The notes below the pieces were generated by a model, which was not told where the DNA came from, searched no databases, and saw nothing but the letters and a program-made list of their open reading frames with translations. A program made the translations under genes and the position numbers. Source: Hyphomicrobiales bacterium (GTDB lineage Bacteria > Pseudomonadota > Alphaproteobacteria > Rhizobiales > Rhizobiaceae). From it: a stretch of 64,000 nt of DNA. Location: contig UBZT01000004.1 in NCBI GenBank assembly GCA_900470155.1, positions 62,001 through 126,000 of the forward strand, written 5' to 3'. Position 1 is the first letter of the stretch, and each line of letters starts with the position of its first letter. Below are positions 1 to 64,000 of this stretch, one piece after another.

Positions 1-1308
1 GACCCAAGGTGGCACATCGCCGGCCACGCGGTTGTTCTCGAACATCTGCTGACGGCCGTGATCAGCGAAAATGCCGGCTCCGGTCTGCTGCCCTCGGGGC
101 GCCGCCGCCAGCGCGAGGTCACTGACCTTGCCGGTGCGCTTGTGCGGCTGGTGATGGTGGATGTCGAAATCGCCGTATCCCTGCGTTTCAACGAGCTGCG
201 CGTCAAGCACCACCGCGACATGGCGGCCCAGCGCGAGCGCGATCGTGCCGAGGTTGAAGCGATTTTTGGTCCCGTCATCGAGGGTCTGGCGGAGCGCGAC
301 CTGACCGTGCGCATCGGTGCGGATGTGCCGGACGCCTATTGCGACCTCGCAAGCCGCATGAACGAGGCCCTGGAACAGCTGCAGACCGCATTCCTGTCAT
401 CCGAGGACAAGCTGATGCAGGCCCGCGGCACGACCGATGCAATGGTCGCTGCCGCACGCGACTGTTCGGCGCGCGCCGATGCCCAGTCCGAGCAGCTGGG
501 CGAGGCGTCCCGTGCGCTGGAAAGCCTGACATCCGATATGCGCGGCAGCGCCGGCAAGACGAAGAAGGCCGAAGCCTCGGTGGCCGCCACGCGTCAGTCG
601 GTCGAGGCCAGCGGTCAGGTGGTCGGCCAGGCGATTTCGGCCATGGCCGATATCGAGGCTTCCGCCGAACAGATCGGCCATATTATCGGCGCGATCGATG
701 AGATTGCCTTCCAGACCAATCTTCTGGCGCTCAACGCCGGCATCGAGGCGGCCCGGGCCGGCGACAGCGGTCGCGGCTTTGCCGTTGTCGCCCAGGAAGT
801 GCGGGCACTCGCCCAGCGCTCGGCCGATGCGGCGCGTGAAATCAAGACCCTGGTCGCGACCACCAAGAACCAAGTTGTCGCCGGCGTCGACATGGTCGCC
901 AGGACGCAAGGAGCCATTGCCGATATCGTCACGCAGGTTGGCGGCATCAGCGGCACGGTTTCAGAGATCGCCAGCGAGACGGACGCCCAGGCGACCGGGC
1001 TCGCCGACCTTTCCGGCATCGTGGCCGCTCTCGGCTCCGATGTTTCCAGCACCGCAGATCTCGCCCGCCGCTCCAGTGACAGTTCGGACGACCTGCAAAA
1101 GGTCATCCTCGAACTCGGCGAGACGATCCGCGAATTCCATATCGAACGTCAGGTCCGCCCGTCAAAGCCGGTCTCGCCGCGTCTTGCCGCTTCGCCGGTG
1201 AGCGCCTCGCTGCTCGGTCCGCGCGCGTCTGACGGAGATAACCTCGACAACGCACCGTTTGATGATGATTTCGGCTTTTCGGTCCAGATCGCTGGGCTGG
1301 GAGGGTGA
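1..1308 (+). CDS. Globin-coupled soluble chemoreceptor, 5' end cut by window
   Basis: The frame is open from base 1, so the N-terminus lies outside the window; the first GTG at 58 is internal. The first ~65 residues (PRWHIAG..VLEHLL, then [17 protein letters not shown]) look like the last helices of a protoglobin sensor domain. They are followed by a short linker and a methyl-accepting signalling domain with the hairpin tip [21 protein letters not shown] (about residues 235-255). No membrane segment is seen, so the receptor is probably cytoplasmic and may sense oxygen or another haem ligand. There is no CheR-docking WxxF tail; it ends in a glycine-rich tail. It is first in the che operon, the place of IcpA of S. 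meliloti. The haem-ligating histidine would lie upstream of base 1. Confidence 0.85.
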
Positions 1309-1441
1309 GGGGATTGTTTACCACCATGCGCTACACAGGAAGCTCAGGCGGCGAATGTCCGAACAAATGGTGGAGTTTCTCAACCGGTTACCGGCTGGAC
1401 CGGCACGATAGCTGCGGCTTCGTGAAACAAGGAAAGAAATG

Positions 1442-1741
1442 ATGGCAGTCAAGAAAGGCCAACAGAAGAGTTTGAAACTCGCGGCAGTGCTGGACCTCAA
1501 CGAGGCGTCCAATCTGAAGGCGAACATCCTCTCCTTGCGCGGTGCCCCGCTCACCATCGACGCCTCCGGCGTCGAGCGCGTCGGCGCACAGTGTGTCCAG
1601 GTCCTCATGGCTGCGGCCAAGGCCTGGGAAGCTGACAAGCACCCCTTCTCTTTCGGGAAGGCCTCGGAGGCCTTTCTCAAGACCCTTCAACTGATTGGCG
1701 TGAACGTCGACCATCTGCTCGCTAAGGAGATCCGGCAATGA
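1442..1741 (+). CDS. cheS: CheS-like small STAS-type protein
   Basis: A protein of about 99 residues with a STAS-like alternating pattern (VLDLNEA, then APLTIDASGVERVGAQCVQVL). In S. meliloti the small gene at this place between the first receptor gene and cheY1 encodes CheS, which binds CheA and speeds drainage of phosphate through CheY1; I transfer that role by position and size. Two ATGs are adjacent (1439 and 1442); the AAGGAAAG at 1429-1436 suits either. The stop overlaps the cheY1 start (ATGA at 1738), so translation is coupled. Confidence 0.8.
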   Translation: MAVKKGQQKSLKLAAVLDLNEASNLKANILSLRGAPLTIDASGVERVGAQCVQVLMAAAKAWEADKHPFSFGKASEAFLKTLQLIGVNVDHLLAKEIRQ

Positions 1742-2103
1742 AGAAAAAAGTGCTTACCGTGGATGACTCCAGAACCATCCGAAACATGCTTCTGGTCACA
1801 CTCAACAATGCCGGCTTTGAAACCATTCAGGCCGAAGACGGCATTGAAGGTCTGGAAGTCCTCGAAGACTGCAATCCGGACGTCATCGTCACCGACATCA
1901 ACATGCCGCGTCTTGATGGTTTCGGCTTTATCGAAGGCGTTCGCAAGAACGAGAAATACCGCGCCATTCCGATCCTGGTCCTGACCACGGAAAGCGACGC
2001 GGAAAAGAAGAACCGCGCGCGCCAGGCTGGTGCAACCGGATGGATCGTCAAGCCGTTCGATCCGACCAAGCTGATCGATGCCATCGAGCGTGTAACCGCC
2101 TAA
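1738..2103 (+). CDS. cheY1: Chemotaxis response regulator CheY1
   Basis: A single receiver domain of 121 residues with the full active site: acidic pair D9/D10, phosphoacceptor D53 in VTDINMP, T83 and K105. It has no output domain. In rhizobia with two CheY proteins, this first copy acts as a phosphate sink that is re-phosphorylated by CheA to end the signal, while CheY2 acts on the motor; this is family knowledge from S. meliloti. It lies between cheS and cheA with a 4-base overlap to cheS. Confidence 0.95.
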   Translation: MKKKVLTVDDSRTIRNMLLVTLNNAGFETIQAEDGIEGLEVLEDCNPDVIVTDINMPRLDGFGFIEGVRKNEKYRAIPILVLTTESDAEKKNRARQAGATGWIVKPFDPTKLIDAIERVTA

Positions 2104-2119
2104 GCCGGGATTTTCTCCT

Positions 2120-4348
2120 ATGGATATGAACGAAATCAAAGAGATCTTCTTCCAGGAATGCGAGGAGCAGCTTGCAGAACTGGAATCCGGTCTTCTGAAA
2201 ATGAATGACGGGGATCGTGACCCGGAGACGGTGAATGCCGTGTTCCGCGCGGTTCACTCGATCAAGGGCGGTGCAGGTGCTTTCGGTCTCGACGACCTGG
2301 TAGCCTTTGCGCATGTCTTTGAAACGACACTTGATTGCGTTCGTTCCAACAAGCTCGAACCCGGCCCGGAAGTGATGAAGGTCATGCTCAAGTCAGCCGA
2401 CGTGCTGGCGGACCTGACCAATGCTGCCCGCGATGGCGGCAGCGTCGAGGCATCCCGGTCGAGCGGCCTGGTCAAGGAACTGGAGGCGCTGGCGCATGGC
2501 GAACTGCCGGCAGCGTCTTCGGCTCCGGCCCCTGCAGCCCCGGTTGCCAAGGCACCGGCTGCATCCGACGATGGCTTCCAGCCTGTTCCCTTCTCCTTCG
2601 ATGGTTTCGGAGAAGAAGAGGAAGCGGCCGCTCCGTCGACCTTTGAGGTCAGCTTCAAGCCGCGTCGCGACCTGTATTCCAAGGGCAACGAAGCCGCTCT
2701 CCTGCTGCGCGATCTCTCGCGCGTCGGCGAGATGAGCATCAATTGCATCATGGACGGCCTGCCGTCGCTCGATGATATGGACCCCGAGGAAGCCTATTTC
2801 GCCTGGAAAATCCAGATCAAGCCGGAAAAGGGCGAAGAAGCCATTCGGACCGTGTTCGAATTCGCCGAATGGGACTGTGACCTTGAGATCAAGATGATCG
2901 AGGCGGAGGCCAAGCCAGCCGGCGAAGAGCTTCCGATGATCCCCGTACCCTTCGATCTGTCGGCTCTCGACGACGGCCCGGAAATGGTCGCTGCCGAAAC
3001 GGTCAACGCCGCTGTCGAGGCTGCCGAAACCGCCACCCGGGTCAGCAAGCTTGCCGCCGCCAAGGCGGAAAAGAAGGAATCGCCAGCCGCTGCGGCCGCA
3101 GCCGCTGCCGCTGCTGCTGCCGCCCAGGCCAACAACGCCGCCGGCCAGACCATCCGCGTCGATCTCGACCGCGTCGACCGCCTGATCAACCTGGTCGGCG
3201 AGCTCGTCATCAACCAGGCGATGCTGTCGCAGAGCGTCATTGAAAACGATGCGACCGGCACGTCCGCAGTCAACATGGGCCTCGAAGAGCTGCAGCAGCT
3301 CACCCGCGAGATCCAGGATTCGGTCATGGCGATCCGCGCGCAGCCGGTGAAGCCGGTCTTCCAGCGCATGTCGCGTATCGTCCGCGAAGTTGCCGACATG
3401 GTCGGAAAGTCGATCCGCCTCGTCACCGAAGGTGAAAACACCGAAGTCGACAAGACGGTTATCGACAAGCTCGCCGAGCCTTTGACCCACATGATCCGAA
3501 ATGCCGTCGACCACGGCATCGAGAGCCCCGAAAAGCGTGCGGCCGCCGGCAAGGAGCCGGAGGGCACGATCAAGCTGACGGCGAAGCATCGCTCCGGCCG
3601 TATCGTCATCGAACTGGTCGACGACGGCGCCGGTATCAACCGCGAGCGTGTCCGCCAGAAGGCGATCGACAACGAACTGATCGCGGCCGATGCCAACCTG
3701 ACGGACGAAGAGATCGACAACCTGATCTTCGCGCCCGGCTTCTCGACCGCCGACAAGATCTCCGACATTTCCGGCCGCGGCGTCGGCATGGACGTGGTCA
3801 AGCGCTCGATCCAGGCACTGGGTGGCCGTATCTCGATCACCTCGCGTCCGGGCCTTGGCTCGACCTTCACCATGAGCCTTCCGCTGACGCTCGCCGTTCT
3901 CGACGGTATGGTTGTCACGGTTGCCGGCCAGACCCTCGTCGTCCCGCTGACGGCGATCGTCGAAACCTTGCAGCCGGAAGCGCAGAACATCCACTCCTTC
4001 GGTGCCAACCAGCGCCTGATCTCGATCCGCAACTCCTTCTGCCCGCTGGTGGATGTCGGCCGGATCCTGAACTTCCGCGGAACCCAGGCCAATCCTGTCG
4101 AAGGCGTGGCACTGCTGGTCGAATCGGAAGGCGGCGGACAGCGCGCTCTGATGGTCGATGCCATCCAGGGTCAGCGCCAGGTCGTCATCAAGTCTCTCGA
4201 AGCCAACTACACCCATGTTCCGGGCATTGCCGCAGCAACCATCCTTGGTGATGGACGTGTGGCGCTGATCCTCGACGTGGATGCCGTCGTCGCCGCCTCG
4301 CGCGGCCAGTCACTCAAGCAGGAAATGTCACTAGCAGTCGCAGGATAG
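2120..4348 (+). CDS. cheA: Chemotaxis histidine kinase CheA
   Basis: A 742-residue kinase with domains in order: HPt (about 1-105) with phospho-site H46 in AVHSIKGGAGAFG; a response-regulator binding P2 region (about 170-270); a low-complexity linker with a run of about 14 alanines near 325-340; dimerisation helices; an ATPase with N box LTHMIRNAVDHG, G1 DDGAGI and G2 GRGVGMDVV; and a C-terminal CheW-like domain. It autophosphorylates and passes phosphate to CheY1, CheY2 and CheB. The start at ATG 2120 was chosen because the HPt domain begins directly after it; no strong ribosome-binding site is seen. Confidence 0.96.
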   Translation: MDMNEIKEIFFQECEEQLAELESGLLKMNDGDRDPETVNAVFRAVHSIKGGAGAFGLDDLVAFAHVFETTLDCVRSNKLEPGPEVMKVMLKSADVLADLTNAARDGGSVEASRSSGLVKELEALAHGELPAASSAPAPAAPVAKAPAASDDGFQPVPFSFDGFGEEEEAAAPSTFEVSFKPRRDLYSKGNEAALLLRDLSRVGEMSINCIMDGLPSLDDMDPEEAYFAWKIQIKPEKGEEAIRTVFEFAEWDCDLEIKMIEAEAKPAGEELPMIPVPFDLSALDDGPEMVAAETVNAAVEAAETATRVSKLAAAKAEKKESPAAAAAAAAAAAAAQANNAAGQTIRVDLDRVDRLINLVGELVINQAMLSQSVIENDATGTSAVNMGLEELQQLTREIQDSVMAIRAQPVKPVFQRMSRIVREVADMVGKSIRLVTEGENTEVDKTVIDKLAEPLTHMIRNAVDHGIESPEKRAAAGKEPEGTIKLTAKHRSGRIVIELVDDGAGINRERVRQKAIDNELIAADANLTDEEIDNLIFAPGFSTADKISDISGRGVGMDVVKRSIQALGGRISITSRPGLGSTFTMSLPLTLAVLDGMVVTVAGQTLVVPLTAIVETLQPEAQNIHSFGANQRLISIRNSFCPLVDVGRILNFRGTQANPVEGVALLVESEGGGQRALMVDAIQGQRQVVIKSLEANYTHVPGIAAATILGDGRVALILDVDAVVAASRGQSLKQEMSLAVAG

Positions 4349-4352
4349 TCTC

Positions 4353-4820
4353 ATGTCGTATGCGGTCAGAAGCCTTGCAGAAGGAAATCGTGAACTCATC
4401 GCCTTTCGGATCGGCGAGCAGGAGTTTTGCGTGAACATCATGTCGGTGCGCGAGATTCGCGGGTGGACCCCCGCGACTCCGCTGCCACATTCGCCCAGCC
4501 ATGTCCTGGGGGTGATCAATCTGCGCGGCGCCGTACTGCCGATCATGGACCTGTCCCGACGCCTCGGCATGAAGCCGGTCGAACCCAGTACGCGCCATGT
4601 GATCATCGTGGTGCAGGTTCGCTCGAAAGTGATCGGCCTGCTGGTTGAGGCAGTTTCCGACACTCTGACCGTGACTGAGGACAACATACAACCGACGCCG
4701 GAGATCTCCTCCGACCTCGAACGCCAATATGCCCGCGGCATTCTCGCGATCGACAAGCGGATGATCTGCTTGATCGAGCTTGGTGCTCTCTTTACCGACG
4801 CCGAAAGCGAGGCTGCATGA
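4353..4820 (+). CDS. cheW: Chemotaxis coupling protein CheW
   Basis: A 155-residue protein made of one CheW domain, with the typical ELIAFRIGEQEFCVNI strand and the conserved VLGVINLRGAVLPIMDL segment. It couples receptors to CheA at the cytoplasmic signalling array. It starts 4 bases after cheA, and its stop overlaps the cheR start by 4 bases. Confidence 0.95.
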   Translation: MSYAVRSLAEGNRELIAFRIGEQEFCVNIMSVREIRGWTPATPLPHSPSHVLGVINLRGAVLPIMDLSRRLGMKPVEPSTRHVIIVVQVRSKVIGLLVEAVSDTLTVTEDNIQPTPEISSDLERQYARGILAIDKRMICLIELGALFTDAESEAA

Positions 4821-5719
4821 CATTTGCAATGAGTTCATCAAGGCAATCGGACGACGAGGTCCTGGCCAGCGGCGAATACCCGCTGACCCGTCGCGATCTG
4901 AACGAGATCGCGGCGATGATCTATTCGGATGCCGGTATTGCCCTGAATGATTCCAAGGCATCTCTGGTCTATTCGCGATTGTCCAAGCATATCCGCAATC
5001 TCGGCCTGTCGGGGTTCCGTGCCTATTGCCAGCTTGTCGCCTCGCAAGAGGGTGCTGGCGAACGCCGCGAAATGCTCTCGCATCTGACGACGAACTTCAC
5101 CCGCTTCTTCCGCGAGAACCACCACTTCGAGCATCTGCGCGACGAGGTCCTTCCCGGACTGATCGCCCGGGCCAAGGCCGGTGGCCGCGTGCGCATCTGG
5201 TCCGCGGCCAGTTCGGACGGTCAGGAACCGTATTCGATCGCGCTGACGGTGCTTCAGGCATTTCCCAATGCCGCCGACTATGACTTCAAGATCCTGGCGA
5301 GCGACATCGATCCCAAGATCCTCGCCATTGCCCGTCAGGGTGCCTATGACGAGCAGGCGCTGGAAACCGTTTCTCCCGCCATGCGCAAGCAGTGGTTCAA
5401 GGAGACCGAAATCAACGGCCGCCGCAAGTTCCAGGTCGATGACCGCCTGAAGCGTGTCATCACCTTCAACGAGCTGAACCTGATGTCGCAGTGGCCGTTC
5501 AAGGGCAATTTCGACGTCATCTTCTGCCGCAACGTCGTGATCTATTTCGACGAGCCGACCCAGGTTAAGATCTGGGGTCGTTTCGCTGGGCTGCTGCCGG
5601 TCGGTGGTCACCTCTATATCGGCCATTCGGAGCGTGTCTCCGGCGATCCGAAGAACGATTTCGACAATATCGGCATCACCACCTATCGCTATCTCGGCAA
5701 GCAGGGAGGCCGCAAATAA
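4817..5719 (+). CDS. cheR: Chemoreceptor methyltransferase CheR
   Basis: A 300-residue protein: an N-terminal helical CheR domain (about 20-75), then a SAM-dependent methyltransferase fold with the SAM-binding region [18 protein letters not shown] and [14 protein letters not shown]. It adds methyl groups to receptor glutamates for adaptation. It overlaps cheW upstream and ends one base into the cheB start, so the operon is tightly coupled. Confidence 0.96.
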
Positions 5720-6765
5720 TGGGCAATCCCGCACGCGTTCTTGTTGTCGATGACAGCCCGACCATGCGCGGCCTGATCACGGCTGTGCTGAGCCAGGATC
5801 CGGATGTCAGCGTTGTCGGTCAGGCCGGCGACGCCATGGAGGCCCGCGCGGCCATCAAGCAGTTGAACCCCGATGTCGTGACGCTCGACATCGAGATGCC
5901 GAACATGAACGGCCTCGAATTCCTCGAGAAAATCATGAAACTGCGTCCGATGCCGGTCATCATGGTCTCGACCATGACCCATCGCGGTGCGGAAGCGACG
6001 CTGGCGGCGCTTGAGATCGGCGCCTTCGATTGCGTCGCAAAGCCCGTGCCGGGTGACGCCCGTCCGTTCGGGGAACTGGCGGAAAAGGTCAAGGCCGCGG
6101 CCCGATCGCAGCACCGTCATGCGCCGGCTCCACAGCTGCAGCCGCTGGCGGCTGCCCCTGTCGCCGATTTCCGCGTTGGTCGCAAGATCGTCGCCATCGG
6201 CTCTTCGACCGGTGGTGTCGAGGCACTGATCGCGGTTCTGCAGAAGTTTCCGCGCAATTGCCCGCCGACGGTCATCACGCAGCACATGCCGCCGACCTTC
6301 ACCAAGAGTTTTGCCGAACGCCTGAACAGGCTTTGTGCCCCGGTCGTGGAGGAGGCAACCGACGGTGCAAGGCTCGAAATCGGCAAGATTTATCTTGCCC
6401 CGGGCGGCGATCGTCATCTGCAGGTGTCGAACGCTTCGGCACCGTGCTGCCGCCTCGTCGAACGTGCGCCGGTCAATGGCCACCGCCCATCCGTCGATGT
6501 GCTGTTTGATTCGGTGGCCGAACTCGCGGGACGCAGTGCCGTTGGCGTGATCCTGACGGGCATGGGGCGCGATGGCGCCTCCGGCCTGTTGAAGATGCGC
6601 CACGCCGGTGCCCGCACCATCGGTCAAAACGAAAAGACCTGCGTGGTCTATGGCATGCCCCGCGTCGCCCACGAACTGGGCGCCGTCGAACATCAGCTGC
6701 CGCTTGGTTCCATTGGGGAGGAGATCCTCAAACTCACTGCCGCCCGAAAAGAAGGTATCGAATAA
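5719..6765 (+). CDS. cheB: Chemoreceptor methylesterase/deamidase CheB
   Basis: A 348-residue protein with an N-terminal receiver (phosphoacceptor D57 in [12 protein letters not shown]) joined by a linker (about 115-150) to an esterase domain. The catalytic triad is visible as S163 in GSSTGG, H189 in QHMPP and D285 in GMGRDGA. It removes methyl groups from receptors after phosphorylation by CheA and balances CheR. Start and stop abut cheR and cheY2. Confidence 0.96.
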
Positions 6766-7154
6766 TGTCCATAGCCGAAAAAATCAAAGTTCTGATCGTC
6801 GACGATCAGGTCACCAGCCGCCTCCTCCTGTCGGATGCCCTGACCCAGCTTGGCTTCAAGCAGATCACGGCCGCCGGCGACGGTGTACAGGGAATGAAGG
6901 TCATGGAGCAGCAGCCCCATCATCTGGTCATCTCCGACTTCAACATGCCGAACATGGATGGCCTTGGCCTTCTCCAGGCTGTTCGTACCAATCCGAACAC
7001 CAAGAAGGCAGCCTTCATCATCCTGACCGCTCAGGGCGACCGTGCGCTGGTGCAGAAGGCCGCTCAGTTGGGTGCCAACAACGTTCTCGCCAAGCCTTTC
7101 ACCATCGAAAAGATGAAGGCAGCGATCGAAGCCGTATTCGGAGCATTGAAATAA
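6765..7154 (+). CDS. cheY2: Chemotaxis response regulator CheY2
   Basis: A 129-residue receiver with D13/D14, phosphoacceptor D58 ([11 protein letters not shown]), T88 and K110. In S. meliloti this copy is the motor-acting CheY, slowing flagellar rotation; I assign by order in the operon (after cheB). It abuts cheB and is followed 2 bases later by cheD. Confidence 0.94.
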
Positions 7155-7155
7155 A

Positions 7156-7710
7156 ATGGTCGAGGACAGTGCAGCTAAACGCGTCCATATCATTCAGGGC
7201 GAGTGGAAGGTAAGCGACGACCCGAATGTGGTCTTGTCGACGATCCTCGGCTCGTGCGTGGCTGCCTGTATTCGGGATCCGAATGCCGGAGTTGGAGGTA
7301 TGAACCACTTCCTCCTTCCAGGTTCTGCTGTCCCCGGTGCTGGCGGTGGTGACGCCACGCGCTACGGGGTCCATTTGATGGAGCTTCTGATCAACGGCCT
7401 CCTGAAGAAGGGGGCCCGCAGGGACCGGTTGGAAGCCAAGATCTTCGGCGGCGCAAAGACCATTGCGACGTTCTCCAATGTCGGCGAGCAGAATGCAGCC
7501 TTTGCGACCCAGTTCCTGCGCGATGAAGGGATCAGGGTTGTCGGTTCCTCCACGGGGGGCGATCACGGCCGCAAGCTGGAATTCTGGCCGATCAGCGGCC
7601 GCGCGAGACAGTATCCGCTCACAGGCGCGGAAACACAAAAGACGGTTGCGCTGGAAAGGCGCCCGGCTCCTGTGTCGAAGCCGGTGGAAAGTTCAATCGA
7701 GTTTTTCTAG
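7156..7710 (+). CDS. cheD: Chemoreceptor glutamine deamidase CheD
   Basis: A 184-residue CheD domain protein. The catalytic cysteine C34 ([11 protein letters not shown]) and histidine H51 ([10 protein letters not shown]) are present; the usual threonine position is occupied by S28/T29. The [10 protein letters not shown] motif follows. It deamidates receptor glutamines. The tail beyond ~160 ([18 protein letters not shown]) looks disordered. It starts 2 bases after cheY2. Confidence 0.93.
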
Positions 7711-7723
7711 TACTGGAAATCGG

Positions 7724-8113
7724 ATGCAAAACGAAAACAAAGCCGACGTTGCGGGCCTCGAGGAAGCGTTGCCGGAAATCCTCATGCGCATCGTCAGCGA
7801 GTTGCATGACGTTGCCTATCTGATCGAGCGTGTCGAGCCACAACTTTTGGAACTGGGCGGTTCGAAAGTGCTGGAATCCTCTGACAGCATCAAGGTGCTG
7901 CAGGGCATCGACCTCGCCGTTCAGAAGACGCGTGGACTGGCAGAATTCATCGATACGATCACCGGTTCGATTCCCTCGGCCTGGATGATCGACATGACGA
8001 CGGCCCTCAGCCTCGTCAAGCTTGCCGAAATGCAGAAGACGCTGGGTGCCGGTTTGCGCCATGGCCATTCCCAACCCCTGAGCAAGGCGGCTGGCGACTT
8101 CGACTTCTTCTAG
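7724..8113 (+). CDS. cheT: CheT, CheZ-like phosphatase candidate
   Basis: A 129-residue, mostly helical protein ending in FDFF. The start is ATG 7724; upstream in-frame ATGs lie inside cheD. It carries a D63-L-A-V-Q67 signature in a predicted helix, the DxxxQ arrangement used by CheZ to dephosphorylate CheY (E. coli D-L-T-G-Q). In S. meliloti the last gene of the che operon is CheT, for which a role in CheY dephosphorylation and CheR interaction has been described, as I recall it. It is last in the operon, 13 bases after cheD. Confidence 0.82.
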   Translation: MQNENKADVAGLEEALPEILMRIVSELHDVAYLIERVEPQLLELGGSKVLESSDSIKVLQGIDLAVQKTRGLAEFIDTITGSIPSAWMIDMTTALSLVKLAEMQKTLGAGLRHGHSQPLSKAAGDFDFF

Positions 8114-8190
8114 CGTGCCGCCTGTTTTGTCAGGCATCCTTCTTTCCTGGCTAAGCCGAAATGAATTCGGCATTTCAGCCTCGCGAAACT

Positions 8191-8215
8191 CTCGCACAAG
8201 TTTCGCTTTCTATGG
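8191..8215 (+). promoter_or_regulatory. Candidate class II flagellar promoter of fliF
   Basis: CTCGCACAAG (8191-8200), 9 bases, then CTATGG (8210-8215), 54 bases before the fliF start. It closely matches the element upstream of flhA at 43214-43239 and shares its core and 9-base spacing with elements before flgB, flgE and the motB block. No experimental start site is known to me here. Confidence 0.55.
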
Positions 8216-8268
8216 TCTCGCCAAGGGCAAAAGCCCTCAAACCTTTCTTTATGATGGTGCGAGACAGA

Positions 8269-9960
8269 ATGAATCTGTTAAATCAATTACTTCAGGTGCT
8301 AAAAAACTTCGGGTCGTTAGGCCAGACGAAGCTTTTGGCCATGGGCGGTGTAGCCCTTGTTTCATTCGCAATCATCATTGCTGGTGCTCTTTACGTCAAC
8401 AAACCGGCCTTCGAGACGCTTTATGTGGGCCTGGAACCGGTCGATCTGAACCAGGTCAGCATTGCGCTCGCCGAATCAGGGTTGAACTTTGAAGTCGGGA
8501 CCGATGGTGCGAGCATTCGTGTTCCCGTCGGCATGACCAGCAAGGCCCGTCTCCTGCTCGCCGAGCGCGGTCTGCCCAACAGCGCCAATGCCGGCTATGA
8601 GCTTTTCGACAATGTCGGCTCGCTGGGCCTGACCTCCTTCATGCAGGAAGTGACGCGTGTCCGTGCTCTGGAGGGTGAAGTCGCACGCACCATCCAGCAG
8701 ATCAGCGGCATCGCGGCTGCCCGCGTGCATATCGTCATGCCGGATGTCGGCAATTTCCGTCGTGGCGAGCAGAAGCCGACAGCATCCGTCATGATTCGAG
8801 CGGCCTCCGATGCGGGCCGCAAATCCGCCGCCTCCATCCGCCATCTTGTTGCATCCTCGGTTCCGGGTCTGGACGTCGAGGATGTCACGATTCTGGATTC
8901 CACCGGCCAGCTTCTGGCATCCGGCGACGAAACAGGCGGCGCCGCAACGCGCTCGCTCGGCGTCGTGCAGTCGGTTCAGCAGGAAATTGAATCGAACATC
9001 GACAAGGCGCTCGCGCCGTTCCTCGGCATGGACAATTTCCGTTCGAGCGTCACGGCCCAGCTGAACACCGACAGCCAGCAGATCCAGGAAACGATCTACG
9101 ATCCGGAATCGCGCGTCGAACGTTCGGTGCGCGTCACCAAGGAAGCGCAGAAATCCCTGCAGCGCCAGTCGGATACGGCCGCGACCGTCGAGCAGAACAT
9201 TCCCCAGGCAGCCCCCGAAAGTGGCGGCGCCGGTCCTGAATCCTCTGACGAGCAGGACAAGAAGGAAGAGCAGACCAATTACGAAATCAACAGCAAGACC
9301 GTTGCCACCGTCCGCAACAGCTACACGCTCGAGAAGATCTCGGTGGCCGTCGTGGTCAACAAGGGTCGCATTGCCAAGATGGTCGGCGAACCGGTCGACC
9401 AGGCCAAGATCGATGCCTATCTCGCCGAGATGCAGAAGATCGTGTCTTCGGCCTCCGGCCTTGATGCTGCCCGCGGCGACGTCGTCACGCTGACCGCCAT
9501 GGACTTCCTCGAAAACCAGCTGCTCGAGGAATCGGCCAGCGGACCGGGCATCATGGAAATCCTCAGCCGCAACGTCGGCGGGATCATCAATTCGCTCGCG
9601 TTCGTCGCCGTCGCCTTCCTGATTGTCTGGATGGGCATCCGTCCGATGGTGCGTAGCGCCGGTGGTGGTGGTGCGGCGGCCTTGACCGGCGATCTCGGCG
9701 AGCAGGCGGCAGGTCTCGAACTGCCCGACTTCTCGCCCGCCCTCGGCGGGGGTGCCGGAAGCTCGCTCATGGACGGCTTCGGTTCCGACTTCGGCTTCGA
9801 CAGCACCGACGATCTGCTCACCCTCGACGACGACCCGAATGGCGGCTTCAACCGTCGGGTCAAGGAAGGCCCCGAGCGGCGTCTCTCCCGCATGGTGGAG
9901 CTCTCCGAGGAGCGCGCTGCCAAGATCCTCCGCAAATGGGCTGTGGACAACGCAGCTTGA
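8269..9960 (+). CDS. fliF: Flagellar MS-ring protein FliF
   Basis: 563 residues from ATG 8269. The open frame begins at 8161, but homologues start at MNLLNQLLQVLKNF and the promoter element lies at 8191-8215, so the later start is chosen. Transmembrane segments are seen at about 24-45 and 440-458, enclosing the periplasmic ring-building domains. The cytoplasmic tail ends in the FliG-binding segment LSRMVELSEERAAKIL. It builds the MS ring, the base of the motor. It is the only gene between its own promoter and a strong terminator, apart from the rest of the flagellar operons. Confidence 0.95.
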   Translation: MNLLNQLLQVLKNFGSLGQTKLLAMGGVALVSFAIIIAGALYVNKPAFETLYVGLEPVDLNQVSIALAESGLNFEVGTDGASIRVPVGMTSKARLLLAERGLPNSANAGYELFDNVGSLGLTSFMQEVTRVRALEGEVARTIQQISGIAAARVHIVMPDVGNFRRGEQKPTASVMIRAASDAGRKSAASIRHLVASSVPGLDVEDVTILDSTGQLLASGDETGGAATRSLGVVQSVQQEIESNIDKALAPFLGMDNFRSSVTAQLNTDSQQIQETIYDPESRVERSVRVTKEAQKSLQRQSDTAATVEQNIPQAAPESGGAGPESSDEQDKKEEQTNYEINSKTVATVRNSYTLEKISVAVVVNKGRIAKMVGEPVDQAKIDAYLAEMQKIVSSASGLDAARGDVVTLTAMDFLENQLLEESASGPGIMEILSRNVGGIINSLAFVAVAFLIVWMGIRPMVRSAGGGGAAALTGDLGEQAAGLELPDFSPALGGGAGSSLMDGFGSDFGFDSTDDLLTLDDDPNGGFNRRVKEGPERRLSRMVELSEERAAKILRKWAVDNAA

Positions 9961-9980
9961 GGAAAAATGGCTCACAAACG

Positions 9981-10010
9981 CAAACCGCGCCCACAGGCGC
10001 GGTTTTTTGC
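9981..10010 (+). terminator. Rho-independent terminator after fliF
   Basis: AACCGCGCC (9983-9991), loop CACA, GGCGCGGTT (9996-10004), running into six T. The flanking GCAA/TTGC bases extend the stem. It begins about 20 bases after the fliF stop. Confidence 0.9.
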
Positions 10011-10239
10011 GTTATGGTCCCGCCGTCGCAGTATTACAGCGCGGCACCCGCAATGGGATCCTCTCTTTAATTGGGGATGTACCGCGACTGGTTGTGATCT
10101 TTGACTATTTATATTTTAAAATGAACATGATTCGTTGGGTCCGTGAGTTGAAGGCAAGCGTCGAGTCGGTTTCGGCCGGTGATGATCGCCTGTGTATCTT
10201 CTCGCTGGGATGTCACGTCCTCGAAGGGGGCAACACTGT

Positions 10240-10986
10240 ATGGATGCCGAGCTGACAACGGAGGGATCAGGAAGCAGAGTGCGCTCGTCCGCACATGCCG
10301 AGCCTCCGCAGGGCTCGTCCTCAAGGGAAATCCTGATCCACAGACTCGCAGCGCCCGGGCAGGCTGGTGATCTTGCCCACTGCTTGCGCATGCTGACCGA
10401 ATATCTGGGTGCCTCGCACTATCTCCTGGCCCGCTATGACCTCGTCCAGGAGGACGGCCTCGATTTTGTCGTGGCCTCCGATTGGCCGTTCGATCTGGTC
10501 CGCCGTCTGGACAGCGAATTGGCCACGACATATTCGCAGTCGACCGAACTTGAGAAGTGCATGTCGGTTCTGCAGCCGAAATACAATCTTCTGCCGGATG
10601 ACGCGCATGTGCCGGACGGCATCAGTCGCCAGTATTGCTCGGTCACCCTGAATGTCGGCCGCACGCGGCTTGCCTTGATGCTGCTCCTTCCGCAGGACTA
10701 CATTCTCTCGGCCGATCGACTGCGTGAAGTGGGCCTGCTGATCGGCTATGTAGTCGGCCTGTCGGTCAGCAAGGGACAGAAAAGCGACCGTGATTTCGAA
10801 CTGACCGAGCGCGAGCTGGAATGCCTTTTCTGGATTGCCGAGGGCAAGACCAGCGATGAGATTGCCACGATCCTGGGCATCTCGCGCAACACGATCAACA
10901 ACTACATCACCAGCGTGATGCGCAAGACGGCAACCAAGACACGTTCTGAAGCGATCGCCTATGCGGTCAGAAACAATCTCGTCTAA
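10240..10986 (+). CDS. visN: LuxR-type flagellar master regulator VisN
   Basis: 248 residues from ATG 10240 (MDAELTTEG), preceded by GAAGGGGG at 10223-10230. A longer open frame from GTG 10192 exists but lacks a good ribosome-binding site. It has an N-terminal ligand-binding-like domain (about 30-170) and a C-terminal LuxR/GerE helix-turn-helix (LTERELECLFWIAEGKTSDEIA). VisN and VisR form a heterodimer in S. meliloti that activates rem and thereby all flagellar, motility and chemotaxis genes. 279 bases separate it from fliF; apart from the terminator and an AT-rich promoter-like stretch at 10085-10130 I see nothing there. Confidence 0.92.
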   Translation: MDAELTTEGSGSRVRSSAHAEPPQGSSSREILIHRLAAPGQAGDLAHCLRMLTEYLGASHYLLARYDLVQEDGLDFVVASDWPFDLVRRLDSELATTYSQSTELEKCMSVLQPKYNLLPDDAHVPDGISRQYCSVTLNVGRTRLALMLLLPQDYILSADRLREVGLLIGYVVGLSVSKGQKSDRDFELTERELECLFWIAEGKTSDEIATILGISRNTINNYITSVMRKTATKTRSEAIAYAVRNNLV

Positions 10987-10995
10987 GGGGGCGGA

Positions 10996-11745
10996 ATGGG
11001 CCATCAAAACAGACCCGGCGGTGCCACTCTTGATGATGCGACCTGGTCTAGCCAGCGCCCTGTTACGTCCCGCACCGATATCTTTCCCAAGCTGGTCGCG
11101 CTGCAGCGCTCGCTGAATGCCCGCGGCTTTGCCGCCTTCCGTGTCGCCGGCGCCAGCCTGCCGCACAAGCGTCGCCTCGATGCGGAATACGAGAACTGGA
11201 GTTCAGGACTGAGCAGCGGGCGTGAGGCTTTCGTGGCGGCCTATGGCGATACTCTGCTCGGACATATCGAGGCGTCGACCCTGCCGCTCATGTGGTGCGC
11301 GGACGACGAATCGAGCTTCATCGAAGCGTCCGATTTTACCCCCTTCACCACCCAGGTGAATGCCCGTCTCCTGCCATATTCCGGCATCGCCTTTCCGGTG
11401 CGCCTGGGCGCCGTGGGCAACGGCTACATCGTGTTTCCGACAGCCGGTGGTGCCGATCTGCCGGGAGAGTTGGTGCTTTCCGTGCACAGCCGATGCTATC
11501 AGGTGATGACCGATATCCTGTCGCTCGATGAGCGCAAGTCGATGACATCGGAGACCTTGAGCGAGCGCGAGATCGCCTGCCTGCAGCTCGCCGGCGACGG
11601 ACGTATCAGTGAAGAGATTGCCGAACGGCTGGGCCTGTCTGTCCACACCGTCAACGCCTATCTCGGCTCCGCGACGATCAAGCTGGATTCGGTCAACCGC
11701 ATACAGGCAATCGCCAAGGCGATCCGCCTTGGCTATATCACTTAG
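10996..11745 (+). CDS. visR: LuxR-type flagellar master regulator VisR
   Basis: 249 residues, 9 bases after visN, with GGGGGCGG before the start. The architecture is the same as VisN: an N-terminal sensor-like domain (about 25-170) and a C-terminal GerE helix-turn-helix (LSEREIACLQLAGDGRISEEIAERLGLS). It partners with VisN at the top of the rhizobial flagellar cascade. It converges with the minus-strand gene ending at 11770, 24 bases away. Confidence 0.92.
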   Translation: MGHQNRPGGATLDDATWSSQRPVTSRTDIFPKLVALQRSLNARGFAAFRVAGASLPHKRRLDAEYENWSSGLSSGREAFVAAYGDTLLGHIEASTLPLMWCADDESSFIEASDFTPFTTQVNARLLPYSGIAFPVRLGAVGNGYIVFPTAGGADLPGELVLSVHSRCYQVMTDILSLDERKSMTSETLSEREIACLQLAGDGRISEEIAERLGLSVHTVNAYLGSATIKLDSVNRIQAIAKAIRLGYIT

Positions 11746-11769
11746 AGCCGTTGATTTTTTCCGCAGCTT

Positions 11770-12210
11770 TCAGCCGTAGAGCGGCGTCGCCTGTGCCTTG
11801 ACGAAGCGGGCTTCGCGCAGCCGTTGTTCGAGCATGCGTGTGTTCGCATCCGGGTCGCCGGCCGTTTCATGGAACGCGATGTGATTGATCTCGAGCCCTG
11901 CGGTCTCGTTGGTCAGGGTCAATTGCGCATAGATCGTAATATCGCGCGGCTTGATCTCGAGATCGAGGACGATCTCCGGCGGACCACCCCATTCGAGCCG
12001 ATATTCTCCTCCAGAGCCGAAATTGACGGTGCCCGGATGAAAATAGAGTTCCGCGGCCGAAGAAACGAGATCTGCAATATTCCCGTAAAGTTCGAAGCGT
12101 AAAAGCGAAATGAGATCGGCTGCGTCGAGCAGGCGCATCTCACTTGCGACGGGGCTGATGGCTTCTGCCACAATACGTTCACGCTGGGTGGTGTAAGAGC
12201 ACTTTTTCAT
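11770..12210 (-). CDS. Unknown protein downstream of flhB
   Basis: 146 residues, no recognised domain and no signal peptide or membrane segment. It is acidic and rich in beta-strand patterns (DLEIKPRDITIYAQLTLTNETAG). It begins 5 bases after the flhB stop, so it is probably co-transcribed and co-translated with flhB. A second start at 12138 (MRLLDAADL) is preceded by AAGTGAG and may be the real one, giving 122 residues. The place next to flhB in the flagellar cluster suggests a motility-related job, but this is inference. Confidence 0.7.
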   Translation of the reverse strand: MKKCSYTTQRERIVAEAISPVASEMRLLDAADLISLLRFELYGNIADLVSSAAELYFHPGTVNFGSGGEYRLEWGGPPEIVLDLEIKPRDITIYAQLTLTNETAGLEINHIAFHETAGDPDANTRMLEQRLREARFVKAQATPLYG

Positions 12211-12215
12211 AGTGG

Positions 12216-13298
12216 CTAGCGGATCCGTCTCTTGGGGGCCTTCGACGCGTAGACTCGGTGAACGAGTTCGGCGACGGCCTTATAAAATAACGACGGGATC
12301 ACGCTATCCACTGAGACTTGCGCAAACATGGAGCGGGCGAGGGGCGGATCTTCAAATATGGGGATATTGTGCTCACCGGCGATTTCTCGGATCTTCAGCG
12401 CCACGAGATCCTGACCCTTGGCGACGACGATCGGAGCTTCGTTTTCCTCGCGCACATAACGTAGCGCCACGGCAAAATGCGTCGGATTGGTGATCACCAG
12501 CGTGGCACGCGGCACATTGGCAATCATGCGCCGGCGGGCGCGGTCCCTGGCGATAGAGCGCTGGCGCGCCTTGACCACCGGGTCACCTTGGGATTGCTTG
12601 TGTTCGTCCTTGATTTCCTGCTTGCTCATGCGCAGCTGCTCGTACCAGTGGTACCGCGTCCAGAAGACGTCGACCGCCGCCAGCAATGCCGTGGCGAGCA
12701 GGATGATGATCAGCATCTTTTTCACGATGACGGCGAATTTGACGAAGATGGTCTGAGGATCGGAGAACATCGAATCGATCATCGCGTAGTAGTCGTTGCG
12801 CAGCGCAAAGACCATGATCACCGAGACGATGACGATCTTGAACAGCGACTTGCCGAATTCGACCATGCCCGGACCGCTGAAGATGCGTGTCCAGCCTTTT
12901 GCGAGCGAGATGCGGCTCGCCTGAGGCGTGATTCGGTCGAGTACGAATGTGGGAAGATGCTGGACAATGCTGGATCCGGCACCGAGCACCATGAACAGGA
13001 TGAAGGCCGGAGCAAGCAGCGCGCCGATTTCCCAGCCGAGATGGGTAAACAGCGACACCACATCCGTCGCCGTGCCGAGTCGCCACTGGTCAGGCCGATC
13101 GAAAAGATCTTTCAGCGTTTCGCCAAGCCGTCCAATTCCGCCAGGCAGGAAGAAGACGAGGTAGAAATAGAATCCCAGAGTGGAGGTAAACAGCGCGAGT
13201 TCGCGTGATATCGGGACGTTGCCCTTCTCATGCGCGTCGCGCACCTTTTTCTCGGTAGGGTCTTCTGTTTTGCTGTCTTTGTCTTCATCGTCAGCCAT
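12216..13298 (-). CDS. flhB: Flagellar export switch protein FlhB
   Basis: 360 residues: four transmembrane segments (about 35-55, 90-112, 150-168, 190-212) and a cytoplasmic FlhB-C domain with the self-cleavage motif N271-P-T-H. Cleavage there switches the export apparatus from rod/hook to filament substrates, working with FliK (34795-36207). It lies after fliG on the minus strand, with 172 bases between them that carry a strong hairpin. Confidence 0.95.
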
Positions 13299-13399
13299 GA
13301 CCGTTGCCCTTCAGGCTGGTGCGGGCCGCATGGGCTCGCTGGATGAAGTCGGCGCCGTTCAGGCCCGCCGGCAGGCTACGTTCCTCGCGCCCGGATAAA

Positions 13400-13438
13400 A
13401 CGTAACCGCCCGCCGATTGCGGTTCAATCGGCGGGCGG
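13400..13438 (-). terminator. Strong hairpin between fliG and flhB
   Basis: CCGCCCGCCGATT (13406-13418) and AATCGGCGGGCGG (13426-13438) form a perfect 13-bp stem with a 7-base loop. On the minus strand it is followed by TTACGTTTT, so it can act as a terminator or attenuator between fliG and flhB. Confidence 0.7.
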
Positions 13439-13470
13439 CAATTAGTCGGGTTTTCAACAGAGGCGCAGGC

Positions 13471-14508
13471 TCAGGCGGCCTGATTCTCGCCTTCCGTCTC
13501 CTTGAGCTGGATCTGGCCGGCATTGGCGAGGCGAATCGCTTCCTGCGCGACGGCGCGACGGGCGATGGCGATCTCGCGGGGATTGACCCCCGTGGTGCCG
13601 GATTGCAGGTCCGATTCGATCATGCGGCGTGAACGCGGGCTGATCGATGCGAGCACACATTCCTTGATCTCGGTGCTGGCGCCGCGAAGCGCCATCGTGA
13701 GGATATCGGCGGAAATGTCGTTGAGCAGCAGGACGCGGCTGCGCTGCGGCATGGCGAGCAAATCCTCGAACAGGAAGATCTTCGGGCGAACCTTGTTGAC
13801 CGATTCCTTGCTGATCGATTCCAGCGAGGTGAGCAAGGTATCGACTTCGGTCTTTTCCAGCTCGTTCATCAGCTCGGCAACCTTTGCAGAACCGGTCGAA
13901 TTGCGGTCTGCATCGATCTCGGCAATCAGGTCATGGACCCGGTTTTCGATGATCTGTGCCGCCTTCGGGCTGACATTCTTCAAGTTGACGGTACGGTTCA
14001 TGATGTCGGCGCGACGGCTGTCCGGCAGTTTCAGCAGCACCTTTGCACCGAAGGATGACGGCAACATCGACAGGATATAGGCAACCGTCTGCGGGTGTTC
14101 GCGCATGAGGAACTTGGCGATGAAGTCCGGCTCCGCATCCTGCAGGCGGTCCCAGATCGATGCCTCATAGGCCTGGAAGGCCGTGCGACGGCCGAGAAGG
14201 CCATCGACTTCTTCCGGCGTCAGGCCTTCCTCGAGAATGCTCTCGATCGCCTTGGCATTGTCCATGAGGCCTGCACCTTCGGTGAACAGGTCCTCGAATT
14301 CGTTGACCAGATCCGTCAGTTCATCCGGCGGAATGGTGCGCAGCGTCTGGGCCGACGCGATGATCGTCTGCAGTTCCGCCTGGGTGAAGTATTTGAGCAG
14401 CTTGCCGGCCACGCCCTTTCCCATGGCCAGCAGCACAGCGGCTGCCTTGTCGGCCTGGGAAAGCGGTTTACCGGTTAAGGGGCCGCCAAAATCGTCAAAG
14501 TCCATCAT
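13471..14508 (-). CDS. fliG: Flagellar motor switch protein FliG
   Basis: 345 residues with N, middle and C domains; the EHPQTVAYILSMLPSSFGAKVLLKLP segment is the middle-domain helix set that binds FliM. The C-terminal domain holds charged torque residues (RSRVLLLNDISADIL...). It links FliF to the rotor and interacts with MotA. It sits in the order motA-fliM-fliN-fliG on the minus strand, 29 bases after fliN. Confidence 0.95.
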   Translation of the reverse strand: MMDFDDFGGPLTGKPLSQADKAAAVLLAMGKGVAGKLLKYFTQAELQTIIASAQTLRTIPPDELTDLVNEFEDLFTEGAGLMDNAKAIESILEEGLTPEEVDGLLGRRTAFQAYEASIWDRLQDAEPDFIAKFLMREHPQTVAYILSMLPSSFGAKVLLKLPDSRRADIMNRTVNLKNVSPKAAQIIENRVHDLIAEIDADRNSTGSAKVAELMNELEKTEVDTLLTSLESISKESVNKVRPKIFLFEDLLAMPQRSRVLLLNDISADILTMALRGASTEIKECVLASISPRSRRMIESDLQSGTTGVNPREIAIARRAVAQEAIRLANAGQIQLKETEGENQAA

Positions 14509-14537
14509 GGTCTTTCCTCTCTGGCCCGGTCATGGGG

Positions 14538-15155
14538 TCAGGATGTCTTGGTCGCCATCACTTCGATCAGCTTTACACCGAAGCGGGTGTCGTCATTTTC
14601 CAGCACGGTGATCTCGCCGCGCGCAATGCGCCGACCGTTCACCATGATCTCGACGGGCTCGCCGATCTTCTTGTCGAGCGCGATAATGGCGCCTTCCTCG
14701 AGATTCATAAGCCCTGAAACCTGCATGCGGCTGGAGCCGAGCACGATCTGGACTTCGATCGGGATGTCCATGATCAGGTCGATATTGGCGCTCAGGCCGC
14801 TGCCAGGTGCCTGGCTGCTGCTAGGGGCGCTGTCGAAAGACGAATCACCGCCGAAGCTGTCGTCGCCGAAGCTCGCACCGCCGAAGGCATCATCGGTACC
14901 GAAAGCATCTCCGGTTCCCAGATCGCTGGTCGCGGCCGATCCGCCGAAATCGGATTCGAAAGCGGCCAACGGATCGCTGGAGCCGCCGAAATCGTTGAGG
15001 TCCACGCCAAAATCGGAGCCGATGTCGGGGAGCGTGCCTTCGGCATCTGCTTTCAGGACGCCGCGCAGGTCATCGACTGCCATGTCGAAATCCGCATCGG
15101 AACCCGGCATTGCCAGAGCGTCTGCTTCCGTCTTGGGGGTCTTTTTCGTAGCCAT
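14538..15155 (-). CDS. fliN: Flagellar motor switch protein FliN
   Basis: 205 residues from ATG 15155 ([12 protein letters not shown]), with CAGGAAT upstream; the longer frame to 15212 lacks support. The last ~85 residues are the SpoA/FliN domain ([18 protein letters not shown]..). The first ~115 residues are an acidic, glycine-rich region with repeated FGG/FGD units, longer than in enterobacterial FliN. It forms the lower C-ring with FliM. Confidence 0.93.
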
Positions 15156-15218
15156 GGATTCATTATTCCTGTTGAAACTTGCCTCAAGCTGCCGTGGGTC
15201 GCCCCCGGTCAAAAATGC

Positions 15219-16172
15219 CTAGCTCATCAAATGTCTTAGAATTTCATCTTCGCTGCTCACATTGTCTTTGACGCGCACAGTATAGCGGTCGCCGGCACGA
15301 CCGAATTCGCATCGATACATCTCTTTGCCATTGGCGCTGACATCGACCATGACATCGCCCTTGTCCTGGAAGGGAATGACATCGCCGGCAACAAGCCGCG
15401 CAATGGTGTTGAGCGTCAGTGTTTCCAGGCGGATCCTGGCCTCCAGCGTCACCTGCGAGCGGCGAACCTGCTCGCCAATCTGCTCCTGCCATTCCTTGCG
15501 CGTGCGTGAAGACTGGTTCATCGATTTCGGCACGGTGACGACCGTTTTGAGAAGGGCCTTCTGTGGGACGACTAGGTAGAACTCCGACGTGACGGTGCCA
15601 AGCGTGACGCCCATCTTGATCGTGACCGCATATTCGTCGATGTGGTCGTCTTCCGGCTTGGGCCGGTCTTCGGCATTGTGGGCTTTTTCGATCAACGGTT
15701 CGAAGCCGCCCTGGGCATTGACGCCCGAGCGCAGCACATTGCCGATCTTGTCGAAAACCATGGTCGACAGATCGAGCTCGATCTGTGACAGCGGCCTCTG
15801 AATCGGCTCCTGGATCGTCTCGGGAATAGCACCCAGCAGGTTCTCCATCAGCGTGATGATGAAGCTGTTGCCGCAGGCCATGACGAAATTCGGCGACCAG
15901 TTGCGCAACTGCGTATCGACCAGCGCAACATTGTCGCCAAGATCGGCGACAAGATCGTTCATCAGCCCGCTTTCGAGGCCGTTATAGTGAACCTCGATGT
16001 TCAGCCCGGTTTCGCTGTGGAACACATCAGGCAGGAACTCGATATACAGATGGCCGAAGTCGGCACAGAGACGCTGCAGCGATTTCGTGTCGCCCAGGCC
16101 GCCGGTGAGGCGCGCAAGCAGCGCTCGGTCCATGGCTGGTAGGGATGTGCTCTGTCTGTCTGGTTCGCTCAT
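15219..16172 (-). CDS. fliM: Flagellar motor switch protein FliM
   Basis: 317 residues from ATG 16172 (MSEPDRQ). A GTG two codons upstream overlaps the motA stop and is less likely. It has a FliM middle domain (about 40-230) and a C-terminal SpoA domain. It binds phosphorylated CheY2 and sets motor speed. The start lies 2 bases after the motA stop, so translation is coupled. Confidence 0.93.
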   Translation of the reverse strand: MSEPDRQSTSLPAMDRALLARLTGGLGDTKSLQRLCADFGHLYIEFLPDVFHSETGLNIEVHYNGLESGLMNDLVADLGDNVALVDTQLRNWSPNFVMACGNSFIITLMENLLGAIPETIQEPIQRPLSQIELDLSTMVFDKIGNVLRSGVNAQGGFEPLIEKAHNAEDRPKPEDDHIDEYAVTIKMGVTLGTVTSEFYLVVPQKALLKTVVTVPKSMNQSSRTRKEWQEQIGEQVRRSQVTLEARIRLETLTLNTIARLVAGDVIPFQDKGDVMVDVSANGKEMYRCEFGRAGDRYTVRVKDNVSSEDEILRHLMS

Positions 16173-16174
16173 GA

Positions 16175-17053
16175 TCACGCCGCCTTGCTTTCACCGCCGC
16201 CGCCGGGGTTCATCATTTCCTGCTCCACAGCGTCGATCGATGGGCGCTCATAGGAGGAGATTGTCTTTCGGCCGTATTCGAGTGCCACCTGCGGAACCGA
16301 GCCGTTCATGTAGGCAAGCAGGGTCTGCTTGACGATGATGTACAAGCGGTGCTGCTTGGTACGGACCATCTTGATCTGCGAAATGATCGGGTTGCACAGG
16401 CAGTAGGACAGGAAGATGCCGAGCATGGTGCCGACCAGTGCGGCGCCGATCAGGCCGCCGAGAACTTCCGGCGACTCGTTGATCTTGCTCATCGCCTTGA
16501 TAACCCCAAGAACCGCGGCAACGATACCGATGGCCGGGAAGCTGTCGCCCATCGCGGTGATGGCGTGATACGGCTTCATCTTGTCATAGAGGATGGTGTT
16601 GATCTCTTCGTCCATCAGCGCCTCGATTTCATGGCTACGGGCGTTGCCGATGATGATCAGGCGGACATAGTCGCAGATGAAGGAGGTCAGTTCCTTGTTC
16701 TTCAGCAGGTTGGGCGCGGCGGTGAAGATGCTGGATTCTTCCGGATTGTCGATATGGGCTTCGATCTCGTTGCGCGACTTGGTGCGCAGGTCGCGCATCA
16801 GCGAGTAGAGAACGCCCAGAACGTCGAGATAGGCGCGTTCCTTCGGCACGGCGTGTTTGAAGGCCTCGCCGATCGCCTTGCCGGAATCCTTCACCACTTT
16901 CATCGGGTTAGCCATAATGAAGCCGCCGACGCCGGCGCCGCCGATGATCACCAGCTCGAACGGCTGTACCAGAACGTCCAGGTGACCGCCCATGGCCATG
17001 AATCCGCCGAGCACGCAGCCAATCGTTATTACAAATCCGATGATGATATTCAT
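16175..17053 (-). CDS. motA: Flagellar stator protein MotA
   Basis: 292 residues with four transmembrane helices (about 2-22, 33-50, 170-192, 200-220). The conserved [15 protein letters not shown] segment includes the channel proline of helix 3. The large cytoplasmic loop carries the charged residues that act on FliG. It pairs with MotB, which is encoded 15 kb away (32193-33482), the usual rhizobial split. It is first in the minus-strand operon. Confidence 0.95.
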
Positions 17054-17457
17054 TTTGCCCGTACCTTGCCCGCACCTGAACGTTTTTTATCAGGTTCAGC
17101 GATACGGCCCGTGCCTTGCGTGAGGCTGAATCAAAACGGGCAGGGCACGCCGTGTGCGACCATTTTTGCAGCGGCCGATCGCCAGACAGCTTCGCACAAG
17201 CCATTTGCCGCAAGAAGAGCGCTGACGGACGCAAGCATCCCGTGGTCCGCGCAGTCGAGATTGTCGTTTTCATATGACCAGCCAGCCTCCCGGTCGACCT
17301 GAGCGCATTGCGCCTCATCTACCGGACAAGTCTCTGGCGCTGGACGAGAATTTTGGCGGCGCCCGGAGATTGCCTGCCCCTTTTCGTGTCCGGTTCGGCC
17401 CATGTCAGGTTGAGCCCATGGCGTTCTTTTTTTCTCTGATGCTCGGAGGCAAATGAC
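17054..17457. promoter_or_regulatory. Divergent control region between motA and flgF
   Basis: 404 bases without a convincing gene. On the minus strand CCTCACGCAAG (17115-17125 complement), 9 bases, then GTAT (17102-17105 complement) is a candidate motA promoter of the flagellar class II type. On + a weaker relative, CTTCGCACAAG at 17190-17200 with GCAA 9 bases on, may serve flgF. GGAGG at 17446-17450 is the flgF ribosome-binding site. Confidence 0.5.
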
Positions 17458-18192
17458 ATGCAATCCGGAATCTACGTCTCGCTATCCTCGCAGATCGCGC
17501 TTGAGCGTCGTCTGACCACCATCGCCGACAACATGGCCAACGTGAACACGGTCGGCTTTCGCTCGACCGAGGTGAAGTTCGACGAGGTGTTGAGCAAGAC
17601 CGGCAACGATTTGAATGCGAAGATCGCTTTCGTGTCGCAGGGCAACGACTATCTGTCGACCAAGACCGGCGAGTTGGCGCAGACCGGCAATGTTCTCGAC
17701 TTCGCCATCAAGGGCGATGCCTGGTTTGCCATCGATACGCCGATTGGCCAGGTTTTGACGCGTGACGGTCGGTTCACCATGAAAGACACGGGCGAGCTGG
17801 TCTCGACCAAGGGGTTCTCGGTCCTCGACGCTGGCGGCGCGCCGATCCAGCTCAACCGTGCCGGCGGACCGCCGGAAGTCGGTGCCGATGGCGCCATCAT
17901 GCAGGATGGACGCCAGGTGGCGAAGCTCGGCGTGTTTACCGCTGACGTGCGCAACGGCTTCCTGCGTTATGAAAACAGCGGCGTGACCACCGTGGACGCG
18001 CCGCAGGCGGTCGTCGACAATCCGGAAGTCTCGATCATGCAGGGTTATGTCGAAAATTCGAACGTCAATGGTATCGGTGAAATGACCCAGCTTATCCAGG
18101 TCAACCGCGCCTTCGAGAGCGTCAGCGCGCTGATCAGCGGCAGCGAGAGCTCGATGAGTGAAGCGATCAAGATTCTCGGCGGCGGCGCCTGA
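17458..18192 (+). CDS. flgF: Flagellar proximal rod protein FlgF
   Basis: 244 residues. The N-terminal rod motif (ERRLTTIADNMANVNTVGFRSTEVKF) and the C-terminal helix (YVENSNVNGIGEMTQLIQVNRAFESV) are those of the flagellar axial family, and the length and place before fliI fit FlgF. It forms part of the periplasmic rod. GGAGG lies 7 bases before the start. Confidence 0.93.
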   Translation: MQSGIYVSLSSQIALERRLTTIADNMANVNTVGFRSTEVKFDEVLSKTGNDLNAKIAFVSQGNDYLSTKTGELAQTGNVLDFAIKGDAWFAIDTPIGQVLTRDGRFTMKDTGELVSTKGFSVLDAGGAPIQLNRAGGPPEVGADGAIMQDGRQVAKLGVFTADVRNGFLRYENSGVTTVDAPQAVVDNPEVSIMQGYVENSNVNGIGEMTQLIQVNRAFESVSALISGSESSMSEAIKILGGGA

Positions 18193-18210
18193 TCCTGAGA
18201 TTGGAATATT

Positions 18211-19605
18211 ATGGCCCAGCCTGAGAATGAAGCCTTCGTCTTTTCACCCAAGCTCAGCCAGCTGTCCGCACTGGCAACACGCTATGCCAAGCCCGAGCAT
18301 TCGGTGACGCATGGCGGCCATGTCCGGACGATTGCTGCTGGCCATTATACGGTGACGGGTTTGTCGCGCCATGTTCGGCTCGGTGAATTTGTCGCCCACA
18401 GGTCGGCCACCGGCGTGCACCTTGGCGAAGTCGTTCGCGTCGAGCCGGATATCGCCTATATCTGCCCGATCGAGCCGGGTGAACCGATCGGCATTCATGA
18501 CGTGGTGATCCGCAAGGGTGCTTTCCGGATTGCGCCGGATGACAGCTGGTGCGGCCGCACCATCAATGCCTTGGGTGATCCGATCGACAATGGACCCGGC
18601 ATGACGCCCGGCCATGAACGCCGGCCGATTTCCACCACGGCGCCGCCGTCCATGACCCGCAGGCGCGTCGACCAGGGGTTTCGCACCGGCGTCCGGGCGG
18701 TCGACATCTTTTCGCCGCTCTGCCTCGGCCAGCGTCTCGGCATCTTTGCCGGCTCCGGTGTCGGCAAGTCCACGCTGCTGTCGATGCTCGCCAGGGCCGA
18801 TGCCTTCGACAAGGTGGTCATTGCTCTGGTCGGTGAACGTGGCCGCGAAGTGCGCGAATTCATCGAGGATACGCTGGGCGACAACATGGCGAAGTCGATC
18901 GCTGTGGTCGCAACCAGCGATGAAAGCCCGATGTTGCGCAAGATGGCGCCGCTGACCGCCATGACCATTGCCGAACATTTCCGCGACAAGGGCGAGAATG
19001 TCCTGTTCATCGCCGACAGCATCACTCGTTTTGCCCACGCGATCCGCGAAGTCGCGACCGCGGCCGGCGAGCCGCCGATCGCCCGCGGTTACCCGGCCTC
19101 CGTCTTTACCGAACTGCCGCGTCTTCTGGAACGCGCAGGGCCGGGCGCCGAAGGTGCCGGCACGATTACCGCGATCATCTCGATTCTGGTCGACGGCGAC
19201 AACCACAACGACCCAATCGCCGACTCGGTTCGCGGTATTCTCGACGGCCATATCGTGCTCGACCGCAGTCTTGCCGACGAAGGCCGCTATCCGCCGATCA
19301 ATCCGCTGACCTCGATTTCCCGATTGGCACGCAAGGCCTGGACGGGCGAACAGGAGAAGCTGGTATCGCGCCTGAAGGCGCTGATCCACCGCTTCGAAGA
19401 AACACGTGACCTGCGCCTGATCGGTGGCTACCGCAACGGCAGTGATCCCGATCTCGACATGGCGATCAAGCAGGTGCCGGTGATCTATGAAATTTTGAAA
19501 CAGTCGCCCGGCGACAAGGCCTCCAACGATGCCTATGCGGATCTTGCAGGTGCATTGAAAGCAGCGGCCAGCGGCGCGCAGGGCGGAGCGAGACAGAGGG
19601 GATGA
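18211..19605 (+). CDS. fliI: Flagellar export ATPase FliI
   Basis: 464 residues. Walker A is GSGVGKST at 181-188; the DSITRFAHAIREVATAAGEPP segment and Walker B-type VLFIADS follow. It energises substrate delivery to the flagellar export gate, normally with FliH and FliJ; fliH- and fliJ-like genes lie elsewhere in this window (31549 and 46160). It is followed with a 4-base overlap by an unknown gene. Confidence 0.96.
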   Translation: MAQPENEAFVFSPKLSQLSALATRYAKPEHSVTHGGHVRTIAAGHYTVTGLSRHVRLGEFVAHRSATGVHLGEVVRVEPDIAYICPIEPGEPIGIHDVVIRKGAFRIAPDDSWCGRTINALGDPIDNGPGMTPGHERRPISTTAPPSMTRRRVDQGFRTGVRAVDIFSPLCLGQRLGIFAGSGVGKSTLLSMLARADAFDKVVIALVGERGREVREFIEDTLGDNMAKSIAVVATSDESPMLRKMAPLTAMTIAEHFRDKGENVLFIADSITRFAHAIREVATAAGEPPIARGYPASVFTELPRLLERAGPGAEGAGTITAIISILVDGDNHNDPIADSVRGILDGHIVLDRSLADEGRYPPINPLTSISRLARKAWTGEQEKLVSRLKALIHRFEETRDLRLIGGYRNGSDPDLDMAIKQVPVIYEILKQSPGDKASNDAYADLAGALKAAASGAQGGARQRG

Positions 19606-20177
19606 CGATGACCGACCTTGATGCCGATGAACCCGTAGCACCCGTCAGGCCTGCTGTGCTCCGCAAGCGCGTCTTGACCGTTGACCGCATGCTTGCGGCC
19701 ACCGGCGTGGCTCTGGCCTGCGCTGCCGCCTTCTTTCCCTGGTATGTCTTCTTCAACGAGGAAAAATTCGGCGTGCGCGTCGCAGACTGGCAGAGCACTC
19801 GTGATCTGCCCGAGGGACCGGGCCGCAATGTGTTCAGCGTGTCGCCGCTGGCTCTGGTCGACAACGATGATGAAAACAGCGGAGACGGCAACAATCTCCC
19901 GGCTGTCGATCAGATCGTCACCGCGACGGTACCGACGCTCGGCAAGGAGCGTCCGCAGGGCATGGATCTGCCCGCAGCCCAGCCGTTTCCCGGCCAGAGC
20001 GGTTTCCGTTTGCTGCATGTCGCCAATGGCCGTGCGCTGATCGAGGATGGCGGCACCATGTTCATGGTCCGCGTCGGCTCGATCCTGCCCGACAACAGCC
20101 GAGTGGCCACGCTCGAACAGCGGGACGGCAAATGGGTCATCGTGACCTCCAAGGGCGATATATATCAGAACAACTAA
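19602..20177 (+). CDS. Membrane-anchored protein with GspC/PilP-like tail
   Basis: 191 residues in the place where many bacteria have fliJ, but not FliJ-like. One transmembrane segment (about 26-46, FFPWYVFF at its end) is followed by an acidic linker and a C-terminal ~55-residue beta-rich domain (GRALIEDGGTMFMVRVGSILPDNSRV..GKWVIVTSKGDI). That resembles the small periplasmic homology region of GspC/PilP secretion proteins. The start overlaps the fliI stop, and a second ATG lies at 19608. Function unknown; a periplasmic assembly role is inferred from place and topology. Confidence 0.8.
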   Translation: MTMTDLDADEPVAPVRPAVLRKRVLTVDRMLAATGVALACAAAFFPWYVFFNEEKFGVRVADWQSTRDLPEGPGRNVFSVSPLALVDNDDENSGDGNNLPAVDQIVTATVPTLGKERPQGMDLPAAQPFPGQSGFRLLHVANGRALIEDGGTMFMVRVGSILPDNSRVATLEQRDGKWVIVTSKGDIYQNN

Positions 20178-20197
20178 ACTTATCTGGGCGGGGCAAG

Positions 20198-20221
20198 TCC
20201 CACGCAAGATTACTGGCCTAG
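20198..20221 (+). promoter_or_regulatory. Candidate class II flagellar promoter of the flgB operon
   Basis: TCCCACGCAAG (20198-20208), 9 bases, CTAG (20218-20221), 31 bases before the flgB start. It has the same element and spacing as upstream of flgE, fliF and flhA. It would drive the ten genes flgB to fliP. Confidence 0.55.
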
Positions 20222-20252
20222 GCTCCGAGGGGTAAAAGACGGAGTAACGCCC

Positions 20253-20648
20253 ATGAACCCAATCCAGTTGTTCGAGCTGGCTTCCCGACAGGCCGAATGG
20301 CTTTCGGTGCGTCAGCAGGTGGTGGCAGGCAATATCGCCAATGCCAGCACACCCAAATACCTGGCTAAGGACATCACCCCGTTCAGCTCCGTGCTGGACA
20401 ACACGGCGATGGTTCAGCACATGGCCGTGACCCAGCCCGGTCACATGGCGTCGAATGATATCAGCGACGACAATATCGATATCGAGGAGTCGGAGCTCAA
20501 CGACGAGATCGGCATCCAGGAATCGGGCAACTCCGTTTCTATTTCTGAGGAATTGACCAAAACCGGCGAAATCAGGGGGCAGCATGAGCTGAACACCTCG
20601 CTGATGAGCTCCTTCCATCGCATGATGTTGATGACGGTGAAACGCTAA
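20253..20648 (+). CDS. flgB: Flagellar rod protein FlgB
   Basis: 131 residues; the N-terminal axial motif ([24 protein letters not shown]) is followed by a short divergent core and the C-terminal helix ([20 protein letters not shown]). FlgB is the most proximal rod subunit. It is first in a ten-gene run and touches flgC by one base. Confidence 0.94.
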
Positions 20649-21070
20649 TGATTGATCCCTTGAAGGCAGCGATGAAGATCGCGGGCAGCGGCCTGGAAGC
20701 CCAGTCCACCCGCATGCGCATCGTCTCGGAAAACATCGCCAACGCGCGCTCGACCGGCGATACGCCCGGCGCCGATCCCTACCGACGCAAGACCATTACC
20801 TTCGGCAGCGAACTCGACAAGGTGTCCGGGGCTCAGTTGATCGAAGTTGAAAAGCTCGGTTTCGACAAGTCCGATTTCATCGAGGAATACGATCCGGGCA
20901 ATCCGGCCGCCGATGAGCGCGGCATCGTCAAGATGCCCAATGTCAATGTCCTGATCGAAATGGGCGACATGCGCGAAACCAACCGAACCTATGAAGCCAA
21001 TCTGCAGACCATCAAGCAGACGCGCGACATGATCGGCCAGACCATCTCACTCCTGAAGGCTTCGCAATGA
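20648..21070 (+). CDS. flgC: Flagellar rod protein FlgC
   Basis: 140 residues with the axial N-terminus ([26 protein letters not shown]) and C-terminal helix ([21 protein letters not shown]), the normal length for FlgC. It is a proximal rod subunit. It overlaps flgB by one base and fliE by four. Confidence 0.95.
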
Positions 21071-21420
21071 TTGATTCCATTTCCGGCGTAAGCGCATTTT
21101 CCAAGTCGATGGGTCTGGATTCCCTGACCACCGAACTGTCCACCTTCGACCTGTCGACCAAAGGGGTTGCGACAGCCGGCCTGACGCCTGGCATGTCGAC
21201 CGGCGAGACGTTTCTCTCGACCCTCAACAGCATGGCGACCGACGCGGTCGGCAATCTCCAGAAAGCCGAACAGGCCTCCTTCGACGGCCTGACCGGCAAG
21301 GCAAATACCCGCGAAGTGGTGGATGCCGTGATGTCGGCCGAGCAGTCGCTCCAGACGGCGATCGCGTTCCGCGACAAGATTGTCAGCGCCTATCTCGAAA
21401 TCACGAAGATGCAGATTTAG
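21067..21420 (+). CDS. fliE: MS-ring/rod adapter FliE
   Basis: 117 residues; the C-terminal half ([40 protein letters not shown] split by the usual helices) carries the FliE signature of a VVxAVMxAExxLQ helix. It joins the MS ring to the rod and is the first export substrate. It overlaps flgC by four bases. Confidence 0.93.
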
Positions 21421-21438
21421 TAAGCAGGGAACGGACAC

Positions 21439-22227
21439 ATGAGAGCTCTTGCGATTGCAGCAACAGGTATGGACGCCCAGCAGACGAATCTGGAAGTCAT
21501 CGCCAACAACATCGCCAATATCAACACCACCGGCTTCAAGCGGGCACGTGCTGAATTCACCGATCTTCTCTACCAGACCGAGCGCGCCCAGGGCGTGCCG
21601 AACCGTGCGAACCAGGCGATCGTGCCGGAAGGCGCCAATATCGGTCTCGGCGTGCAGACGGCCGCAGTCCGCAACATTCATACCCAGGGCGAACTGACCC
21701 AGACCGGCAACGAACTCGATATGTCGCTTGTCGGCCGCGGCTGGTTCCAGGTCGAATCGCCCGATGGCACGACCCTCTACAGCCGCTCGGGCGCGTTCAA
21801 CATGAATGCCGAAGGTCAGCTGGTCACCATCGACGGTTATCTCGTTACCCCGCAGATCACCATTCCGCAGGATGCCAGCGAAGTCGTCATCAGCCGCACA
21901 GGCCAGGTCCAGGCGCGCATCGGCAACGATGCCGATTATACCGACCTCGGCCAGCTGACCATCGCAAACTTTGTCAACGAAGCTGGCCTGAAGCCGCTCG
22001 GAGACAACCTTGTGGCCGAGACGGCAGCCTCGGGCGAAGCCATCGTCGGCGTCCCGGAAGATCCGGGCTTCGGCTACATCAAGCAGGGTTACCTGGAATC
22101 GTCCAACGTCGATTCCGTCAAGGAAATCACAGACATGATCTCGGCACAGCGTGCCTATGAGATGAATTCCAAGGTCATTCAGACCGCCGACGAGATGGCT
22201 CAGATCGTCAGCAAGAACCTGAAGTAA
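21439..22227 (+). CDS. flgG: Flagellar distal rod protein FlgG
   Basis: 262 residues, the standard FlgG length. N-terminal [16 protein letters not shown] and C-terminal [28 protein letters not shown] motifs are nearly canonical. It forms the distal rod between the P and L rings. It starts 18 bases after fliE. Confidence 0.96.
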
Positions 22228-22244
22228 GGCAACTGGAGGCAAAC

Positions 22245-22724
22245 ATGAGGTTTCGCCGGAAAATCGGGAATGCAATACGGGCTGCGGCACTTGCCGCAGC
22301 GTCCGTCATTGGCTTCGGCGCCTGTGCAGCGCTCGCGCAGGGAACCGCCGTCGTTCCCACCCAGATTATTTATCCCGGCGAGACCATCTCGTCCGCGCAG
22401 GTCAATGAAGTCGAGGTGACCAATCCCAACCTGAGCGGCGGCTATGCCCGCACCAAGGCGGAAGTCGTCGGCATGGTGTCGAAGCGCACGCTTCTGCCCG
22501 GCCGCACCATTCCGACCAGCGGCCTGCGGGAGGCCTTCGCCATCAAGCGCGGCGCCAGCATTCGGCTGACCTTTGCCATTGGCAACATGGTGATCAGCGC
22601 CGCTGGCACCCCCATGGTCGATGCCACGGTCGGCGAGGTGATCAAGGTCCGCAACATCGATTCCGGCGCGATCGTCACCGGCACGGTCATGGCCGATGGG
22701 ACAGTACAGGTGATGGCGAAATGA
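22245..22724 (+). CDS. flgA: P-ring assembly chaperone FlgA
   Basis: 159 residues with an N-terminal signal peptide (about 1-32, ending AALAQG) and a SAF/FlgA domain (AKRTLLPGRTIPTSGLREAFAIKRG). FlgA assists FlgI polymerisation in the periplasm. It lies directly before flgI, whose start overlaps its stop by four bases. Confidence 0.93.
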   Translation: MRFRRKIGNAIRAAALAAASVIGFGACAALAQGTAVVPTQIIYPGETISSAQVNEVEVTNPNLSGGYARTKAEVVGMVSKRTLLPGRTIPTSGLREAFAIKRGASIRLTFAIGNMVISAAGTPMVDATVGEVIKVRNIDSGAIVTGTVMADGTVQVMAK

Positions 22725-23842
22725 AACTGTTTGCATCATCTCGGATTGCGCTTTGCGCGTTGGCCCTGGTTCTGGCGCCGCTTCAGCCGGTCCAGGCCGC
22801 GAATTCGCGCATCAAGGATATCGCGTCGCTGCAGTCCGGGCGTGACAACCAGCTGATCGGCTATGGTCTGATCGTCGGTCTGCAGGGCACCGGCGACAGC
22901 CTGCGCTCGTCACCATTCACGGATCAGTCGATGCGCGCCATGTTGCAGAATCTTGGCATTTCCACCCAGGGCGGCCAGTCCAACGCGAAGAACGTTGCCG
23001 CCGTCATGGTCACGGCCAACCTGCCGCCGTTTTCCAGCCCCGGCAGCCGGATCGATGCCAATGTCAGCTCGCTCGGCGATTCAACTTCGCTGCGCGGCGG
23101 CACGCTGATCATGACATCGCTCACCGGCGCCGACGGCCAGATCTATGCCGTTGCCCAGGGCTCCGTCATCGTGTCCGGCTTCAACGCGCAAGGCGATGCT
23201 GCGTCGGTACAGGAAGGCATCACCACCTCAGGCCGTGTGCCGGGCGGCGCCATCATCGAGCGCGAACTTCCGTCCAAATTCAAGGATTCGGTCAACCTAG
23301 TGCTGCAGCTGCGCAATCCCGACTTCACCACGTCGCTGCGCATCGCCGATACCATCAACGCCTATGCCGCCGCCAATTACGGTGCGCCGATCGCCGAGGC
23401 GCGCGACAGCCAGGAAGTGGTGGTCCAGAAGCCACGCACGGCCGATCTCGCCCGTCTGATGGCGGATGTCGAAAATCTGGTGGTCGCGACAGACTCGCCG
23501 GCCAAAGTCGTGATCAACGAACGCACGGGCACGATCGTCATCGGCGCCGAGGTTCGTGTCTCGCGCGTCGCGGTGAGCTACGGCACCCTGACGGTTCAGG
23601 TCACCGAGACGCCGCAGGTCATCCAGCCCGAGCCGTTTTCCCGCGGCGAAACGGCAGTTCAGGAACAGACCGATATCATAACCCAGAAGACCGGCGACAA
23701 GGTCGTGATCGTTGATGGTCCCGATCTCAGGACGCTTGTCAGCGGCCTCAACAGCATCGGCGTCAAGCCTGACGGCATTATCGCCATACTCCAGGGCATC
23801 AAGTCCGCCGGCGCCCTGCAAGCGGAGCTTGTCCTGCAATGA
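22721..23842 (+). CDS. flgI: Flagellar P-ring protein FlgI
   Basis: 373 residues with a signal peptide (about 1-26, QPVQAA) and the conserved SRIKDIASLQSGRDNQLIGYGLIVGL start of mature FlgI, split here for length. It forms the peptidoglycan-level bushing around the rod. It overlaps both flgA and motE by four bases. Confidence 0.95.
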   Translation: MKLFASSRIALCALALVLAPLQPVQAANSRIKDIASLQSGRDNQLIGYGLIVGLQGTGDSLRSSPFTDQSMRAMLQNLGISTQGGQSNAKNVAAVMVTANLPPFSSPGSRIDANVSSLGDSTSLRGGTLIMTSLTGADGQIYAVAQGSVIVSGFNAQGDAASVQEGITTSGRVPGGAIIERELPSKFKDSVNLVLQLRNPDFTTSLRIADTINAYAAANYGAPIAEARDSQEVVVQKPRTADLARLMADVENLVVATDSPAKVVINERTGTIVIGAEVRVSRVAVSYGTLTVQVTETPQVIQPEPFSRGETAVQEQTDIITQKTGDKVVIVDGPDLRTLVSGLNSIGVKPDGIIAILQGIKSAGALQAELVLQ

Positions 23843-24372
23843 CACAGTCCAGGCATTTTCCCTCGCTGCCGCCGATCCTGCGCAATGGCTTGATCATTGG
23901 TGCCGTCGCCTGTCTGCCGGCCTTTGCCGACAATGCGGTCGGCCAGCAGCAGGCCGTCAACCCGAGCGACGCCGAGATCCAGCAGTTCTGCACCGGAATT
24001 GCCGATGCAGCCCGTGACCAGCGCTACCTGCTGCAGAAGCAGGAACTCGAAAAGCTTCAGGCCGATGTCGACAGCCGGATCGCCGTGCTCGAGACCCGCA
24101 GGGCCGAATACGAGGACTGGTTGGGGCGCCGCAATGCGTTCATGAAGCAGGCCGAAGGGCAGTTGATCGAGATCTACAAGAAAATGGCGCCGGATGCGGC
24201 GGCACCGCAGCTTGAGGAAACGGATGTCATTCTCGCTGCCGCGATCATCATGAAGCTGCCGCCACGCCAGTCGAGCCTCATTCTGACAGAAATGCAGCCG
24301 GACAAGGCAGCCAAGGTCGCCGCGATCATGTCGAGTGCCGGTGATTCCACTACATCGAAGGATCCATCATGA
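23839..24372 (+). CDS. motE: MotE, periplasmic chaperone for MotC
   Basis: 177 residues with a signal-anchor or signal peptide (about 14-32), a coiled-coil middle (QKQELEKLQADVDSRIAVLE) and an MgtE-N-like tail (KLPPRQSSLILTEMQPDKAAKV). In S. meliloti, MotE at this place between flgI and flgH is a specific folding chaperone of MotC (encoded at 33482). It overlaps flgH by four bases. Confidence 0.9.
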   Translation: MTQSRHFPSLPPILRNGLIIGAVACLPAFADNAVGQQQAVNPSDAEIQQFCTGIADAARDQRYLLQKQELEKLQADVDSRIAVLETRRAEYEDWLGRRNAFMKQAEGQLIEIYKKMAPDAAAPQLEETDVILAAAIIMKLPPRQSSLILTEMQPDKAAKVAAIMSSAGDSTTSKDPS

Positions 24373-25082
24373 TCAAGCGTTCACCGGCATTGCTGGCTGT
24401 TCTGTTTCTTGCCGGCTGCCAGAGCCAGACCGTCAAGGAAATCGGTAACGCACCGGCGATGAGCCCGATCGGATCCGGCCTGCGCTTCAGCCAGACACCG
24501 CAGATGGCGCTGTATCCCAAGCAGCCGCAGGCGACCGCCAGCGGTTATTCGCTGTGGAGCGACAGCCAGTCTGCCCTGTTCAAGGATGCCCGCGCATTGA
24601 ATGTCGGCGACATCCTGACGGTCAATATCCAGATCAACGACAAGGCATCGTTCGAGAACGAAACCGATCGAAGCCGCACCAATTCAAGCGGCCTCTCGTG
24701 GTCGACGGCGGTCGATCTGTTCGGCAACGAGATCCCGGCAACAACCGGAGACCTGAGCTCAGGCTCTGATACCAGCACGCAGGGCAAGGGCTCGACCGAA
24801 CGCTCGGAGAAGTTGACCCTGCTGGTTGCAGCCGTTGTTACCGGCATCCTCGAAAACGGCAATCTCCTGATCAGCGGCTCGCAGGAAGTCCGAGTCAACC
24901 ACGAGATTCGCATTCTCAACGTCGCGGGTATCGTGCGGCCGCAGGATGTCGATGCCGACAACACGATTTCCTACGAGCGCATCGCCGAGGCTCGCATCTC
25001 CTACGGTGGCCGCGGCCGCCTGACCGAAGTGCAGCAGCCGCCCGTCGGGCAGCAGGTGGTCGATCTGTTCTCGCCGTTCTGA
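24369..25082 (+). CDS. flgH: Flagellar L-ring lipoprotein FlgH
   Basis: 237 residues with a lipobox LAGC17, so it is an outer-membrane lipoprotein. The FlgH core includes SLWSDSQSALFKDARALNVGDILTV (parts) and the C-terminal NTISYERIAEARISYGGRG. It forms the outer-membrane ring around the rod. Confidence 0.95.
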   Translation: MIKRSPALLAVLFLAGCQSQTVKEIGNAPAMSPIGSGLRFSQTPQMALYPKQPQATASGYSLWSDSQSALFKDARALNVGDILTVNIQINDKASFENETDRSRTNSSGLSWSTAVDLFGNEIPATTGDLSSGSDTSTQGKGSTERSEKLTLLVAAVVTGILENGNLLISGSQEVRVNHEIRILNVAGIVRPQDVDADNTISYERIAEARISYGGRGRLTEVQQPPVGQQVVDLFSPF

Positions 25083-25120
25083 CGGCGCGAACGCAAGGCA
25101 GAGCAGGAACGGCAGATCCG

Positions 25121-25633
25121 ATGGAACAAAGCGAAGAGCCGACAGGCAAGAAGAAGTCCGGCCTCATGATGCTGGTGGTGCCGCTGGTCGTGCTCACCGC
25201 CGTCGGCGGCGGCGGCGGCTGGGTGATCGGCAATATGCTGGCGCCGCAGGTCAAGCTGTCCGAGGAGGCGGCCAAGGCGGCTGAGGCTGCCCCGGCGGCC
25301 CATGGCGAAGCCAAGAAGGAAGAAGGGCTTCCCAAGATCGCCACCGAAGCCAATGGCATCGTTCAACTGGAAGCAATCACCACCAACCTGGCTTATCCGT
25401 CCGAAAACTGGATCCGGGTGGAATTGGCCTTGCTTTTCAACGGTGCACCCGACGTTAAGATCGCCGAGGATGTGCATCAGGATATCATGGCCTATCTGAG
25501 AACGGTCTCGCTGCAGCAGGTCGAAGGGCCGCGCGGCTTTCAATATCTCAAGGATGACATCCAGGAGCGTGTTGACCTTCGCTCCGAAGGGCGCGTATCG
25601 AAGGTGATGTTCAGGACGTTTGTCATCGAATGA
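25121..25633 (+). CDS. fliL: Flagellar basal body-associated protein FliL
   Basis: 170 residues: a lysine-containing cytoplasmic N-terminus, one transmembrane segment (about 15-36, rich in glycine) and a periplasmic FliL domain (about 70-170). It supports the stators under load. It overlaps fliP by four bases. A second FliL-like gene lies at 47557. Confidence 0.92.
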   Translation: MEQSEEPTGKKKSGLMMLVVPLVVLTAVGGGGGWVIGNMLAPQVKLSEEAAKAAEAAPAAHGEAKKEEGLPKIATEANGIVQLEAITTNLAYPSENWIRVELALLFNGAPDVKIAEDVHQDIMAYLRTVSLQQVEGPRGFQYLKDDIQERVDLRSEGRVSKVMFRTFVIE

Positions 25634-26367
25634 TTCGATTCTTGCTTATTGCCGCTGTCATGATGATGGCGCCGGAACTTGCTCACGCGCAGCAATTTCC
25701 GACGGAGATCTTCAACACGCCGATCGATGGATCGGTGGCGGCATGGATTATCCGCACTTTTGGTCTTCTGACCGTCCTGTCGGTTGCCCCTGGCATCCTG
25801 ATCATGGTCACCAGCTTCCCGCGCTTCCTGATCGCCTTCTCGATCCTGCGCTCGGGCATGGGGCTTGCGACAACCCCCTCCAACATGATCCTGACCAGCA
25901 TGGCTCTGTTCATGACCTTCTATGTCATGGCGCCGACCATGGATCAGTCATGGCGCACCGGCGTCCAGCCGCTGCTGGCAAACCAGATCAACGAAGCCGA
26001 GGCCGTGGCCTTGATCGCCGAACCCTTCCGCACATTCATGACTGCCAATACCCGCGACAAGGATCTGCGGCTGTTTGTCGACATCGCCAACGAGCGCGGC
26101 CAGAGCACGGTGACCGACGAGAAGGTCGACTACCGCGTGCTCGTTCCGGCCTTCATGCTGTCGGAGATCCGCCGCGGTTTCGAAATCGGGTTTCTGATCG
26201 TTCTGCCTTTCCTCGTCATCGATATGGTGGTCGCCACGATCACCATGGCCATGGGCATGATGATGCTGCCGCCCACCTCGATTTCGCTGCCGTTCAAGAT
26301 CCTGTTTTTTGTCTTGATCGATGGCTGGAACCTGCTGGTTGGCAGCCTGGTACGCTCGTTTGCCTGA
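25630..26367 (+). CDS. fliP: Flagellar export gate protein FliP
   Basis: 245 residues with a cleavable signal peptide (about 1-21, LAHAQQ) and four transmembrane segments; the conserved MVTSFPRFLIAFSILRSGMG and FLVIDMVVATITMAMGMMMLPP segments are present. It forms the core of the export gate with FliQ and FliR. It is the last gene of the flgB operon. fliO is not seen. Confidence 0.96.
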   Translation: MIRFLLIAAVMMMAPELAHAQQFPTEIFNTPIDGSVAAWIIRTFGLLTVLSVAPGILIMVTSFPRFLIAFSILRSGMGLATTPSNMILTSMALFMTFYVMAPTMDQSWRTGVQPLLANQINEAEAVALIAEPFRTFMTANTRDKDLRLFVDIANERGQSTVTDEKVDYRVLVPAFMLSEIRRGFEIGFLIVLPFLVIDMVVATITMAMGMMMLPPTSISLPFKILFFVLIDGWNLLVGSLVRSFA

Positions 26368-26545
26368 CGCGCGATAAAATCTTTACCAATTCGCTTACTC
26401 CCCTGTTTACCATAGATTTAACCGGGCTTAGCAGTCCCTAATATGTTAAGCTGTTGGCAATATTTGACGGTCAGTTTGGTCCTCACACGAAGGGTCTGGT
26501 AGACGAAAAATTCGCTACCGAATGGCATGATGCCGAACTGTCGTA

Positions 26546-26598
26546 GCCGGTAATTTCCAGTCCGGTATGTCCCCATTAGTATCTTGTTTTAAGGGACA
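26546..26598 (+). promoter_or_regulatory. Structured flaA leader
   Basis: The hairpin GCCGG (26546-26550)/CCGGT (26562-26566) is followed two bases later by TGTCCC (26568-26573). TGTCCC pairs perfectly with GGGACA (26593-26598), which overlaps the ribosome-binding site AAGGGA. The rest of the 237-base fliP-flaA gap is AT-rich and probably holds the promoter; CCTCACACGAAG at 26500-26511 is only a loose relative of the class II element. Confidence 0.55.
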
Positions 26599-26604
26599 AA
26601 TAAC

Positions 26605-27510
26605 ATGGCCAGCATTCTGACCAACACCAACGCTATGTCTGCACTTTCGACGCTGCGTTCGATCTCCGCCAACATGGAGTCCACCCAGAACGCGATCTCC
26701 ACAGGCAAGAGCGTTGCATCTGCTTCGGACAACGCTGCGTACTGGTCGATCTCCACGACGATGAAGTCCGACAACATGGCTCTCGGCGCCGTCTCTGACG
26801 CGCTCGGCCTCGGTGCCGCCAAGGTTGATACTGCCTATGCCGGTATGGACGCCGCCATCGACGTCGTGACGGAAATCAAGGCAAAGCTCGTCGCCGCCAA
26901 GGAACAGGGTGTCGACAAGGAAAAGATCCAGGAAGAAATCTCGCAGCTCCAGGATCAGCTGACCTCGATCGCTGAATCCGCTTCGTTCAACGGCCAGAAT
27001 TGGCTGGCGAATGAAGGTGGCGACGTGACTGTCATCACCGGCTTTGTCCGCGCTGCCGACAACACGGTCACGGTCAAGTCGAGCACGATCACGCTGGACG
27101 ACACCAACATGCTGTTCAGCGCTGACGCCGCCGGCGTTATCGACGAAGCAACCGGCATCCTGGGTGCCAACGGCACTGCCTCGTCGTCGAGCATTGTCGG
27201 CTTCGAAATCGACAACGATACCGACTCTGCAACGCTCGACAACCTGCTCACCGACGTTGAAACCGCTCTGACAAGCATGGTCAGCGCCGGCGCAACGCTC
27301 GGCTCGCTGTCCAGCCGCATCGATCTGCAGTCTGAATTTGCTGACAAGCTGTCCGACGCAATCGAAACCGGCATCGGCCGTCTCGTCGACGCCGACATGA
27401 ACGAAGAATCGACCCGCCTCAAGGCCCTGCAGACCCAGCAGCAGCTGGCGATCCAGGCTCTGTCGATCGCCAACAGCGACTCGCAGAACATCCTGTCGCT
27501 CTTCCGTTAA
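26605..27510 (+). CDS. flaA: Flagellin FlaA
   Basis: 301 residues of a short flagellin: conserved N-terminal helices (MASILTNTNAMSALSTLRS, SASDNAAYWSISTTMKSDN), a reduced variable centre (about 145-205) and the C-terminal coiled coil (DADMNEESTRLKALQTQQQL). It is exported and forms the filament. It is first of four tandem flagellins. In S. meliloti FlaA is the principal subunit joined by any of the others. It has its own promoter region, structured leader and 3' hairpin. Confidence 0.95.
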   Translation: MASILTNTNAMSALSTLRSISANMESTQNAISTGKSVASASDNAAYWSISTTMKSDNMALGAVSDALGLGAAKVDTAYAGMDAAIDVVTEIKAKLVAAKEQGVDKEKIQEEISQLQDQLTSIAESASFNGQNWLANEGGDVTVITGFVRAADNTVTVKSSTITLDDTNMLFSADAAGVIDEATGILGANGTASSSSIVGFEIDNDTDSATLDNLLTDVETALTSMVSAGATLGSLSSRIDLQSEFADKLSDAIETGIGRLVDADMNEESTRLKALQTQQQLAIQALSIANSDSQNILSLFR

Positions 27511-27521
27511 TCGTAAGAACG

Positions 27522-27676
27522 AGCCGGCCCGTAAGGGCCGGCTAGACTATCCCGACGCCGATATGCCTTGGTGGCTGACCAGAGGCGCGCGAAGGGAAAG
27601 CTTCAACATCCGGAGGCTGAACCGGGTAAGTGGCTGCGAAGGTCGCGTCTGGAAACAGACGCGGCCTTTTCGTTTT
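27522..27676 (+). terminator. 3' hairpin of flaA and downstream terminator
   Basis: AGCCGGCCC-GTAA-GGGCCGGCT (27522-27543) is a strong hairpin 11 bases after flaA but has no T tract. About 100 bases on, GGTCGCGTCTG-GAAA-CAGACGCGGCC (27641-27665) is followed by TTTTCGTTTT, a good terminator. The ~95 bases between have no gene. Confidence 0.75.
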
Positions 27677-27908
27677 ATTAAGCATTTTTTGTTACGCGCG
27701 CGTGCACGCGAAGATTGCATTTTTTTTTCGCTAACCATTGAGCTGGCGGATCCCCTTAGGCCTTCGTTAACCAACATGGGTTTATCTGAACCCATCGAAG
27801 GGGCGAGCTAACCAATTAAATTCAGCCGGTTAGCAGGCATGACGCTGTGCGCACCTACCGGTGATACCGGAATGCCCTTCCTATTCAGCCATTAAGGGGC
27901 ACACACCT
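27677..27908 (+). promoter_or_regulatory. flaB promoter region and structured leader
   Basis: No gene is seen. Inverted repeats ATGGGTT (27776-27782)/AACCCAT (27789-27795) and GCTAACC (27807-27813)/GGTTAGC (27828-27834) lie in an AT-rich stretch. The leader has CCGG (27858-27861)/CCGG (27867-27870), then TGCCCTT (27873-27879), which can pair with AGGGGCA (27895-27901) over the ribosome-binding site (6 Watson-Crick pairs and one wobble). Confidence 0.5.
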
Positions 27909-28823
27909 ATGACGAGCATTTTGACGAACGTCGCCGCAATGTCGGCACTCAGCACCCTGCGCAGCATCAGCAGCGGCATGGAAGAAACCCAGTCGCGCGT
28001 TTCCTCCGGCGAACGCGTTGGTGAAGCGTCTGACAACGCAGCTTACTGGTCGATCGCAACGACCATGAAATCCGACAACATGGCCCTCTCGGCTGTCTCC
28101 GACGCCCTCGGCCTCGGCGCTTCCAAGGTCGATACTGCCTATGCCGGTATGGACGCCGCCATCGACGTCGTGAAGGAAATCAAGGCCAAGCTGGTAACGG
28201 CGACCGAAGAAGGCGTCGACAAGGCCAAGGTTCAGGAAGAAATTTCGCAGCTGCAGGAACAGCTGATGTCGATCGCAGAATCCGCTGCATTCAGCGGCGA
28301 GAACTGGATTGCCGGCGACGCTGCCGACGTGACCGTCGTTTCTGGCTTCGTACGTGATGCCAACAATGCGGTTTCTGTGAAGACCACCACCTACACGCTC
28401 GACGCTGCAGCTGACGGCACACTGCTGTTCGGTGGCGACGGCGCAGGCGGCATCGACGACACGACCGGTGTCCTCGGCACCGCAGGCGGCGCGACGATCG
28501 GCGTATCCGTATACGAACTCGACATCAGCACATTCGACGGCACGGAAATGGCCGAAGCTCTGACGCTTGTTGATGAAGCCCTGGCTTCCATGACGAGCGC
28601 TGCTGCGGAACTTGGTTCGATCTCCACCCGCATCGAACTGCAGGAAGATTTTGTCGGTTCTCTCTCCGACTCGCTCGATAGCGGTATCGGCCGTCTGGTT
28701 GACGCAGACATGAATGAAGAATCGACCCGCCTGAAGGCGCTTCAGACGCAGCAGCAGCTGGCTATCCAGTCGCTCTCGATCGCCAACTCTTCTTCGGAAG
28801 TCATCCTCTCGCTCTTCCGTTAA
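27909..28823 (+). CDS. flaB: Flagellin FlaB
   Basis: 304 residues from ATG 27909 (MTSILTNVAAM), 9 bases after AAGGGG; a longer frame upstream runs through the leader and is rejected. It has the same N- and C-terminal flagellin helices as FlaA with a different centre (about 145-215). It is the second of the tandem flagellins and is followed by a strong terminator. Confidence 0.94.
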   Translation: MTSILTNVAAMSALSTLRSISSGMEETQSRVSSGERVGEASDNAAYWSIATTMKSDNMALSAVSDALGLGASKVDTAYAGMDAAIDVVKEIKAKLVTATEEGVDKAKVQEEISQLQEQLMSIAESAAFSGENWIAGDAADVTVVSGFVRDANNAVSVKTTTYTLDAAADGTLLFGGDGAGGIDDTTGVLGTAGGATIGVSVYELDISTFDGTEMAEALTLVDEALASMTSAAAELGSISTRIELQEDFVGSLSDSLDSGIGRLVDADMNEESTRLKALQTQQQLAIQSLSIANSSSEVILSLFR

Positions 28824-28861
28824 GCCTAGGCTTTCGGTCAACAGCAAGATCGGAATTTTGG

Positions 28862-28890
28862 AAAGCCGCCCTCCGGGGCGGCTTTTTTTT
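28862..28890 (+). terminator. Terminator after flaB
   Basis: AAAGCCGCCC-TCCG-GGGCGGCTTT (a 10-bp stem) followed by a run of T to 28890. Confidence 0.92.
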
Positions 28891-28906
28891 ACATCGTCAA
28901 ATTGCG

Positions 28907-28984
28907 TTAACCATGCATTAACCATGTCCGGTTTACATGAAGGTCAAGTAACGATGGATTAACCAAAACGAAGAAGTGGTTAAT
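28907..28984 (+). promoter_or_regulatory. CtrA-like box and inverted repeat upstream of third flagellin
   Basis: TTAA (28907-28910), 7 bases, TTAA (28918-28921) within TTAACCATGCATTAACC matches the CtrA consensus of alphaproteobacteria. Downstream, ATTAACCA (28958-28965) and TGGTTAAT (28977-28984) form an 8-base inverted repeat. Confidence 0.5.
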
Positions 28985-29005
28985 TGCATTAGGCGACGCC
29001 ATCGT

Positions 29006-29053
29006 TCCCGGACGGACCGGGATGTCCCAGAAACTAGCCATTTTTAGGGGACG
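29006..29053 (+). promoter_or_regulatory. Structured leader of third flagellin
   Basis: TCCCGG (29006-29011), loop ACGGA, CCGGGA (29017-29022), directly followed by TGTCCC (29023-29028), which can pair with GGGACG (29048-29053) overlapping the AGGGGA ribosome-binding site. Confidence 0.55.
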
Positions 29054-29058
29054 CGCAA

Positions 29059-29994
29059 GTGACCAGCATTTTGACAAACAATGCAGCTATGACTGCACTC
29101 CAGACCCTTCGCACTATTGATTCCAGCATGGAAGACACCCAGGCGCGTGTATCGTCAGGTCTCCGTGTCGGCACGGCGTCCGACAACGCCGCCTACTGGT
29201 CGATCGCCACCACCATGCGATCTGACAATATGGCACTCTCGGCTGTGCAGGATGCACTCGGCCTTGGCGGCGCCAAGGTTGATACGTCCTACGCCGCGAT
29301 GGAAAGCGCCATCGAAGTCGTCAAGGAAATTAAGGCCAAGGTCGTGGCGGCAACCGAAGAGGGTGTCGACAAGTCCAAGATCCAGGAAGAAATCGACCAG
29401 CTCAAGGAGCAGCTCCGTTCGATCTCCGAATCGGCAAGCTTCAGTGGCGAAAACTGGATCGCCGGCGATGCCGCCACCAAGACGGTCGTGTCCGGATTTG
29501 TCCGCGATTCCAGCGGCGCCGTGACGGTCAAGACGACAGAATACGTGCTCAGCGACGCCGCTGATGGCAACCTTTTGTTCGGCGGCGACGGTGCCGGCAA
29601 TATCGAATACACAACGGGTATCCTTGGAACCGTCTCGGCATTTACCGGTGTTGGCGATGTGTCCGTTGATACGCTCGATCTCAATGCCTTCGATCCGGCT
29701 GACATGGCCGCGAACATGCAGGAATCGCTGGATCTCATCGAAAGTGCCTTGCAGAGCATGACGAGCGCGGCCGCTGAACTCGGCTCGATCTCCATGCGCA
29801 TCGAACTCCAGGAAGATTTCGTGAGCACGCTCACCGACTCGATCGACTCCGGTATCGGTCGTCTCGTTGACGCAGACATGAACGAGGAATCAACCCGCCT
29901 GAAGGCCCTGCAGACCCAGCAGCAGCTCGCCATCCAGTCGCTGTCGATTGCCAACACCGCTTCCGAAAGCATCCTGACTCTCTTCCGTCAGTAA
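29059..29994 (+). CDS. flaC: Flagellin, third tandem copy
   Basis: 311 residues from GTG 29059, 7 bases after AGGGGA; the GTG start is supported by the alignment VTSILTNNAAM to the other copies. The N- and C-terminal flagellin domains are conserved and the centre differs. The third copy is called flaC in R. leguminosarum/Agrobacterium-type loci but flaD in S. meliloti, so the symbol is by order only. The weak start may reduce its dose. Confidence 0.92.
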   Translation: MTSILTNNAAMTALQTLRTIDSSMEDTQARVSSGLRVGTASDNAAYWSIATTMRSDNMALSAVQDALGLGGAKVDTSYAAMESAIEVVKEIKAKVVAATEEGVDKSKIQEEIDQLKEQLRSISESASFSGENWIAGDAATKTVVSGFVRDSSGAVTVKTTEYVLSDAADGNLLFGGDGAGNIEYTTGILGTVSAFTGVGDVSVDTLDLNAFDPADMAANMQESLDLIESALQSMTSAAAELGSISMRIELQEDFVSTLTDSIDSGIGRLVDADMNEESTRLKALQTQQQLAIQSLSIANTASESILTLFRQ

Positions 29995-30053
29995 GGGCGC
30001 CTTGGCTAGGGGCGACTTCGTCCCGAGCTGACAAGTCGGATGTATTCGGTATG

Positions 30054-30082
30054 AACCGCACCCAGAAATGGGTGCGGTTTTT
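30054..30082 (+). terminator. Terminator after third flagellin
   Basis: AACCGCACCC (30054-30063), 6-base loop, GGGTGCGGTT (30070-30079), followed by T residues. Confidence 0.9.
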
Positions 30083-30178
30083 TCGTGCCTTGCGTGAAGC
30101 TGGCCGATTTATGCGGTTTTCCCTCCAAGCAGATTTCCGACCTTGCCAAATGGCGTATGCGTTTGTTAACTGGCGCCG

Positions 30179-30285
30179 TTAACGATTTGTTAATGGTTGC
30201 GGGGACCGGCGGAATGCTGGTCTGCATGATGCCCCTCCGTTGCCACCGGTATGCTTCCGGCCTTTTGGATTGACGATTAAGGGCA
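30179..30285 (+). promoter_or_regulatory. CtrA-like box and leader of fourth flagellin
   Basis: TTAA (30179-30182), 7 bases, TTAA (30190-30193) is a CtrA-like box. The leader keeps the CCGG (30246-30249)/CCGG (30257-30260) hairpin. Pairing to the ribosome-binding site AAGGGCA is weaker: CCTT (30261-30264) with AAGG, or TGCCC (30230-30234) with GGGCA (30281-30285) from the other side of the hairpin. Confidence 0.45.
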
Positions 30286-30290
30286 CCTCA

Positions 30291-31259
30291 ATGACCAGCA
30301 TCATGACCAACGCTGCCGCAATGGCGGCCCTGCAGACTCTGCGCTCGATCGATACCAATCTGGAAACGACGCAAAGCCGCGTTTCCTCGGGCTATCGGGT
30401 CGAGACAGCTTCGGACAATGCCGGCTATTGGTCGATTGCCACCACCATGCGCTCCGACAATGCAGCATTGTCGACGGTCTCGGACGCGCTGGGTCTGGGT
30501 GCCGCCACGGTGGATACCGCTTACACGGCGCTCGACAACGTCATCGAAGTCATGTCGTCGATCAAGGCCAAGCTGGTCGCCGCAAGCGAGCCGGGCGTCG
30601 ACAAGGAAAAGATCAACGAAGAAATGAAACAGCTGAAGAACCAGCTGGTTTCGGCGGCGCAGTCGGCATCATTCTCCGGTGAGAACTGGCTCTACAATAC
30701 GAATGTCAACGAACTGGGCACCAAACAGGTTGTCTCCTCCTTTGTGCGCGGCGCCGACGGCAGCGTTCAGGTGACGACGCTGGACTTCGACACCGCGGAT
30801 TCCGTCCTGATCGATACGGAAGACGCAGGCCGCGGCTTCCTGACCAAGGCGATTGACGCCGATACCCTCGTTCCCGACCCGACGGGTACGGCGCGAGAAT
30901 ATTATCTTCTGGACGTCGGTTCCGTCGTGCCGCCGACCGGTGATCCGATCGAGATCGATAACGATACCGACACGGAAACGTTGGATGACATGATCAGCGT
31001 CGTCGACGATCTGATCAGCCAGTTGACCGACGCTGCCGCAACGCTGGGTGCGATCACCAGCCGCATCGAGATGCAGGACAATTTCGTTTCCAACCTGATG
31101 GACGTGATCGACAAGGGTGTCGGCCGTCTGGTTGATGCCGACATGAACGAGGAATCGACCCGTCTGAAAGCCCTGCAGACCCAGCAGCAGCTTGGCATCC
31201 AGGCGCTTTCAATCGCCAACAGCAGCGCAGAAAAGCTGCTCACCCTGTTCCGCGAGTAA
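30291..31259 (+). CDS. flaD: Flagellin, fourth tandem copy
   Basis: 322 residues from ATG 30291 (MTSIMTNAAAM). It is the longest and most divergent of the four: the centre (about 145-235) has insertions, and the end is TLFRE. The conserved N- and C-terminal helices are kept. The symbol is by order (flaC in S. meliloti). A hairpin GGACCGCGC/GCGCGGTCC at 31314-31341 without T tract may end its transcript. Confidence 0.92.
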   Translation: MTSIMTNAAAMAALQTLRSIDTNLETTQSRVSSGYRVETASDNAGYWSIATTMRSDNAALSTVSDALGLGAATVDTAYTALDNVIEVMSSIKAKLVAASEPGVDKEKINEEMKQLKNQLVSAAQSASFSGENWLYNTNVNELGTKQVVSSFVRGADGSVQVTTLDFDTADSVLIDTEDAGRGFLTKAIDADTLVPDPTGTAREYYLLDVGSVVPPTGDPIEIDNDTDTETLDDMISVVDDLISQLTDAAATLGAITSRIEMQDNFVSNLMDVIDKGVGRLVDADMNEESTRLKALQTQQQLGIQALSIANSSAEKLLTLFRE

Positions 31260-31352
31260 ACGCAAGCCTCGGGAGCATGGCCAGATCCGCCATCAGTACG
31301 GCAGTCACCTTTTGGACCGCGCGATCATTCCGGCGCGGTCCGTCGCATTCAT

Positions 31353-31376
31353 CCTCGCGCAAGTTTGAAACCCTAG
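31353..31376 (+). promoter_or_regulatory. Candidate class II flagellar promoter of fliH-like/motB operon
   Basis: CCTCGCGCAAG (31353-31363), 9 bases, CTAG (31373-31376). It is the same element and spacing as before flhA and flgE, here 172 bases ahead of the first gene. The rest of the 289-base gap has no convincing gene. Confidence 0.5.
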
Positions 31377-31548
31377 CTTCGGCCAAAGCACCCGTGGACA
31401 CATGCGCCCGCGACCGGCTCGATCCGAAGGTGATCTCGACATTGGAAGTGATGATGCTGCGCGTTCGGACATTTATGGAATTTAATCTGCTTGAGATCAG
31501 TGACCGTTCATCCGGACCGGTCGTCCTCGCCGATGGAGGCGACCGCCG

Positions 31549-32196
31549 ATGAGCATGCCGCTGACCCGCCTTTTGAAGGATTTTTCGGCGCCCCCTGCGC
31601 CGGCGCCGTCACTGTCGGCGCGTTTTGACGTGTCCGAGCCGGATCCGTTCGACATGGATTTCCCGGCCCTACCGGAACCTGAGCCGGTCGATGTCGACGC
31701 AGAGCGCCGCGAGGCCTATGCCGAAGGGCACGAGGCAGGCGAAAAGGCCGCCGAAAGTCGTTTGGAAGTCGATCGCCAGGCAATGGAGGTTGCCCATTCG
31801 CAGGCGATTGCCGAGCTGGAAGCCCGGCATCGCGACGAACTGACCAAGGCTCTTTCGGAGAAGCTGCCTGCCATCATCAACGAGCTTTCGCTTGCCATCA
31901 GCGATCAGGTGGCCGTGGCTCTTGCGCCGCTGTTTTCCGATGCGGTGGCAGAAAAGGCCGTCGCCGATCTCGCGCATCTGCTGAAAACGGCAATCAGTGC
32001 CGGCGAGGCGGGCGTCATTGAGCTACGCGGACCCAAGGCGCTGTTCGCAATGCTGTCTGCCCAGATGCCGGAGCATCTCGGCCTTATGCATCATGTCGAG
32101 GCGGATGACCTCGATCTTTCCGCCGAGTTTGCTGAGGCGGCGCTGGTCACGCGCATATCGGCCTTTACGGCAAGCCTCAGGAAGGTGATCGGATGA
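31549..32196 (+). CDS. FliH-like export ATPase regulator
   Basis: 215 residues. The proline-rich N-terminus (about 1-50) is followed by a coiled coil with the FliH/YscL-type pattern [15 protein letters not shown] (about 62-76) and a C-terminal alpha/beta domain with [15 protein letters not shown]. FliH holds the FliI ATPase at the export gate; no other FliH candidate is visible in the window. The start has a second ATG two codons on. The stop overlaps motB by four bases. Assignment is by pattern and context. Confidence 0.75.
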
Positions 32197-33482
32197 GCGA
32201 CGAAAATCACCATCACGGCAAGAACGAGATCATCATCATCAAACGCCATGGCGGCGGCGATCACGATGGCGCCCATGGTGGTGCCTGGAAAATCGCCTAT
32301 GCCGACTTCATGACGGCGATGATGGCATTCTTTCTCGTCATGTGGCTGGTCAACGCCGCAAACGAAGAGACCAAGGCCTCCGTTGCCAGCTATTTCAACC
32401 CGATCAAGCTGTCGGATGAGAAACCGACCGAAAAAGGTTTGAAGAAGCCCGTCGATCAGGCCGAGGGCGAGCAGAAGCAGGAGCGCTCGAAAGTCGAGGC
32501 CGACGAGCAGACCGTCGGGGCTGCCGCTGCGACTGGTGAAGACCAGACGGCTACCTCCGGTGACCAGGCCAACTATTCTGAAGCTGATTTCTTCGAAAAC
32601 CCCTATTCCGTTCTGGCCGAAATCGCCCAGGAAGTCGGCCAGCAGGCCAATGTCAGCGCCAAGGGCGAGGGTGGTGCGGCCGATTCCGGCCCGTCGACCG
32701 GTGCTCAGGGCGGCGAGGCCTATCGCGACCCCTTCGATCCCGACTTCTGGACGCAGCAGGTCCAGACGGCCATCACGCCGGTCGGCAAGCCGACCGATGC
32801 AACGACGCCGGCCGAGCCGCAGACCGCCGAGATCCAGCCACCGCAGGAACCGGCAGACCCCACCGCACCGGACCAGCAGATCGCCCTGGTCGTGCCCGGG
32901 CAAAAGCCTCAGATGCAGCCGGACATTGCCAAGGAAGCCAAGCCCGAAGACGGCAAGACCGAACAGCCACAGGACGGCAAGTCCGCGATGTCGGCAGAGG
33001 CCGAACTCGCGGTCCAGCAGGCCTCGGCCGATACGCTGAAGGCGCAGATCGAAGCCGAGATCGGCGGCGTGTCCGGCAAACTCGCCGAAGGTCTCATTGT
33101 CACCCCGGCCGAAGGCGGCCTTCTGGTCTCGATCAGCGACCAGAGCGACCAACCGATGTTCAGCGTCGGCTCGGCGGTGCCCCAGCGCGAGATGGTGCTG
33201 GCGATGGAAAAGATCGGCAAGCTGCTGCAGGGCCGGCCGGGATCGATCATCATCCGCGGCCATACCGACGGCCGCCAGTTCAAGGGCAGCGAGAACGACA
33301 ACTGGCGCCTCTCGATGGCGCGTGCGCATAGCGCCTATTACATGCTTTTGCGCGGCGGTCTGACGGAAGATCGCGTCCAGCAGGTGTCCGGCTTTGCCGA
33401 TCGCCGCCTGCAGGTCCCGGATGATCCGCTGGCCGACGCCAACCGGCGCATCGAAATCCTGATTCAGGCGGAGCAGGGATAA
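32193..33482 (+). CDS. motB: Flagellar stator protein MotB
   Basis: 429 residues: a basic N-terminus, one transmembrane helix with the proton-binding D38 ([16 protein letters not shown]), a long hydrophilic linker (about 75-275, longer than in enterobacteria) and an OmpA-like peptidoglycan-binding domain at the C-terminus ([14 protein letters not shown]). It anchors the MotA/MotB stator. It overlaps the fliH-like gene and abuts motC. Confidence 0.95.
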
Positions 33483-34792
33483 TGATGCTCCGCAGGGTAT
33501 CCATCTCGGTCCTGGCCTTCGCCGCGCTTGTCGGTCTGGGCAATGCGTCCGCACGGGCCAACGACATGGATACCATCCAGCCTTTCCAGATGCTGCGCTC
33601 GCTGCAGTTCGTCCAGGACACCGTGGTCCTGGGCGATCATTCGGCCGCCGAAATGCAGCGCTTCATGCTTGGAACCATCGACGAGCGCTTGCGCAGCGCC
33701 GATCAGGTGATCTTCGATGATCCGCGCAATGTCGATGCCGCCCTGATCTACGCGATGAGCGGTGGCAATCCGGCGACGTTGGAATTCCTGGTAGCGCGTG
33801 ACATCAACGGCAATTTCGACAACCGCATTGCCGATAGCCTGCGCAAGTATCTGAGCGGCAAGGGCACCCTGATTGCCAAGTCTCTCGGCGAGATCAGCAA
33901 GGAATATCGCAATACCGATCTGGCGCCGTATCTGGCTTTGGTCGCAGGCAACGTGACGATCACGCGCGATCCCGTCGAGGCGCTCAAATTCTATGACTGG
34001 GCCCGACTGACAGCACCCGGCACGATCGTCGAGGAAGCCGCCCTGCGGCGATCGCTGGCGGTTGCCGTTGACGCAAAGATTGTCGACAAGGCAGGAGGCT
34101 ACGCCAATCGCTATGCCCGGCGTTATCTCTATTCTCCCTATGCCAGCCAGTTTGCCGATCTGTTCGTCCAACTGGTCGTCGAGCATTTTGACGTCATCAA
34201 GCAGGAAGATATCGAAGCGACGCTTGGATACATGGACAATGATCGCCGCCGTGAGGTCTATCTTCGCATTGCCCGTAAAGCAGCGATCGCCGGCCGCAAG
34301 GACCTGACCAAGATGGCTGCAGACCAGGCGCGGGCCTTGTCAGGAACGGCTGAAGGTGCCGACGCGCTCGCGAACCTCTACGGCGGCCTTGTCAATCTTT
34401 CGACGGATAAAGTCGATGACGCCATGCAGGCAATCATGGACATTCCGGCGGAATCGCTCTCGCCGAAGGATCTCGCGCTGCGCCGGGCAGCAGAAGCCGT
34501 CGCAAAGGAAGTCTTGCGCAAACCCGAGCCTGTGCGTGAAAGCCTGACGCAAGCCAACGCTAATACAACTGATGCGGATACAGGGGCGATGGCCTCAGTC
34601 GATGCTGATTCAGACTTGCAGGATCCGACGGCGCCACCGACCCCTGCCTCCGTGCCGCAGCCTCAACCGGTTTCCGCTGAAGCTGCAGAGACCAATGCCG
34701 CCAACCTCGATCCGGCGGTTCGTACCTTTGTTGATTCCGGACGCACCAAGCTGGATGCGATCGATGATCTCCTCAAGCAGGAAGGCCCCTGA
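33482..34792 (+). CDS. motC: Periplasmic motility protein MotC
   Basis: 436 residues with a signal peptide (about 1-26, ASARAND). Known only from alphaproteobacteria, MotC of S. meliloti is periplasmic, binds MotB and depends on MotE for folding. The body is helical; the tail (about 350-410) is low-complexity and proline-rich. It touches motB by one base. Confidence 0.92.
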   Translation: MMLRRVSISVLAFAALVGLGNASARANDMDTIQPFQMLRSLQFVQDTVVLGDHSAAEMQRFMLGTIDERLRSADQVIFDDPRNVDAALIYAMSGGNPATLEFLVARDINGNFDNRIADSLRKYLSGKGTLIAKSLGEISKEYRNTDLAPYLALVAGNVTITRDPVEALKFYDWARLTAPGTIVEEAALRRSLAVAVDAKIVDKAGGYANRYARRYLYSPYASQFADLFVQLVVEHFDVIKQEDIEATLGYMDNDRRREVYLRIARKAAIAGRKDLTKMAADQARALSGTAEGADALANLYGGLVNLSTDKVDDAMQAIMDIPAESLSPKDLALRRAAEAVAKEVLRKPEPVRESLTQANANTTDADTGAMASVDADSDLQDPTAPPTPASVPQPQPVSAEAAETNAANLDPAVRTFVDSGRTKLDAIDDLLKQEGP

Positions 34793-34794
34793 CC

Positions 34795-36207
34795 ATGTTG
34801 GATGCGTATACAGCCCCCAGGATCCCCACGACGGATACAGTGGCCTCGCATGCGGCGTCGGCTGGTCGATCTGACAAATCCGGCGACGGCGGCTTTTCCG
34901 AAGCGTTGTCCAGTTCGGGGCGCCAGGACCATGGCGACGCAAACGATAGCGGAGTCAGCGGTGAGCCAGATGCCGGCAGCGAGCATCCCGATGCCGCATC
35001 GGAGGAAACCGGCAGAACCAAGCGTCCGATTATCGACCTTACTCAGGCGAGTCTCCTGAAGCCCGCCACGGCGGAGGCGGAGAACGCCGCGACCGAGCAG
35101 GTGCCTGTCGAGGGCAAGGACAAGATCAAAGGCAAGGTGAAGGAGCACGACGCGACCGACGGCAAGACTGCTTCCGTCGACCCGCGCCAGCTTGCAGCGC
35201 AAGCGCAGACCGGAGGCCAGAAACCCACCGCCACCAGCGGGGAGAAAACCACCGACGTGGATGCGGATGTTGTAAAGACCGACGAAGGCGCGCTGGTGGA
35301 CGGCAAAAGCCCCGATCTCGGCGATGTCCTGTCGCTCCTGACCAGTGGAACTGCTGCCGAGCAGATCAAGGGCCAGCCCGATGGCCATGAGGCGGTGGAA
35401 GGCAAGACCAATGGCGATCATGGCGTCGATGCCGTATCAGCCCTCGGCGTCTCAACCGAGGATGCCGGAGCTGAGACCGGCACCGAGGCTGGTGACCAGG
35501 CATTCCGTTTTGTGCGCGCCGACGGCAAGGGCCAGCCCGTAACCCTGAGGAGCGAAGCCGCTCAGACCGTGCGGGAAGACAATGAGCCCGCATCGACGAC
35601 CGTCGAAACGGTTACCGTCATCGATGCGCGCCGCTTCCTGGCGCCGGTATCGAGCAACAATGCCGCTTCGATTACCGCGGCGATGGTTGGCGACAGCGAG
35701 TGGGTCAGCGCGATGTCGCCCGGCTCGGAACTGGCCAATGCTGCCACGCAGTCGAGCCAGGGCAAGGTCGTCAACACGCTGAAGATCCAGATGAGCCCGA
35801 TCGAGCTTGGCAGCGTCACCGCGACGCTGAAGCTGACGGGCGAAGAGCTTTCGGTTCAATTGACCGTCGAAAACCATGCGGCGCTGCAGAAGCTGACCAA
35901 GGATCAGGACGAGATCCTGAAGGCCTTGCGCGCGCAGGGGCTGACCATCGACCAGGTGCAGATCAACATCCAGGTCGCGCCCGCGGAACGCAGCGCAGAC
36001 AGCCAGAACAATGGCAATGGCCAGCAGAACGGGCAGGCGGGCCAGCAGGCCTCGGATCAGTCGGGACGGCAAGCCGGCGGCGATCGGCAGACACGCGGCG
36101 ACGCATCGGGTGACAGGGTGAGGATGACGGATGACAGGACGCTTCAGCCAGCTGGCAACCAGGCTGTTGCCGACGACAGCGCTCGTCCTGATCTCATTTA
36201 CATCTAG
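34795..36207 (+). CDS. fliK: Hook-length control protein FliK (formerly MotD)
   Basis: 470 residues. The first ~300 are low-complexity and hydrophilic, as expected of the molecular ruler part. The C-terminal Flg_hook domain (about 320-400) has the signature MSPIELGSVTATLKLTGEEL, followed by a glutamine/asparagine-rich tail. It signals FlhB to switch export specificity. It starts 2 bases after motC; its last 77 bases overlap the next gene in another frame. Confidence 0.9.
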   Translation: MLDAYTAPRIPTTDTVASHAASAGRSDKSGDGGFSEALSSSGRQDHGDANDSGVSGEPDAGSEHPDAASEETGRTKRPIIDLTQASLLKPATAEAENAATEQVPVEGKDKIKGKVKEHDATDGKTASVDPRQLAAQAQTGGQKPTATSGEKTTDVDADVVKTDEGALVDGKSPDLGDVLSLLTSGTAAEQIKGQPDGHEAVEGKTNGDHGVDAVSALGVSTEDAGAETGTEAGDQAFRFVRADGKGQPVTLRSEAAQTVREDNEPASTTVETVTVIDARRFLAPVSSNNAASITAAMVGDSEWVSAMSPGSELANAATQSSQGKVVNTLKIQMSPIELGSVTATLKLTGEELSVQLTVENHAALQKLTKDQDEILKALRAQGLTIDQVQINIQVAPAERSADSQNNGNGQQNGQAGQQASDQSGRQAGGDRQTRGDASGDRVRMTDDRTLQPAGNQAVADDSARPDLIYI

Positions 36208-36712
36208 TGCAGCGGCAACCGCTGGCGTCTGCGAGCGTGAAATCAGCGCCGCTGCGGCGAAGTATGGGGTGCCTGAGGGCATCCTTTATTCCGTTGGCCT
36301 GACCGAGACCGGGCGCAAGGGATCGCTGCAGCCTTACGCGATGAACGTCGAGGGGCGGGCGATCTACTCCCAAGACATGAGCGAGGCGCTCGGCGCTTTC
36401 CAGGCGGCGCGCGGACAGGGAGCCAAGCTGATCGATGTGGGCTGCATGCAGATAAACCAGCACTTCCACGGCGACCAGTTCACCTCTGTTCAAGCCATGT
36501 TCGACCCCCGGAAGAACGTCGAATATGCCGCCCGCTTTCTCAGCAAACTGCACAATCGCCACGAAACCTGGACTATGGCAGTCGCCCGATATCATGCCGG
36601 GCCCAACAATGACCCGGCGCAAAAGCGCTATGTCTGTCGCGTTATCGCCAATCTGGTTGCCACAGGCTATGGAACCTGGACGACCAACGCGCGTCAATTT
36701 TGTGGTGCATAG
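36131..36712 (+). CDS. Exported lytic transglycosylase of the flagellar cluster
   Basis: 193 residues with a signal peptide (about 1-30) and an SLT-type domain: catalytic E59 in VGLTETGRKG, then GCMQINQHFH and AVARYHAGP. It would cut peptidoglycan to let the rod or stator pass. FlgJ of this cluster (46604) lacks a hydrolase domain, so this enzyme may fill that role. It begins inside fliK with a 77-base overlap. Confidence 0.88.
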   Translation: MTGRFSQLATRLLPTTALVLISFTSSAAATAGVCEREISAAAAKYGVPEGILYSVGLTETGRKGSLQPYAMNVEGRAIYSQDMSEALGAFQAARGQGAKLIDVGCMQINQHFHGDQFTSVQAMFDPRKNVEYAARFLSKLHNRHETWTMAVARYHAGPNNDPAQKRYVCRVIANLVATGYGTWTTNARQFCGA

Positions 36713-36886
36713 CAACCTTTGATTGTTTGACAGCCACACTAGTGCCGATTTGCCAATTGTGGCGAGACTGCGGACAAATGGGGCAAAGCAAGAGCTTGTG
36801 CGAAGCTTGCGTTAACTTTTCCACTAAAAAATAGTGTAGAGAAGTCGCTGTACCCACTATATATAGATCAAATCGGCACCAATTCG

Positions 36887-36901
36887 TTAATCAATTATTA
36901 A
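36887..36901 (+). promoter_or_regulatory. CtrA-like box upstream of rem
   Basis: TTAATCAATTATTAA: TTAA, 7 bases, TTAA, 92 bases before the rem start. The 280-base gap is strongly AT-rich from 36810 on and has no gene; CTTGTGCG and CTTGCGTTAAC (36794-36815) contain the class II core in reverse orientation. Confidence 0.45.
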
Positions 36902-36992
36902 TATCTATCATTAACTTTCGCCAGTTGTCCCTGAATCCCCCGATTCGTACCCATAGTGCATCGAAACACCACACTGATTCGGAGGCGGCTGA

Positions 36993-37664
36993 ATGATCGT
37001 CGTGGTTGATGAGCGCGAGCTCGTGAAAGACGGGTACACTTCTCTATTTGGACGGGAAGGTATTCCATCCACCGGATTTGATCCGGCGGAATTCGGGGAA
37101 TGGGTCACTACGGCGGCTGATTCCGACATTGCGGCAGTTGAGGCTTTTCTGCTCGGTCAGGGCGATAGCACCTTGGAACTGCCGCGGGCTATCCGGGATA
37201 GAACCCAGGCGCCGGTGATCGCAGTCAGCGATCAGCCATCCCTGGAGGCGACCTTGGCCCTGTTTGATTGCGGCGTCGACGACGTCGTGCGCAAGCCGGT
37301 CCATCCTCGCGAGATCCTGGCACGGGCGGCGGCCATTCGCCGGCGTCTGAAGGCAATTTCCAACTTTACCGAAATCGGTCCGATCCGGGTCTTCTCCGAT
37401 GGACGCGATCCGGAAATTTCCGGCGATGTATTTCCTCTGCCGCGGCGCGAACGTCGTATCCTGGAATACTTGGTCGCAAATCGCGGCCGACGCGTTTCGA
37501 AGACCCAGATCTTCAATGCCATCTACGGCATCTTCGACGAGGAAGTCGAAGAGAACGTCGTCGAAAGCCACATCTCCAAGCTTCGCAAGAAGCTTCGCAA
37601 GAAGCTCGATTTCGACCCGGTCGATTCCAAGCGCTTCCTTGGCTACTGCATCGACTGGAGCTGA
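36993..37664 (+). CDS. rem: OmpR-type flagellar regulator Rem
   Basis: 223 residues. A receiver-like domain (about 1-110) lacks the usual phosphoacceptor: the region that should read xDxxMP is [12 protein letters not shown]-terminal winged helix (about 130-223, [22 protein letters not shown] and [10 protein letters not shown]) binds DNA. In S. meliloti Rem is activated by VisN/VisR and turns on the flagellar class II genes independently of phosphorylation. GGAGG lies 9 bases before the start. Confidence 0.93.
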
Positions 37665-37738
37665 TCGGGCAGCATGCGGTTCCCTGCGTGGGGGCGGCTG
37701 ATCGGATGAATTCGACCGATCACCGGACTGTCATACAG

Positions 37739-37762
37739 CCTCACGCAAGGCCCATCCCCTAG
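37739..37762 (+). promoter_or_regulatory. Candidate class II flagellar promoter of flgE
   Basis: CCTCACGCAAG (37739-37749), 9 bases, CTAG (37759-37762), 34 bases before flgE. It is identical in core and spacing to the flgB, fliF, flhA and motB-block elements. Confidence 0.55.
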
Positions 37763-37796
37763 TCTCCGTACTGACTACCGAAGCGAGGATTTTAAT

Positions 37797-39005
37797 ATGA
37801 GCCTTTACGGAACAATGCGAACCGGCGTGTCCGGGATGAATGCCCAGGCGAACCGCCTCGGCACCGTCGCCGACAACATCGCGAATTCCAGCACTGTCGG
37901 CTACAAGAAGTCGTCGACACAATTTTCATCCATGATTTTGCCAAGCTCTGCAGGCCAGTACAATTCCGGTGGTGTCGAAACGGACGTCCGTTACTCGATC
38001 TCCAGCCAGGGCACCTTCAGCTACACCACATCCTCCACGGACCTTGCTATCAATGGCGACGGCTTCTTCATCGTATCGGGTGAAGACGGCGTCGAATACC
38101 TGACCCGCGCCGGTGCGTTCACCTTGCAGGACGACGGTAGTTTGCAGAACTCCGCCGGCTATACGCTGATGGGTTATGAATATGATTCTGCCGCCGATCC
38201 GACGATCGTCGTCAACGGTTTTGACGGCCTGACAGAAGTGAACCTGTCTGGTTCCGGCATTTCCGCAGTTGCCTCCACGAGTGGGGCGCTCTCGGTCAAT
38301 CTGCCGAACTTCGAGGCCGATGGCTACGTCAAGACGACCTCGCTGAAGGTCTTCGACAGCCAGGGCACGAGCCGTCTTGTCGAATTTACCTACACGAAAG
38401 ACAGCGACAACAACTGGACGGTCGATGCTGTCATTCCTGAAACCGGCGATGTGCTTCTGGCCGGTGCAGCAATGGAGTTCGACAGCGATGGCAACTTGAT
38501 TAATCCGGATCCGGCCGAGTTTGTGCTCGATCCTGTTGCGGATATCGATGGTGCCACGATCCCTGCCATCACGCTCAGCGTTGCTGGTACGACGCAGCTG
38601 GCGTCCGAGTTCTCCGTGCAGAATGGTAAGGTCGACGGTAACGCCGCATCCAAGGTGAAGGGTTACGAAATCGACGACACCGGTGTGGTTTCCGTCGCCT
38701 ACGAAAACGGTGACCTCGTGCCCACGTTCCGCGTGGCGCTCGCCAGCGTTCAGAGCCCCGACAACCTCAATCCGGTTGCCGGAAACCTTTACACCCAGTC
38801 CAACGACTCGGGTGTGGTGGTCATGGGCTATGCCGGCTCGAGCGGCTTCGGCAGCATCATCTCCGGCGCTCTGGAAGACTCCAACGTCGACGTGGCTGAA
38901 GAGCTCACCGCGATGATCGAGTCCCAGCGCAACTACACTGCAAACTCCAAGGTATTCCAGACCGGCTCCGAATTGATGGAAGTCCTGGTCAACCTGAAGA
39001 GATAG
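37797..39005 (+). CDS. flgE: Flagellar hook protein FlgE
   Basis: 402 residues. N-terminal MSLYGTMRTGVSGMNAQ and VADNIANSSTVGYKKS, and the C-terminal EDSNVDVAEELTAMIESQRN, are canonical axial motifs. The middle forms the hook surface domains. First in the flgE-flgK-flgL-flaF-flbT-flgD-fliQ run, with AGCGAGGA as ribosome-binding site. Confidence 0.96.
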   Translation: MSLYGTMRTGVSGMNAQANRLGTVADNIANSSTVGYKKSSTQFSSMILPSSAGQYNSGGVETDVRYSISSQGTFSYTTSSTDLAINGDGFFIVSGEDGVEYLTRAGAFTLQDDGSLQNSAGYTLMGYEYDSAADPTIVVNGFDGLTEVNLSGSGISAVASTSGALSVNLPNFEADGYVKTTSLKVFDSQGTSRLVEFTYTKDSDNNWTVDAVIPETGDVLLAGAAMEFDSDGNLINPDPAEFVLDPVADIDGATIPAITLSVAGTTQLASEFSVQNGKVDGNAASKVKGYEIDDTGVVSVAYENGDLVPTFRVALASVQSPDNLNPVAGNLYTQSNDSGVVVMGYAGSSGFGSIISGALEDSNVDVAEELTAMIESQRNYTANSKVFQTGSELMEVLVNLKR

Positions 39006-39028
39006 ACCGAAAAAGTTAGGGTAGCCTT

Positions 39029-40486
39029 ATGTCGCTTGCATCATCGCTTGGCACTGCTCAGGGAATCTTCCGGAACACGGGGCAACAGACCTCCGTGCTC
39101 ACGACGAACATCGCCAATGATGGAAACGAGAACTATGTAAGGCGCCAAGCCGTCGTCACCACCACCGTTTACGGTGCGACGATGGTGCAAAATGAGCGGT
39201 CGCAGCAGATGGCACTGCTGCGCCAGTTCTCCAGCGCGACATCGCAGCAGAGCTCGCAAAGTACCCTGCTGGAAGGTCTCGAAACAATCTCCAGCGCGCT
39301 GGGTGGCAACGACTACGAACTGTCGACGTCAACCTATCTCGCCAATCTTCAGAGCAGCCTCCAGTCCTTTGCGGCTGCCCCCGGTGAATATGCGCTCGCA
39401 TCCACCGTGGTCACCGACGCGATCGACGTTGCCAATTCGCTGAACAATGCAACAGCGTCGACCCAGCAGCTGCGCGCCGATACCGATGCCCAGATTGCCG
39501 AACAGGTCGAGAGCCTGAACAAACTTCTCGCTGAATTCAAGACGGTCAATGACGCGGTTGTTCGTCTGACGGCGACGGGTGGTGAAGCCAGTGATTACCT
39601 CGATCGGCGCGACACGCTGGTCAAGGAGATTTCCGGCATCGTCGGTGTCAGCATCAACATGCGCGACAACAGCGACATGGTGCTCTACACGTCGGACGGC
39701 ACCACGCTGTTCGAGACCGATCCGCGCGAAGTCACGTTCGACCGCAAATACAATTACGATGCATCGGTTACCGGGAATTCGATCTATATCGACGGTACGC
39801 CGGTGCGGGCCGGTGTTGGCGGCAATACCGACGGGCAGGGCACTCTCAGCGCGCTGGTTCAGCTGCGCGATGTCATTGCACCGACGTTCCAGGTGCAGCT
39901 TGATGAGGTTGCCCGCGGGCTGATCGAAGCCTTTGCCGAAACCGATCCCTCGGGCGGTCAGCCGGACGCGCCGGGCCTGTTTACCTGGTCTGGTGGCACG
40001 ACGTTGACATCCGGCACAGTGGAGCCTGGACTGGCTGCGAAGATCAGGGTCAACGACGCTGTGCGATCCGATGCCGGCGGTGATCCGACGCTGATCCGTG
40101 ACGGTGGCATCAACGGCACCGACTATGTCCACAACACCGCCGGGGCTTCGGGTTACACCGACCTGATCAACACCTATGTCGACGCCATGTCGGCCGACCG
40201 TGAATTCTCTGCGGACGCCGATCTGACCACGACGAGCAGCCTGCTGTCTTTCGCCAGCGACTCCATCGGCTGGCTTGAAGAATATCGTTCGACGGCCACC
40301 TCGGCTGGAGACAACAAGAGCGCGCTTTATGAGCGCACCTACCAGACCTATTCGTCGAAGACGGCGGTCAGCCTCGACGAAGAACTTTCTCTGCTGCTCG
40401 ATGTTGAGCAGTCCTACAAAGCTGCAGCCAAGCTTGTCTCGACAATTGACGAGATGCTGGAAGCCGTGCTGCAGATGGCGGGGTAA
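39029..40486 (+). CDS. flgK: Hook-filament junction protein FlgK
   Basis: 485 residues, the axial N-terminus (RNTGQQTSVLTTNIANDGNENYVRR) and the FlgK segment ASDYLDRRDTLVKEISGIVG, ending in a coiled coil (DEELSLLLDVEQSYKAAAKLV). It is the first junction ring on the hook. It starts 23 bases after flgE. Confidence 0.94.
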   Translation: MSLASSLGTAQGIFRNTGQQTSVLTTNIANDGNENYVRRQAVVTTTVYGATMVQNERSQQMALLRQFSSATSQQSSQSTLLEGLETISSALGGNDYELSTSTYLANLQSSLQSFAAAPGEYALASTVVTDAIDVANSLNNATASTQQLRADTDAQIAEQVESLNKLLAEFKTVNDAVVRLTATGGEASDYLDRRDTLVKEISGIVGVSINMRDNSDMVLYTSDGTTLFETDPREVTFDRKYNYDASVTGNSIYIDGTPVRAGVGGNTDGQGTLSALVQLRDVIAPTFQVQLDEVARGLIEAFAETDPSGGQPDAPGLFTWSGGTTLTSGTVEPGLAAKIRVNDAVRSDAGGDPTLIRDGGINGTDYVHNTAGASGYTDLINTYVDAMSADREFSADADLTTTSSLLSFASDSIGWLEEYRSTATSAGDNKSALYERTYQTYSSKTAVSLDEELSLLLDVEQSYKAAAKLVSTIDEMLEAVLQMAG

Positions 40487-40492
40487 TCCTGA

Positions 40493-41557
40493 ATGTCGAC
40501 TTCAAACGTATCCAATCTCTCCATACAGACGTCGATGCGTTTGACCATCCGGCAGGCGCAGACCGAACTTCTGCAGGCGCAGCAGGAGGTCAGCACCGGA
40601 TACTTCGCCGATATCGGTGCCGAGCTGGGCAGCAAGACGTCGACGGTGGTCGATCTCAACCGCGAAAGCCTGCGCCTGTCCTCGATCCTCAGCAACAACA
40701 GCATCGCGACCCAGCGGCTATCGGCCTCTCAGGAAGCCTTGAACCAGATTGCCAAGGCTGCCGAGGAAATGAACCAGTCGTTGATCACGATCTCGGGTTC
40801 GACCAATACCGACACGATCGGCACGACGATCGGCACCGTCAAGAGCTCGCTCGACACCATGTCCGACATGGCCAATTCCTCGATCAACGGCGAGTTTCTG
40901 TTTTCCGGCATCAATACTGATGTGCAGCCACTCGCCAAGTACGACGAAACCTCGGCGGCCAAGGCGGCATTCGACAATGCTTTCACCAGCTATTTCGGTT
41001 TTGCGCCAACCGATACGGCCGGCACGGCGACCATCGTCGCCTCCGGTGGTGCGCCGAGCATGGAAGACTTTATCGGCAACGTCCTGGAGCCGATGTATTC
41101 CGGCGCCGACTGGACCACAGACTGGTCCAGTGCCTCCGATGAAGTGATGACAAGCCGGATCACCCAGTCCGAAACGGTGAACACCTCGGCATCTGCCAAT
41201 GAAGACGGCTTCCGCTACTTCGCGCTCGCCGGTGTCATTACCCAGGAGCTGATGAACATGGGTGCGCCCGCCGATGCGGTCACCGTGGCGATCAATTCGG
41301 CCATTGACTATACCGGCAAGGCGATCAGCGGCATCAACAAAACCAGATCGGAGCTTGGTCTTTCGGAGAACCGGATCGAGAAGGCGGATTCGTCTTTGCA
41401 GATCCAAGTCGACATCATCGAGACCAGCCTGTCCAGCAAGATCGAGGTCGATGCCTACGAAGCGTCGACGAAAGTCAACAGCCTGCTGGCAATGGTTGAA
41501 GCGTCCTACACGCTGACGGCAAAGATCCAGGCGCTGAGTCTCGTAAACTACCTTTGA
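40493..41557 (+). CDS. flgL: Hook-filament junction protein FlgL
   Basis: 354 residues with flagellin-like N- and C-terminal coils (RLTIRQAQTELLQAQQEVSTG and ASTKVNSLLAMVEASYTLT). It forms the second junction ring between FlgK and flagellin. It starts 6 bases after flgK. Confidence 0.92.
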   Translation: MSTSNVSNLSIQTSMRLTIRQAQTELLQAQQEVSTGYFADIGAELGSKTSTVVDLNRESLRLSSILSNNSIATQRLSASQEALNQIAKAAEEMNQSLITISGSTNTDTIGTTIGTVKSSLDTMSDMANSSINGEFLFSGINTDVQPLAKYDETSAAKAAFDNAFTSYFGFAPTDTAGTATIVASGGAPSMEDFIGNVLEPMYSGADWTTDWSSASDEVMTSRITQSETVNTSASANEDGFRYFALAGVITQELMNMGAPADAVTVAINSAIDYTGKAISGINKTRSELGLSENRIEKADSSLQIQVDIIETSLSSKIEVDAYEASTKVNSLLAMVEASYTLTAKIQALSLVNYL

Positions 41558-41594
41558 TGATCAAAGGGACTGAGTAAAACTGAAGGGCAAATGA

Positions 41595-41942
41595 ATGTAC
41601 CAGTTTTCATACGCCGAAATCATGGAAGATGGGGTGGCCGACGCGAAAGATCGCGAGCGTCAGGCCCTCGATCGGACGATTGATTTGCTGCGGGCGGCTT
41701 CACTGAAGGCCAGCTATTCGCGCGAGGCTATTGAAGCGCTTTACTACACACGACGGGTCTGGGTCCGCTTCATTGAAGATCTCCAGCACCCTGAAAATCA
41801 GCTTGCTGTCGAAATTCGCGCCAATCTGATTTCCATCGCTATTTGGATTTTGAAGGAATGCGACCGGATCCGGAAGCGCCAGTCAGACAATTTCCAGGGC
41901 ATCATAGACGTGACAACCATCATCAGGGATGGACTTAAATGA
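41595..41942 (+). CDS. flaF: Flagellin biosynthesis regulator FlaF
   Basis: 115 residues, all-helical, matching the alphaproteobacterial FlaF family ([20 protein letters not shown], then [12 protein letters not shown] and [11 protein letters not shown]). FlaF is needed for flagellin synthesis or export and acts opposite to FlbT in Caulobacter. A near ATG at 41591 is in another frame. It overlaps flbT by four bases. Confidence 0.92.
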
Positions 41943-42388
41943 AGAGCACTTTGCGCATTTCGCTCAAGTCGGGCGAACGGATCTTTATCAATGGAGCGGT
42001 TCTTCGCGTCGACCGCAAGGTTGCTCTGGAGTTCCTCAACGACGTGACCTTCCTCCTGGAAAATCACGTCCTGCAGCCCGACCAGGCCACAACGCCCCTG
42101 CGGCAGCTCTATTTCATCGCGCAGATGATGTTGATCAATCCGGAAGGCCGCGAACAGTCGATGGCGATGTTCCGCAAGTCGATCATCATGCTGCTGAACT
42201 GCTTCCAGAACGAAGAAATTCTGGCCGAACTCAAGCGCGTCGATGCGATGGTCTCGTCCGGACGAGCCTTCGATGCACTGAAGGCGATCCGCTCGCTTTA
42301 TGCGGTCGAGGACCGGATCTTGACCAGCGATGAAATGAGCCCGGCCACGATCGAGCAGATTCGCAAGGAGATTGCGCCATGGCGGTAG
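41939..42388 (+). CDS. flbT: Flagellin translation regulator FlbT
   Basis: 149 residues of the FlbT family ([40 protein letters not shown]). In Caulobacter FlbT binds the flagellin mRNA leader and blocks translation until the hook is finished. The structured leaders of the four flagellins in this window are natural candidate targets. It overlaps flaF by 4 and flgD by 10 bases. Confidence 0.93.
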
Positions 42389-42852
42389 ATGCAGTTGGCA
42401 CCACCACGAGTACCGCAAAGACCACGACGAACAACTCTGCCGACAGCGCCTCGGCCTCCGCATCGCTGGATTATGAAAGCTTTCTGAAGCTTCTGATCGC
42501 GCAGATGCAGAACCAGGACCCGACGGATCCGATGGATGCCAGCGAGCAGATCTCGCAGCTGGCCACCTTCTCGCAGGTCGAACAGACGATCCAGACGAAT
42601 TCGAACCTCGAGACCCTGATCACCGGCAACGCGCTGACCAACGCCTCGAATTACATCGGCAAGACCATCACCAGTGCCGACGAGAAGACGACAGGCGTGA
42701 TTGAATCCGTTCGTGTCTATTCCGACACGATGGTGGCGACAACCACCGATGGCGACGAGATCCCGATTACCGTCGGTGTCCGCGTTGGAGAGCCGCCTGC
42801 GGCGGATCCGGATCCGGATACTGATACCGATACAGAGACGTCCGATACCTAA
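42379..42852 (+). CDS. flgD: Hook cap protein FlgD
   Basis: 157 residues with the conserved FlgD N-terminal core ([20 protein letters not shown] and [19 protein letters not shown]). It lacks the C-terminal FlgD Ig-like domains of enterobacteria, as in other rhizobia, and ends with an acidic D/T repeat. It scaffolds hook assembly. Its start lies inside flbT. Confidence 0.9.
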
Positions 42853-42861
42853 AGTGCTAAG

Positions 42862-42902
42862 CCTTCCGGAGTGGAGGGCATGATTCGCCGCTCCGGAAGG
42901 AC
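42862..42902 (+). promoter_or_regulatory. Inverted repeat covering the fliQ ribosome-binding site
   Basis: CCTTCCGGAG (42862-42871) and CTCCGGAAGG (42891-42900) are perfect 10-base arms with 19 bases between. The ribosome-binding site GGAAGGA (42896-42902) of fliQ lies in the 3' arm, so the hairpin would hide it. Confidence 0.6.
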
Positions 42903-42910
42903 CCCGTCTC

Positions 42911-43177
42911 ATGAATGAGGCTGACGCGCTCGACATTATGCAGGCCGCCATCTGGACCATCCTGATGGCATCGGGGCCTGCCGTTGCTGCCGGCATGATT
43001 GTCGGCGTGCTGATCGCACTGGTTCAGGCTCTGACCCAGGTTCAGGAAATGACCCTGACCTTCGTGCCGAAAATCCTGGCGATCCTGATCACCATCGGTA
43101 TTACGGCACCGTTTGCCGGCGCGCAGATTTCACTGTTTGCCAACATGGTGTTTTCCCGCGTCCAGTCGGGTTTCTGA
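42911..43177 (+). CDS. fliQ: Flagellar export gate protein FliQ
   Basis: 88 residues with two transmembrane helices (about 14-36 and 55-75) and the conserved VQALTQVQEMTLTFVPKI segment. Part of the FliP5Q4R1 gate. It is last in the flgE run; a hairpin precedes it. Confidence 0.94.
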   Translation: MNEADALDIMQAAIWTILMASGPAVAAGMIVGVLIALVQALTQVQEMTLTFVPKILAILITIGITAPFAGAQISLFANMVFSRVQSGF

Positions 43178-43213
43178 TCGGTGCGCATGACGCGCTGGCA
43201 GTGCTGTTGCCAT

Positions 43214-43239
43214 CCTCGCGCAAGCTTCGCCCTCTATGG
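43214..43239 (+). promoter_or_regulatory. Candidate class II flagellar promoter of flhA
   Basis: CCTCGCGCAAG (43214-43224), 9 bases, CTATGG (43234-43239), 65 bases before flhA. Over 24 bases it differs from the fliF element at only a few positions. Confidence 0.55.
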
Positions 43240-43303
43240 CTGATCGGGATACTGCCCGAAGCCTTGGCTTCTGGGTGACTTCTCATGAAGAGATGGAACG
43301 AAC

Positions 43304-45391
43304 ATGGCGCAACCTCCTGCTCTCGTAATTCCGAAGGTCAGTCCGAACGGGCGCGATATCGGGTTTGCACTTGGCATCGTTCTCATCCTCGGCATTCTTT
43401 TCCTGCCGATACCGCCATTCCTCATCGACATGGGCCTGGCCTTCTCGATCGCCTTTTCGGTGCTGATCCTGATGGTGTCCTTGTGGATCCAGCGGCCGCT
43501 CGACTTCTCCTCGTTCCCGACCATCCTGCTGATCGCGACCATGATCCGCCTGTCGCTCAATATCGCGACGACGCGTGTGATCCTGTCGCATGGCCATGAG
43601 GGACACGGGGCGGCCGGCGGCGTTATCGAAGGCTTCTCCACGCTCGTCATGGGCGGTGACTTCGTCATCGGTCTGATCGTCTTCATGATCCTGATCACGG
43701 TCAACTTTATCGTCATCACCAAGGGTGCCACGCGTATCGCCGAAGTCGGCGCGCGTTTCACCCTCGATGCCATCCCCGGCAAGCAGATGTCGATCGACGC
43801 CGACCTGTCCGCCGGCATCATCGACGAGAAGGAAGCTCAGCATCGCCGCAAGGAACTGGAGCAGGAAAGCTCGTTCTTCGGCGCCATGGACGGCGCCTCG
43901 AAATTCGTCCGCGGTGACGCGATTGCCGGTCTGATCATCACCGGCATCAACGTTTTCGGCGGCATCATCATCGGCTATTTCCGCCACGGCATGGAAATCG
44001 GCGAAGCGGCCGACGTCTTCGTCAAGCTCTCGGTTGGCGACGGTATCGTTTCGCAGGTTCCCGCCCTGATCGTTTCGCTGGCCGCCGGCCTGCTCGTCTC
44101 GCGCGGCGGCACGCCCGGTTCGACCGACCAGGCAGTCATCAACCAGCTGAGCGGCTACCCGCGCGCCTTGTCGGTCGCAGCGGCGCTGATGTGTGCCTTG
44201 GCGCTCGTTCCCGGCCTGCCGCTGGTCCCATTCATGGCGCTGGGCGGTCTGATGGCATTCGGTGCGTGGTTCATCCCGCGCCAGCTCGAGGCTGAGAACA
44301 AGGTCAAGCGCGACCAAGAAGAAAAGAAGGTCATCCAGAACAAGGAAGCCGAGAAGGATTCGGTCAAGTCGGTCCTGAAGACTGCCGAGATCGAACTGGC
44401 GCTCGGCAAGTTGGTCTCGACCCGCCTGCTCGGCGCCCATCAGGAACTGGCGTTCCGCGTCGGCAAGATGCGCAAGAAGTTCGCCAGCCAATACGGTTTC
44501 GTCGTGCCGGAAATCAAGGTGACCGACGACATCGCCATCCCGGACAAGTCCTATCAGATCCGCATCCACGGCACGACGATTGCGTCGAATGCGCTCCGCG
44601 TCGGTGAAGTGCTCGTGGTGACGGGATCTGGCCGCAAGCCGAAGGTGCCCGGCGACGAGATTCGCGAACCCGCTTTCGGCATGCCGGCGGTCTCCGTCCT
44701 AGAAACCTTTACAGAAGAACTGAAACGCGAAGGCTTCCATCCGATCGACAATGTCTCGGTCGTGCTCACCCATGTCAGCGAAGTCATCCGCAACAACCTG
44801 CCGCAGCTTCTGTCCTACAAGGACGTTAAGATCCTCATCGATCGCCTCGATCCGGAATACAAGAAGCTGGCCGATGAAATCTGCTCGTCGCATATGTCCT
44901 ATTCTGGCCTGCAGGCGGTCCTGAAGCTGCTGCTCGCCGAGCGCGTCTCGATCCGCAACCTGCACCTGATCCTCGAAGCCGTGGCCGAACTGGCGCCGCA
45001 TGTGCGCAAGACCGAACAGATCGTCGAGCATGTGCGGGTGCGCATGGCCCAGCAGCTCTGCGGCGACCTGACCGACAATGGTGTCCTGCGCGTCCTGCGC
45101 CTCGGCAGCAAATGGGACCTCGTCTTCCACCAGGCGCTCAAGCGCGACGCCAAGGGCGAAGTCGTCGAATTCGACATCGATCCGCGCAGCCTCGAAGAGT
45201 TCAGCGAGCAGGCGAGCCAGGTTATCCGCGACTTTATGGACCGTGGCCTGCCTTTCGTGCTTGTCACCTCGCCGGAAACACGCTCCTATGTCCGCATGAT
45301 CATCGAACGCTTGTTTGCCACGCTGCCGGTTCTGTCTCACGTCGAATTGGCCAAGGGCATCGAGATTAAGATCCTGGGCTCCATTTCATGA
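43304..45391 (+). CDS. flhA: Flagellar export gate protein FlhA
   Basis: 695 residues: about eight N-terminal transmembrane helices (20-330) with the FHIPEP signature region ([31 protein letters not shown]), then a cytoplasmic domain (340-695) that docks chaperone-substrate pairs. GAACGAAC precedes the start; an earlier ATG is in another frame. It overlaps fliR by four bases. Confidence 0.96.
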
Positions 45392-46137
45392 TAACAGACC
45401 CGGAAGGGACCGTTCTGGCACTGTTTGCGGTCTTCTGCCGCATCGGTGCCTGCATGATGACCTTGCCGGGTTTCTCCTCCGCACGCATTTCGATGACGAT
45501 TCGGGTGTTCCTCTCCGTATCGGTATCCCTGGCGCTGCTGCCGATCCTTTTCGATACGGTCTATCCGCGCGTCGCAGGCGGCGGCTTCACCTATATCCAG
45601 CTGATTGTCGCGGAAGTGCTGATCGGCTCGATGTATGGCCTGGTCCCCAGGCTTTACGTGCTTGGTCTGCAATTTGCCGGATCCGCCACCTCGATGGCGA
45701 TCGGCTTCAACTCACCGGGTGCAGCCGACGTTCTCGAAGACACCAGCGAAAACCAGTTGACCAATCTGATCAGTTTCGGCGGCTTGCTGCTCCTGTTCAT
45801 GCTTGATTTCCACCATGTGGTCTTCCGCGCTCTGGTGGAATCCTATTCGGTCATGCCGCTGGGCGGCTTTCCCGATACCCAGAAGATGCTGATCACGCTG
45901 AGCGACACCCTGTCCAAGACATTCATGCTGATGCTGCGGCTGGCGAGCCCGTTCATCATCTTCGGTCTGATGTTCAACGTGGGCGTTGGTCTGGTCAACA
46001 AGCTGGCCCCGCAGATCCCGATCTTCTACATTTCCACGCCTTACCTGCTGATTGGCGGGCTGCTTCTGGTCTATTTCTCCATCGCGGCGATGGTCATGCA
46101 GTTTGCCCAGTCTTTCCCGATGATCTTCGACTTCTAG
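45388..46137 (+). CDS. fliR: Flagellar export gate protein FliR
   Basis: 249 residues with six transmembrane segments and the conserved N-terminal [19 protein letters not shown] stretch. It completes the export gate with FliP and FliQ. It overlaps flhA by four bases. Confidence 0.95.
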
Positions 46138-46159
46138 GTCGCGCCAGAGGACCACTGAA

Positions 46160-46570
46160 ATGGGACCGAAAAAGCAATCCGAGAAACTGAAACGCCTCGT
46201 CGCCGTGCAGCGTCACATGGAGCGCATGGCGGAAAGCGACTTGAGCACAACGGCAAAGCGCATCGAGGAGAACTCGGTGTCGATGGACGCCGTGATGGAC
46301 GCCATCGGCTCTCTTGAGCCCTTGCATCGGCTGTTTGCCCAGAACTATGCCGATCGTTTCGATCGGCTGTCCAGCACGGACAAGCAGCTCCACGGTCTGC
46401 AACAGGTCCAGGAGATGAAGGTCATGCGCGAACGGGCCAAGGGCGATCGTCTGGAAGAGAACATGAAGGAGGCGCGCGAACACGAGGATCGCGAAGCCGA
46501 CGACAATTCCATCTATGATCTGATCGATTTGCAGTTCGCCACACCAGCCTCCAGCAAGCTTCACGAGTGA
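46160..46570 (+). CDS. FliJ-like coiled-coil export chaperone
   Basis: 136 residues, almost entirely charged helix: KLKRLVAVQRHMERMAESDL at the start and EMKVMRERAKGDRLEENMKEA near the end form two long antiparallel-type helices as in FliJ. Length, basic N-terminus and place after fliR fit FliJ, which links FliI/FliH to FlhA. The sequence is divergent, so this is inference. It is 22 bases after fliR. Confidence 0.7.
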   Translation: MGPKKQSEKLKRLVAVQRHMERMAESDLSTTAKRIEENSVSMDAVMDAIGSLEPLHRLFAQNYADRFDRLSSTDKQLHGLQQVQEMKVMRERAKGDRLEENMKEAREHEDREADDNSIYDLIDLQFATPASSKLHE

Positions 46571-46603
46571 TAATCGCCCCGAACACATATCGAGGATGTC
46601 ACC

Positions 46604-47161
46604 GTGGCCATTTCCCCTCCGAGCGATCTCGTGCTGGACGTTGTCCGCGCAGCTGATCCGTCGCAAGTTGCTGCAGCACAGGAAAAGCTCAAGACCAATC
46701 GGGCGAACTTTCTGGCAACCAGCCTGGCTGAAAAGGGTGCTGGATTCGGAAACGCCGTCGAGATCCTGAACAAGGCCAGCGCCGCCGATACGCGCGCAGC
46801 CGCCGCGGAAAAGGCCGAGAGCAGCGAGCCGCCGAAGATCTATCGCGATTTCGAAGCGGTCTACCTGACCAATTTCGTCCAGTCGATGCTGCCGGACGAT
46901 AGCGAAGAAGTCTACGGCAAGGGCAATGCCGGCGAGATGTGGAAGAGCATGATGGCCGAACAGATGGGCTCGGTGATTGCGGATTCCGGTGGCATCGGCA
47001 TCGCCCAGCAGATGTACGATGAAGCGCTTGCCCGCACTCGCGGCCAGGACACCGCCAATGCCAAGACGGACGAAGCGGATCGAAGCCGGGCCTTGAGCTG
47101 GGTGACAGATCTTGAGAGGCGCACGCTCGGCGCCTCGGCCGAATCCAAGTCCGCACAATAA
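46604..47161 (+). CDS. flgJ: FlgJ-like rod-binding protein
   Basis: 185 residues from GTG 46604 (CGAGGATG upstream). The rod-binding domain (about 85-145) has YRDFEAVYLTNFVQSMLP and GEMWKSMMAEQMGSVIADSGGIGIA in part. The peptidoglycan hydrolase half of enterobacterial FlgJ is missing; a separate lytic transglycosylase is encoded at 36131. It likely caps the growing rod. Confidence 0.85.
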   Translation: MAISPPSDLVLDVVRAADPSQVAAAQEKLKTNRANFLATSLAEKGAGFGNAVEILNKASAADTRAAAAEKAESSEPPKIYRDFEAVYLTNFVQSMLPDDSEEVYGKGNAGEMWKSMMAEQMGSVIADSGGIGIAQQMYDEALARTRGQDTANAKTDEADRSRALSWVTDLERRTLGASAESKSAQ

Positions 47162-47188
47162 TAATTAGAATAGTTTTGAGGTGACATC

Positions 47189-47557
47189 ATGGAAGTTGTT
47201 TCGAGCGAGTACCGTGTAAAGACGGTTCTTGGGCGTCTGGAACGCATTATCGACAATGAAAACGAGCGCATCGGCAAAGACCGCGACTTCGATTTCAAGG
47301 TGTCCAATGCCCATAAGAGCCGTTGCCTTTATGAACTGACCATGCTGTTCAGAGAGACCGACCCGCGCGAGATCGCCGTCAACTACGTTGAGCAGATGCA
47401 TTCGCTGAAGAAGAAGCTGGCGCTCAACGTGCGCCGCGTCGAAGCGCACATGAACGCTGTGCGCGCCGTTGCCGATCTGCTCAAGAACGCTGTACGCGAA
47501 GCCGACGGCGATGGCACTTACTCTCAGGAACAATTCCTTCTGCATAGCGAGTTCTGA
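47189..47557 (+). CDS. FlgN-like export chaperone
   Basis: 122 residues, all-helical: VKTVLGRLERIIDNENERI, then MHSLKKKLALNVRRVEAHMNAVRAVADLLKNAV. The helical hairpin, size and late place in the flagellar cluster fit FlgN, the chaperone of FlgK and FlgL. It touches the next gene by one base. Divergent; called by pattern. Confidence 0.68.
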   Translation: MEVVSSEYRVKTVLGRLERIIDNENERIGKDRDFDFKVSNAHKSRCLYELTMLFRETDPREIAVNYVEQMHSLKKKLALNVRRVEAHMNAVRAVADLLKNAVREADGDGTYSQEQFLLHSEF

Positions 47558-48096
47558 TGGGAAAGTTACTGGCTGTTGGTTTGTGGGTCTGTATCGTCAC
47601 GCTGGGCGCTGTCTACGGCGCCATCAGCCTGGCGACGGCTCCGGCTGGCCCCAGCGAGGAAGATCAGAAGGCGCCGCTTGAATTGGTGAAAGGCGAGCCG
47701 ATCACCATTCCCGTCATCACCGATGGCGGTGTATCGGGCTACTTCCTCACCCGCGTCTCATTCATGATGGACAAGGCAAAGATCACCGGCGTCGAACTGC
47801 CGATGACCGAGCTGATGACCGACGAGCTGTTCACGCTGCTGATCGGCAACAAGATGGTCGACCTTGCCAATACCAAGGGATTTGATGTCGCCGTCTTCCG
47901 CGAAAAGATCAAGACCGACATGAACGCCCATCTCGGAGAGGGCTTTGTCAGCCAGGTGCTGATCGAACAGCTTGATTACGTTTCCAAGGAAGTCGCGCGC
48001 AAGGCAGCCGATGGTGATAGCCGCGGGCCGCTGGACGCCACAGTGATCGTCGAGGGCGAGAAGACCGAGGAGCCGGCGGCCGGTTCAGGCCACTGA
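47557..48096 (+). CDS. FliL-like membrane protein, second copy
   Basis: 179 residues: transmembrane segment 5-27, a linker, then a periplasmic domain (60-148) with the FliL order: YFLTRVSFMMD strand, acidic P-containing helix (ELPMTELMTDELFTLL), NTKGFDVAVFREKIKTDMN helix, LGEG turn and a final strand. It is not obviously close to the fliL at 25121. A role at the stator or motor is inferred. It is the last gene of the flagellar block, followed by a strong terminator. Confidence 0.7.
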   Translation: MGKLLAVGLWVCIVTLGAVYGAISLATAPAGPSEEDQKAPLELVKGEPITIPVITDGGVSGYFLTRVSFMMDKAKITGVELPMTELMTDELFTLLIGNKMVDLANTKGFDVAVFREKIKTDMNAHLGEGFVSQVLIEQLDYVSKEVARKAADGDSRGPLDATVIVEGEKTEEPAAGSGH

Positions 48097-48130
48097 GCGA
48101 CCCTGATCTGGGTGCATTCAAAGAATGACG

Positions 48131-48166
48131 AGAGGAGTGGCAATGCGGATTGCCACTCCTCTTTTC
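48131..48166 (+). terminator. Terminator closing the flagellar block
   Basis: AGAGGAGTGGCAAT (48131-48144), loop GCGG, ATTGCCACTCCTCT (48149-48162), followed by TTT. A perfect 14-bp stem, 34 bases after the last flagellar gene. Confidence 0.93.
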
Positions 48167-48298
48167 CATGTTGTGCTCGCATCTCACCGCCACATCTCTT
48201 GCAAAATGCCGCAATTTGACAGCATAGGACGGAGACAGGCAAACGGCGCCGGGTCGATGACGCTAGCTTGTCGAAACGTGAGGCGAGGGCGAGAGACA

Positions 48299-49198
48299 GT
48301 GACGACGGTGATTGATGGAAAGGCAGCGGCCGCATCGGTGGTCGAGGCGGTAACCTCTGCAGCAGCAACCCTCGAAAAGCGTGGCCACCGCAAGCCGGGC
48401 CTTGCCGTGGTGATTGTCGGCAACGATCCGGCAAGTCACGCCTATGTCGGCGCCAAGAGCAAGATGGCCAAGCAATGCGGTTTTAATTCCGTGCAGCACA
48501 CGTTGCCGGAAACCACATCTCAGGACGAGCTGATGGCGCTCGTGGCTTCGCTCAACGCCGATCCCTCAATCGATGGCATCCTTGTCCAGCTCCCACTTCC
48601 AAAGCCGCTGAACTCCGATCCGGTGATCCAGTCGATCCTGCCTGAGAAGGATGTCGATGGCCTGCATGTCGTCAACGCCGGCAAGCTGGCGATCGGCGAT
48701 ACGAAAACTGGCCTCGTCTCCTGTACCCCGGCCGGTGCAATGATCCTGGTGCGCCAGGTCCATGGCAATGACCTGTCCGGCCTCAATGCGCTGGTGATCG
48801 GCCGCTCCAACCTGTTCGGCAAGCCGATGGCCCAGCTTCTGCTGGCTGCCAATGCCACGGTGACGATCGGCCACTCGAAGAGCCGCGACCTACCGGCTTT
48901 GGCACGCGAGGCCGATATCCTGGTCGCTGCAGTCGGCCGCCCGGAAATGGTCAAGGCCGATTGGGTCAAGCCGGGCGCGACGATCATCGATGTCGGCATC
49001 AACCGGATCGCGGCCCCTGAGCGCGGTGAGGGCAAGTTCCGTCTCGTCGGCGATGTCGCCTTTGCCGATTGCAAGCCGGTGGCTGCGGCTATCTCGCCGG
49101 TTCCCGGCGGCGTCGGTCCGATGACCATCGCCATGCTGATGGCAAACACGGTGATTGCCGCCTATCGCGCGGCGGGCGAGCCAGCCCCGAGCTTCTGA
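48299..49198 (+). CDS. folD: Methylenetetrahydrofolate dehydrogenase/cyclohydrolase FolD
   Basis: 299 residues from GTG 48299 ([11 protein letters not shown]), the usual FolD start; the open frame reaches back to the terminator at 48131 but that part is not conserved. It has the catalytic [13 protein letters not shown] lysine, GILVQLPLP, and the NADP site [14 protein letters not shown], ending in VPGGVGPMT. It interconverts one-carbon folates in the cytoplasm. It is unrelated to motility and marks the end of the flagellar island. Confidence 0.95.
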
Positions 49199-49217
49199 GC
49201 TGGGAGCCGACCGGCGA

Positions 49218-50273
49218 TCAATCCGCCGCCGGCGCCGGACCTGTCGAGGACCTGACGACCAGATCGACCTTCCACAGCTCCTGCTGCGTCCGCTGCATGT
49301 CTGTGCCCGTATGGATCATGGCGATCAGCCGCTCGGCAACACGTTTGCCGGCCTGACGCAGCGACGAACGTGTCGTTGTCAGCGGGACGCTGAAATTTTC
49401 CGGCTTCAGCAACGGCAATTCGTCGTCATGGGCAATCAGCGACACGTCGACGCCGAGTTTCAGGCGGGCTTCGTTGAGCGCCCTGACGGCACCGAGCGCC
49501 AGCACCGTGCTGGCACAGAGCACGGCTGTCGGGCGCTGCGGCCCGCTCAGGATCTCCTTCATCCCGCGATAGCCCTGCTCATCGCCCATGAAGGTGTTGC
49601 GGATATGGTCTGGATCCAGGATCAGTCCGTGTTCGGCGAGAGCCTTTTCCGTGCCCCGTCTACGACGGAACGCAAAGTCCAGATCGGCCGGGCCGTTCAG
49701 CAGCGCGAAACGCCTGTGGCCAAGCTGCAGCAGGAAACGTGCCGCATCGTAGAAGGCGCCCTCGTTGTCGACGTCGAGATAGGCGTAGTCCTCGGCGCGC
49801 CCGCCAGAGCGTCCATGCACGATGAAGGGGAGGGACAGGGATTGCGCCATGGCGATGCGTGGATCGTTTTCGCGCATATAGGCGAGATAGTAGCCGTCGA
49901 CGCTGCCGCTGGCCACCAGCCAACGGATTGCTTCCTGTTCGTCTTCGACGCGCGCTGGCATGATGACGAAGTGAAAGTCATGTTCGATCGCCACCTCGGC
50001 CAAACCGCCCTGGAACTCGGCAAAGTGGATATCGGAGGCATGATCGGGCGAAACGGGCATGATCAGGCCGATCGAGCCGGCCTTGCCCGTGGCCAGGCGC
50101 TGTGCGGCGCGGTTGGGTCTGTAGCCGGTCTCCTTGGCCGCCTTCAACACACGCTGGCGCGTTTCCTCGTTCACCTCGGGATAACCGTTGATGGCCCGGC
50201 TGATCGTCGTTTGCGACAGGCCGAGCATGAGCGACAGTTCTTTCAGATTCACGGCAGGCAATTCCTCTCCCAT
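49218..50273 (-). CDS. aglR: LacI-family repressor of the alpha-glucoside operon
   Basis: 351 residues: a LacI helix-turn-helix (about 8-30, LKELSLMLGLSQTTISRAINGYPEVNE split) and a periplasmic-binding-protein-like sugar domain (about 65-340). It is divergent from aglE with a 273-base gap holding two matching palindromes, one 38 bases before its own start. That suggests autoregulation plus control of agl genes, as for AglR in S. meliloti. Confidence 0.9.
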   Translation of the reverse strand: MGEELPAVNLKELSLMLGLSQTTISRAINGYPEVNEETRQRVLKAAKETGYRPNRAAQRLATGKAGSIGLIMPVSPDHASDIHFAEFQGGLAEVAIEHDFHFVIMPARVEDEQEAIRWLVASGSVDGYYLAYMRENDPRIAMAQSLSLPFIVHGRSGGRAEDYAYLDVDNEGAFYDAARFLLQLGHRRFALLNGPADLDFAFRRRRGTEKALAEHGLILDPDHIRNTFMGDEQGYRGMKEILSGPQRPTAVLCASTVLALGAVRALNEARLKLGVDVSLIAHDDELPLLKPENFSVPLTTTRSSLRQAGKRVAERLIAMIHTGTDMQRTQQELWKVDLVVRSSTGPAPAAD

Positions 50274-50311
50274 TGCCGAAGAGCCGCCGGCATCTCCTCA
50301 AGCCGGCGCCT

Positions 50312-50323
50312 CAAAGCGCTTCG
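50312..50323. promoter_or_regulatory. LacI-type operator near aglR
   Basis: CAAAGCGCTTCG, differing by one base from the perfect palindrome at 50474-50485; it contains the central GCGC typical of LacI-family sites. Confidence 0.65.
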
Positions 50324-50473
50324 ACTATGCCGCAGTTTTTGCCCGGACGACAAGGGTGAACTTGCCATATTTGAGCGCACCTGCACCATTTTAGGATGTG
50401 CAATGCGACTATTTACGGCAATCTCACGATAGCTCTTGACTCCCACGGGATCGGAGTGGGATGACTTGTAGGC

Positions 50474-50485
50474 CAAAGCGCTTTG
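50474..50485. promoter_or_regulatory. LacI-type operator in the aglE promoter
   Basis: CAAAGCGCTTTG, a perfect 12-base palindrome, 61 bases before aglE. Upstream, TTGACT (50436-50441) is a likely -35 element, and TCCCAC (50441-50446)/GTGGGA (50456-50461) is an extra inverted repeat. Confidence 0.75.
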
Positions 50486-50546
50486 AGGAAGGGGCTTTCG
50501 AGCCAATGGACGTTTGGCCGTCCATATGTGATGGGAGGTATATCAC

Positions 50547-51905
50547 ATGAAGAAACTGTTTTTGATTACGGTCGCTGCCGCTGCGCTGACCACGGGTATG
50601 ACGTCCGCCGCCGAGCTGAAATTCAAGCCGGGCGAGGACGCGAAATTCAATTGGGCGAGCTTTGAAGAGTTCAAGAAGGCCAATGATCTCAAGGGTCAGA
50701 CCCTGAGCATCTTCGGCCCCTGGCGCGGCGAAGACCAGGCTCTGTTCGAGAGCATCTTTGCCTATTTCGAGGAAGCCACGGGCGCAGACGTCCAGTACTC
50801 CTCGTCGGAAAACTATGAGCAGCAGATCGTCATCGACACCCAGGCCGGCAGCCCGCCGAACATCGCAATCCTGCCGCAGCCGGGCCTGATTGCCGACCTC
50901 GCGTCGAAGGGCCACCTGACGCCGCTCGGCGACGAGACGAAGAACTGGCTGCTTGAAAACTATTCCGCCGGCCAGTCCTGGGTCGATCTCTCAACCTACA
51001 AGGGCAAGGACGGCGCAGCCGCCCTCTACGCGCTTCCCTATAAGATCGACGTGAAGTCGCTGGTCTGGTATGTGCCGGAAAACTTCGAGGACGCCGGCTA
51101 CGAAGTTCCCAAGACAATGGAAGATCTGAAGGCGCTGACCGAAAAGATCGCGGCTGACGGCGGTACCCCGTGGTGCATCGGGCTCGGCTCCGGCGGCGCA
51201 ACCGGCTGGCCGGCCACCGACTGGGTGGAAGACATGATGTTGCGCACGCAGACCGCCGACGTCTACGACAAGTGGGTCACCAACGAAGTGAAGTTCAACG
51301 ATCCGGCCGTGATCGGCGCGATCGAGGAATTCGGCTTCTTCGCCCGCAATGACAAATTTGTCGATGGTGGCGCCAAGGCCGTGGCCTCGACCGACTTCCG
51401 CGACAGCCCCAAGGGTCTCTTCGGGGCGCCGCCGAAATGCTACCTGCACCATCAGGCTTCGTTCATCCCGTCCTTCTTCCCTGAGGGCACGGTTGTCGGC
51501 GAAGATGCCGACTTCTTCTACATGCCGCCTTATGCATCCAAGGCCGACCTCGGCAATCCGGTGCTCGGTGCCGGTACGCTTGCCATGATCGCCAAGGACA
51601 GCCCGGCTGCCCGCGCCTTCATCGAGTTCCTCAAGACCCCGATCGCGCATGAGACCTGGATGGCGCAGTCGAGCTTCCTCACTCCGTTCAAGGGTGCCAA
51701 CAAGGAAACCTATGCCAATGCCCCGATGGCCAAGCAGGGTGACATTCTGCTGAATGCCACCACGTTCCGCTTCGACGGCTCCGACCTGATGCCCGGCAAG
51801 ATCGGCGCCGGTGCCTTCTGGACCGGCATGGTGGACTATTCCGGTGGCAAGTCTGCGGAAGATGTGACTGGCGAAATCCAGAAGGCCTGGGACGCCCTGA
51901 AGTAA
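50547..51905 (+). CDS. aglE: Alpha-glucoside ABC transporter binding protein AglE
   Basis: 452 residues with a signal peptide (about 1-21, MTSAAE) and a group-1 extracellular solute-binding fold (LKGQTLSIFGPWRGEDQ, SPPNIAILPQPGLI). It binds sucrose, trehalose or maltose-type alpha-glucosides in rhizobia. First gene of aglEFGAK; GGGAGG precedes the start by 11 bases. Confidence 0.93.
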   Translation: MKKLFLITVAAAALTTGMTSAAELKFKPGEDAKFNWASFEEFKKANDLKGQTLSIFGPWRGEDQALFESIFAYFEEATGADVQYSSSENYEQQIVIDTQAGSPPNIAILPQPGLIADLASKGHLTPLGDETKNWLLENYSAGQSWVDLSTYKGKDGAAALYALPYKIDVKSLVWYVPENFEDAGYEVPKTMEDLKALTEKIAADGGTPWCIGLGSGGATGWPATDWVEDMMLRTQTADVYDKWVTNEVKFNDPAVIGAIEEFGFFARNDKFVDGGAKAVASTDFRDSPKGLFGAPPKCYLHHQASFIPSFFPEGTVVGEDADFFYMPPYASKADLGNPVLGAGTLAMIAKDSPAARAFIEFLKTPIAHETWMAQSSFLTPFKGANKETYANAPMAKQGDILLNATTFRFDGSDLMPGKIGAGAFWTGMVDYSGGKSAEDVTGEIQKAWDALK

Positions 51906-52030
51906 GTCTCTCCGAAGAGGGAGCACCGCCGGGCTCGTGGAAATCGAGCCCGGCGACAGATACAAAAATGCCTGCGGTCCGGCGTCATGTGCCTATGGCG
52001 AGGGGGACCCCGTAAAGGGAGGGAACGCAA

Positions 52031-53041
52031 GTGGAACAGCTATTCTTTGCATTGTTGACGATCGTGATCGGTGTCGCGGCAGCCATCGGTTACTTCTATG
52101 GCTCAAACCTGCTGCTCGACATGATTTTTCCGTCGCGCATCGCCGACACGGCCCGCGCATCCGAGAACCTGCGCAAGGCGGCGCTGATCCGCCCCTGGCT
52201 GTTTCTCGGGCCAGCCCTGATCTCATTGGCGGTCTATCTGGTCTATCCCCTGTTTTCTTCGGTGGTCTATGCGTTTCTCGACCGCTCCGGCGAGAACTAT
52301 GTCGGCCTCGCCAATTTCCGCTGGATGCTGCAGGATGGCGAATTCCGCCAGTCGATCTACAACAATCTGCTCTGGCTGATTGTCGTGCCGGCCGCAGCGA
52401 CGCTGTTCGGCCTGATCATCGCGGCCATGACCGACCGTATCTGGTGGGGCAACATCGCCAAGTCGCTGATCTTCATGCCGATGGCGATCTCCTTTGTCGG
52501 CGCCTCGGTCATCTGGAAATTCGTCTATGACTACCGCGACGCCGGTTCCGAGCAGATCGGCATCCTGAACGCCATCGTCGTTGCCTTTGGCGGCGATCCG
52601 CAGATCTGGATCGCGCTGCCGTTCTGGAACAACATTTTCCTGATGGTCATCCTGATCTGGATCCAGACGGGTTTCGCCATGGTTCTCTTGTCGGCCGCTC
52701 TGCGCGGCATTCCGGAGGAAACCATCGAGGCCGCGATCATCGATGGCGCCAATCCCTGGCAGATCTTCATGAAGATCAAGGTGCCGCAGATCTGGAACAC
52801 GATCGCAGTCGTCTGGACCACCATCACCATCCTCGTCCTCAAGGTCTTCGACATCGTTCTGGCGATGACCAACGGCCAATGGCAGACACAGGTTCTCGCC
52901 AACCTGATGTTCGACTGGATGTTCCGCGGCGGCGGCGATTTCGGCAAGGGTGCCGCCATCGCTGTCGTCATCATGATCATGGTCGTGCCGATCATGATCT
53001 GGAACATCCGCAATGCCCGCCGGGAAATGGAAGGACACTGA
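52031..53041 (+). CDS. aglF: Alpha-glucoside ABC transporter permease AglF
   Basis: 336 residues from GTG 52031, with AAAGGGAGGG upstream. Six to eight transmembrane helices; the ABC permease EAA-type loop is EETIEAAIIDGANPWQIFMKIKVP in part (about 225-248). MalF-like partner of AglG. It lies 125 bases after aglE and 1 base before aglG. Confidence 0.92.
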   Translation: MEQLFFALLTIVIGVAAAIGYFYGSNLLLDMIFPSRIADTARASENLRKAALIRPWLFLGPALISLAVYLVYPLFSSVVYAFLDRSGENYVGLANFRWMLQDGEFRQSIYNNLLWLIVVPAAATLFGLIIAAMTDRIWWGNIAKSLIFMPMAISFVGASVIWKFVYDYRDAGSEQIGILNAIVVAFGGDPQIWIALPFWNNIFLMVILIWIQTGFAMVLLSAALRGIPEETIEAAIIDGANPWQIFMKIKVPQIWNTIAVVWTTITILVLKVFDIVLAMTNGQWQTQVLANLMFDWMFRGGGDFGKGAAIAVVIMIMVVPIMIWNIRNARREMEGH

Positions 53042-53042
53042 G

Positions 53043-54188
53043 ATGCACGCCACCAAGCTTTCGCCGCTGACGATCGTCGTCAATCTCACCGTCCTGCTGC
53101 TGGTCGCGCTCTGGACCCTGCCGACCGCCGGCCTGCTGATCTCGTCCCTGCGCGACAAGGACCAGATCGTTGCCTCCGGCTGGTGGACGGCGCTGACCAC
53201 CTCCAGCCAGAACGGCATCTATCGGGCGCCGCCAGCCAGCGCCCAGGTCGAGGAAAACGGCCAGTTCGTCATTGCCGGCAATGTCTTCGACGGCAAGGGC
53301 GGAACCGTCAGCGCCTTCGGCGTCAACATCAACAAGCCGGCCGATTTCGAACCGGGCGCCGTTGCCGAGCGCAATGACGGCAGCAAGCTGACGCTGCAGG
53401 AAAACGGCGATTTCCGCCTGGAATCGCCCAAGGCGTTTGAAGGTTCCCGCGGCGACCGCATCTTCTTCACCTCGGCCATGCCGCCGCGCTTCACGCTGGA
53501 AAACTACCAGACGGTGCTCAATTCCGAAGGCATCGGCCAGTCCTTCATCAATTCGCTCACAGTTGCCATTCCCTCCACCATCATCCCGATCCTGGTGGCG
53601 GCCTTTGCCGCTTATGCGCTGGCCTGGATGAAGTTCCCGGGCCGCTCCATCCTGCTTGCGGTCATCGTCGGCCTGCTCGTCGTGCCGTTGCAGATGTCGC
53701 TGATCCCACTCCTCAAGATGTATAACGGTGTCGGCGCCTTCTTCGGCGTCCCGGCCAAGGGTTATGTCGGCATCTGGCTGGCGCATATGGGCTTCGGCCT
53801 GCCGCTCGCCATCTATCTGCTGCGCAACTATATCGCCGGGCTGCCGCGCGAGATCATGGAATCCGCCCGTGTCGACGGCGCCTCCGATTTCGAGATCTTC
53901 ATCAAGATCGTCCTGCCGCTGTCTTATCCGGCACTGGCCTCGTTTGCCATCTTCCAGTTTCTCTGGACCTGGAACGACCTGCTGATCGCCATGGTCTTCC
54001 TCGGGTCCGGCGACAACGAACTGGTTCTGACCGGTCGCCTCGTCAACCTGCTCGGCTCGCGTGGTGGCAATTGGGAGATCCTGACGGCATCCGCCTTCAT
54101 CACCATCATTGTTCCTCTCTGCGTCTTCTTCGCCCTGCAGCGCTACCTCGTCCGGGGTCTGCTCGCTGGCTCGGTCAAGGGTGGCTGA
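53043..54188 (+). CDS. aglG: Alpha-glucoside ABC transporter permease AglG
   Basis: 381 residues from ATG 53043 (MHATKLSP), directly after the aglF stop. MalG-like, but with an inserted periplasmic region of about 100 residues (about 40-150) between the first two transmembrane helices. The EAA loop is PREIMESARVDGASDFEIF. Forms the channel with AglF. Confidence 0.92.
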   Translation: MHATKLSPLTIVVNLTVLLLVALWTLPTAGLLISSLRDKDQIVASGWWTALTTSSQNGIYRAPPASAQVEENGQFVIAGNVFDGKGGTVSAFGVNINKPADFEPGAVAERNDGSKLTLQENGDFRLESPKAFEGSRGDRIFFTSAMPPRFTLENYQTVLNSEGIGQSFINSLTVAIPSTIIPILVAAFAAYALAWMKFPGRSILLAVIVGLLVVPLQMSLIPLLKMYNGVGAFFGVPAKGYVGIWLAHMGFGLPLAIYLLRNYIAGLPREIMESARVDGASDFEIFIKIVLPLSYPALASFAIFQFLWTWNDLLIAMVFLGSGDNELVLTGRLVNLLGSRGGNWEILTASAFITIIVPLCVFFALQRYLVRGLLAGSVKGG

Positions 54189-54227
54189 GCAGGCAATCTC
54201 TTCACTGACATGCAACAAGGACTGAAC

Positions 54228-55883
54228 ATGAGCTCTACGACGCAATCGATGCTGACCGCCGACAAGGACTGGTGGCGTGGCGCGGTGATCTACCAGATCT
54301 ATCCGCGCTCCTACCAGGACAGCAATGGCGACGGCATCGGTGACCTCAAGGGCATAACGGCGCGCCTGCATCATGTTGCCGAACTTGGCGCCGATGCGAT
54401 CTGGATCTCGCCCTTTTTCGCCTCGCCGATGAAGGACTTCGGCTATGACGTGTCGAACTATGTCGATGTCGATCCGATGTTCGGCTCGCTTACCGATTTC
54501 GACGGACTGATCGCCGAGGCCCATCGCCTAGGCATTCGCGTCATGATCGACCTCGTCATGTCGCACTCGTCGGATCAGCATCCGTGGTTTGTCGAAAGCC
54601 GCTCGAGCCGCGTCAATCCGAAGTCGGACTGGTATGTCTGGTCGGATTCGAAACCGGATGGAACGCCGCCGAACAACTGGCTGTCGATCTTCGGCGGTTC
54701 CGCATGGCAGTGGGATCCGACCCGCATGCAATATTACATGCACAACTTCCTGACCTCGCAGCCGGACATGAACCTGCACAATCCGGAAGTCCAGGACGCG
54801 CTGCTCGCGGCCACCCGATTCTGGCTCGAGCGCGGCGTCGATGGCTTCCGCCTCGACACGATCAATTTCTACTTCCACGACAAGGAACTGCGCGACAACC
54901 CGGCGCTGGCACCGGAACGCCGCAATGCCTCGACGGCACCGGCGGTCAACCCGTATAATTTCCAGGAGCATCTCTACGACAAGAACCGCCCGGAAAATAT
55001 CGCCTTCCTCAAGCGTTTCCGCGCGCTGCTCGACGAATATCCGGCAATTGCCGCGGTCGGCGAGGTCGGCGACAGCCAGCATGGTCTCGAGATCGTCGGC
55101 GAATACACCTCCGGCGATGACAAGATGCAGATGTGCTATGCCTTCGAATTCCTGGCGCCGGAACCGCTGACGCCGGATGTGGTCAAGCAGACGCAGATCA
55201 ATTTTGCCGCAGCAGCCCCGGAAGGCTGGGCCTGCTGGGCATTTTCCAACCACGATGTCGTCCGCCATATCAGCCGCTGGGGCGCTGACGTGCTCGACCG
55301 CGACACCTATGCCAAGATGATGTCGGCGCTTCTGCTGACCCAGCGCGGCTCGGTCTGCATCTATCAGGGCGAAGAGCTTGGTCTGACCGAGGCCGATATC
55401 GCGTTCGAAGACCTGCAGGATCCTTATGGCATCCAGTTCTGGCCGGAATTCAAGGGCCGCGATGGCTGCCGCACGCCGATGGTCTGGGACAATCATGCGG
55501 CCCAAGCGGGCTTCTCGACAGCCGCCAAGACCTGGTTGCCGATCCCGGTGGAGCATGTGCTGCGCTCGGTGAACACGCAGGTCGGTAGGGAGGAGACGGT
55601 TCTCGAACATTACCGTCGGTTTCTGGCCTTCCGCCGCAAGCACCCGGCGTTTGCCAAGGGCGATATCGAATTCCACGCAGCGAGCGAAACGCAGCTGGCC
55701 TATACACGGTCCTTCGGCAACGAGACGCTGCTCTGCCTGTTCAACATGAGCCCGCAAGCAAGCGCAATTGCGCTTCCGGCCGGCGAATGGGTGGCGCTCG
55801 AAGGCCATGGCTTCACAAGTGAGATGAACGGCAACCACGTAGAATTGCCGGCATGGGGCGCGTATTTCGCGCGTCATGTCTAA
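54228..55883 (+). CDS. aglA: Cytoplasmic alpha-glucosidase AglA (GH13)
   Basis: 551 residues from ATG 54228 (MSSTTQSM), with AAGGA upstream; an in-frame ATG at 54210 is less likely. GH13 regions are clear: nucleophile D210 (GFRLDTINF), acid/base E279 (AVGEVGD) and D343 (SNHDVVRH). It hydrolyses imported alpha-glucosides inside the cell; no signal peptide. It sits between the permeases and the ATPase. Confidence 0.95.
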   Translation: MSSTTQSMLTADKDWWRGAVIYQIYPRSYQDSNGDGIGDLKGITARLHHVAELGADAIWISPFFASPMKDFGYDVSNYVDVDPMFGSLTDFDGLIAEAHRLGIRVMIDLVMSHSSDQHPWFVESRSSRVNPKSDWYVWSDSKPDGTPPNNWLSIFGGSAWQWDPTRMQYYMHNFLTSQPDMNLHNPEVQDALLAATRFWLERGVDGFRLDTINFYFHDKELRDNPALAPERRNASTAPAVNPYNFQEHLYDKNRPENIAFLKRFRALLDEYPAIAAVGEVGDSQHGLEIVGEYTSGDDKMQMCYAFEFLAPEPLTPDVVKQTQINFAAAAPEGWACWAFSNHDVVRHISRWGADVLDRDTYAKMMSALLLTQRGSVCIYQGEELGLTEADIAFEDLQDPYGIQFWPEFKGRDGCRTPMVWDNHAAQAGFSTAAKTWLPIPVEHVLRSVNTQVGREETVLEHYRRFLAFRRKHPAFAKGDIEFHAASETQLAYTRSFGNETLLCLFNMSPQASAIALPAGEWVALEGHGFTSEMNGNHVELPAWGAYFARHV

Positions 55884-55898
55884 AAGGGGAGGAAGACA

Positions 55899-56987
55899 AT
55901 GACGGGCTTGGTTCTCAAGGATATTCGCAAGGCATACGGGCAGGTCAAGGTTCTGCACGGGATCGATCTCGACATCAAGCAGGGCGAGTTCATCGTCTTT
56001 GTCGGGCCGTCGGGCTGCGGGAAATCAACGCTTCTGCGCATGATTGCCGGCCTTGAGGACATTACCAGCGGTGAAATGCTGATCGATGGCCAGCGCGTCA
56101 ACGATATCCCGCCCTCCAAGCGCGGCATCGCCATGGTCTTCCAGTCCTATGCGCTCTACCCGCATATGACGGTCTACGACAACATGGCGTTTGGCATGCG
56201 CATTGCCGGCGAGAGCAAGGAAGAGATCGACCGACGCGTGCGCGCGGCGGGCGACATCCTGCAGCTCGGACCGTATCTCGATCGCCTGCCGAAAGCCCTG
56301 TCCGGTGGCCAGCGCCAGCGCGTCGCCATCGGCCGTGCCATCTGCCGCGACCCGAAGGTCTTCCTCTTCGACGAGCCGCTGTCGAACCTGGATGCGGCCC
56401 TGCGTGTCGCCACCCGCATCGAGATCGCCAAGCTCAACGACAGTATGCCGGACACGACGATGATCTACGTCACCCATGACCAGGTCGAGGCAATGACGCT
56501 CGCCGATCGGATCGTCGTGCTGTCTGCCGGCCGCATCGAGCAGGTCGGCCCGCCGCTCGAACTCTATGAGCGCCCGGCCAATCTTTTTGTCGCGCAGTTC
56601 ATCGGCTCGCCGGCGATGAACATCATGCCGGCCACCATTGTTGAAGCGGGACCGACGACCACCTTGAAGCTCAAGGATGGCAGCACCGTCGCCGTCGATA
56701 TCGCGACTGAGGCATCCGAAAAGGGCAAGGCCGCAAGCTTCGGCGTTCGCCCGGAAGACATCGCCATTGCCACCGGTGACGATTATCTCTTCGAGGGACT
56801 TGTCGATATCGTCGAGGCGCTCGGCGAAGTGACGATGCTCTACGTCCAGGGTCCGGCCGAAGATGCACCGATCGTCGTCAAGCTGCCGGGTATCGTTGAT
56901 GTGAAGAAGGGCACGAAGCTGCGCTTCTCCGCCGACAAGACGAAGCTGCATCTTTTCGATGCAGCAGGCCAGGCCTACCGTCGATAA
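55899..56987 (+). CDS. aglK: Sugar ABC transporter ATPase AglK
   Basis: 362 residues: Walker A GPSGCGKST (36-44), signature LSGGQ (134-138), Walker B VFLFDEP and a C-terminal TOBE/MalK regulatory region (about 240-362). It powers AglEFG uptake. It starts 15 bases after aglA. The hairpin AGGCCCTGT (57015-57023)/ACAGGGCCT (57038-57046) without T tract may end the operon. Confidence 0.95.
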   Translation: MTGLVLKDIRKAYGQVKVLHGIDLDIKQGEFIVFVGPSGCGKSTLLRMIAGLEDITSGEMLIDGQRVNDIPPSKRGIAMVFQSYALYPHMTVYDNMAFGMRIAGESKEEIDRRVRAAGDILQLGPYLDRLPKALSGGQRQRVAIGRAICRDPKVFLFDEPLSNLDAALRVATRIEIAKLNDSMPDTTMIYVTHDQVEAMTLADRIVVLSAGRIEQVGPPLELYERPANLFVAQFIGSPAMNIMPATIVEAGPTTTLKLKDGSTVAVDIATEASEKGKAASFGVRPEDIAIATGDDYLFEGLVDIVEALGEVTMLYVQGPAEDAPIVVKLPGIVDVKKGTKLRFSADKTKLHLFDAAGQAYRR

Positions 56988-57143
56988 GGGCTAAATGTTG
57001 CCATCAAACTGGTAAGGCCCTGTTAGCCGTAGTTGCGACAGGGCCTGTATTCACCCAGGAATGGGGCTTTGGAAATACCGACTGTTAAACTGTCACTGCT
57101 AGCTTTTTGCTCATAAGAACGGCAAAAAACAGGGACAGGAACA

Positions 57144-57548
57144 ATGGCTGCGCCAGGTAGCTCTCATTTTCTGAAAAAGGAAGAATCCTTCATGTACGAC
57201 CGGGAAAACCGGTACCGCATGGAAGACACGATGAACGCGGGACGTCTCGAATATACCGAGAACGGCATGACGCATATGGCCGCGCGCCGTTGCGACGTCG
57301 TCCGGATCTCGATGAGCGGGGCGATCATTTCGCTGATCACGCAGGTCAATCTTCCCAAGCAGTTCTACTTCGATATTCCGGATGCACGCATCAACAAGAT
57401 CGGCAGCATCCTCTTGAAGACGTTTTCCAACAATACCGCCGAGATCCGCTTCCTGCGTCTGCTGACCCAGAAGGAACTCGACCGCATCTTCGTCTTCTCC
57501 ACCCATCCGGCCCATAGGGACCGCGTGCTCGACGTACGCAGCTGGTAA
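57144..57548 (+). CDS. PilZ-like domain protein
   Basis: 134 residues; residues 45-125 follow the PilZ beta-barrel pattern (RRCDVVRISMSGAII, LPKQFYFDIPDAR, AEIRFLRLL). The c-di-GMP-binding [D/N]xSxxG motif is altered to R54-I-S-M-S-G and no clear RxxxR precedes it, so ligand binding is doubtful. A second start at 57192 (MYDRENRY) with AAGGAAG upstream is possible. It is a single-gene unit with its own terminator. Confidence 0.75.
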   Translation: MAAPGSSHFLKKEESFMYDRENRYRMEDTMNAGRLEYTENGMTHMAARRCDVVRISMSGAIISLITQVNLPKQFYFDIPDARINKIGSILLKTFSNNTAEIRFLRLLTQKELDRIFVFSTHPAHRDRVLDVRSW

Positions 57549-57574
57549 GCTTGCATTCCATTTCGTGATTGAAG

Positions 57575-57613
57575 GCCGGTGTGGCGCAAGCTGCACCGGC
57601 TTTCATTTTTTCT
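57575..57613 (+). terminator. Terminator after the PilZ-like gene
   Basis: GCCGGTGTGGC (57575-57585), loop GCAA, GCTGCACCGGC (57590-57600): 11 pairs including two G-T wobbles, then TTTCATTTTTTC. Confidence 0.88.
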
Positions 57614-57673
57614 GACTGGACATCGAGTGCAAAGCTCATGATCCTCCCGCTCAATCAAACGGGAGAATATTCA

Positions 57674-58378
57674 ATGTCAGAACAGAAGGTTGCCATCGTT
57701 ACTGCGGGTGGAAGCGGGATGGGAGCAGCCACTGCCAAGCGGCTGGCCGCAGACGGCTTCAAGGTTGCGATCCTGTCGTCGTCCGGCAAGGGCGAGGCAC
57801 TGGCGCAGGAACTCGGCGGGATCGGCGTCACCGGCTCCAACCAGTCGAACGACGACCTCAAGCGTCTGGTCGACAGCACCATGTCAACCTGGGGCCGGGT
57901 CGATGTCTTGGTTAACAGCGCCGGCCACGGTCCGCGCGCGCAGATCCTCGAAATCACCGACGAGGACTGGCACAAGGGCATCGATGTCTATCTGCTGAAT
58001 GTCATCCGCCCGACCCGGTTGGTCACGCCGATCATGCAGGCGCAGAAAGCGGGCGTGATCATCAACATCTCGACGGCCTGGGCGTTTGAGCCGAGCGCCA
58101 TGTTCCCGACCTCCGCTGTCGCTCGTGCCGGGCTTGCCGCCTTTACCAAGATCTTTGCCGACACCTATGCGGCGGAAAACATCCGGATGAACAACGTGCT
58201 CCCGGGCTGGATCGACAGTTTGCCGGCGACCGAAGAGCGCCGCGACGGGGTGCCGATGAAGCGTTATGGCACCAGCGAGGAAGTGGCTGCAACGGTTGCG
58301 TTCCTGGCCTCTTCCGGTGCTGGATACATCACCGGCCAGAACATCAAGGTCGACGGTGGCCTGACGCGCTCCGTCTGA
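57674..58378 (+). CDS. Short-chain dehydrogenase-like protein with altered active site
   Basis: 234 residues from ATG 57674 (MSEQKVAIV), with GGGAGAAT upstream. Rossmann fold with the nucleotide motif TAGGSGMG (10-17) and NSAG (81-84). The usual YxxxK catalytic pair is absent: the aligned positions are S147 and R151 (PTSAVARAGL), while S133 is kept. It may be a divergent oxidoreductase or a non-enzymatic NAD(P)-binding protein. Substrate unknown. Confidence 0.85.
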   Translation: MSEQKVAIVTAGGSGMGAATAKRLAADGFKVAILSSSGKGEALAQELGGIGVTGSNQSNDDLKRLVDSTMSTWGRVDVLVNSAGHGPRAQILEITDEDWHKGIDVYLLNVIRPTRLVTPIMQAQKAGVIINISTAWAFEPSAMFPTSAVARAGLAAFTKIFADTYAAENIRMNNVLPGWIDSLPATEERRDGVPMKRYGTSEEVAATVAFLASSGAGYITGQNIKVDGGLTRSV

Positions 58379-58610
58379 TGTTTTGCCGACGTGGCGGCTC
58401 CGGCATAGTGAGGTATGCCGGTACCGATGGCGGGGCGAAGCTGATTTCATCCCGCCATGTGACAAGAAATATCGACGCGTAAACCTCTTGGTTACCAAAC
58501 TTCTTCATTCTTTAGGGCATCCGACAGAACGGGATCTCCAATCTGTCGGGCCTGTAAGAGTGTCGGCATCGCCGTATTGATGCCATGTGAGTCCGGTAGC
58601 GAGTATCAGT

Positions 58611-59933
58611 ATGGCGTCCTCGACCAAGTTTGTGTCCGGTGGCAATGTGTCTGCCGTTGTAAAGACGAAGTCGCGCACCAAGAAGCGCGGCTCCAGCATG
58701 CCGACTGTCATGGGCATCGGACTTGCGTGCGGCTTCTGGGCCATGGCCACTCTTGCAATCGTCAAGGGCCTGTCCAGTTCAGCCGTCGAAGCGCCGACGC
58801 TTTCTGGCCATTCGCTGCCGCGCCCCACACTGGCGCTTGCCCAGCCTTTGGCACCACGCCCGATCACCACGGCCAGTATGCAGCATGCCGCGCTTGAAAA
58901 GATGCGCGCCCGTTTTGCCGAAGCGATCGCCGCGACCGATCATCTCGGTCTGCTGATGTTGCCCGCCGCCATGCGGCTGGCCGAAGTCGACAAGTCCGAT
59001 CGTCTGCTGCTTGCCCGGATCGAGAGCTTCACCGATCCGCAGGCGCTGGCTGTCCTGCGGGACGCGCTGGTCGAGGCGGAGGCGACCCGCCAGCAGGCGG
59101 GTCTTGCAGCTGCCGCGCATGAGCGTCGCACCGCCGCAGATGACGTCGATCCGGTGATGACCGCCTCCATTCCCGTAGCAGCCAGCGCAGCGGCGACCAT
59201 GGCGCTCGGTTATGCCGCCCCGTCGACGGCCGCCGACGTGGTTGCCGCAGCCGATCCGCGCGAGGAGCCTTTCGTCGAATTGCTGTCCGAACCGGACATG
59301 GACCACGATGCCCTGCCGGATGACGGCCCGATGCCGGGCTCCAAGCCGAAGCCCAAGGCTGTGCTGGTCGAGCCTTTGACCACCGAAACGCCGGCCGCGC
59401 CGCCGAAGCCGAAGAAGACGAAAACGCTGTCCAGCATGCTGGCCTATGCCAAGCCGGACATTCCGATTACCACCGATGATGGCGCCGGTGGCCTGTTCAG
59501 CCGCAAATCGAAACTCCCGGGCGCCGGCAGCCGCATCGCGGTCTATGTCATCGACGAAGCCGTCGTCCACATGCCGAACGGCGAAAAGCTCGAGGCCCAT
59601 TCCGGACGCGGCCACATGCGCGACAAGCCGAAATTTGTCCATATGAAGAACCAGGGGCCGACCCCGCCGAATGTCTACAGCCTGCGCATGCGTGAATCCC
59701 GCTTCCACGGCATCGAGGCGATCCGCATGACCCCGGTCGGCGATTCCAGAATGTACAATCGCGACGGCTTCCTGACCCATACCTACCTGCTGCGCCGACG
59801 CGGCGACAGTTCCGGCTGTGTCGTGTTCGAGGACTACAATCGCTTCCTCAACGCTTTCAAGCGCGGCAATGTGAAGACACTGGTTGTCGTTCCGAGCATG
59901 CGAGAACTGCCGAAATACATGGCGATGCTCTAG
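58611..59933 (+). CDS. Tlde1/DUF2778-domain envelope protein
   Basis: 440 residues from ATG 58611 (MASSTKF); a GTG at 58587 is an alternative. A basic cytoplasmic N-terminus, a transmembrane segment (about 33-52), a long alanine/proline-rich periplasmic region with PKPKKTKT, and a C-terminal domain (about 300-440) with the DUF2778/Tlde1-type features NVYSLRMRESRFHGIEAIRM and SSGCVVFEDYNRF. The conserved cysteine in SGCVVF would be the nucleophile of an L,D-transpeptidase-like enzyme on peptidoglycan. The 232-base gap before it has no gene. Confidence 0.78.
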   Translation: MASSTKFVSGGNVSAVVKTKSRTKKRGSSMPTVMGIGLACGFWAMATLAIVKGLSSSAVEAPTLSGHSLPRPTLALAQPLAPRPITTASMQHAALEKMRARFAEAIAATDHLGLLMLPAAMRLAEVDKSDRLLLARIESFTDPQALAVLRDALVEAEATRQQAGLAAAAHERRTAADDVDPVMTASIPVAASAAATMALGYAAPSTAADVVAAADPREEPFVELLSEPDMDHDALPDDGPMPGSKPKPKAVLVEPLTTETPAAPPKPKKTKTLSSMLAYAKPDIPITTDDGAGGLFSRKSKLPGAGSRIAVYVIDEAVVHMPNGEKLEAHSGRGHMRDKPKFVHMKNQGPTPPNVYSLRMRESRFHGIEAIRMTPVGDSRMYNRDGFLTHTYLLRRRGDSSGCVVFEDYNRFLNAFKRGNVKTLVVVPSMRELPKYMAML

Positions 59934-59960
59934 TTTTTTCCGCCTTCGTCCAGACCATCC

Positions 59961-59995
59961 ATGCCCCCGACCATCACGGTCGGGGGCATTTTTGT
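59961..59995 (+). terminator. Terminator after the Tlde1-domain gene
   Basis: ATGCCCCCGACC (59961-59972), 5-base loop, GGTCGGGGGCAT (59978-59989), then TTTTTG. Confidence 0.92.
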
Positions 59996-60077
59996 TGGTG
60001 GCAAGCCTGATGGCGAGTGAGGGCATGGCACCGTGCTGGTTGTCGCGCTGTCATGCGGGATCCAGCCGGTAAGAAAA

Positions 60078-60163
60078 ATTGCGCACTATTTAATTGATGG
60101 CAATTGACAGCAGTGCGAATCTGCGCGATACCTATTGCGCACAAACAAATAGCGCACAATTAA
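60078..60163 (+). promoter_or_regulatory. Promoter and repeated operator of the chloroperoxidase-like gene
   Basis: TTGACA (60104-60109), 17 bases, GATACC (60127-60132) is a likely promoter. It is flanked by repeats with a GCGCAC core: AATTGCGCAC near 60078, ATTGCGCACAAA at 60134 and TAGCGCACAATTAA at 60150. The AT-rich arms with GCGCAC suggest a MarR/OhrR-type repressor site; this is inference. Confidence 0.5.
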
Positions 60164-60176
60164 AAAGGAGAGTCAA

Positions 60177-61148
60177 ATGTCGGACCGAAATTCAACTGCA
60201 CTCTCGCTTACCCGCAGGGACGCGCTGGTGGCCGGAACGGCATTCGCAGCCCTCGCTTTGGTGAATGCCCCGGCATTCGCAACCCCTTCATTCGCCTCTA
60301 GCAACCCAGGAGATTTGATCATGAGCAGCATCACCACCAAGGACGGCACGAATATCTTCTACAAGGACTGGGGCTCCAGAGACGGCCAGCCTGTCCTCTT
60401 CTCGCATGGCTGGCCGCTGTCGTCGGATGCCTGGGATGCGCAGATGCTGTATTTCGGCCTGCAGGGTTACCGGGTCATCGCCCATGATCGCCGCGGCCAC
60501 GGTCGTTCGGACCAGCCCTGGAACGGCAACAACATGGACCAGTATGCCGATGATCTGGCCGAACTGATCGAGAAACTCGACCTGAAGGACATCGTCATGA
60601 TCGGTCATTCGACCGGCGGTGGCGAAGTGGCCCATTATATCGGTCGCCACGGCTCGGCCCGTGTCGCCAAGGTCGTCTTGGTCGGCGCCGTTCCGCCGCT
60701 GATGCTAAAGACGGAAGCCAATCCGGAAGGCGTGCCGATGGAAGTGTTCGACAGCATCCGCGCCGGTACGGCAAACAACCGGTCGCAGTTCTACTATGAC
60801 CTGACGCTGCCCTTCTACGGCTTCAACCGCGAGGGCGTCGCCGTCAATGAAGGCTTCCGCGAAAGCTTCCGCCTGCAGGGCCTCGCCGGCGGAATCAAGG
60901 GCCAGTACGATTGCATCCGGGAATTCTCGGAAGTCGACTATACCGACGACCTGAAGGCGATCGACAAGCCGACCCTGATCATCCACGGCGACGACGACCA
61001 GATCGTGCCGATCAAGGCAACAGCTGAAAAGGCCGCCAAACTGGTCAAGGACTCGACCTTCAAGGTCTATGAAGGTGGCCAGCATGGACTGGCCCAGACA
61101 CAGGCAGACAAGTTCAATGCCGATGTCCTGGGCTTCATCCGCGGCTGA
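60177..61148 (+). CDS. Exported alpha/beta hydrolase, non-haem chloroperoxidase type
   Basis: 323 residues with a Tat-like signal ([16 protein letters not shown], about 11-26). The alpha/beta hydrolase triad is S145 (GHSTGG), D274 (HGDDDQ) and H303 (GGQHGL). Family members act as cofactor-free perhydrolases/haloperoxidases or esterases; a similar secreted peroxidase of S. meliloti is induced by oxidative stress, as I recall. AAAGGAG precedes the start. A second start at 60321 (MSSITTKD) has AGGAGA 6 bases upstream and would give a cytoplasmic form of 275 residues. Confidence 0.88.
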
Positions 61149-61159
61149 ACCAATGCAAA

Positions 61160-61287
61160 GACCCTTCTCCCTTGTCGGGGAGAAGGGTCAATCGCGAAGG
61201 GGAGGCGGGTGAGGGACAAGCGTCGAACTCGGGACGCGCTGAACTCGTGCCCCTCACCCTGACCCTCGCCCCCCAGCAGGGCGAGGG
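61160..61287. repeat. Mosaic palindromic intergenic repeat
   Basis: Three hairpins in a row: GACCCTTCTCCC (61160-61171)/GGGAGAAGGGTC (61178-61189); GGGTGAGGG (61207-61215)/CCCTCACCC (61251-61259); and CCCTCGCCC (61263-61271)/GGGCGAGGG (61279-61287). This layout recalls the RIME-type intergenic elements of Rhizobiaceae. It lies between two converging genes. Confidence 0.65.
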
Positions 61288-61303
61288 ATTGCTGTGTCCG
61301 GTT

Positions 61304-62089
61304 TTACATCGCCGGCATCACGGTGATCGCGCGCACCGGCATATCGACCCCGGCAAGCATACCGGCCTTGGTGGCGGCGCCCGTTTCCAGATTGACCGTG
61401 TAGAGGCTGTTGTCGGCGACCAGCCAGGCGGTGTTCTTGCCTTCGCCGGTTGCCTGAATGTCGAAGGCATAGGTCTTCGGCATGCCTTCGATGCCCAGCT
61501 TGCCGATCGCCTTCAGCGTGCCGTCATTCGGCTTGGTCTGCTGGATCAGCGCGCCGATCGTCGCATCGATATTGTACATCGCCGTCTTTTCAGGCTTGCC
61601 CATCGAATTGGTATAGGCAGCCGCCACCGTGTTCGGGGCTTCGCCCTTGTGCATGTCGCCCTCTTCAAAGGCGAGATTACCATCGACGGTGACCGCACCG
61701 GTGTCCGGATGAACCCGATAGTTCGTGGTGCCGGTCATGTAGCGCAGGCGGTCGGCGGCGGGGTTAAAATTGACCACAACCGGCGCATCGCCGATTGTTA
61801 GCGGCTTGTCCATCTTGGCAACTTCAGTGGCCGCGCCGGTTGCAGGATCGATCGTCACGATGACGCTGTCGGCCGTCACGCCGACAATGGTCTTGGTGCC
61901 TGGGCGAAAGTCGAGGCCGACCAGTTTCGTCACACCCGTCACGTCCATCGTCTTGGTCGCATCCGGCTTGTCGGTGTCGAACATCACGAGTGTCTTGTCG
62001 CCGGCAAGGCCGAGCGCAGGGGCGGCATGCGCCGAAAATGCGGTCAGTGCGGTTGCGGCGGTCAGGGTGAGGATGCTCAAGGTCTTCAT
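61304..62089 (-). CDS. Secreted DUF4394 protein
   Basis: 261 residues from ATG 62089 (MKTLSIL); an upstream extension into the promoter is rejected. Signal peptide about 1-22 (SAHAAP). The mature part is a repeated beta-rich pattern (GLAGDKTLVMFDTD, LVGLDFRPGTKTIVGVT, SLYTVNLETGAATKAG) as in DUF4394, probably a beta-propeller-like fold. Function unknown. It is divergent from a sigma/anti-sigma pair, and matching promoters suggest it is a target of that sigma factor. Confidence 0.85.
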   Translation of the reverse strand: MKTLSILTLTAATALTAFSAHAAPALGLAGDKTLVMFDTDKPDATKTMDVTGVTKLVGLDFRPGTKTIVGVTADSVIVTIDPATGAATEVAKMDKPLTIGDAPVVVNFNPAADRLRYMTGTTNYRVHPDTGAVTVDGNLAFEEGDMHKGEAPNTVAAAYTNSMGKPEKTAMYNIDATIGALIQQTKPNDGTLKAIGKLGIEGMPKTYAFDIQATGEGKNTAWLVADNSLYTVNLETGAATKAGMLAGVDMPVRAITVMPAM

Positions 62090-62146
62090 GGTCTTCTCCC
62101 GAATGAATTGATCCGGAACACGCCGGAATGGCGCCTCCTGAACCCT

Positions 62147-62222
62147 AGACACCGGGGCGATGCAGTTTGGATGCAGTGAATTCGAATTTTTTTCTGCATC
62201 CAAATCGTCTGCTGCCGTGTCT
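62147..62222. promoter_or_regulatory. Mirror-image ECF-type promoters
   Basis: Leftward: GCATCC (62169-62174 complement), 16 bases, GTGTCT (62147-62152 complement). Rightward: GCATCC (62196-62201), 15 bases, GTGTCT (62217-62222). The -35 parts sit in the 11-base inverted repeat TTTGGATGCAG (62166-62176)/CTGCATCCAAA (62194-62204). Confidence 0.65.
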
Positions 62223-62352
62223 CATGCGTAGAAGGGATGAAAACATGGGATTGATCGGGGATACGGATCGTCGGCATCATGGCGCAGGCAACAGGCCTTG
62301 CAATCGCCTGCGGCGCCGCTACGCTTTGACGAGACGACAAGAAGGAGTTCGG

Positions 62353-62904
62353 ATGGAGGATCCGCAACAGCGGTTGGAAGCGGCGCTGAAGGCCTGTGCC
62401 GCCGGGGACCGCAAGGGACTTGCCGTGGTTTATCACAGCGAGGCTGCGCGTATGGTGACGATCGCCGAGCGCATCCTGCGCCGCCACGATCTGGCCGAGG
62501 AGATCGTGCAGGAAGCCTTCCTGCACATCTGGCAGAAGGCTGGGCAGTACAGCCCGGAACGTGGATCCGCCCGTGGCTGGCTCTATGCCGTGGTCAGGAG
62601 CCGGTCGCTCAATGCCATCCGCGATGGACGGCGCGAGGAACTGACCGATACGGAAAGCTTGGAACGGCTGCAGGACGAAGCGCAGGATGGCCTGTTTGCC
62701 GATCTGTTCGACGATCTCGACCAGTCGAGCCGCCTGCGCGCCTGCCTGTCGCGCCTCGATGCCTTGCGCCGCAAGACCGTGTTGATGGCTTATGTCTCGG
62801 GCTATAGTCATGGCGAGATCGCCGGCCGGCTGAAACTGCCGCTCGGAACCGCAAAGGCCTGGATCCGCCGCTCGCTTCTGGCATTGCGGGAGTGCATGGC
62901 ATGA
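62353..62904 (+). CDS. ECF RNA polymerase sigma factor, SigK-like
   Basis: 183 residues from ATG 62353 (MEDPQQRL), with GAAGGAG 7 bases upstream. Region 2 (EEIVQEAFLHIWQKAGQY, RGSARGWLYAVVRSRSLNAIR) and region 4 helix-turn-helix (LMAYVSGYSHGEIAGRLKLPLGTAK) are clear. An in-frame ATG at 62245, also with a possible ribosome-binding site, would add 36 basic residues. Its stop overlaps the anti-sigma start (ATGA), the usual coupling. Confidence 0.93.
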   Translation: MEDPQQRLEAALKACAAGDRKGLAVVYHSEAARMVTIAERILRRHDLAEEIVQEAFLHIWQKAGQYSPERGSARGWLYAVVRSRSLNAIRDGRREELTDTESLERLQDEAQDGLFADLFDDLDQSSRLRACLSRLDALRRKTVLMAYVSGYSHGEIAGRLKLPLGTAKAWIRRSLLALRECMA

Positions 62905-63647
62905 CCGAACCATTGAACAGCGACGAACGCGCCGACGCCTATGTGCTCGGCCTGATGGATGACACCGATCGTGCCGCGTTCGAAACGGCGATGGAAGGCG
63001 ATGCGGCTTTGCAAAGGGCCGTCGGTCTCGCCCGCGACCGCTTCGTCGAACTCGATCTGGCTGGCGAGCCATCAAGCCTGTCCGCCGATCTCTGGGCGCG
63101 CATAGAAGGCCAGTTGCGGACGCCGGAGCAACCGCCGGTGACCCTGCCGGTGGAACGGAGCGGACGCGTCGTTGAGCCTCCGCCGGAGTCAGCGAATGAC
63201 AATGCAATCGGTGCACTCGGCCGCTGGAGACGCATGGCATTGTCGGCGACCGCAGCCTCGGTCCTCCTCATCGCCGGTCTCGCCTATACCCTGAGCAACC
63301 GGCCTGATCCGCAGGTGATCGCCATTCTGATGAACGATGCCGGCCAGCCGGTGGTGATGATCGAGGATTTCGGCAATGATGCCGCCAGGGTCACGCCGCT
63401 GGTTGACGTCAATGTGCCGGACGATCGCTCACTGCAGGTCTGGACGCTGCCGTCGAAGGACATGGGTCCGGTCTCGCTCGGCGTTTTGGATGGCTGGCGC
63501 ACCGTCATGATCGATGGCCCGGGCCTGCCGGGACCTCAAGAAGAGCAGCTTTACGAGATCACCGTCGAGCCGCTGGGGGGCTCGCCGACGGGCAGGCCGA
63601 CGGGCCCGATCCTCGGCAAGGGCTTCGCCAAGGTGCCCAGGATCTGA
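62901..63647 (+). CDS. RskA-type membrane anti-sigma factor
   Basis: 248 residues: an N-terminal sigma-binding region (about 1-75, DAYVLGLMDDTDRAAFE) without the zinc-binding HxxxCxxC motif, one transmembrane segment (about 111-131) and a periplasmic RskA-like domain (SLQVWTLPSKDMGPVSLGVL). It would hold the sigma factor at the membrane until regulated proteolysis. Overlaps the sigma gene by four bases. Confidence 0.9.
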   Translation: MTEPLNSDERADAYVLGLMDDTDRAAFETAMEGDAALQRAVGLARDRFVELDLAGEPSSLSADLWARIEGQLRTPEQPPVTLPVERSGRVVEPPPESANDNAIGALGRWRRMALSATAASVLLIAGLAYTLSNRPDPQVIAILMNDAGQPVVMIEDFGNDAARVTPLVDVNVPDDRSLQVWTLPSKDMGPVSLGVLDGWRTVMIDGPGLPGPQEEQLYEITVEPLGGSPTGRPTGPILGKGFAKVPRI

Positions 63648-63654
63648 ACAAATA

Positions 63655-63683
63655 AGGCCGGCTGAGACAGCCGGCCTCTTCAT
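63655..63683. terminator. Terminator between converging anti-sigma and chemoreceptor genes
   Basis: AGGCCGGCTG (63655-63664), loop AGA, CAGCCGGCCT (63668-63677), followed by CTTCATTT on + and by TATTTGTT on the minus strand, so it may work in both directions. Confidence 0.8.
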
Positions 63684-63706
63684 TTGATCGGGGGCGGGCG
63701 AGGCGA

Positions 63707-64000
63707 TCAGAATTCCTGCCAGTCATCCTGCTTCAGGGCCGCATTGCCGTGGGTTGCCATCGGTCGCGCCGCCGGACGTGGTCCGGACGAAGCTGAAGAC
63801 ACATGTCTGACCGGGGTACCTGAGCCTTTGGCAGTGTTGCCGGCATAGTGATGGCCGAGCGAGAAGCGGGCGATGAACTGCCGCAGACGTTCCGTTTCAT
63901 GGGCAAGCGTGGCGCTGGCCGCATTCGATTCCTCGACCATGGCGGCGTTCTGCTGCGTCACCTGATCCATCTGGTTGACGGCAGAGTTGACTTCGGAAAG
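63707..64000 (-). CDS. Methyl-accepting chemotaxis protein, 3' end
   Basis: Only the last 97 residues are in the window; the 5' part lies beyond base 64000. The visible part is the end of the methylated coiled coil (MDQVTQQNAAMVEESNAASATLAHE, split), a linker and the C-terminal pentapeptide DWQEF. That tail fits the WxxF docking site for CheR/CheB. The sensory domain cannot be seen. Confidence 0.9.
   Translation of the reverse strand, partial: LSEVNSAVNQMDQVTQQNAAMVEESNAASATLAHETERLRQFIARFSLGHHYAGNTAKGSGTPVRHVSSASSGPRPAARPMATHGNAALKQDDWQEF

Follow-up and report, generated by a model that had tools for sequence, protein, structure and literature searches.

Do the mRNA leaders of the flagellin genes at this locus fold into a structure that governs access of the ribosome to the start region? 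The DNA analysed here (the window) is a 64,000-nucleotide stretch of a soil bacterium, carrying four flagellin genes, flaA to flaD, together with flaF and flbT.

Flagellin leaders and their promoter-like elements in the window

A first-pass annotation had described a CCGG..CCGG hairpin, followed by TGYCCC and then by a complementary ribosome-binding site. Checking the window sequence, we find this arrangement in three of the four copies, namely flaA, flaB and flaC (Table 1). Two bases separate the hairpin (P1) from TGYCCC, the 5′ arm of the second helix (P2), and the covariance model alignment places both helices within about 56 positions. The annotation had also placed an FlbT gene at 41939, and the Pfam match to PF07378 bears this out. 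Single-sequence folding predicts both helices in flaA, flaB and flaC, but in none of the three does stability clearly exceed that of dinucleotide-shuffled versions (z -0.14 to -0.68).

Table 1 Features of the flagellin leaders and associated genes (positions in the window)
Feature	Position	Strand	Evidence or remark
GCATGATGC, promoter-like DNA element upstream of flaA leader	26525..26533	+	sequence match
flaA leader RNA	26538..26598	+	model R1: 36.0 bits, E 1.9e-7
flaA leader helices	P1 26547-26550/26562-26565; P2 26568-26573/26593-26598	+	CCGG/CCGG; TGTCCC/GGGACA
Flagellin FlaA	26605..27510 (ATG 26605)	+	ORF; Pfam Flagellin_N 2.3e-33, Flagellin_C 9.2e-21
GCATGACGC, promoter-like element upstream of flaB leader	27837..27845	+	sequence match
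flaB leader RNA	27849..27901	+	model R1: 34.4 bits; folds as P1+P2
flaB leader helices	P1 27858-27861/27867-27870; P2 27873-27879/27895-27901	+	CCGG/CCGG; 5′ arm TGCCCTT
flaB ribosome-binding-site segment AAGGGGCA	27894-27901	+	sequence
Flagellin FlaB	27909..28823	+	ORF; ATG homologous to other flagellin starts taken as start
GCATTAGGC, promoter-like element variant upstream of flaC leader	28986..28994	+	by eye; same place relative to P1
flaC leader RNA	28999..29053	+	model R1: 35.0 bits
flaC leader helices	P1 29008-29011/29017-29020; P2 29023-29028/29048-29053	+	CCGG/CCGG; TGTCCC/GGGACG
Flagellin FlaC	29059..29994 (GTG start, 29059)	+	ORF
GCATGATGC, promoter-like element upstream of flaD	30224..30232	+	sequence match; overlaps TGCCC 30230-30234
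flaD leader	30246..30285	+	P1 30246-30249/30257-30260 kept; P2 missing from standard position
Flagellin FlaD	30291..31259	+	ORF; Pfam Flagellin_N/C
FlaF (PF07309)	41595..41942	+	Pfam, E 1.4e-32
FlbT (PF07378), candidate trans-acting factor	41939..42388	+	Pfam, E 1.4e-42; subfamily tree

Of 140 anchored leaders, 123 carry the motif GCATGANGY at a distance of 11-14 nt ahead of P1. As a sequence GCATGANGC is no rarity: the window has 8 occurrences where 6.9 are expected, and the whole genome has 91 of GGCATGANGCNG. Any meaning it has would therefore come from its position alone. GCATGANGY also precedes a distant flagellin gene of the same genome that has neither P1 nor P2 (L083), which marks part of the conserved block as a promoter-type element. 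CtrA motifs have been reported for S. meliloti flaA, flaC and flaD (PMC3616915). Transcription probably starts just downstream of GCATGANGC, and the RNA 5′ end would then fall a few bases before P1. This spacing suggests that P1 and the 5′ arm of P2 lie inside the mRNA.

The fourth copy, flaD, keeps the CCGG hairpin, as had been claimed, and gives no match to model R1 in the window. Its P2 pairing score is 5.0, a value that 99% of consensus 3′ regions equal or exceed. The TGCCC block, said to have moved to the other side of the hairpin, overlaps the promoter-like element, which stands at a set distance before P1, and so it probably lies outside the transcript. We therefore set aside a P2-like pairing through this block, and the earlier account of the fourth copy is probably wrong. 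P2 is missing from flaD-type copies and from one genus (L212, L214-L216, L259, L260). These natural P2-less leaders indicate that P2 is dispensable in some places.

Distribution of the leader in the rhizobial order

The covariance model R1 was trained on 30 sequences, which included flaB and flaC and not flaA. In the 64-kb window, all three leaders scored at E 1.9e-7 to 4.6e-7. In the whole 5.48-Mb genome they scored at E 1.6e-5 to 3.9e-5, the next match standing at 0.27, and they were the only matches at E<=0.01.

Searching 199 genomes of the order, we obtained 65 matches at E<=0.01, in 41 genomes. Directly before flagellin starts lay 56 of the 65. Of the remaining nine, a flagellin-like ORF follows one and a chemoreceptor gene another; six look like chance, and one was left unread (G043, E 0.009). 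The check took in 29 matches plus three from the own genome, 21 by coordinates, and ten others plus one more by reading; of the eleven stretches taken for reading, L345 was left out. In a scripted check on the best 150 of 217 model matches, a flagellin start lay 4-10 positions beyond the match end in 148, the two others (L075 and L076, near contig ends) being uncheckable. The order-wide matches before flagellin starts indicate that the flagellin leader is real and more widely spread than the window shows. Run with strict filters on another 191 genomes of the class, of which two belong to the same order, model R1 gave no match at E<=0.001; leaders taken from 28 of 29 flagellin loci outside the order show no such motif by eye.

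The pattern CCGG-loop-CCGG-TGYCC was present in 185 of 226 distinct leaders from the window, the own genome and 73 named loci. In 183 of these 185, at least six of eight positions pair with a site that stops 2-8 nt short of the start codon. Many of the 41 leaders outside this strict pattern are last-copy, flaD-type leaders.

Covariation and folding of P1 and P2

MAFFT with RNAalifold returned no structure for 180 loosely aligned leaders. Hence, the P1/P2 structure was set by hand and then tested separately. The tree-aware null was applied to 222 leaders, obtained from 300 pooled rows (the best 150 of 217 matches and 150 of 168, the latter list including antisense matches) after removing 32 and merging duplicates. 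All four P1 pairs reached p<=0.05, each on 1-4 inferred changes per column, as did three of the eight P2 pairs; the other five P2 pairs were not significant order-wide. One of these is the third P2 pair, which goes from U-A to C-G among the window copies (p=0.136 on the tree). The first-pass annotation had stated that the pairs change together, but within the window both sides change at this pair alone, the rest being invariant or wobble.

The 5′ arms pair better with the 3′ regions of their own leaders than with permuted ones, in every one of 500 permutations (399 leaders, reduced to 199 at 80% identity, to 180 after dropping 19, and 176 used). Among 53 divergent 5′ arms, just 16 have an own 3′ region that suits them better than 95% of the consensus 3′ regions. 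Within Rhizobiaceae alone, P1 is invariant, changes on both sides of a pair are as common as in shuffles, and partners shifted by +2 or +3 reach the same covariation score as the true P2 partners. The covariation check is thus weak within this family, and the signal comes from the order-wide comparison of P1 and three P2 pairs. The comparison of sequences across the order supports a conserved, covarying helix that takes in the ribosome-binding site. The earlier claim of a selected RNA structure at this site is supported by these order-wide data, not by the four window copies from which it had been drawn; to call it a switch, with two alternative states, would go beyond them.

In a few distant leaders most or all of one helix has been replaced while pairing is kept. 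The arms of leader L105 are GCCT/AGGC in P1 and TGTTTCG/CGAAACA in P2, and those of L108 are CCGA/TCGG and TGTCTTTC/GAAAGACG; both helices fold unaided in each. In L343, P1 is GCTGC/GCAGC. These leaders bear on whether the conserved block (GCATGANGC, the CCGG repeats and TGTCCC) could simply be a set of promoter or activator sites in DNA, with no role as RNA. The fixed placing of GCATGANGY before P1, its presence at L083 and the CtrA motifs of S. meliloti would fit such sites. Yet the replaced helices preserve pairing rather than sequence, loop lengths differ while the arms still pair, and the 3′ arm keeps a close spacing to the start codon (2-8 nt in 185 leaders). We consider a DNA-only role highly improbable.

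We folded 67 nonredundant leaders selected for having P1 and TGYCCC. In the minimum-energy fold, computed without constraints, 64 of them have four or more of the six arm bases paired to the 20 nt that precede the start codon. In a set of 121 distinct leaders from Rhizobiaceae, the 41 whose third pair is U-A carry no or one extension pair (30 and 11), and the 70 with U.G there carry one or two (15 and 55). The mean P2 hairpin energy is -7.35 kcal/mol when the 3′ base is A (41 leaders) versus -8.29 kcal/mol when it is G (77, C-G included). From these sequences, P2 stability looks balanced between the type of the third pair and the extension pairs.

Could such a leader work without any regulator, setting the level of flagellin translation or shielding the mRNA 5′ end? 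The near-invariant P1 adjoining the presumed 5′ end and the mean P2 stabilities, about 1 kcal/mol apart in the two arm types, would suit a static attenuator. However, FlbT-dependent flagellin translation has been reported in relatives (PMC7591256, PMC9812332, PMC8429497), and we regard a static role as rather unlikely. A hairpin of about -7 to -8 kcal/mol against the ribosome-binding site could also respond to a small RNA, temperature or a ligand. The window leaders match no Rfam family, riboswitches and thermometers included, and another sensor of this kind seems improbable.

A candidate role for FlbT and comparison with known systems

We propose, as the probable reading, that this is a cis-acting flagellin-mRNA leader of the rhizobial order in which P2 masks the ribosome-binding site until a factor opens it. 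P1, a few bases into the RNA, would form a fixed 5′ hairpin. One or two bases later, UGYCCC would pair with the ribosome-binding site, as the comparison supports, and this P2 pairing may keep the start region shut by default. A trans-acting factor would then open P2, such that flagellin is made just when the hook-basal body is ready. Related folds, some with matching base changes, stand before flagellin genes in many members of the order; hence, the fold probably controls the timing of flagellar filament synthesis.

The likeliest factor would be the FlbT subfamily that accompanies the leader, acting mainly as an activator; co-occurrence and published genetics in relatives point to FlbT as the putative ligand. 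Among the 199 genomes, FlbT is present in 39 of 41 with a model match and in 110 of 158 without (Fisher test, p=4e-4; phylogeny is ignored, which makes this weak evidence). In a tree of 40 FlbT proteins picked by hand, one branch splits all 25 from leader-bearing systems from all 15 others, "no leader" meaning no model match at E<=0.01, with the model search as the sole test for leaders in those genomes. Seven model-positive genomes carry two FlbT genes each; there, one of the two is 12-21 kb away from the leaders.

The same co-occurrence of FlbT and leader would be expected if the flagellar cluster is simply inherited as a linked unit.

How FlbT controls flagellin translation has been described as unresolved, with a sign that differs among relatives (PMC4347634). 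In Brucella, an activator role has been put forward for FlbT (PMC8781033, PMC4347634). In Bradyrhizobium it is said to induce the lateral flagellins at the level of translation (Mongiardini 2017, cited in PMC8429497), and flbT was picked up in a motility screen of A. fabrum (PMC9812332). For Caulobacter, a repressor plus co-repressor model was reported (PMC7591256, PMC9812332). Similar control might act on the leader here, and the flaD-type copies, mostly without P2, could then be early or regulatory flagellins. The activator descriptions from Brucella and Bradyrhizobium argue against this, as does the large distance of the leader-associated FlbT from other FlbT of the same order (in the 40-protein tree, built without Caulobacter FlbT). 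We find control of the Caulobacter kind unlikely.

Returning to opening by FlbT, we tentatively raise a wider possibility, which we hold doubtful: this Rfam-absent RNA family and a dedicated FlbT subfamily may make up a single module that travels with the flagellar cluster of rhizobial or lateral type, in which the RNA would shut the flagellin ribosome-binding site by default and FlbT would open it. If true, this would account for the opposite signs of FlbT, which activates in rhizobial relatives and represses in Caulobacter. A two-helix RNA with natural variants and natural losses makes FlbT control testable: the leader types allow predictions of the flagellins that depend on FlbT and of the arm changes that should uncouple them. 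The compact model also serves to annotate flagellin leaders throughout this order, whose members include plant symbionts and pathogens.

Among the open-licence literature matches listed, we found no description of this flagellin leader. The flg-Rhizobiales RNA (RF01736) resembles it as a conserved RNA before flagellar genes of the same order (Weinberg 2010, PMC2864571). As a candidate identity it was rejected, with no match in the window and a best whole-genome score of 18.4 bits, elsewhere, against a 55-bit gathering score. RF01736 has three stem-loops over 141 positions and sits before FlgF genes, whereas the window leaders have two helices over about 56 positions and sit before flagellins. 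A search of 101 genomes gave 11 RF01736 matches, of which one was over the cut-off; all precede FlgF genes, ten named by NCBIfam and the eleventh by an identical start. The Bradyrhizobium lateral flagellins LafA offer another likeness, as FlbT is said to induce their translation (PMC8429497, whose passages on this describe no leader structure). The window leaders may differ from the Caulobacter type, as model R1 was empty in the 191 class genomes at E<=0.001. The two systems are alike in that the 5′ UTR of Caulobacter fljK is a site of translational control (Anderson and Gober 2000, as cited in reviews), and in that FlbT and FlaF are encoded with the flagellar system. The window thus has the Caulobacter-type combination of a flagellin leader and an encoded FlbT.

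Flagellin leaders and the element upstream of them

The window carries four flagellin genes in tandem, flaA to flaD. We find both helices in the leaders of copies 1-3: P1, of the form CCGG-loop-CCGG, and P2, which begins 2 bases later and pairs a TGTCCC or TGCCC arm with GGGACA, GGGGCA or GGGACG at the ribosome-binding site. The hairpin and ribosome-site helix of the first-pass annotation hold together for these three copies; the leader of copy 4 retains P1 without P2. CtrA-box-like TTAA-N7-TTAA occurs at just three sites in the window versus 0.05 expected, positioned upstream of flaC, flaD and a response-regulator gene. The own genome (5.48 Mb) has two more flagellin-like genes (L082 and L083), distant from the cluster and both without the leader.

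Coordinates of features in the window and in other contigs
Feature	Location	Remark
flaA start	window 26605	copy 1
flaB start	window 27909	copy 2
flaC start	window 29059	copy 3
flaD start	window 30291	copy 4
TTAA-N7-TTAA	window 28907-28921	CtrA-box-like
TTAA-N7-TTAA	window 30179-30193	CtrA-box-like
TTAA-N7-TTAA	window 36887-36901	CtrA-box-like
Response-regulator gene	window 36993	
FlaF + FlbT genes	window 41595-42388	Pfam
L082 flagellin-like gene	C21:460032-461738	own genome
L083 flagellin-like gene	C16:580932-581885	own genome
L344 ORF	G087, 796-1617	minus strand
L354 leader	G091:C1, 370-424	

From 73 named loci of flagellin relatives, the window and the own-genome loci, we extracted 261 leaders (226 distinct). 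P1 and TGYCC were present in 185 of the distinct leaders. In 183 of these 185, at least 6 of the 8 positions pair with a site whose end lies 2-8 nt upstream of the start codon. GCATGANGY lay 11-14 nt upstream of P1 in 123 of 140 anchored leaders (at 3 nt in one more, absent in 16), and conservation further upstream was slight; we infer that it is part of the promoter. L083 bears GCATGATGC and lacks P1 and P2, and therefore the element and the leader are separable. The TGCCC block reported as displaced in copy 4 overlaps this promoter-like element.

Distribution of the leader

A covariance model (56 positions, 12 pairs) was trained on 30 leaders, including window flaB and flaC and two leaders with divergent helices. 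At E ≤ 0.01 it matched, in the window and in the whole own genome, flaA, flaB and flaC only (next match, E 0.27), and five sub-threshold own-genome matches had no flagellin close by. Across 853 kb from 71 loci, all 217 matches at E ≤ 0.1 fell on the plus strand, that of the flagellin that recruited the locus; among the best 150 of them, a flagellin start stood 4-10 positions past the match end in 148.

Searching 199 genomes of the order, we obtained 65 matches at E ≤ 0.01, spread over 41 genomes; 64 of the matches were sorted. Directly before a flagellin start sit 56 (3 own and 29 others by flagellin profile, 21 by coordinates, and L343, L344 and L346 by sequence reading). One match (L344) lies ahead of a flagellin-like ORF that has no Pfam hit, one (L354) precedes a chemoreceptor gene (MCPsignal, 2.4e-51), and six (L347-L351 and L353; E 0.003-0.008) look like chance. 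The 274-aa L344 ORF, inside a flagellin cluster behind a leader with P1 and P2, contains the flagellin-like stretch AAYWSI and is perhaps a degenerate or regulatory flagellin. The L354 leader is of flagellin type, with GCATGATGC and P1; because it stands ahead of a methyl-accepting chemotaxis gene, the element may control genes beyond flagellin. In a class sample of 192 genomes (E ≤ 0.001, strict filters that lose weak matches) the own genome alone matched, and leaders inspected by eye from 28 of 29 flagellin loci outside the order all lacked the motif.

Several leaders depart from the common form. L343, from a genome of 1.5 Mb in the same family, has every P1 pair replaced (GCTGC-TTAGA-GCAGC) and a TGTCCC/GGGACG P2. 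Six leaders from one genus of this family (L212, L214, L215, L216, L259 and L260) retain P1 and carry TGTCAAAA or TGTAAAAA where the P2 arm would be; in some of them a local GGTA-CGAG-TACC hairpin takes its place at the ribosome site. In L159 and L166, one TGTCC arm is followed by two tandem ribosome-site arms (AAGGACA and AAGGGACA), which might permit alternative pairing.

Pairing and covariation of the two helices

Inside Rhizobiaceae, support for an RNA structure is thin. P1 is invariant across 121 distinct leaders, and P2 varies mostly by wobble (third pair U-G 70, U-A 41, C-G 7, other 3). At 0.084, the covariation score was above every one of 500 shuffles (mean 0.074), yet shifting the partners by +2 and +3 gave 0.084 and 0.086, and double-sided pair changes were as common as expected by shuffling.

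Order-wide, the outcome differs. We applied a G-test to 222 leaders against a null that re-places the changes of each column on the tree. The P1 pairs gave p values of 0.008, 0.016, 0.038 and 0.002, which depend on 1-4 inferred changes per column, and three P2 pairs gave 0.046, 0.006 and 0.012. The other five P2 pairs were not significant, among them the third (p = 0.136), the pair that the first-pass annotation leaned on. All these p values are approximate, since the structure guided the alignment, the leaders themselves supplied the tree and the 12 tests are uncorrected.

Checks independent of the alignment agree with the order-wide covariation. Scored at its best pairing, the 5′ arm averaged 13.30 against the 3′ region of the leader it belongs to, versus 11.90 (s.d. 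0.15) against 3′ regions permuted among leaders taken as unrelated (0 of 500 reached the own-region value) and 6.54 against letter-shuffled regions. At least 5 contiguous pairs ran from the TG anchor in 96 of 138 order-wide leaders, against 18.4 expected with the last 30 nt shuffled. The number of independent helix-change events is small: clear changes are few and mainly within one family (L105, L108, L200 and kin), and for 37 of 53 divergent arms the own 3′ region does not surpass 95% of consensus regions in fit.

Unaided folding placed P2 over the ribosome-binding site in 64 of 67 nonredundant leaders selected for P1 and TGYCCC. Such a P2 would keep the leader closed by default, and a default-closed leader would call for an opener. 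P2 strength seems tuned, a U-A third pair going with 0 or 1 extension pairs and the weaker U.G with 1 or 2; paralog ancestry could also lie behind this link.

Known RNA families and FlbT

The leader likely serves translational control of flagellin. An Rfam search returned no family matching the leaders. The flg-Rhizobiales RNA is a different one: a scan of 101 genomes from the order gave 11 matches to it, each ahead of an FlgF gene, whereas the leaders lie upstream of flagellin. One genome (G032; L112 and L089) has flg-Rhizobiales RNA before flgF, the flagellin leader before two flagellins elsewhere, and two FlbT genes. Among the open-licence literature matches listed, none describes the leader, and within that literature the structure appears undescribed.

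The 40 sampled FlbT proteins form two deep subfamilies (support 100/100). All 25 from leader-bearing systems, among them a genome whose leaders are divergent and another that has P1 alone, fall on one side, and all 15 others on the opposite side. Seven model-positive genomes carry two FlbT genes, one per subfamily, with the leader-side gene 12-21 kb from the leaders by coordinates. If leader and FlbT were linked within one flagellar cluster, the tree would divide in the same way; therefore, the FlbT tree is consistent with a candidate leader-FlbT pair and is not proof of it.

FlbT has been reported to activate translation of Bradyrhizobium lateral flagellins (PMC8429497) and is proposed as one in Brucella (PMC8781033, PMC4347634), and a motility screen in A. 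fabrum recovered flbT (PMC9812332). These activator reports from within the rhizobial order contrast with Caulobacter, where FlbT is described as a repressor (PMC7591256).
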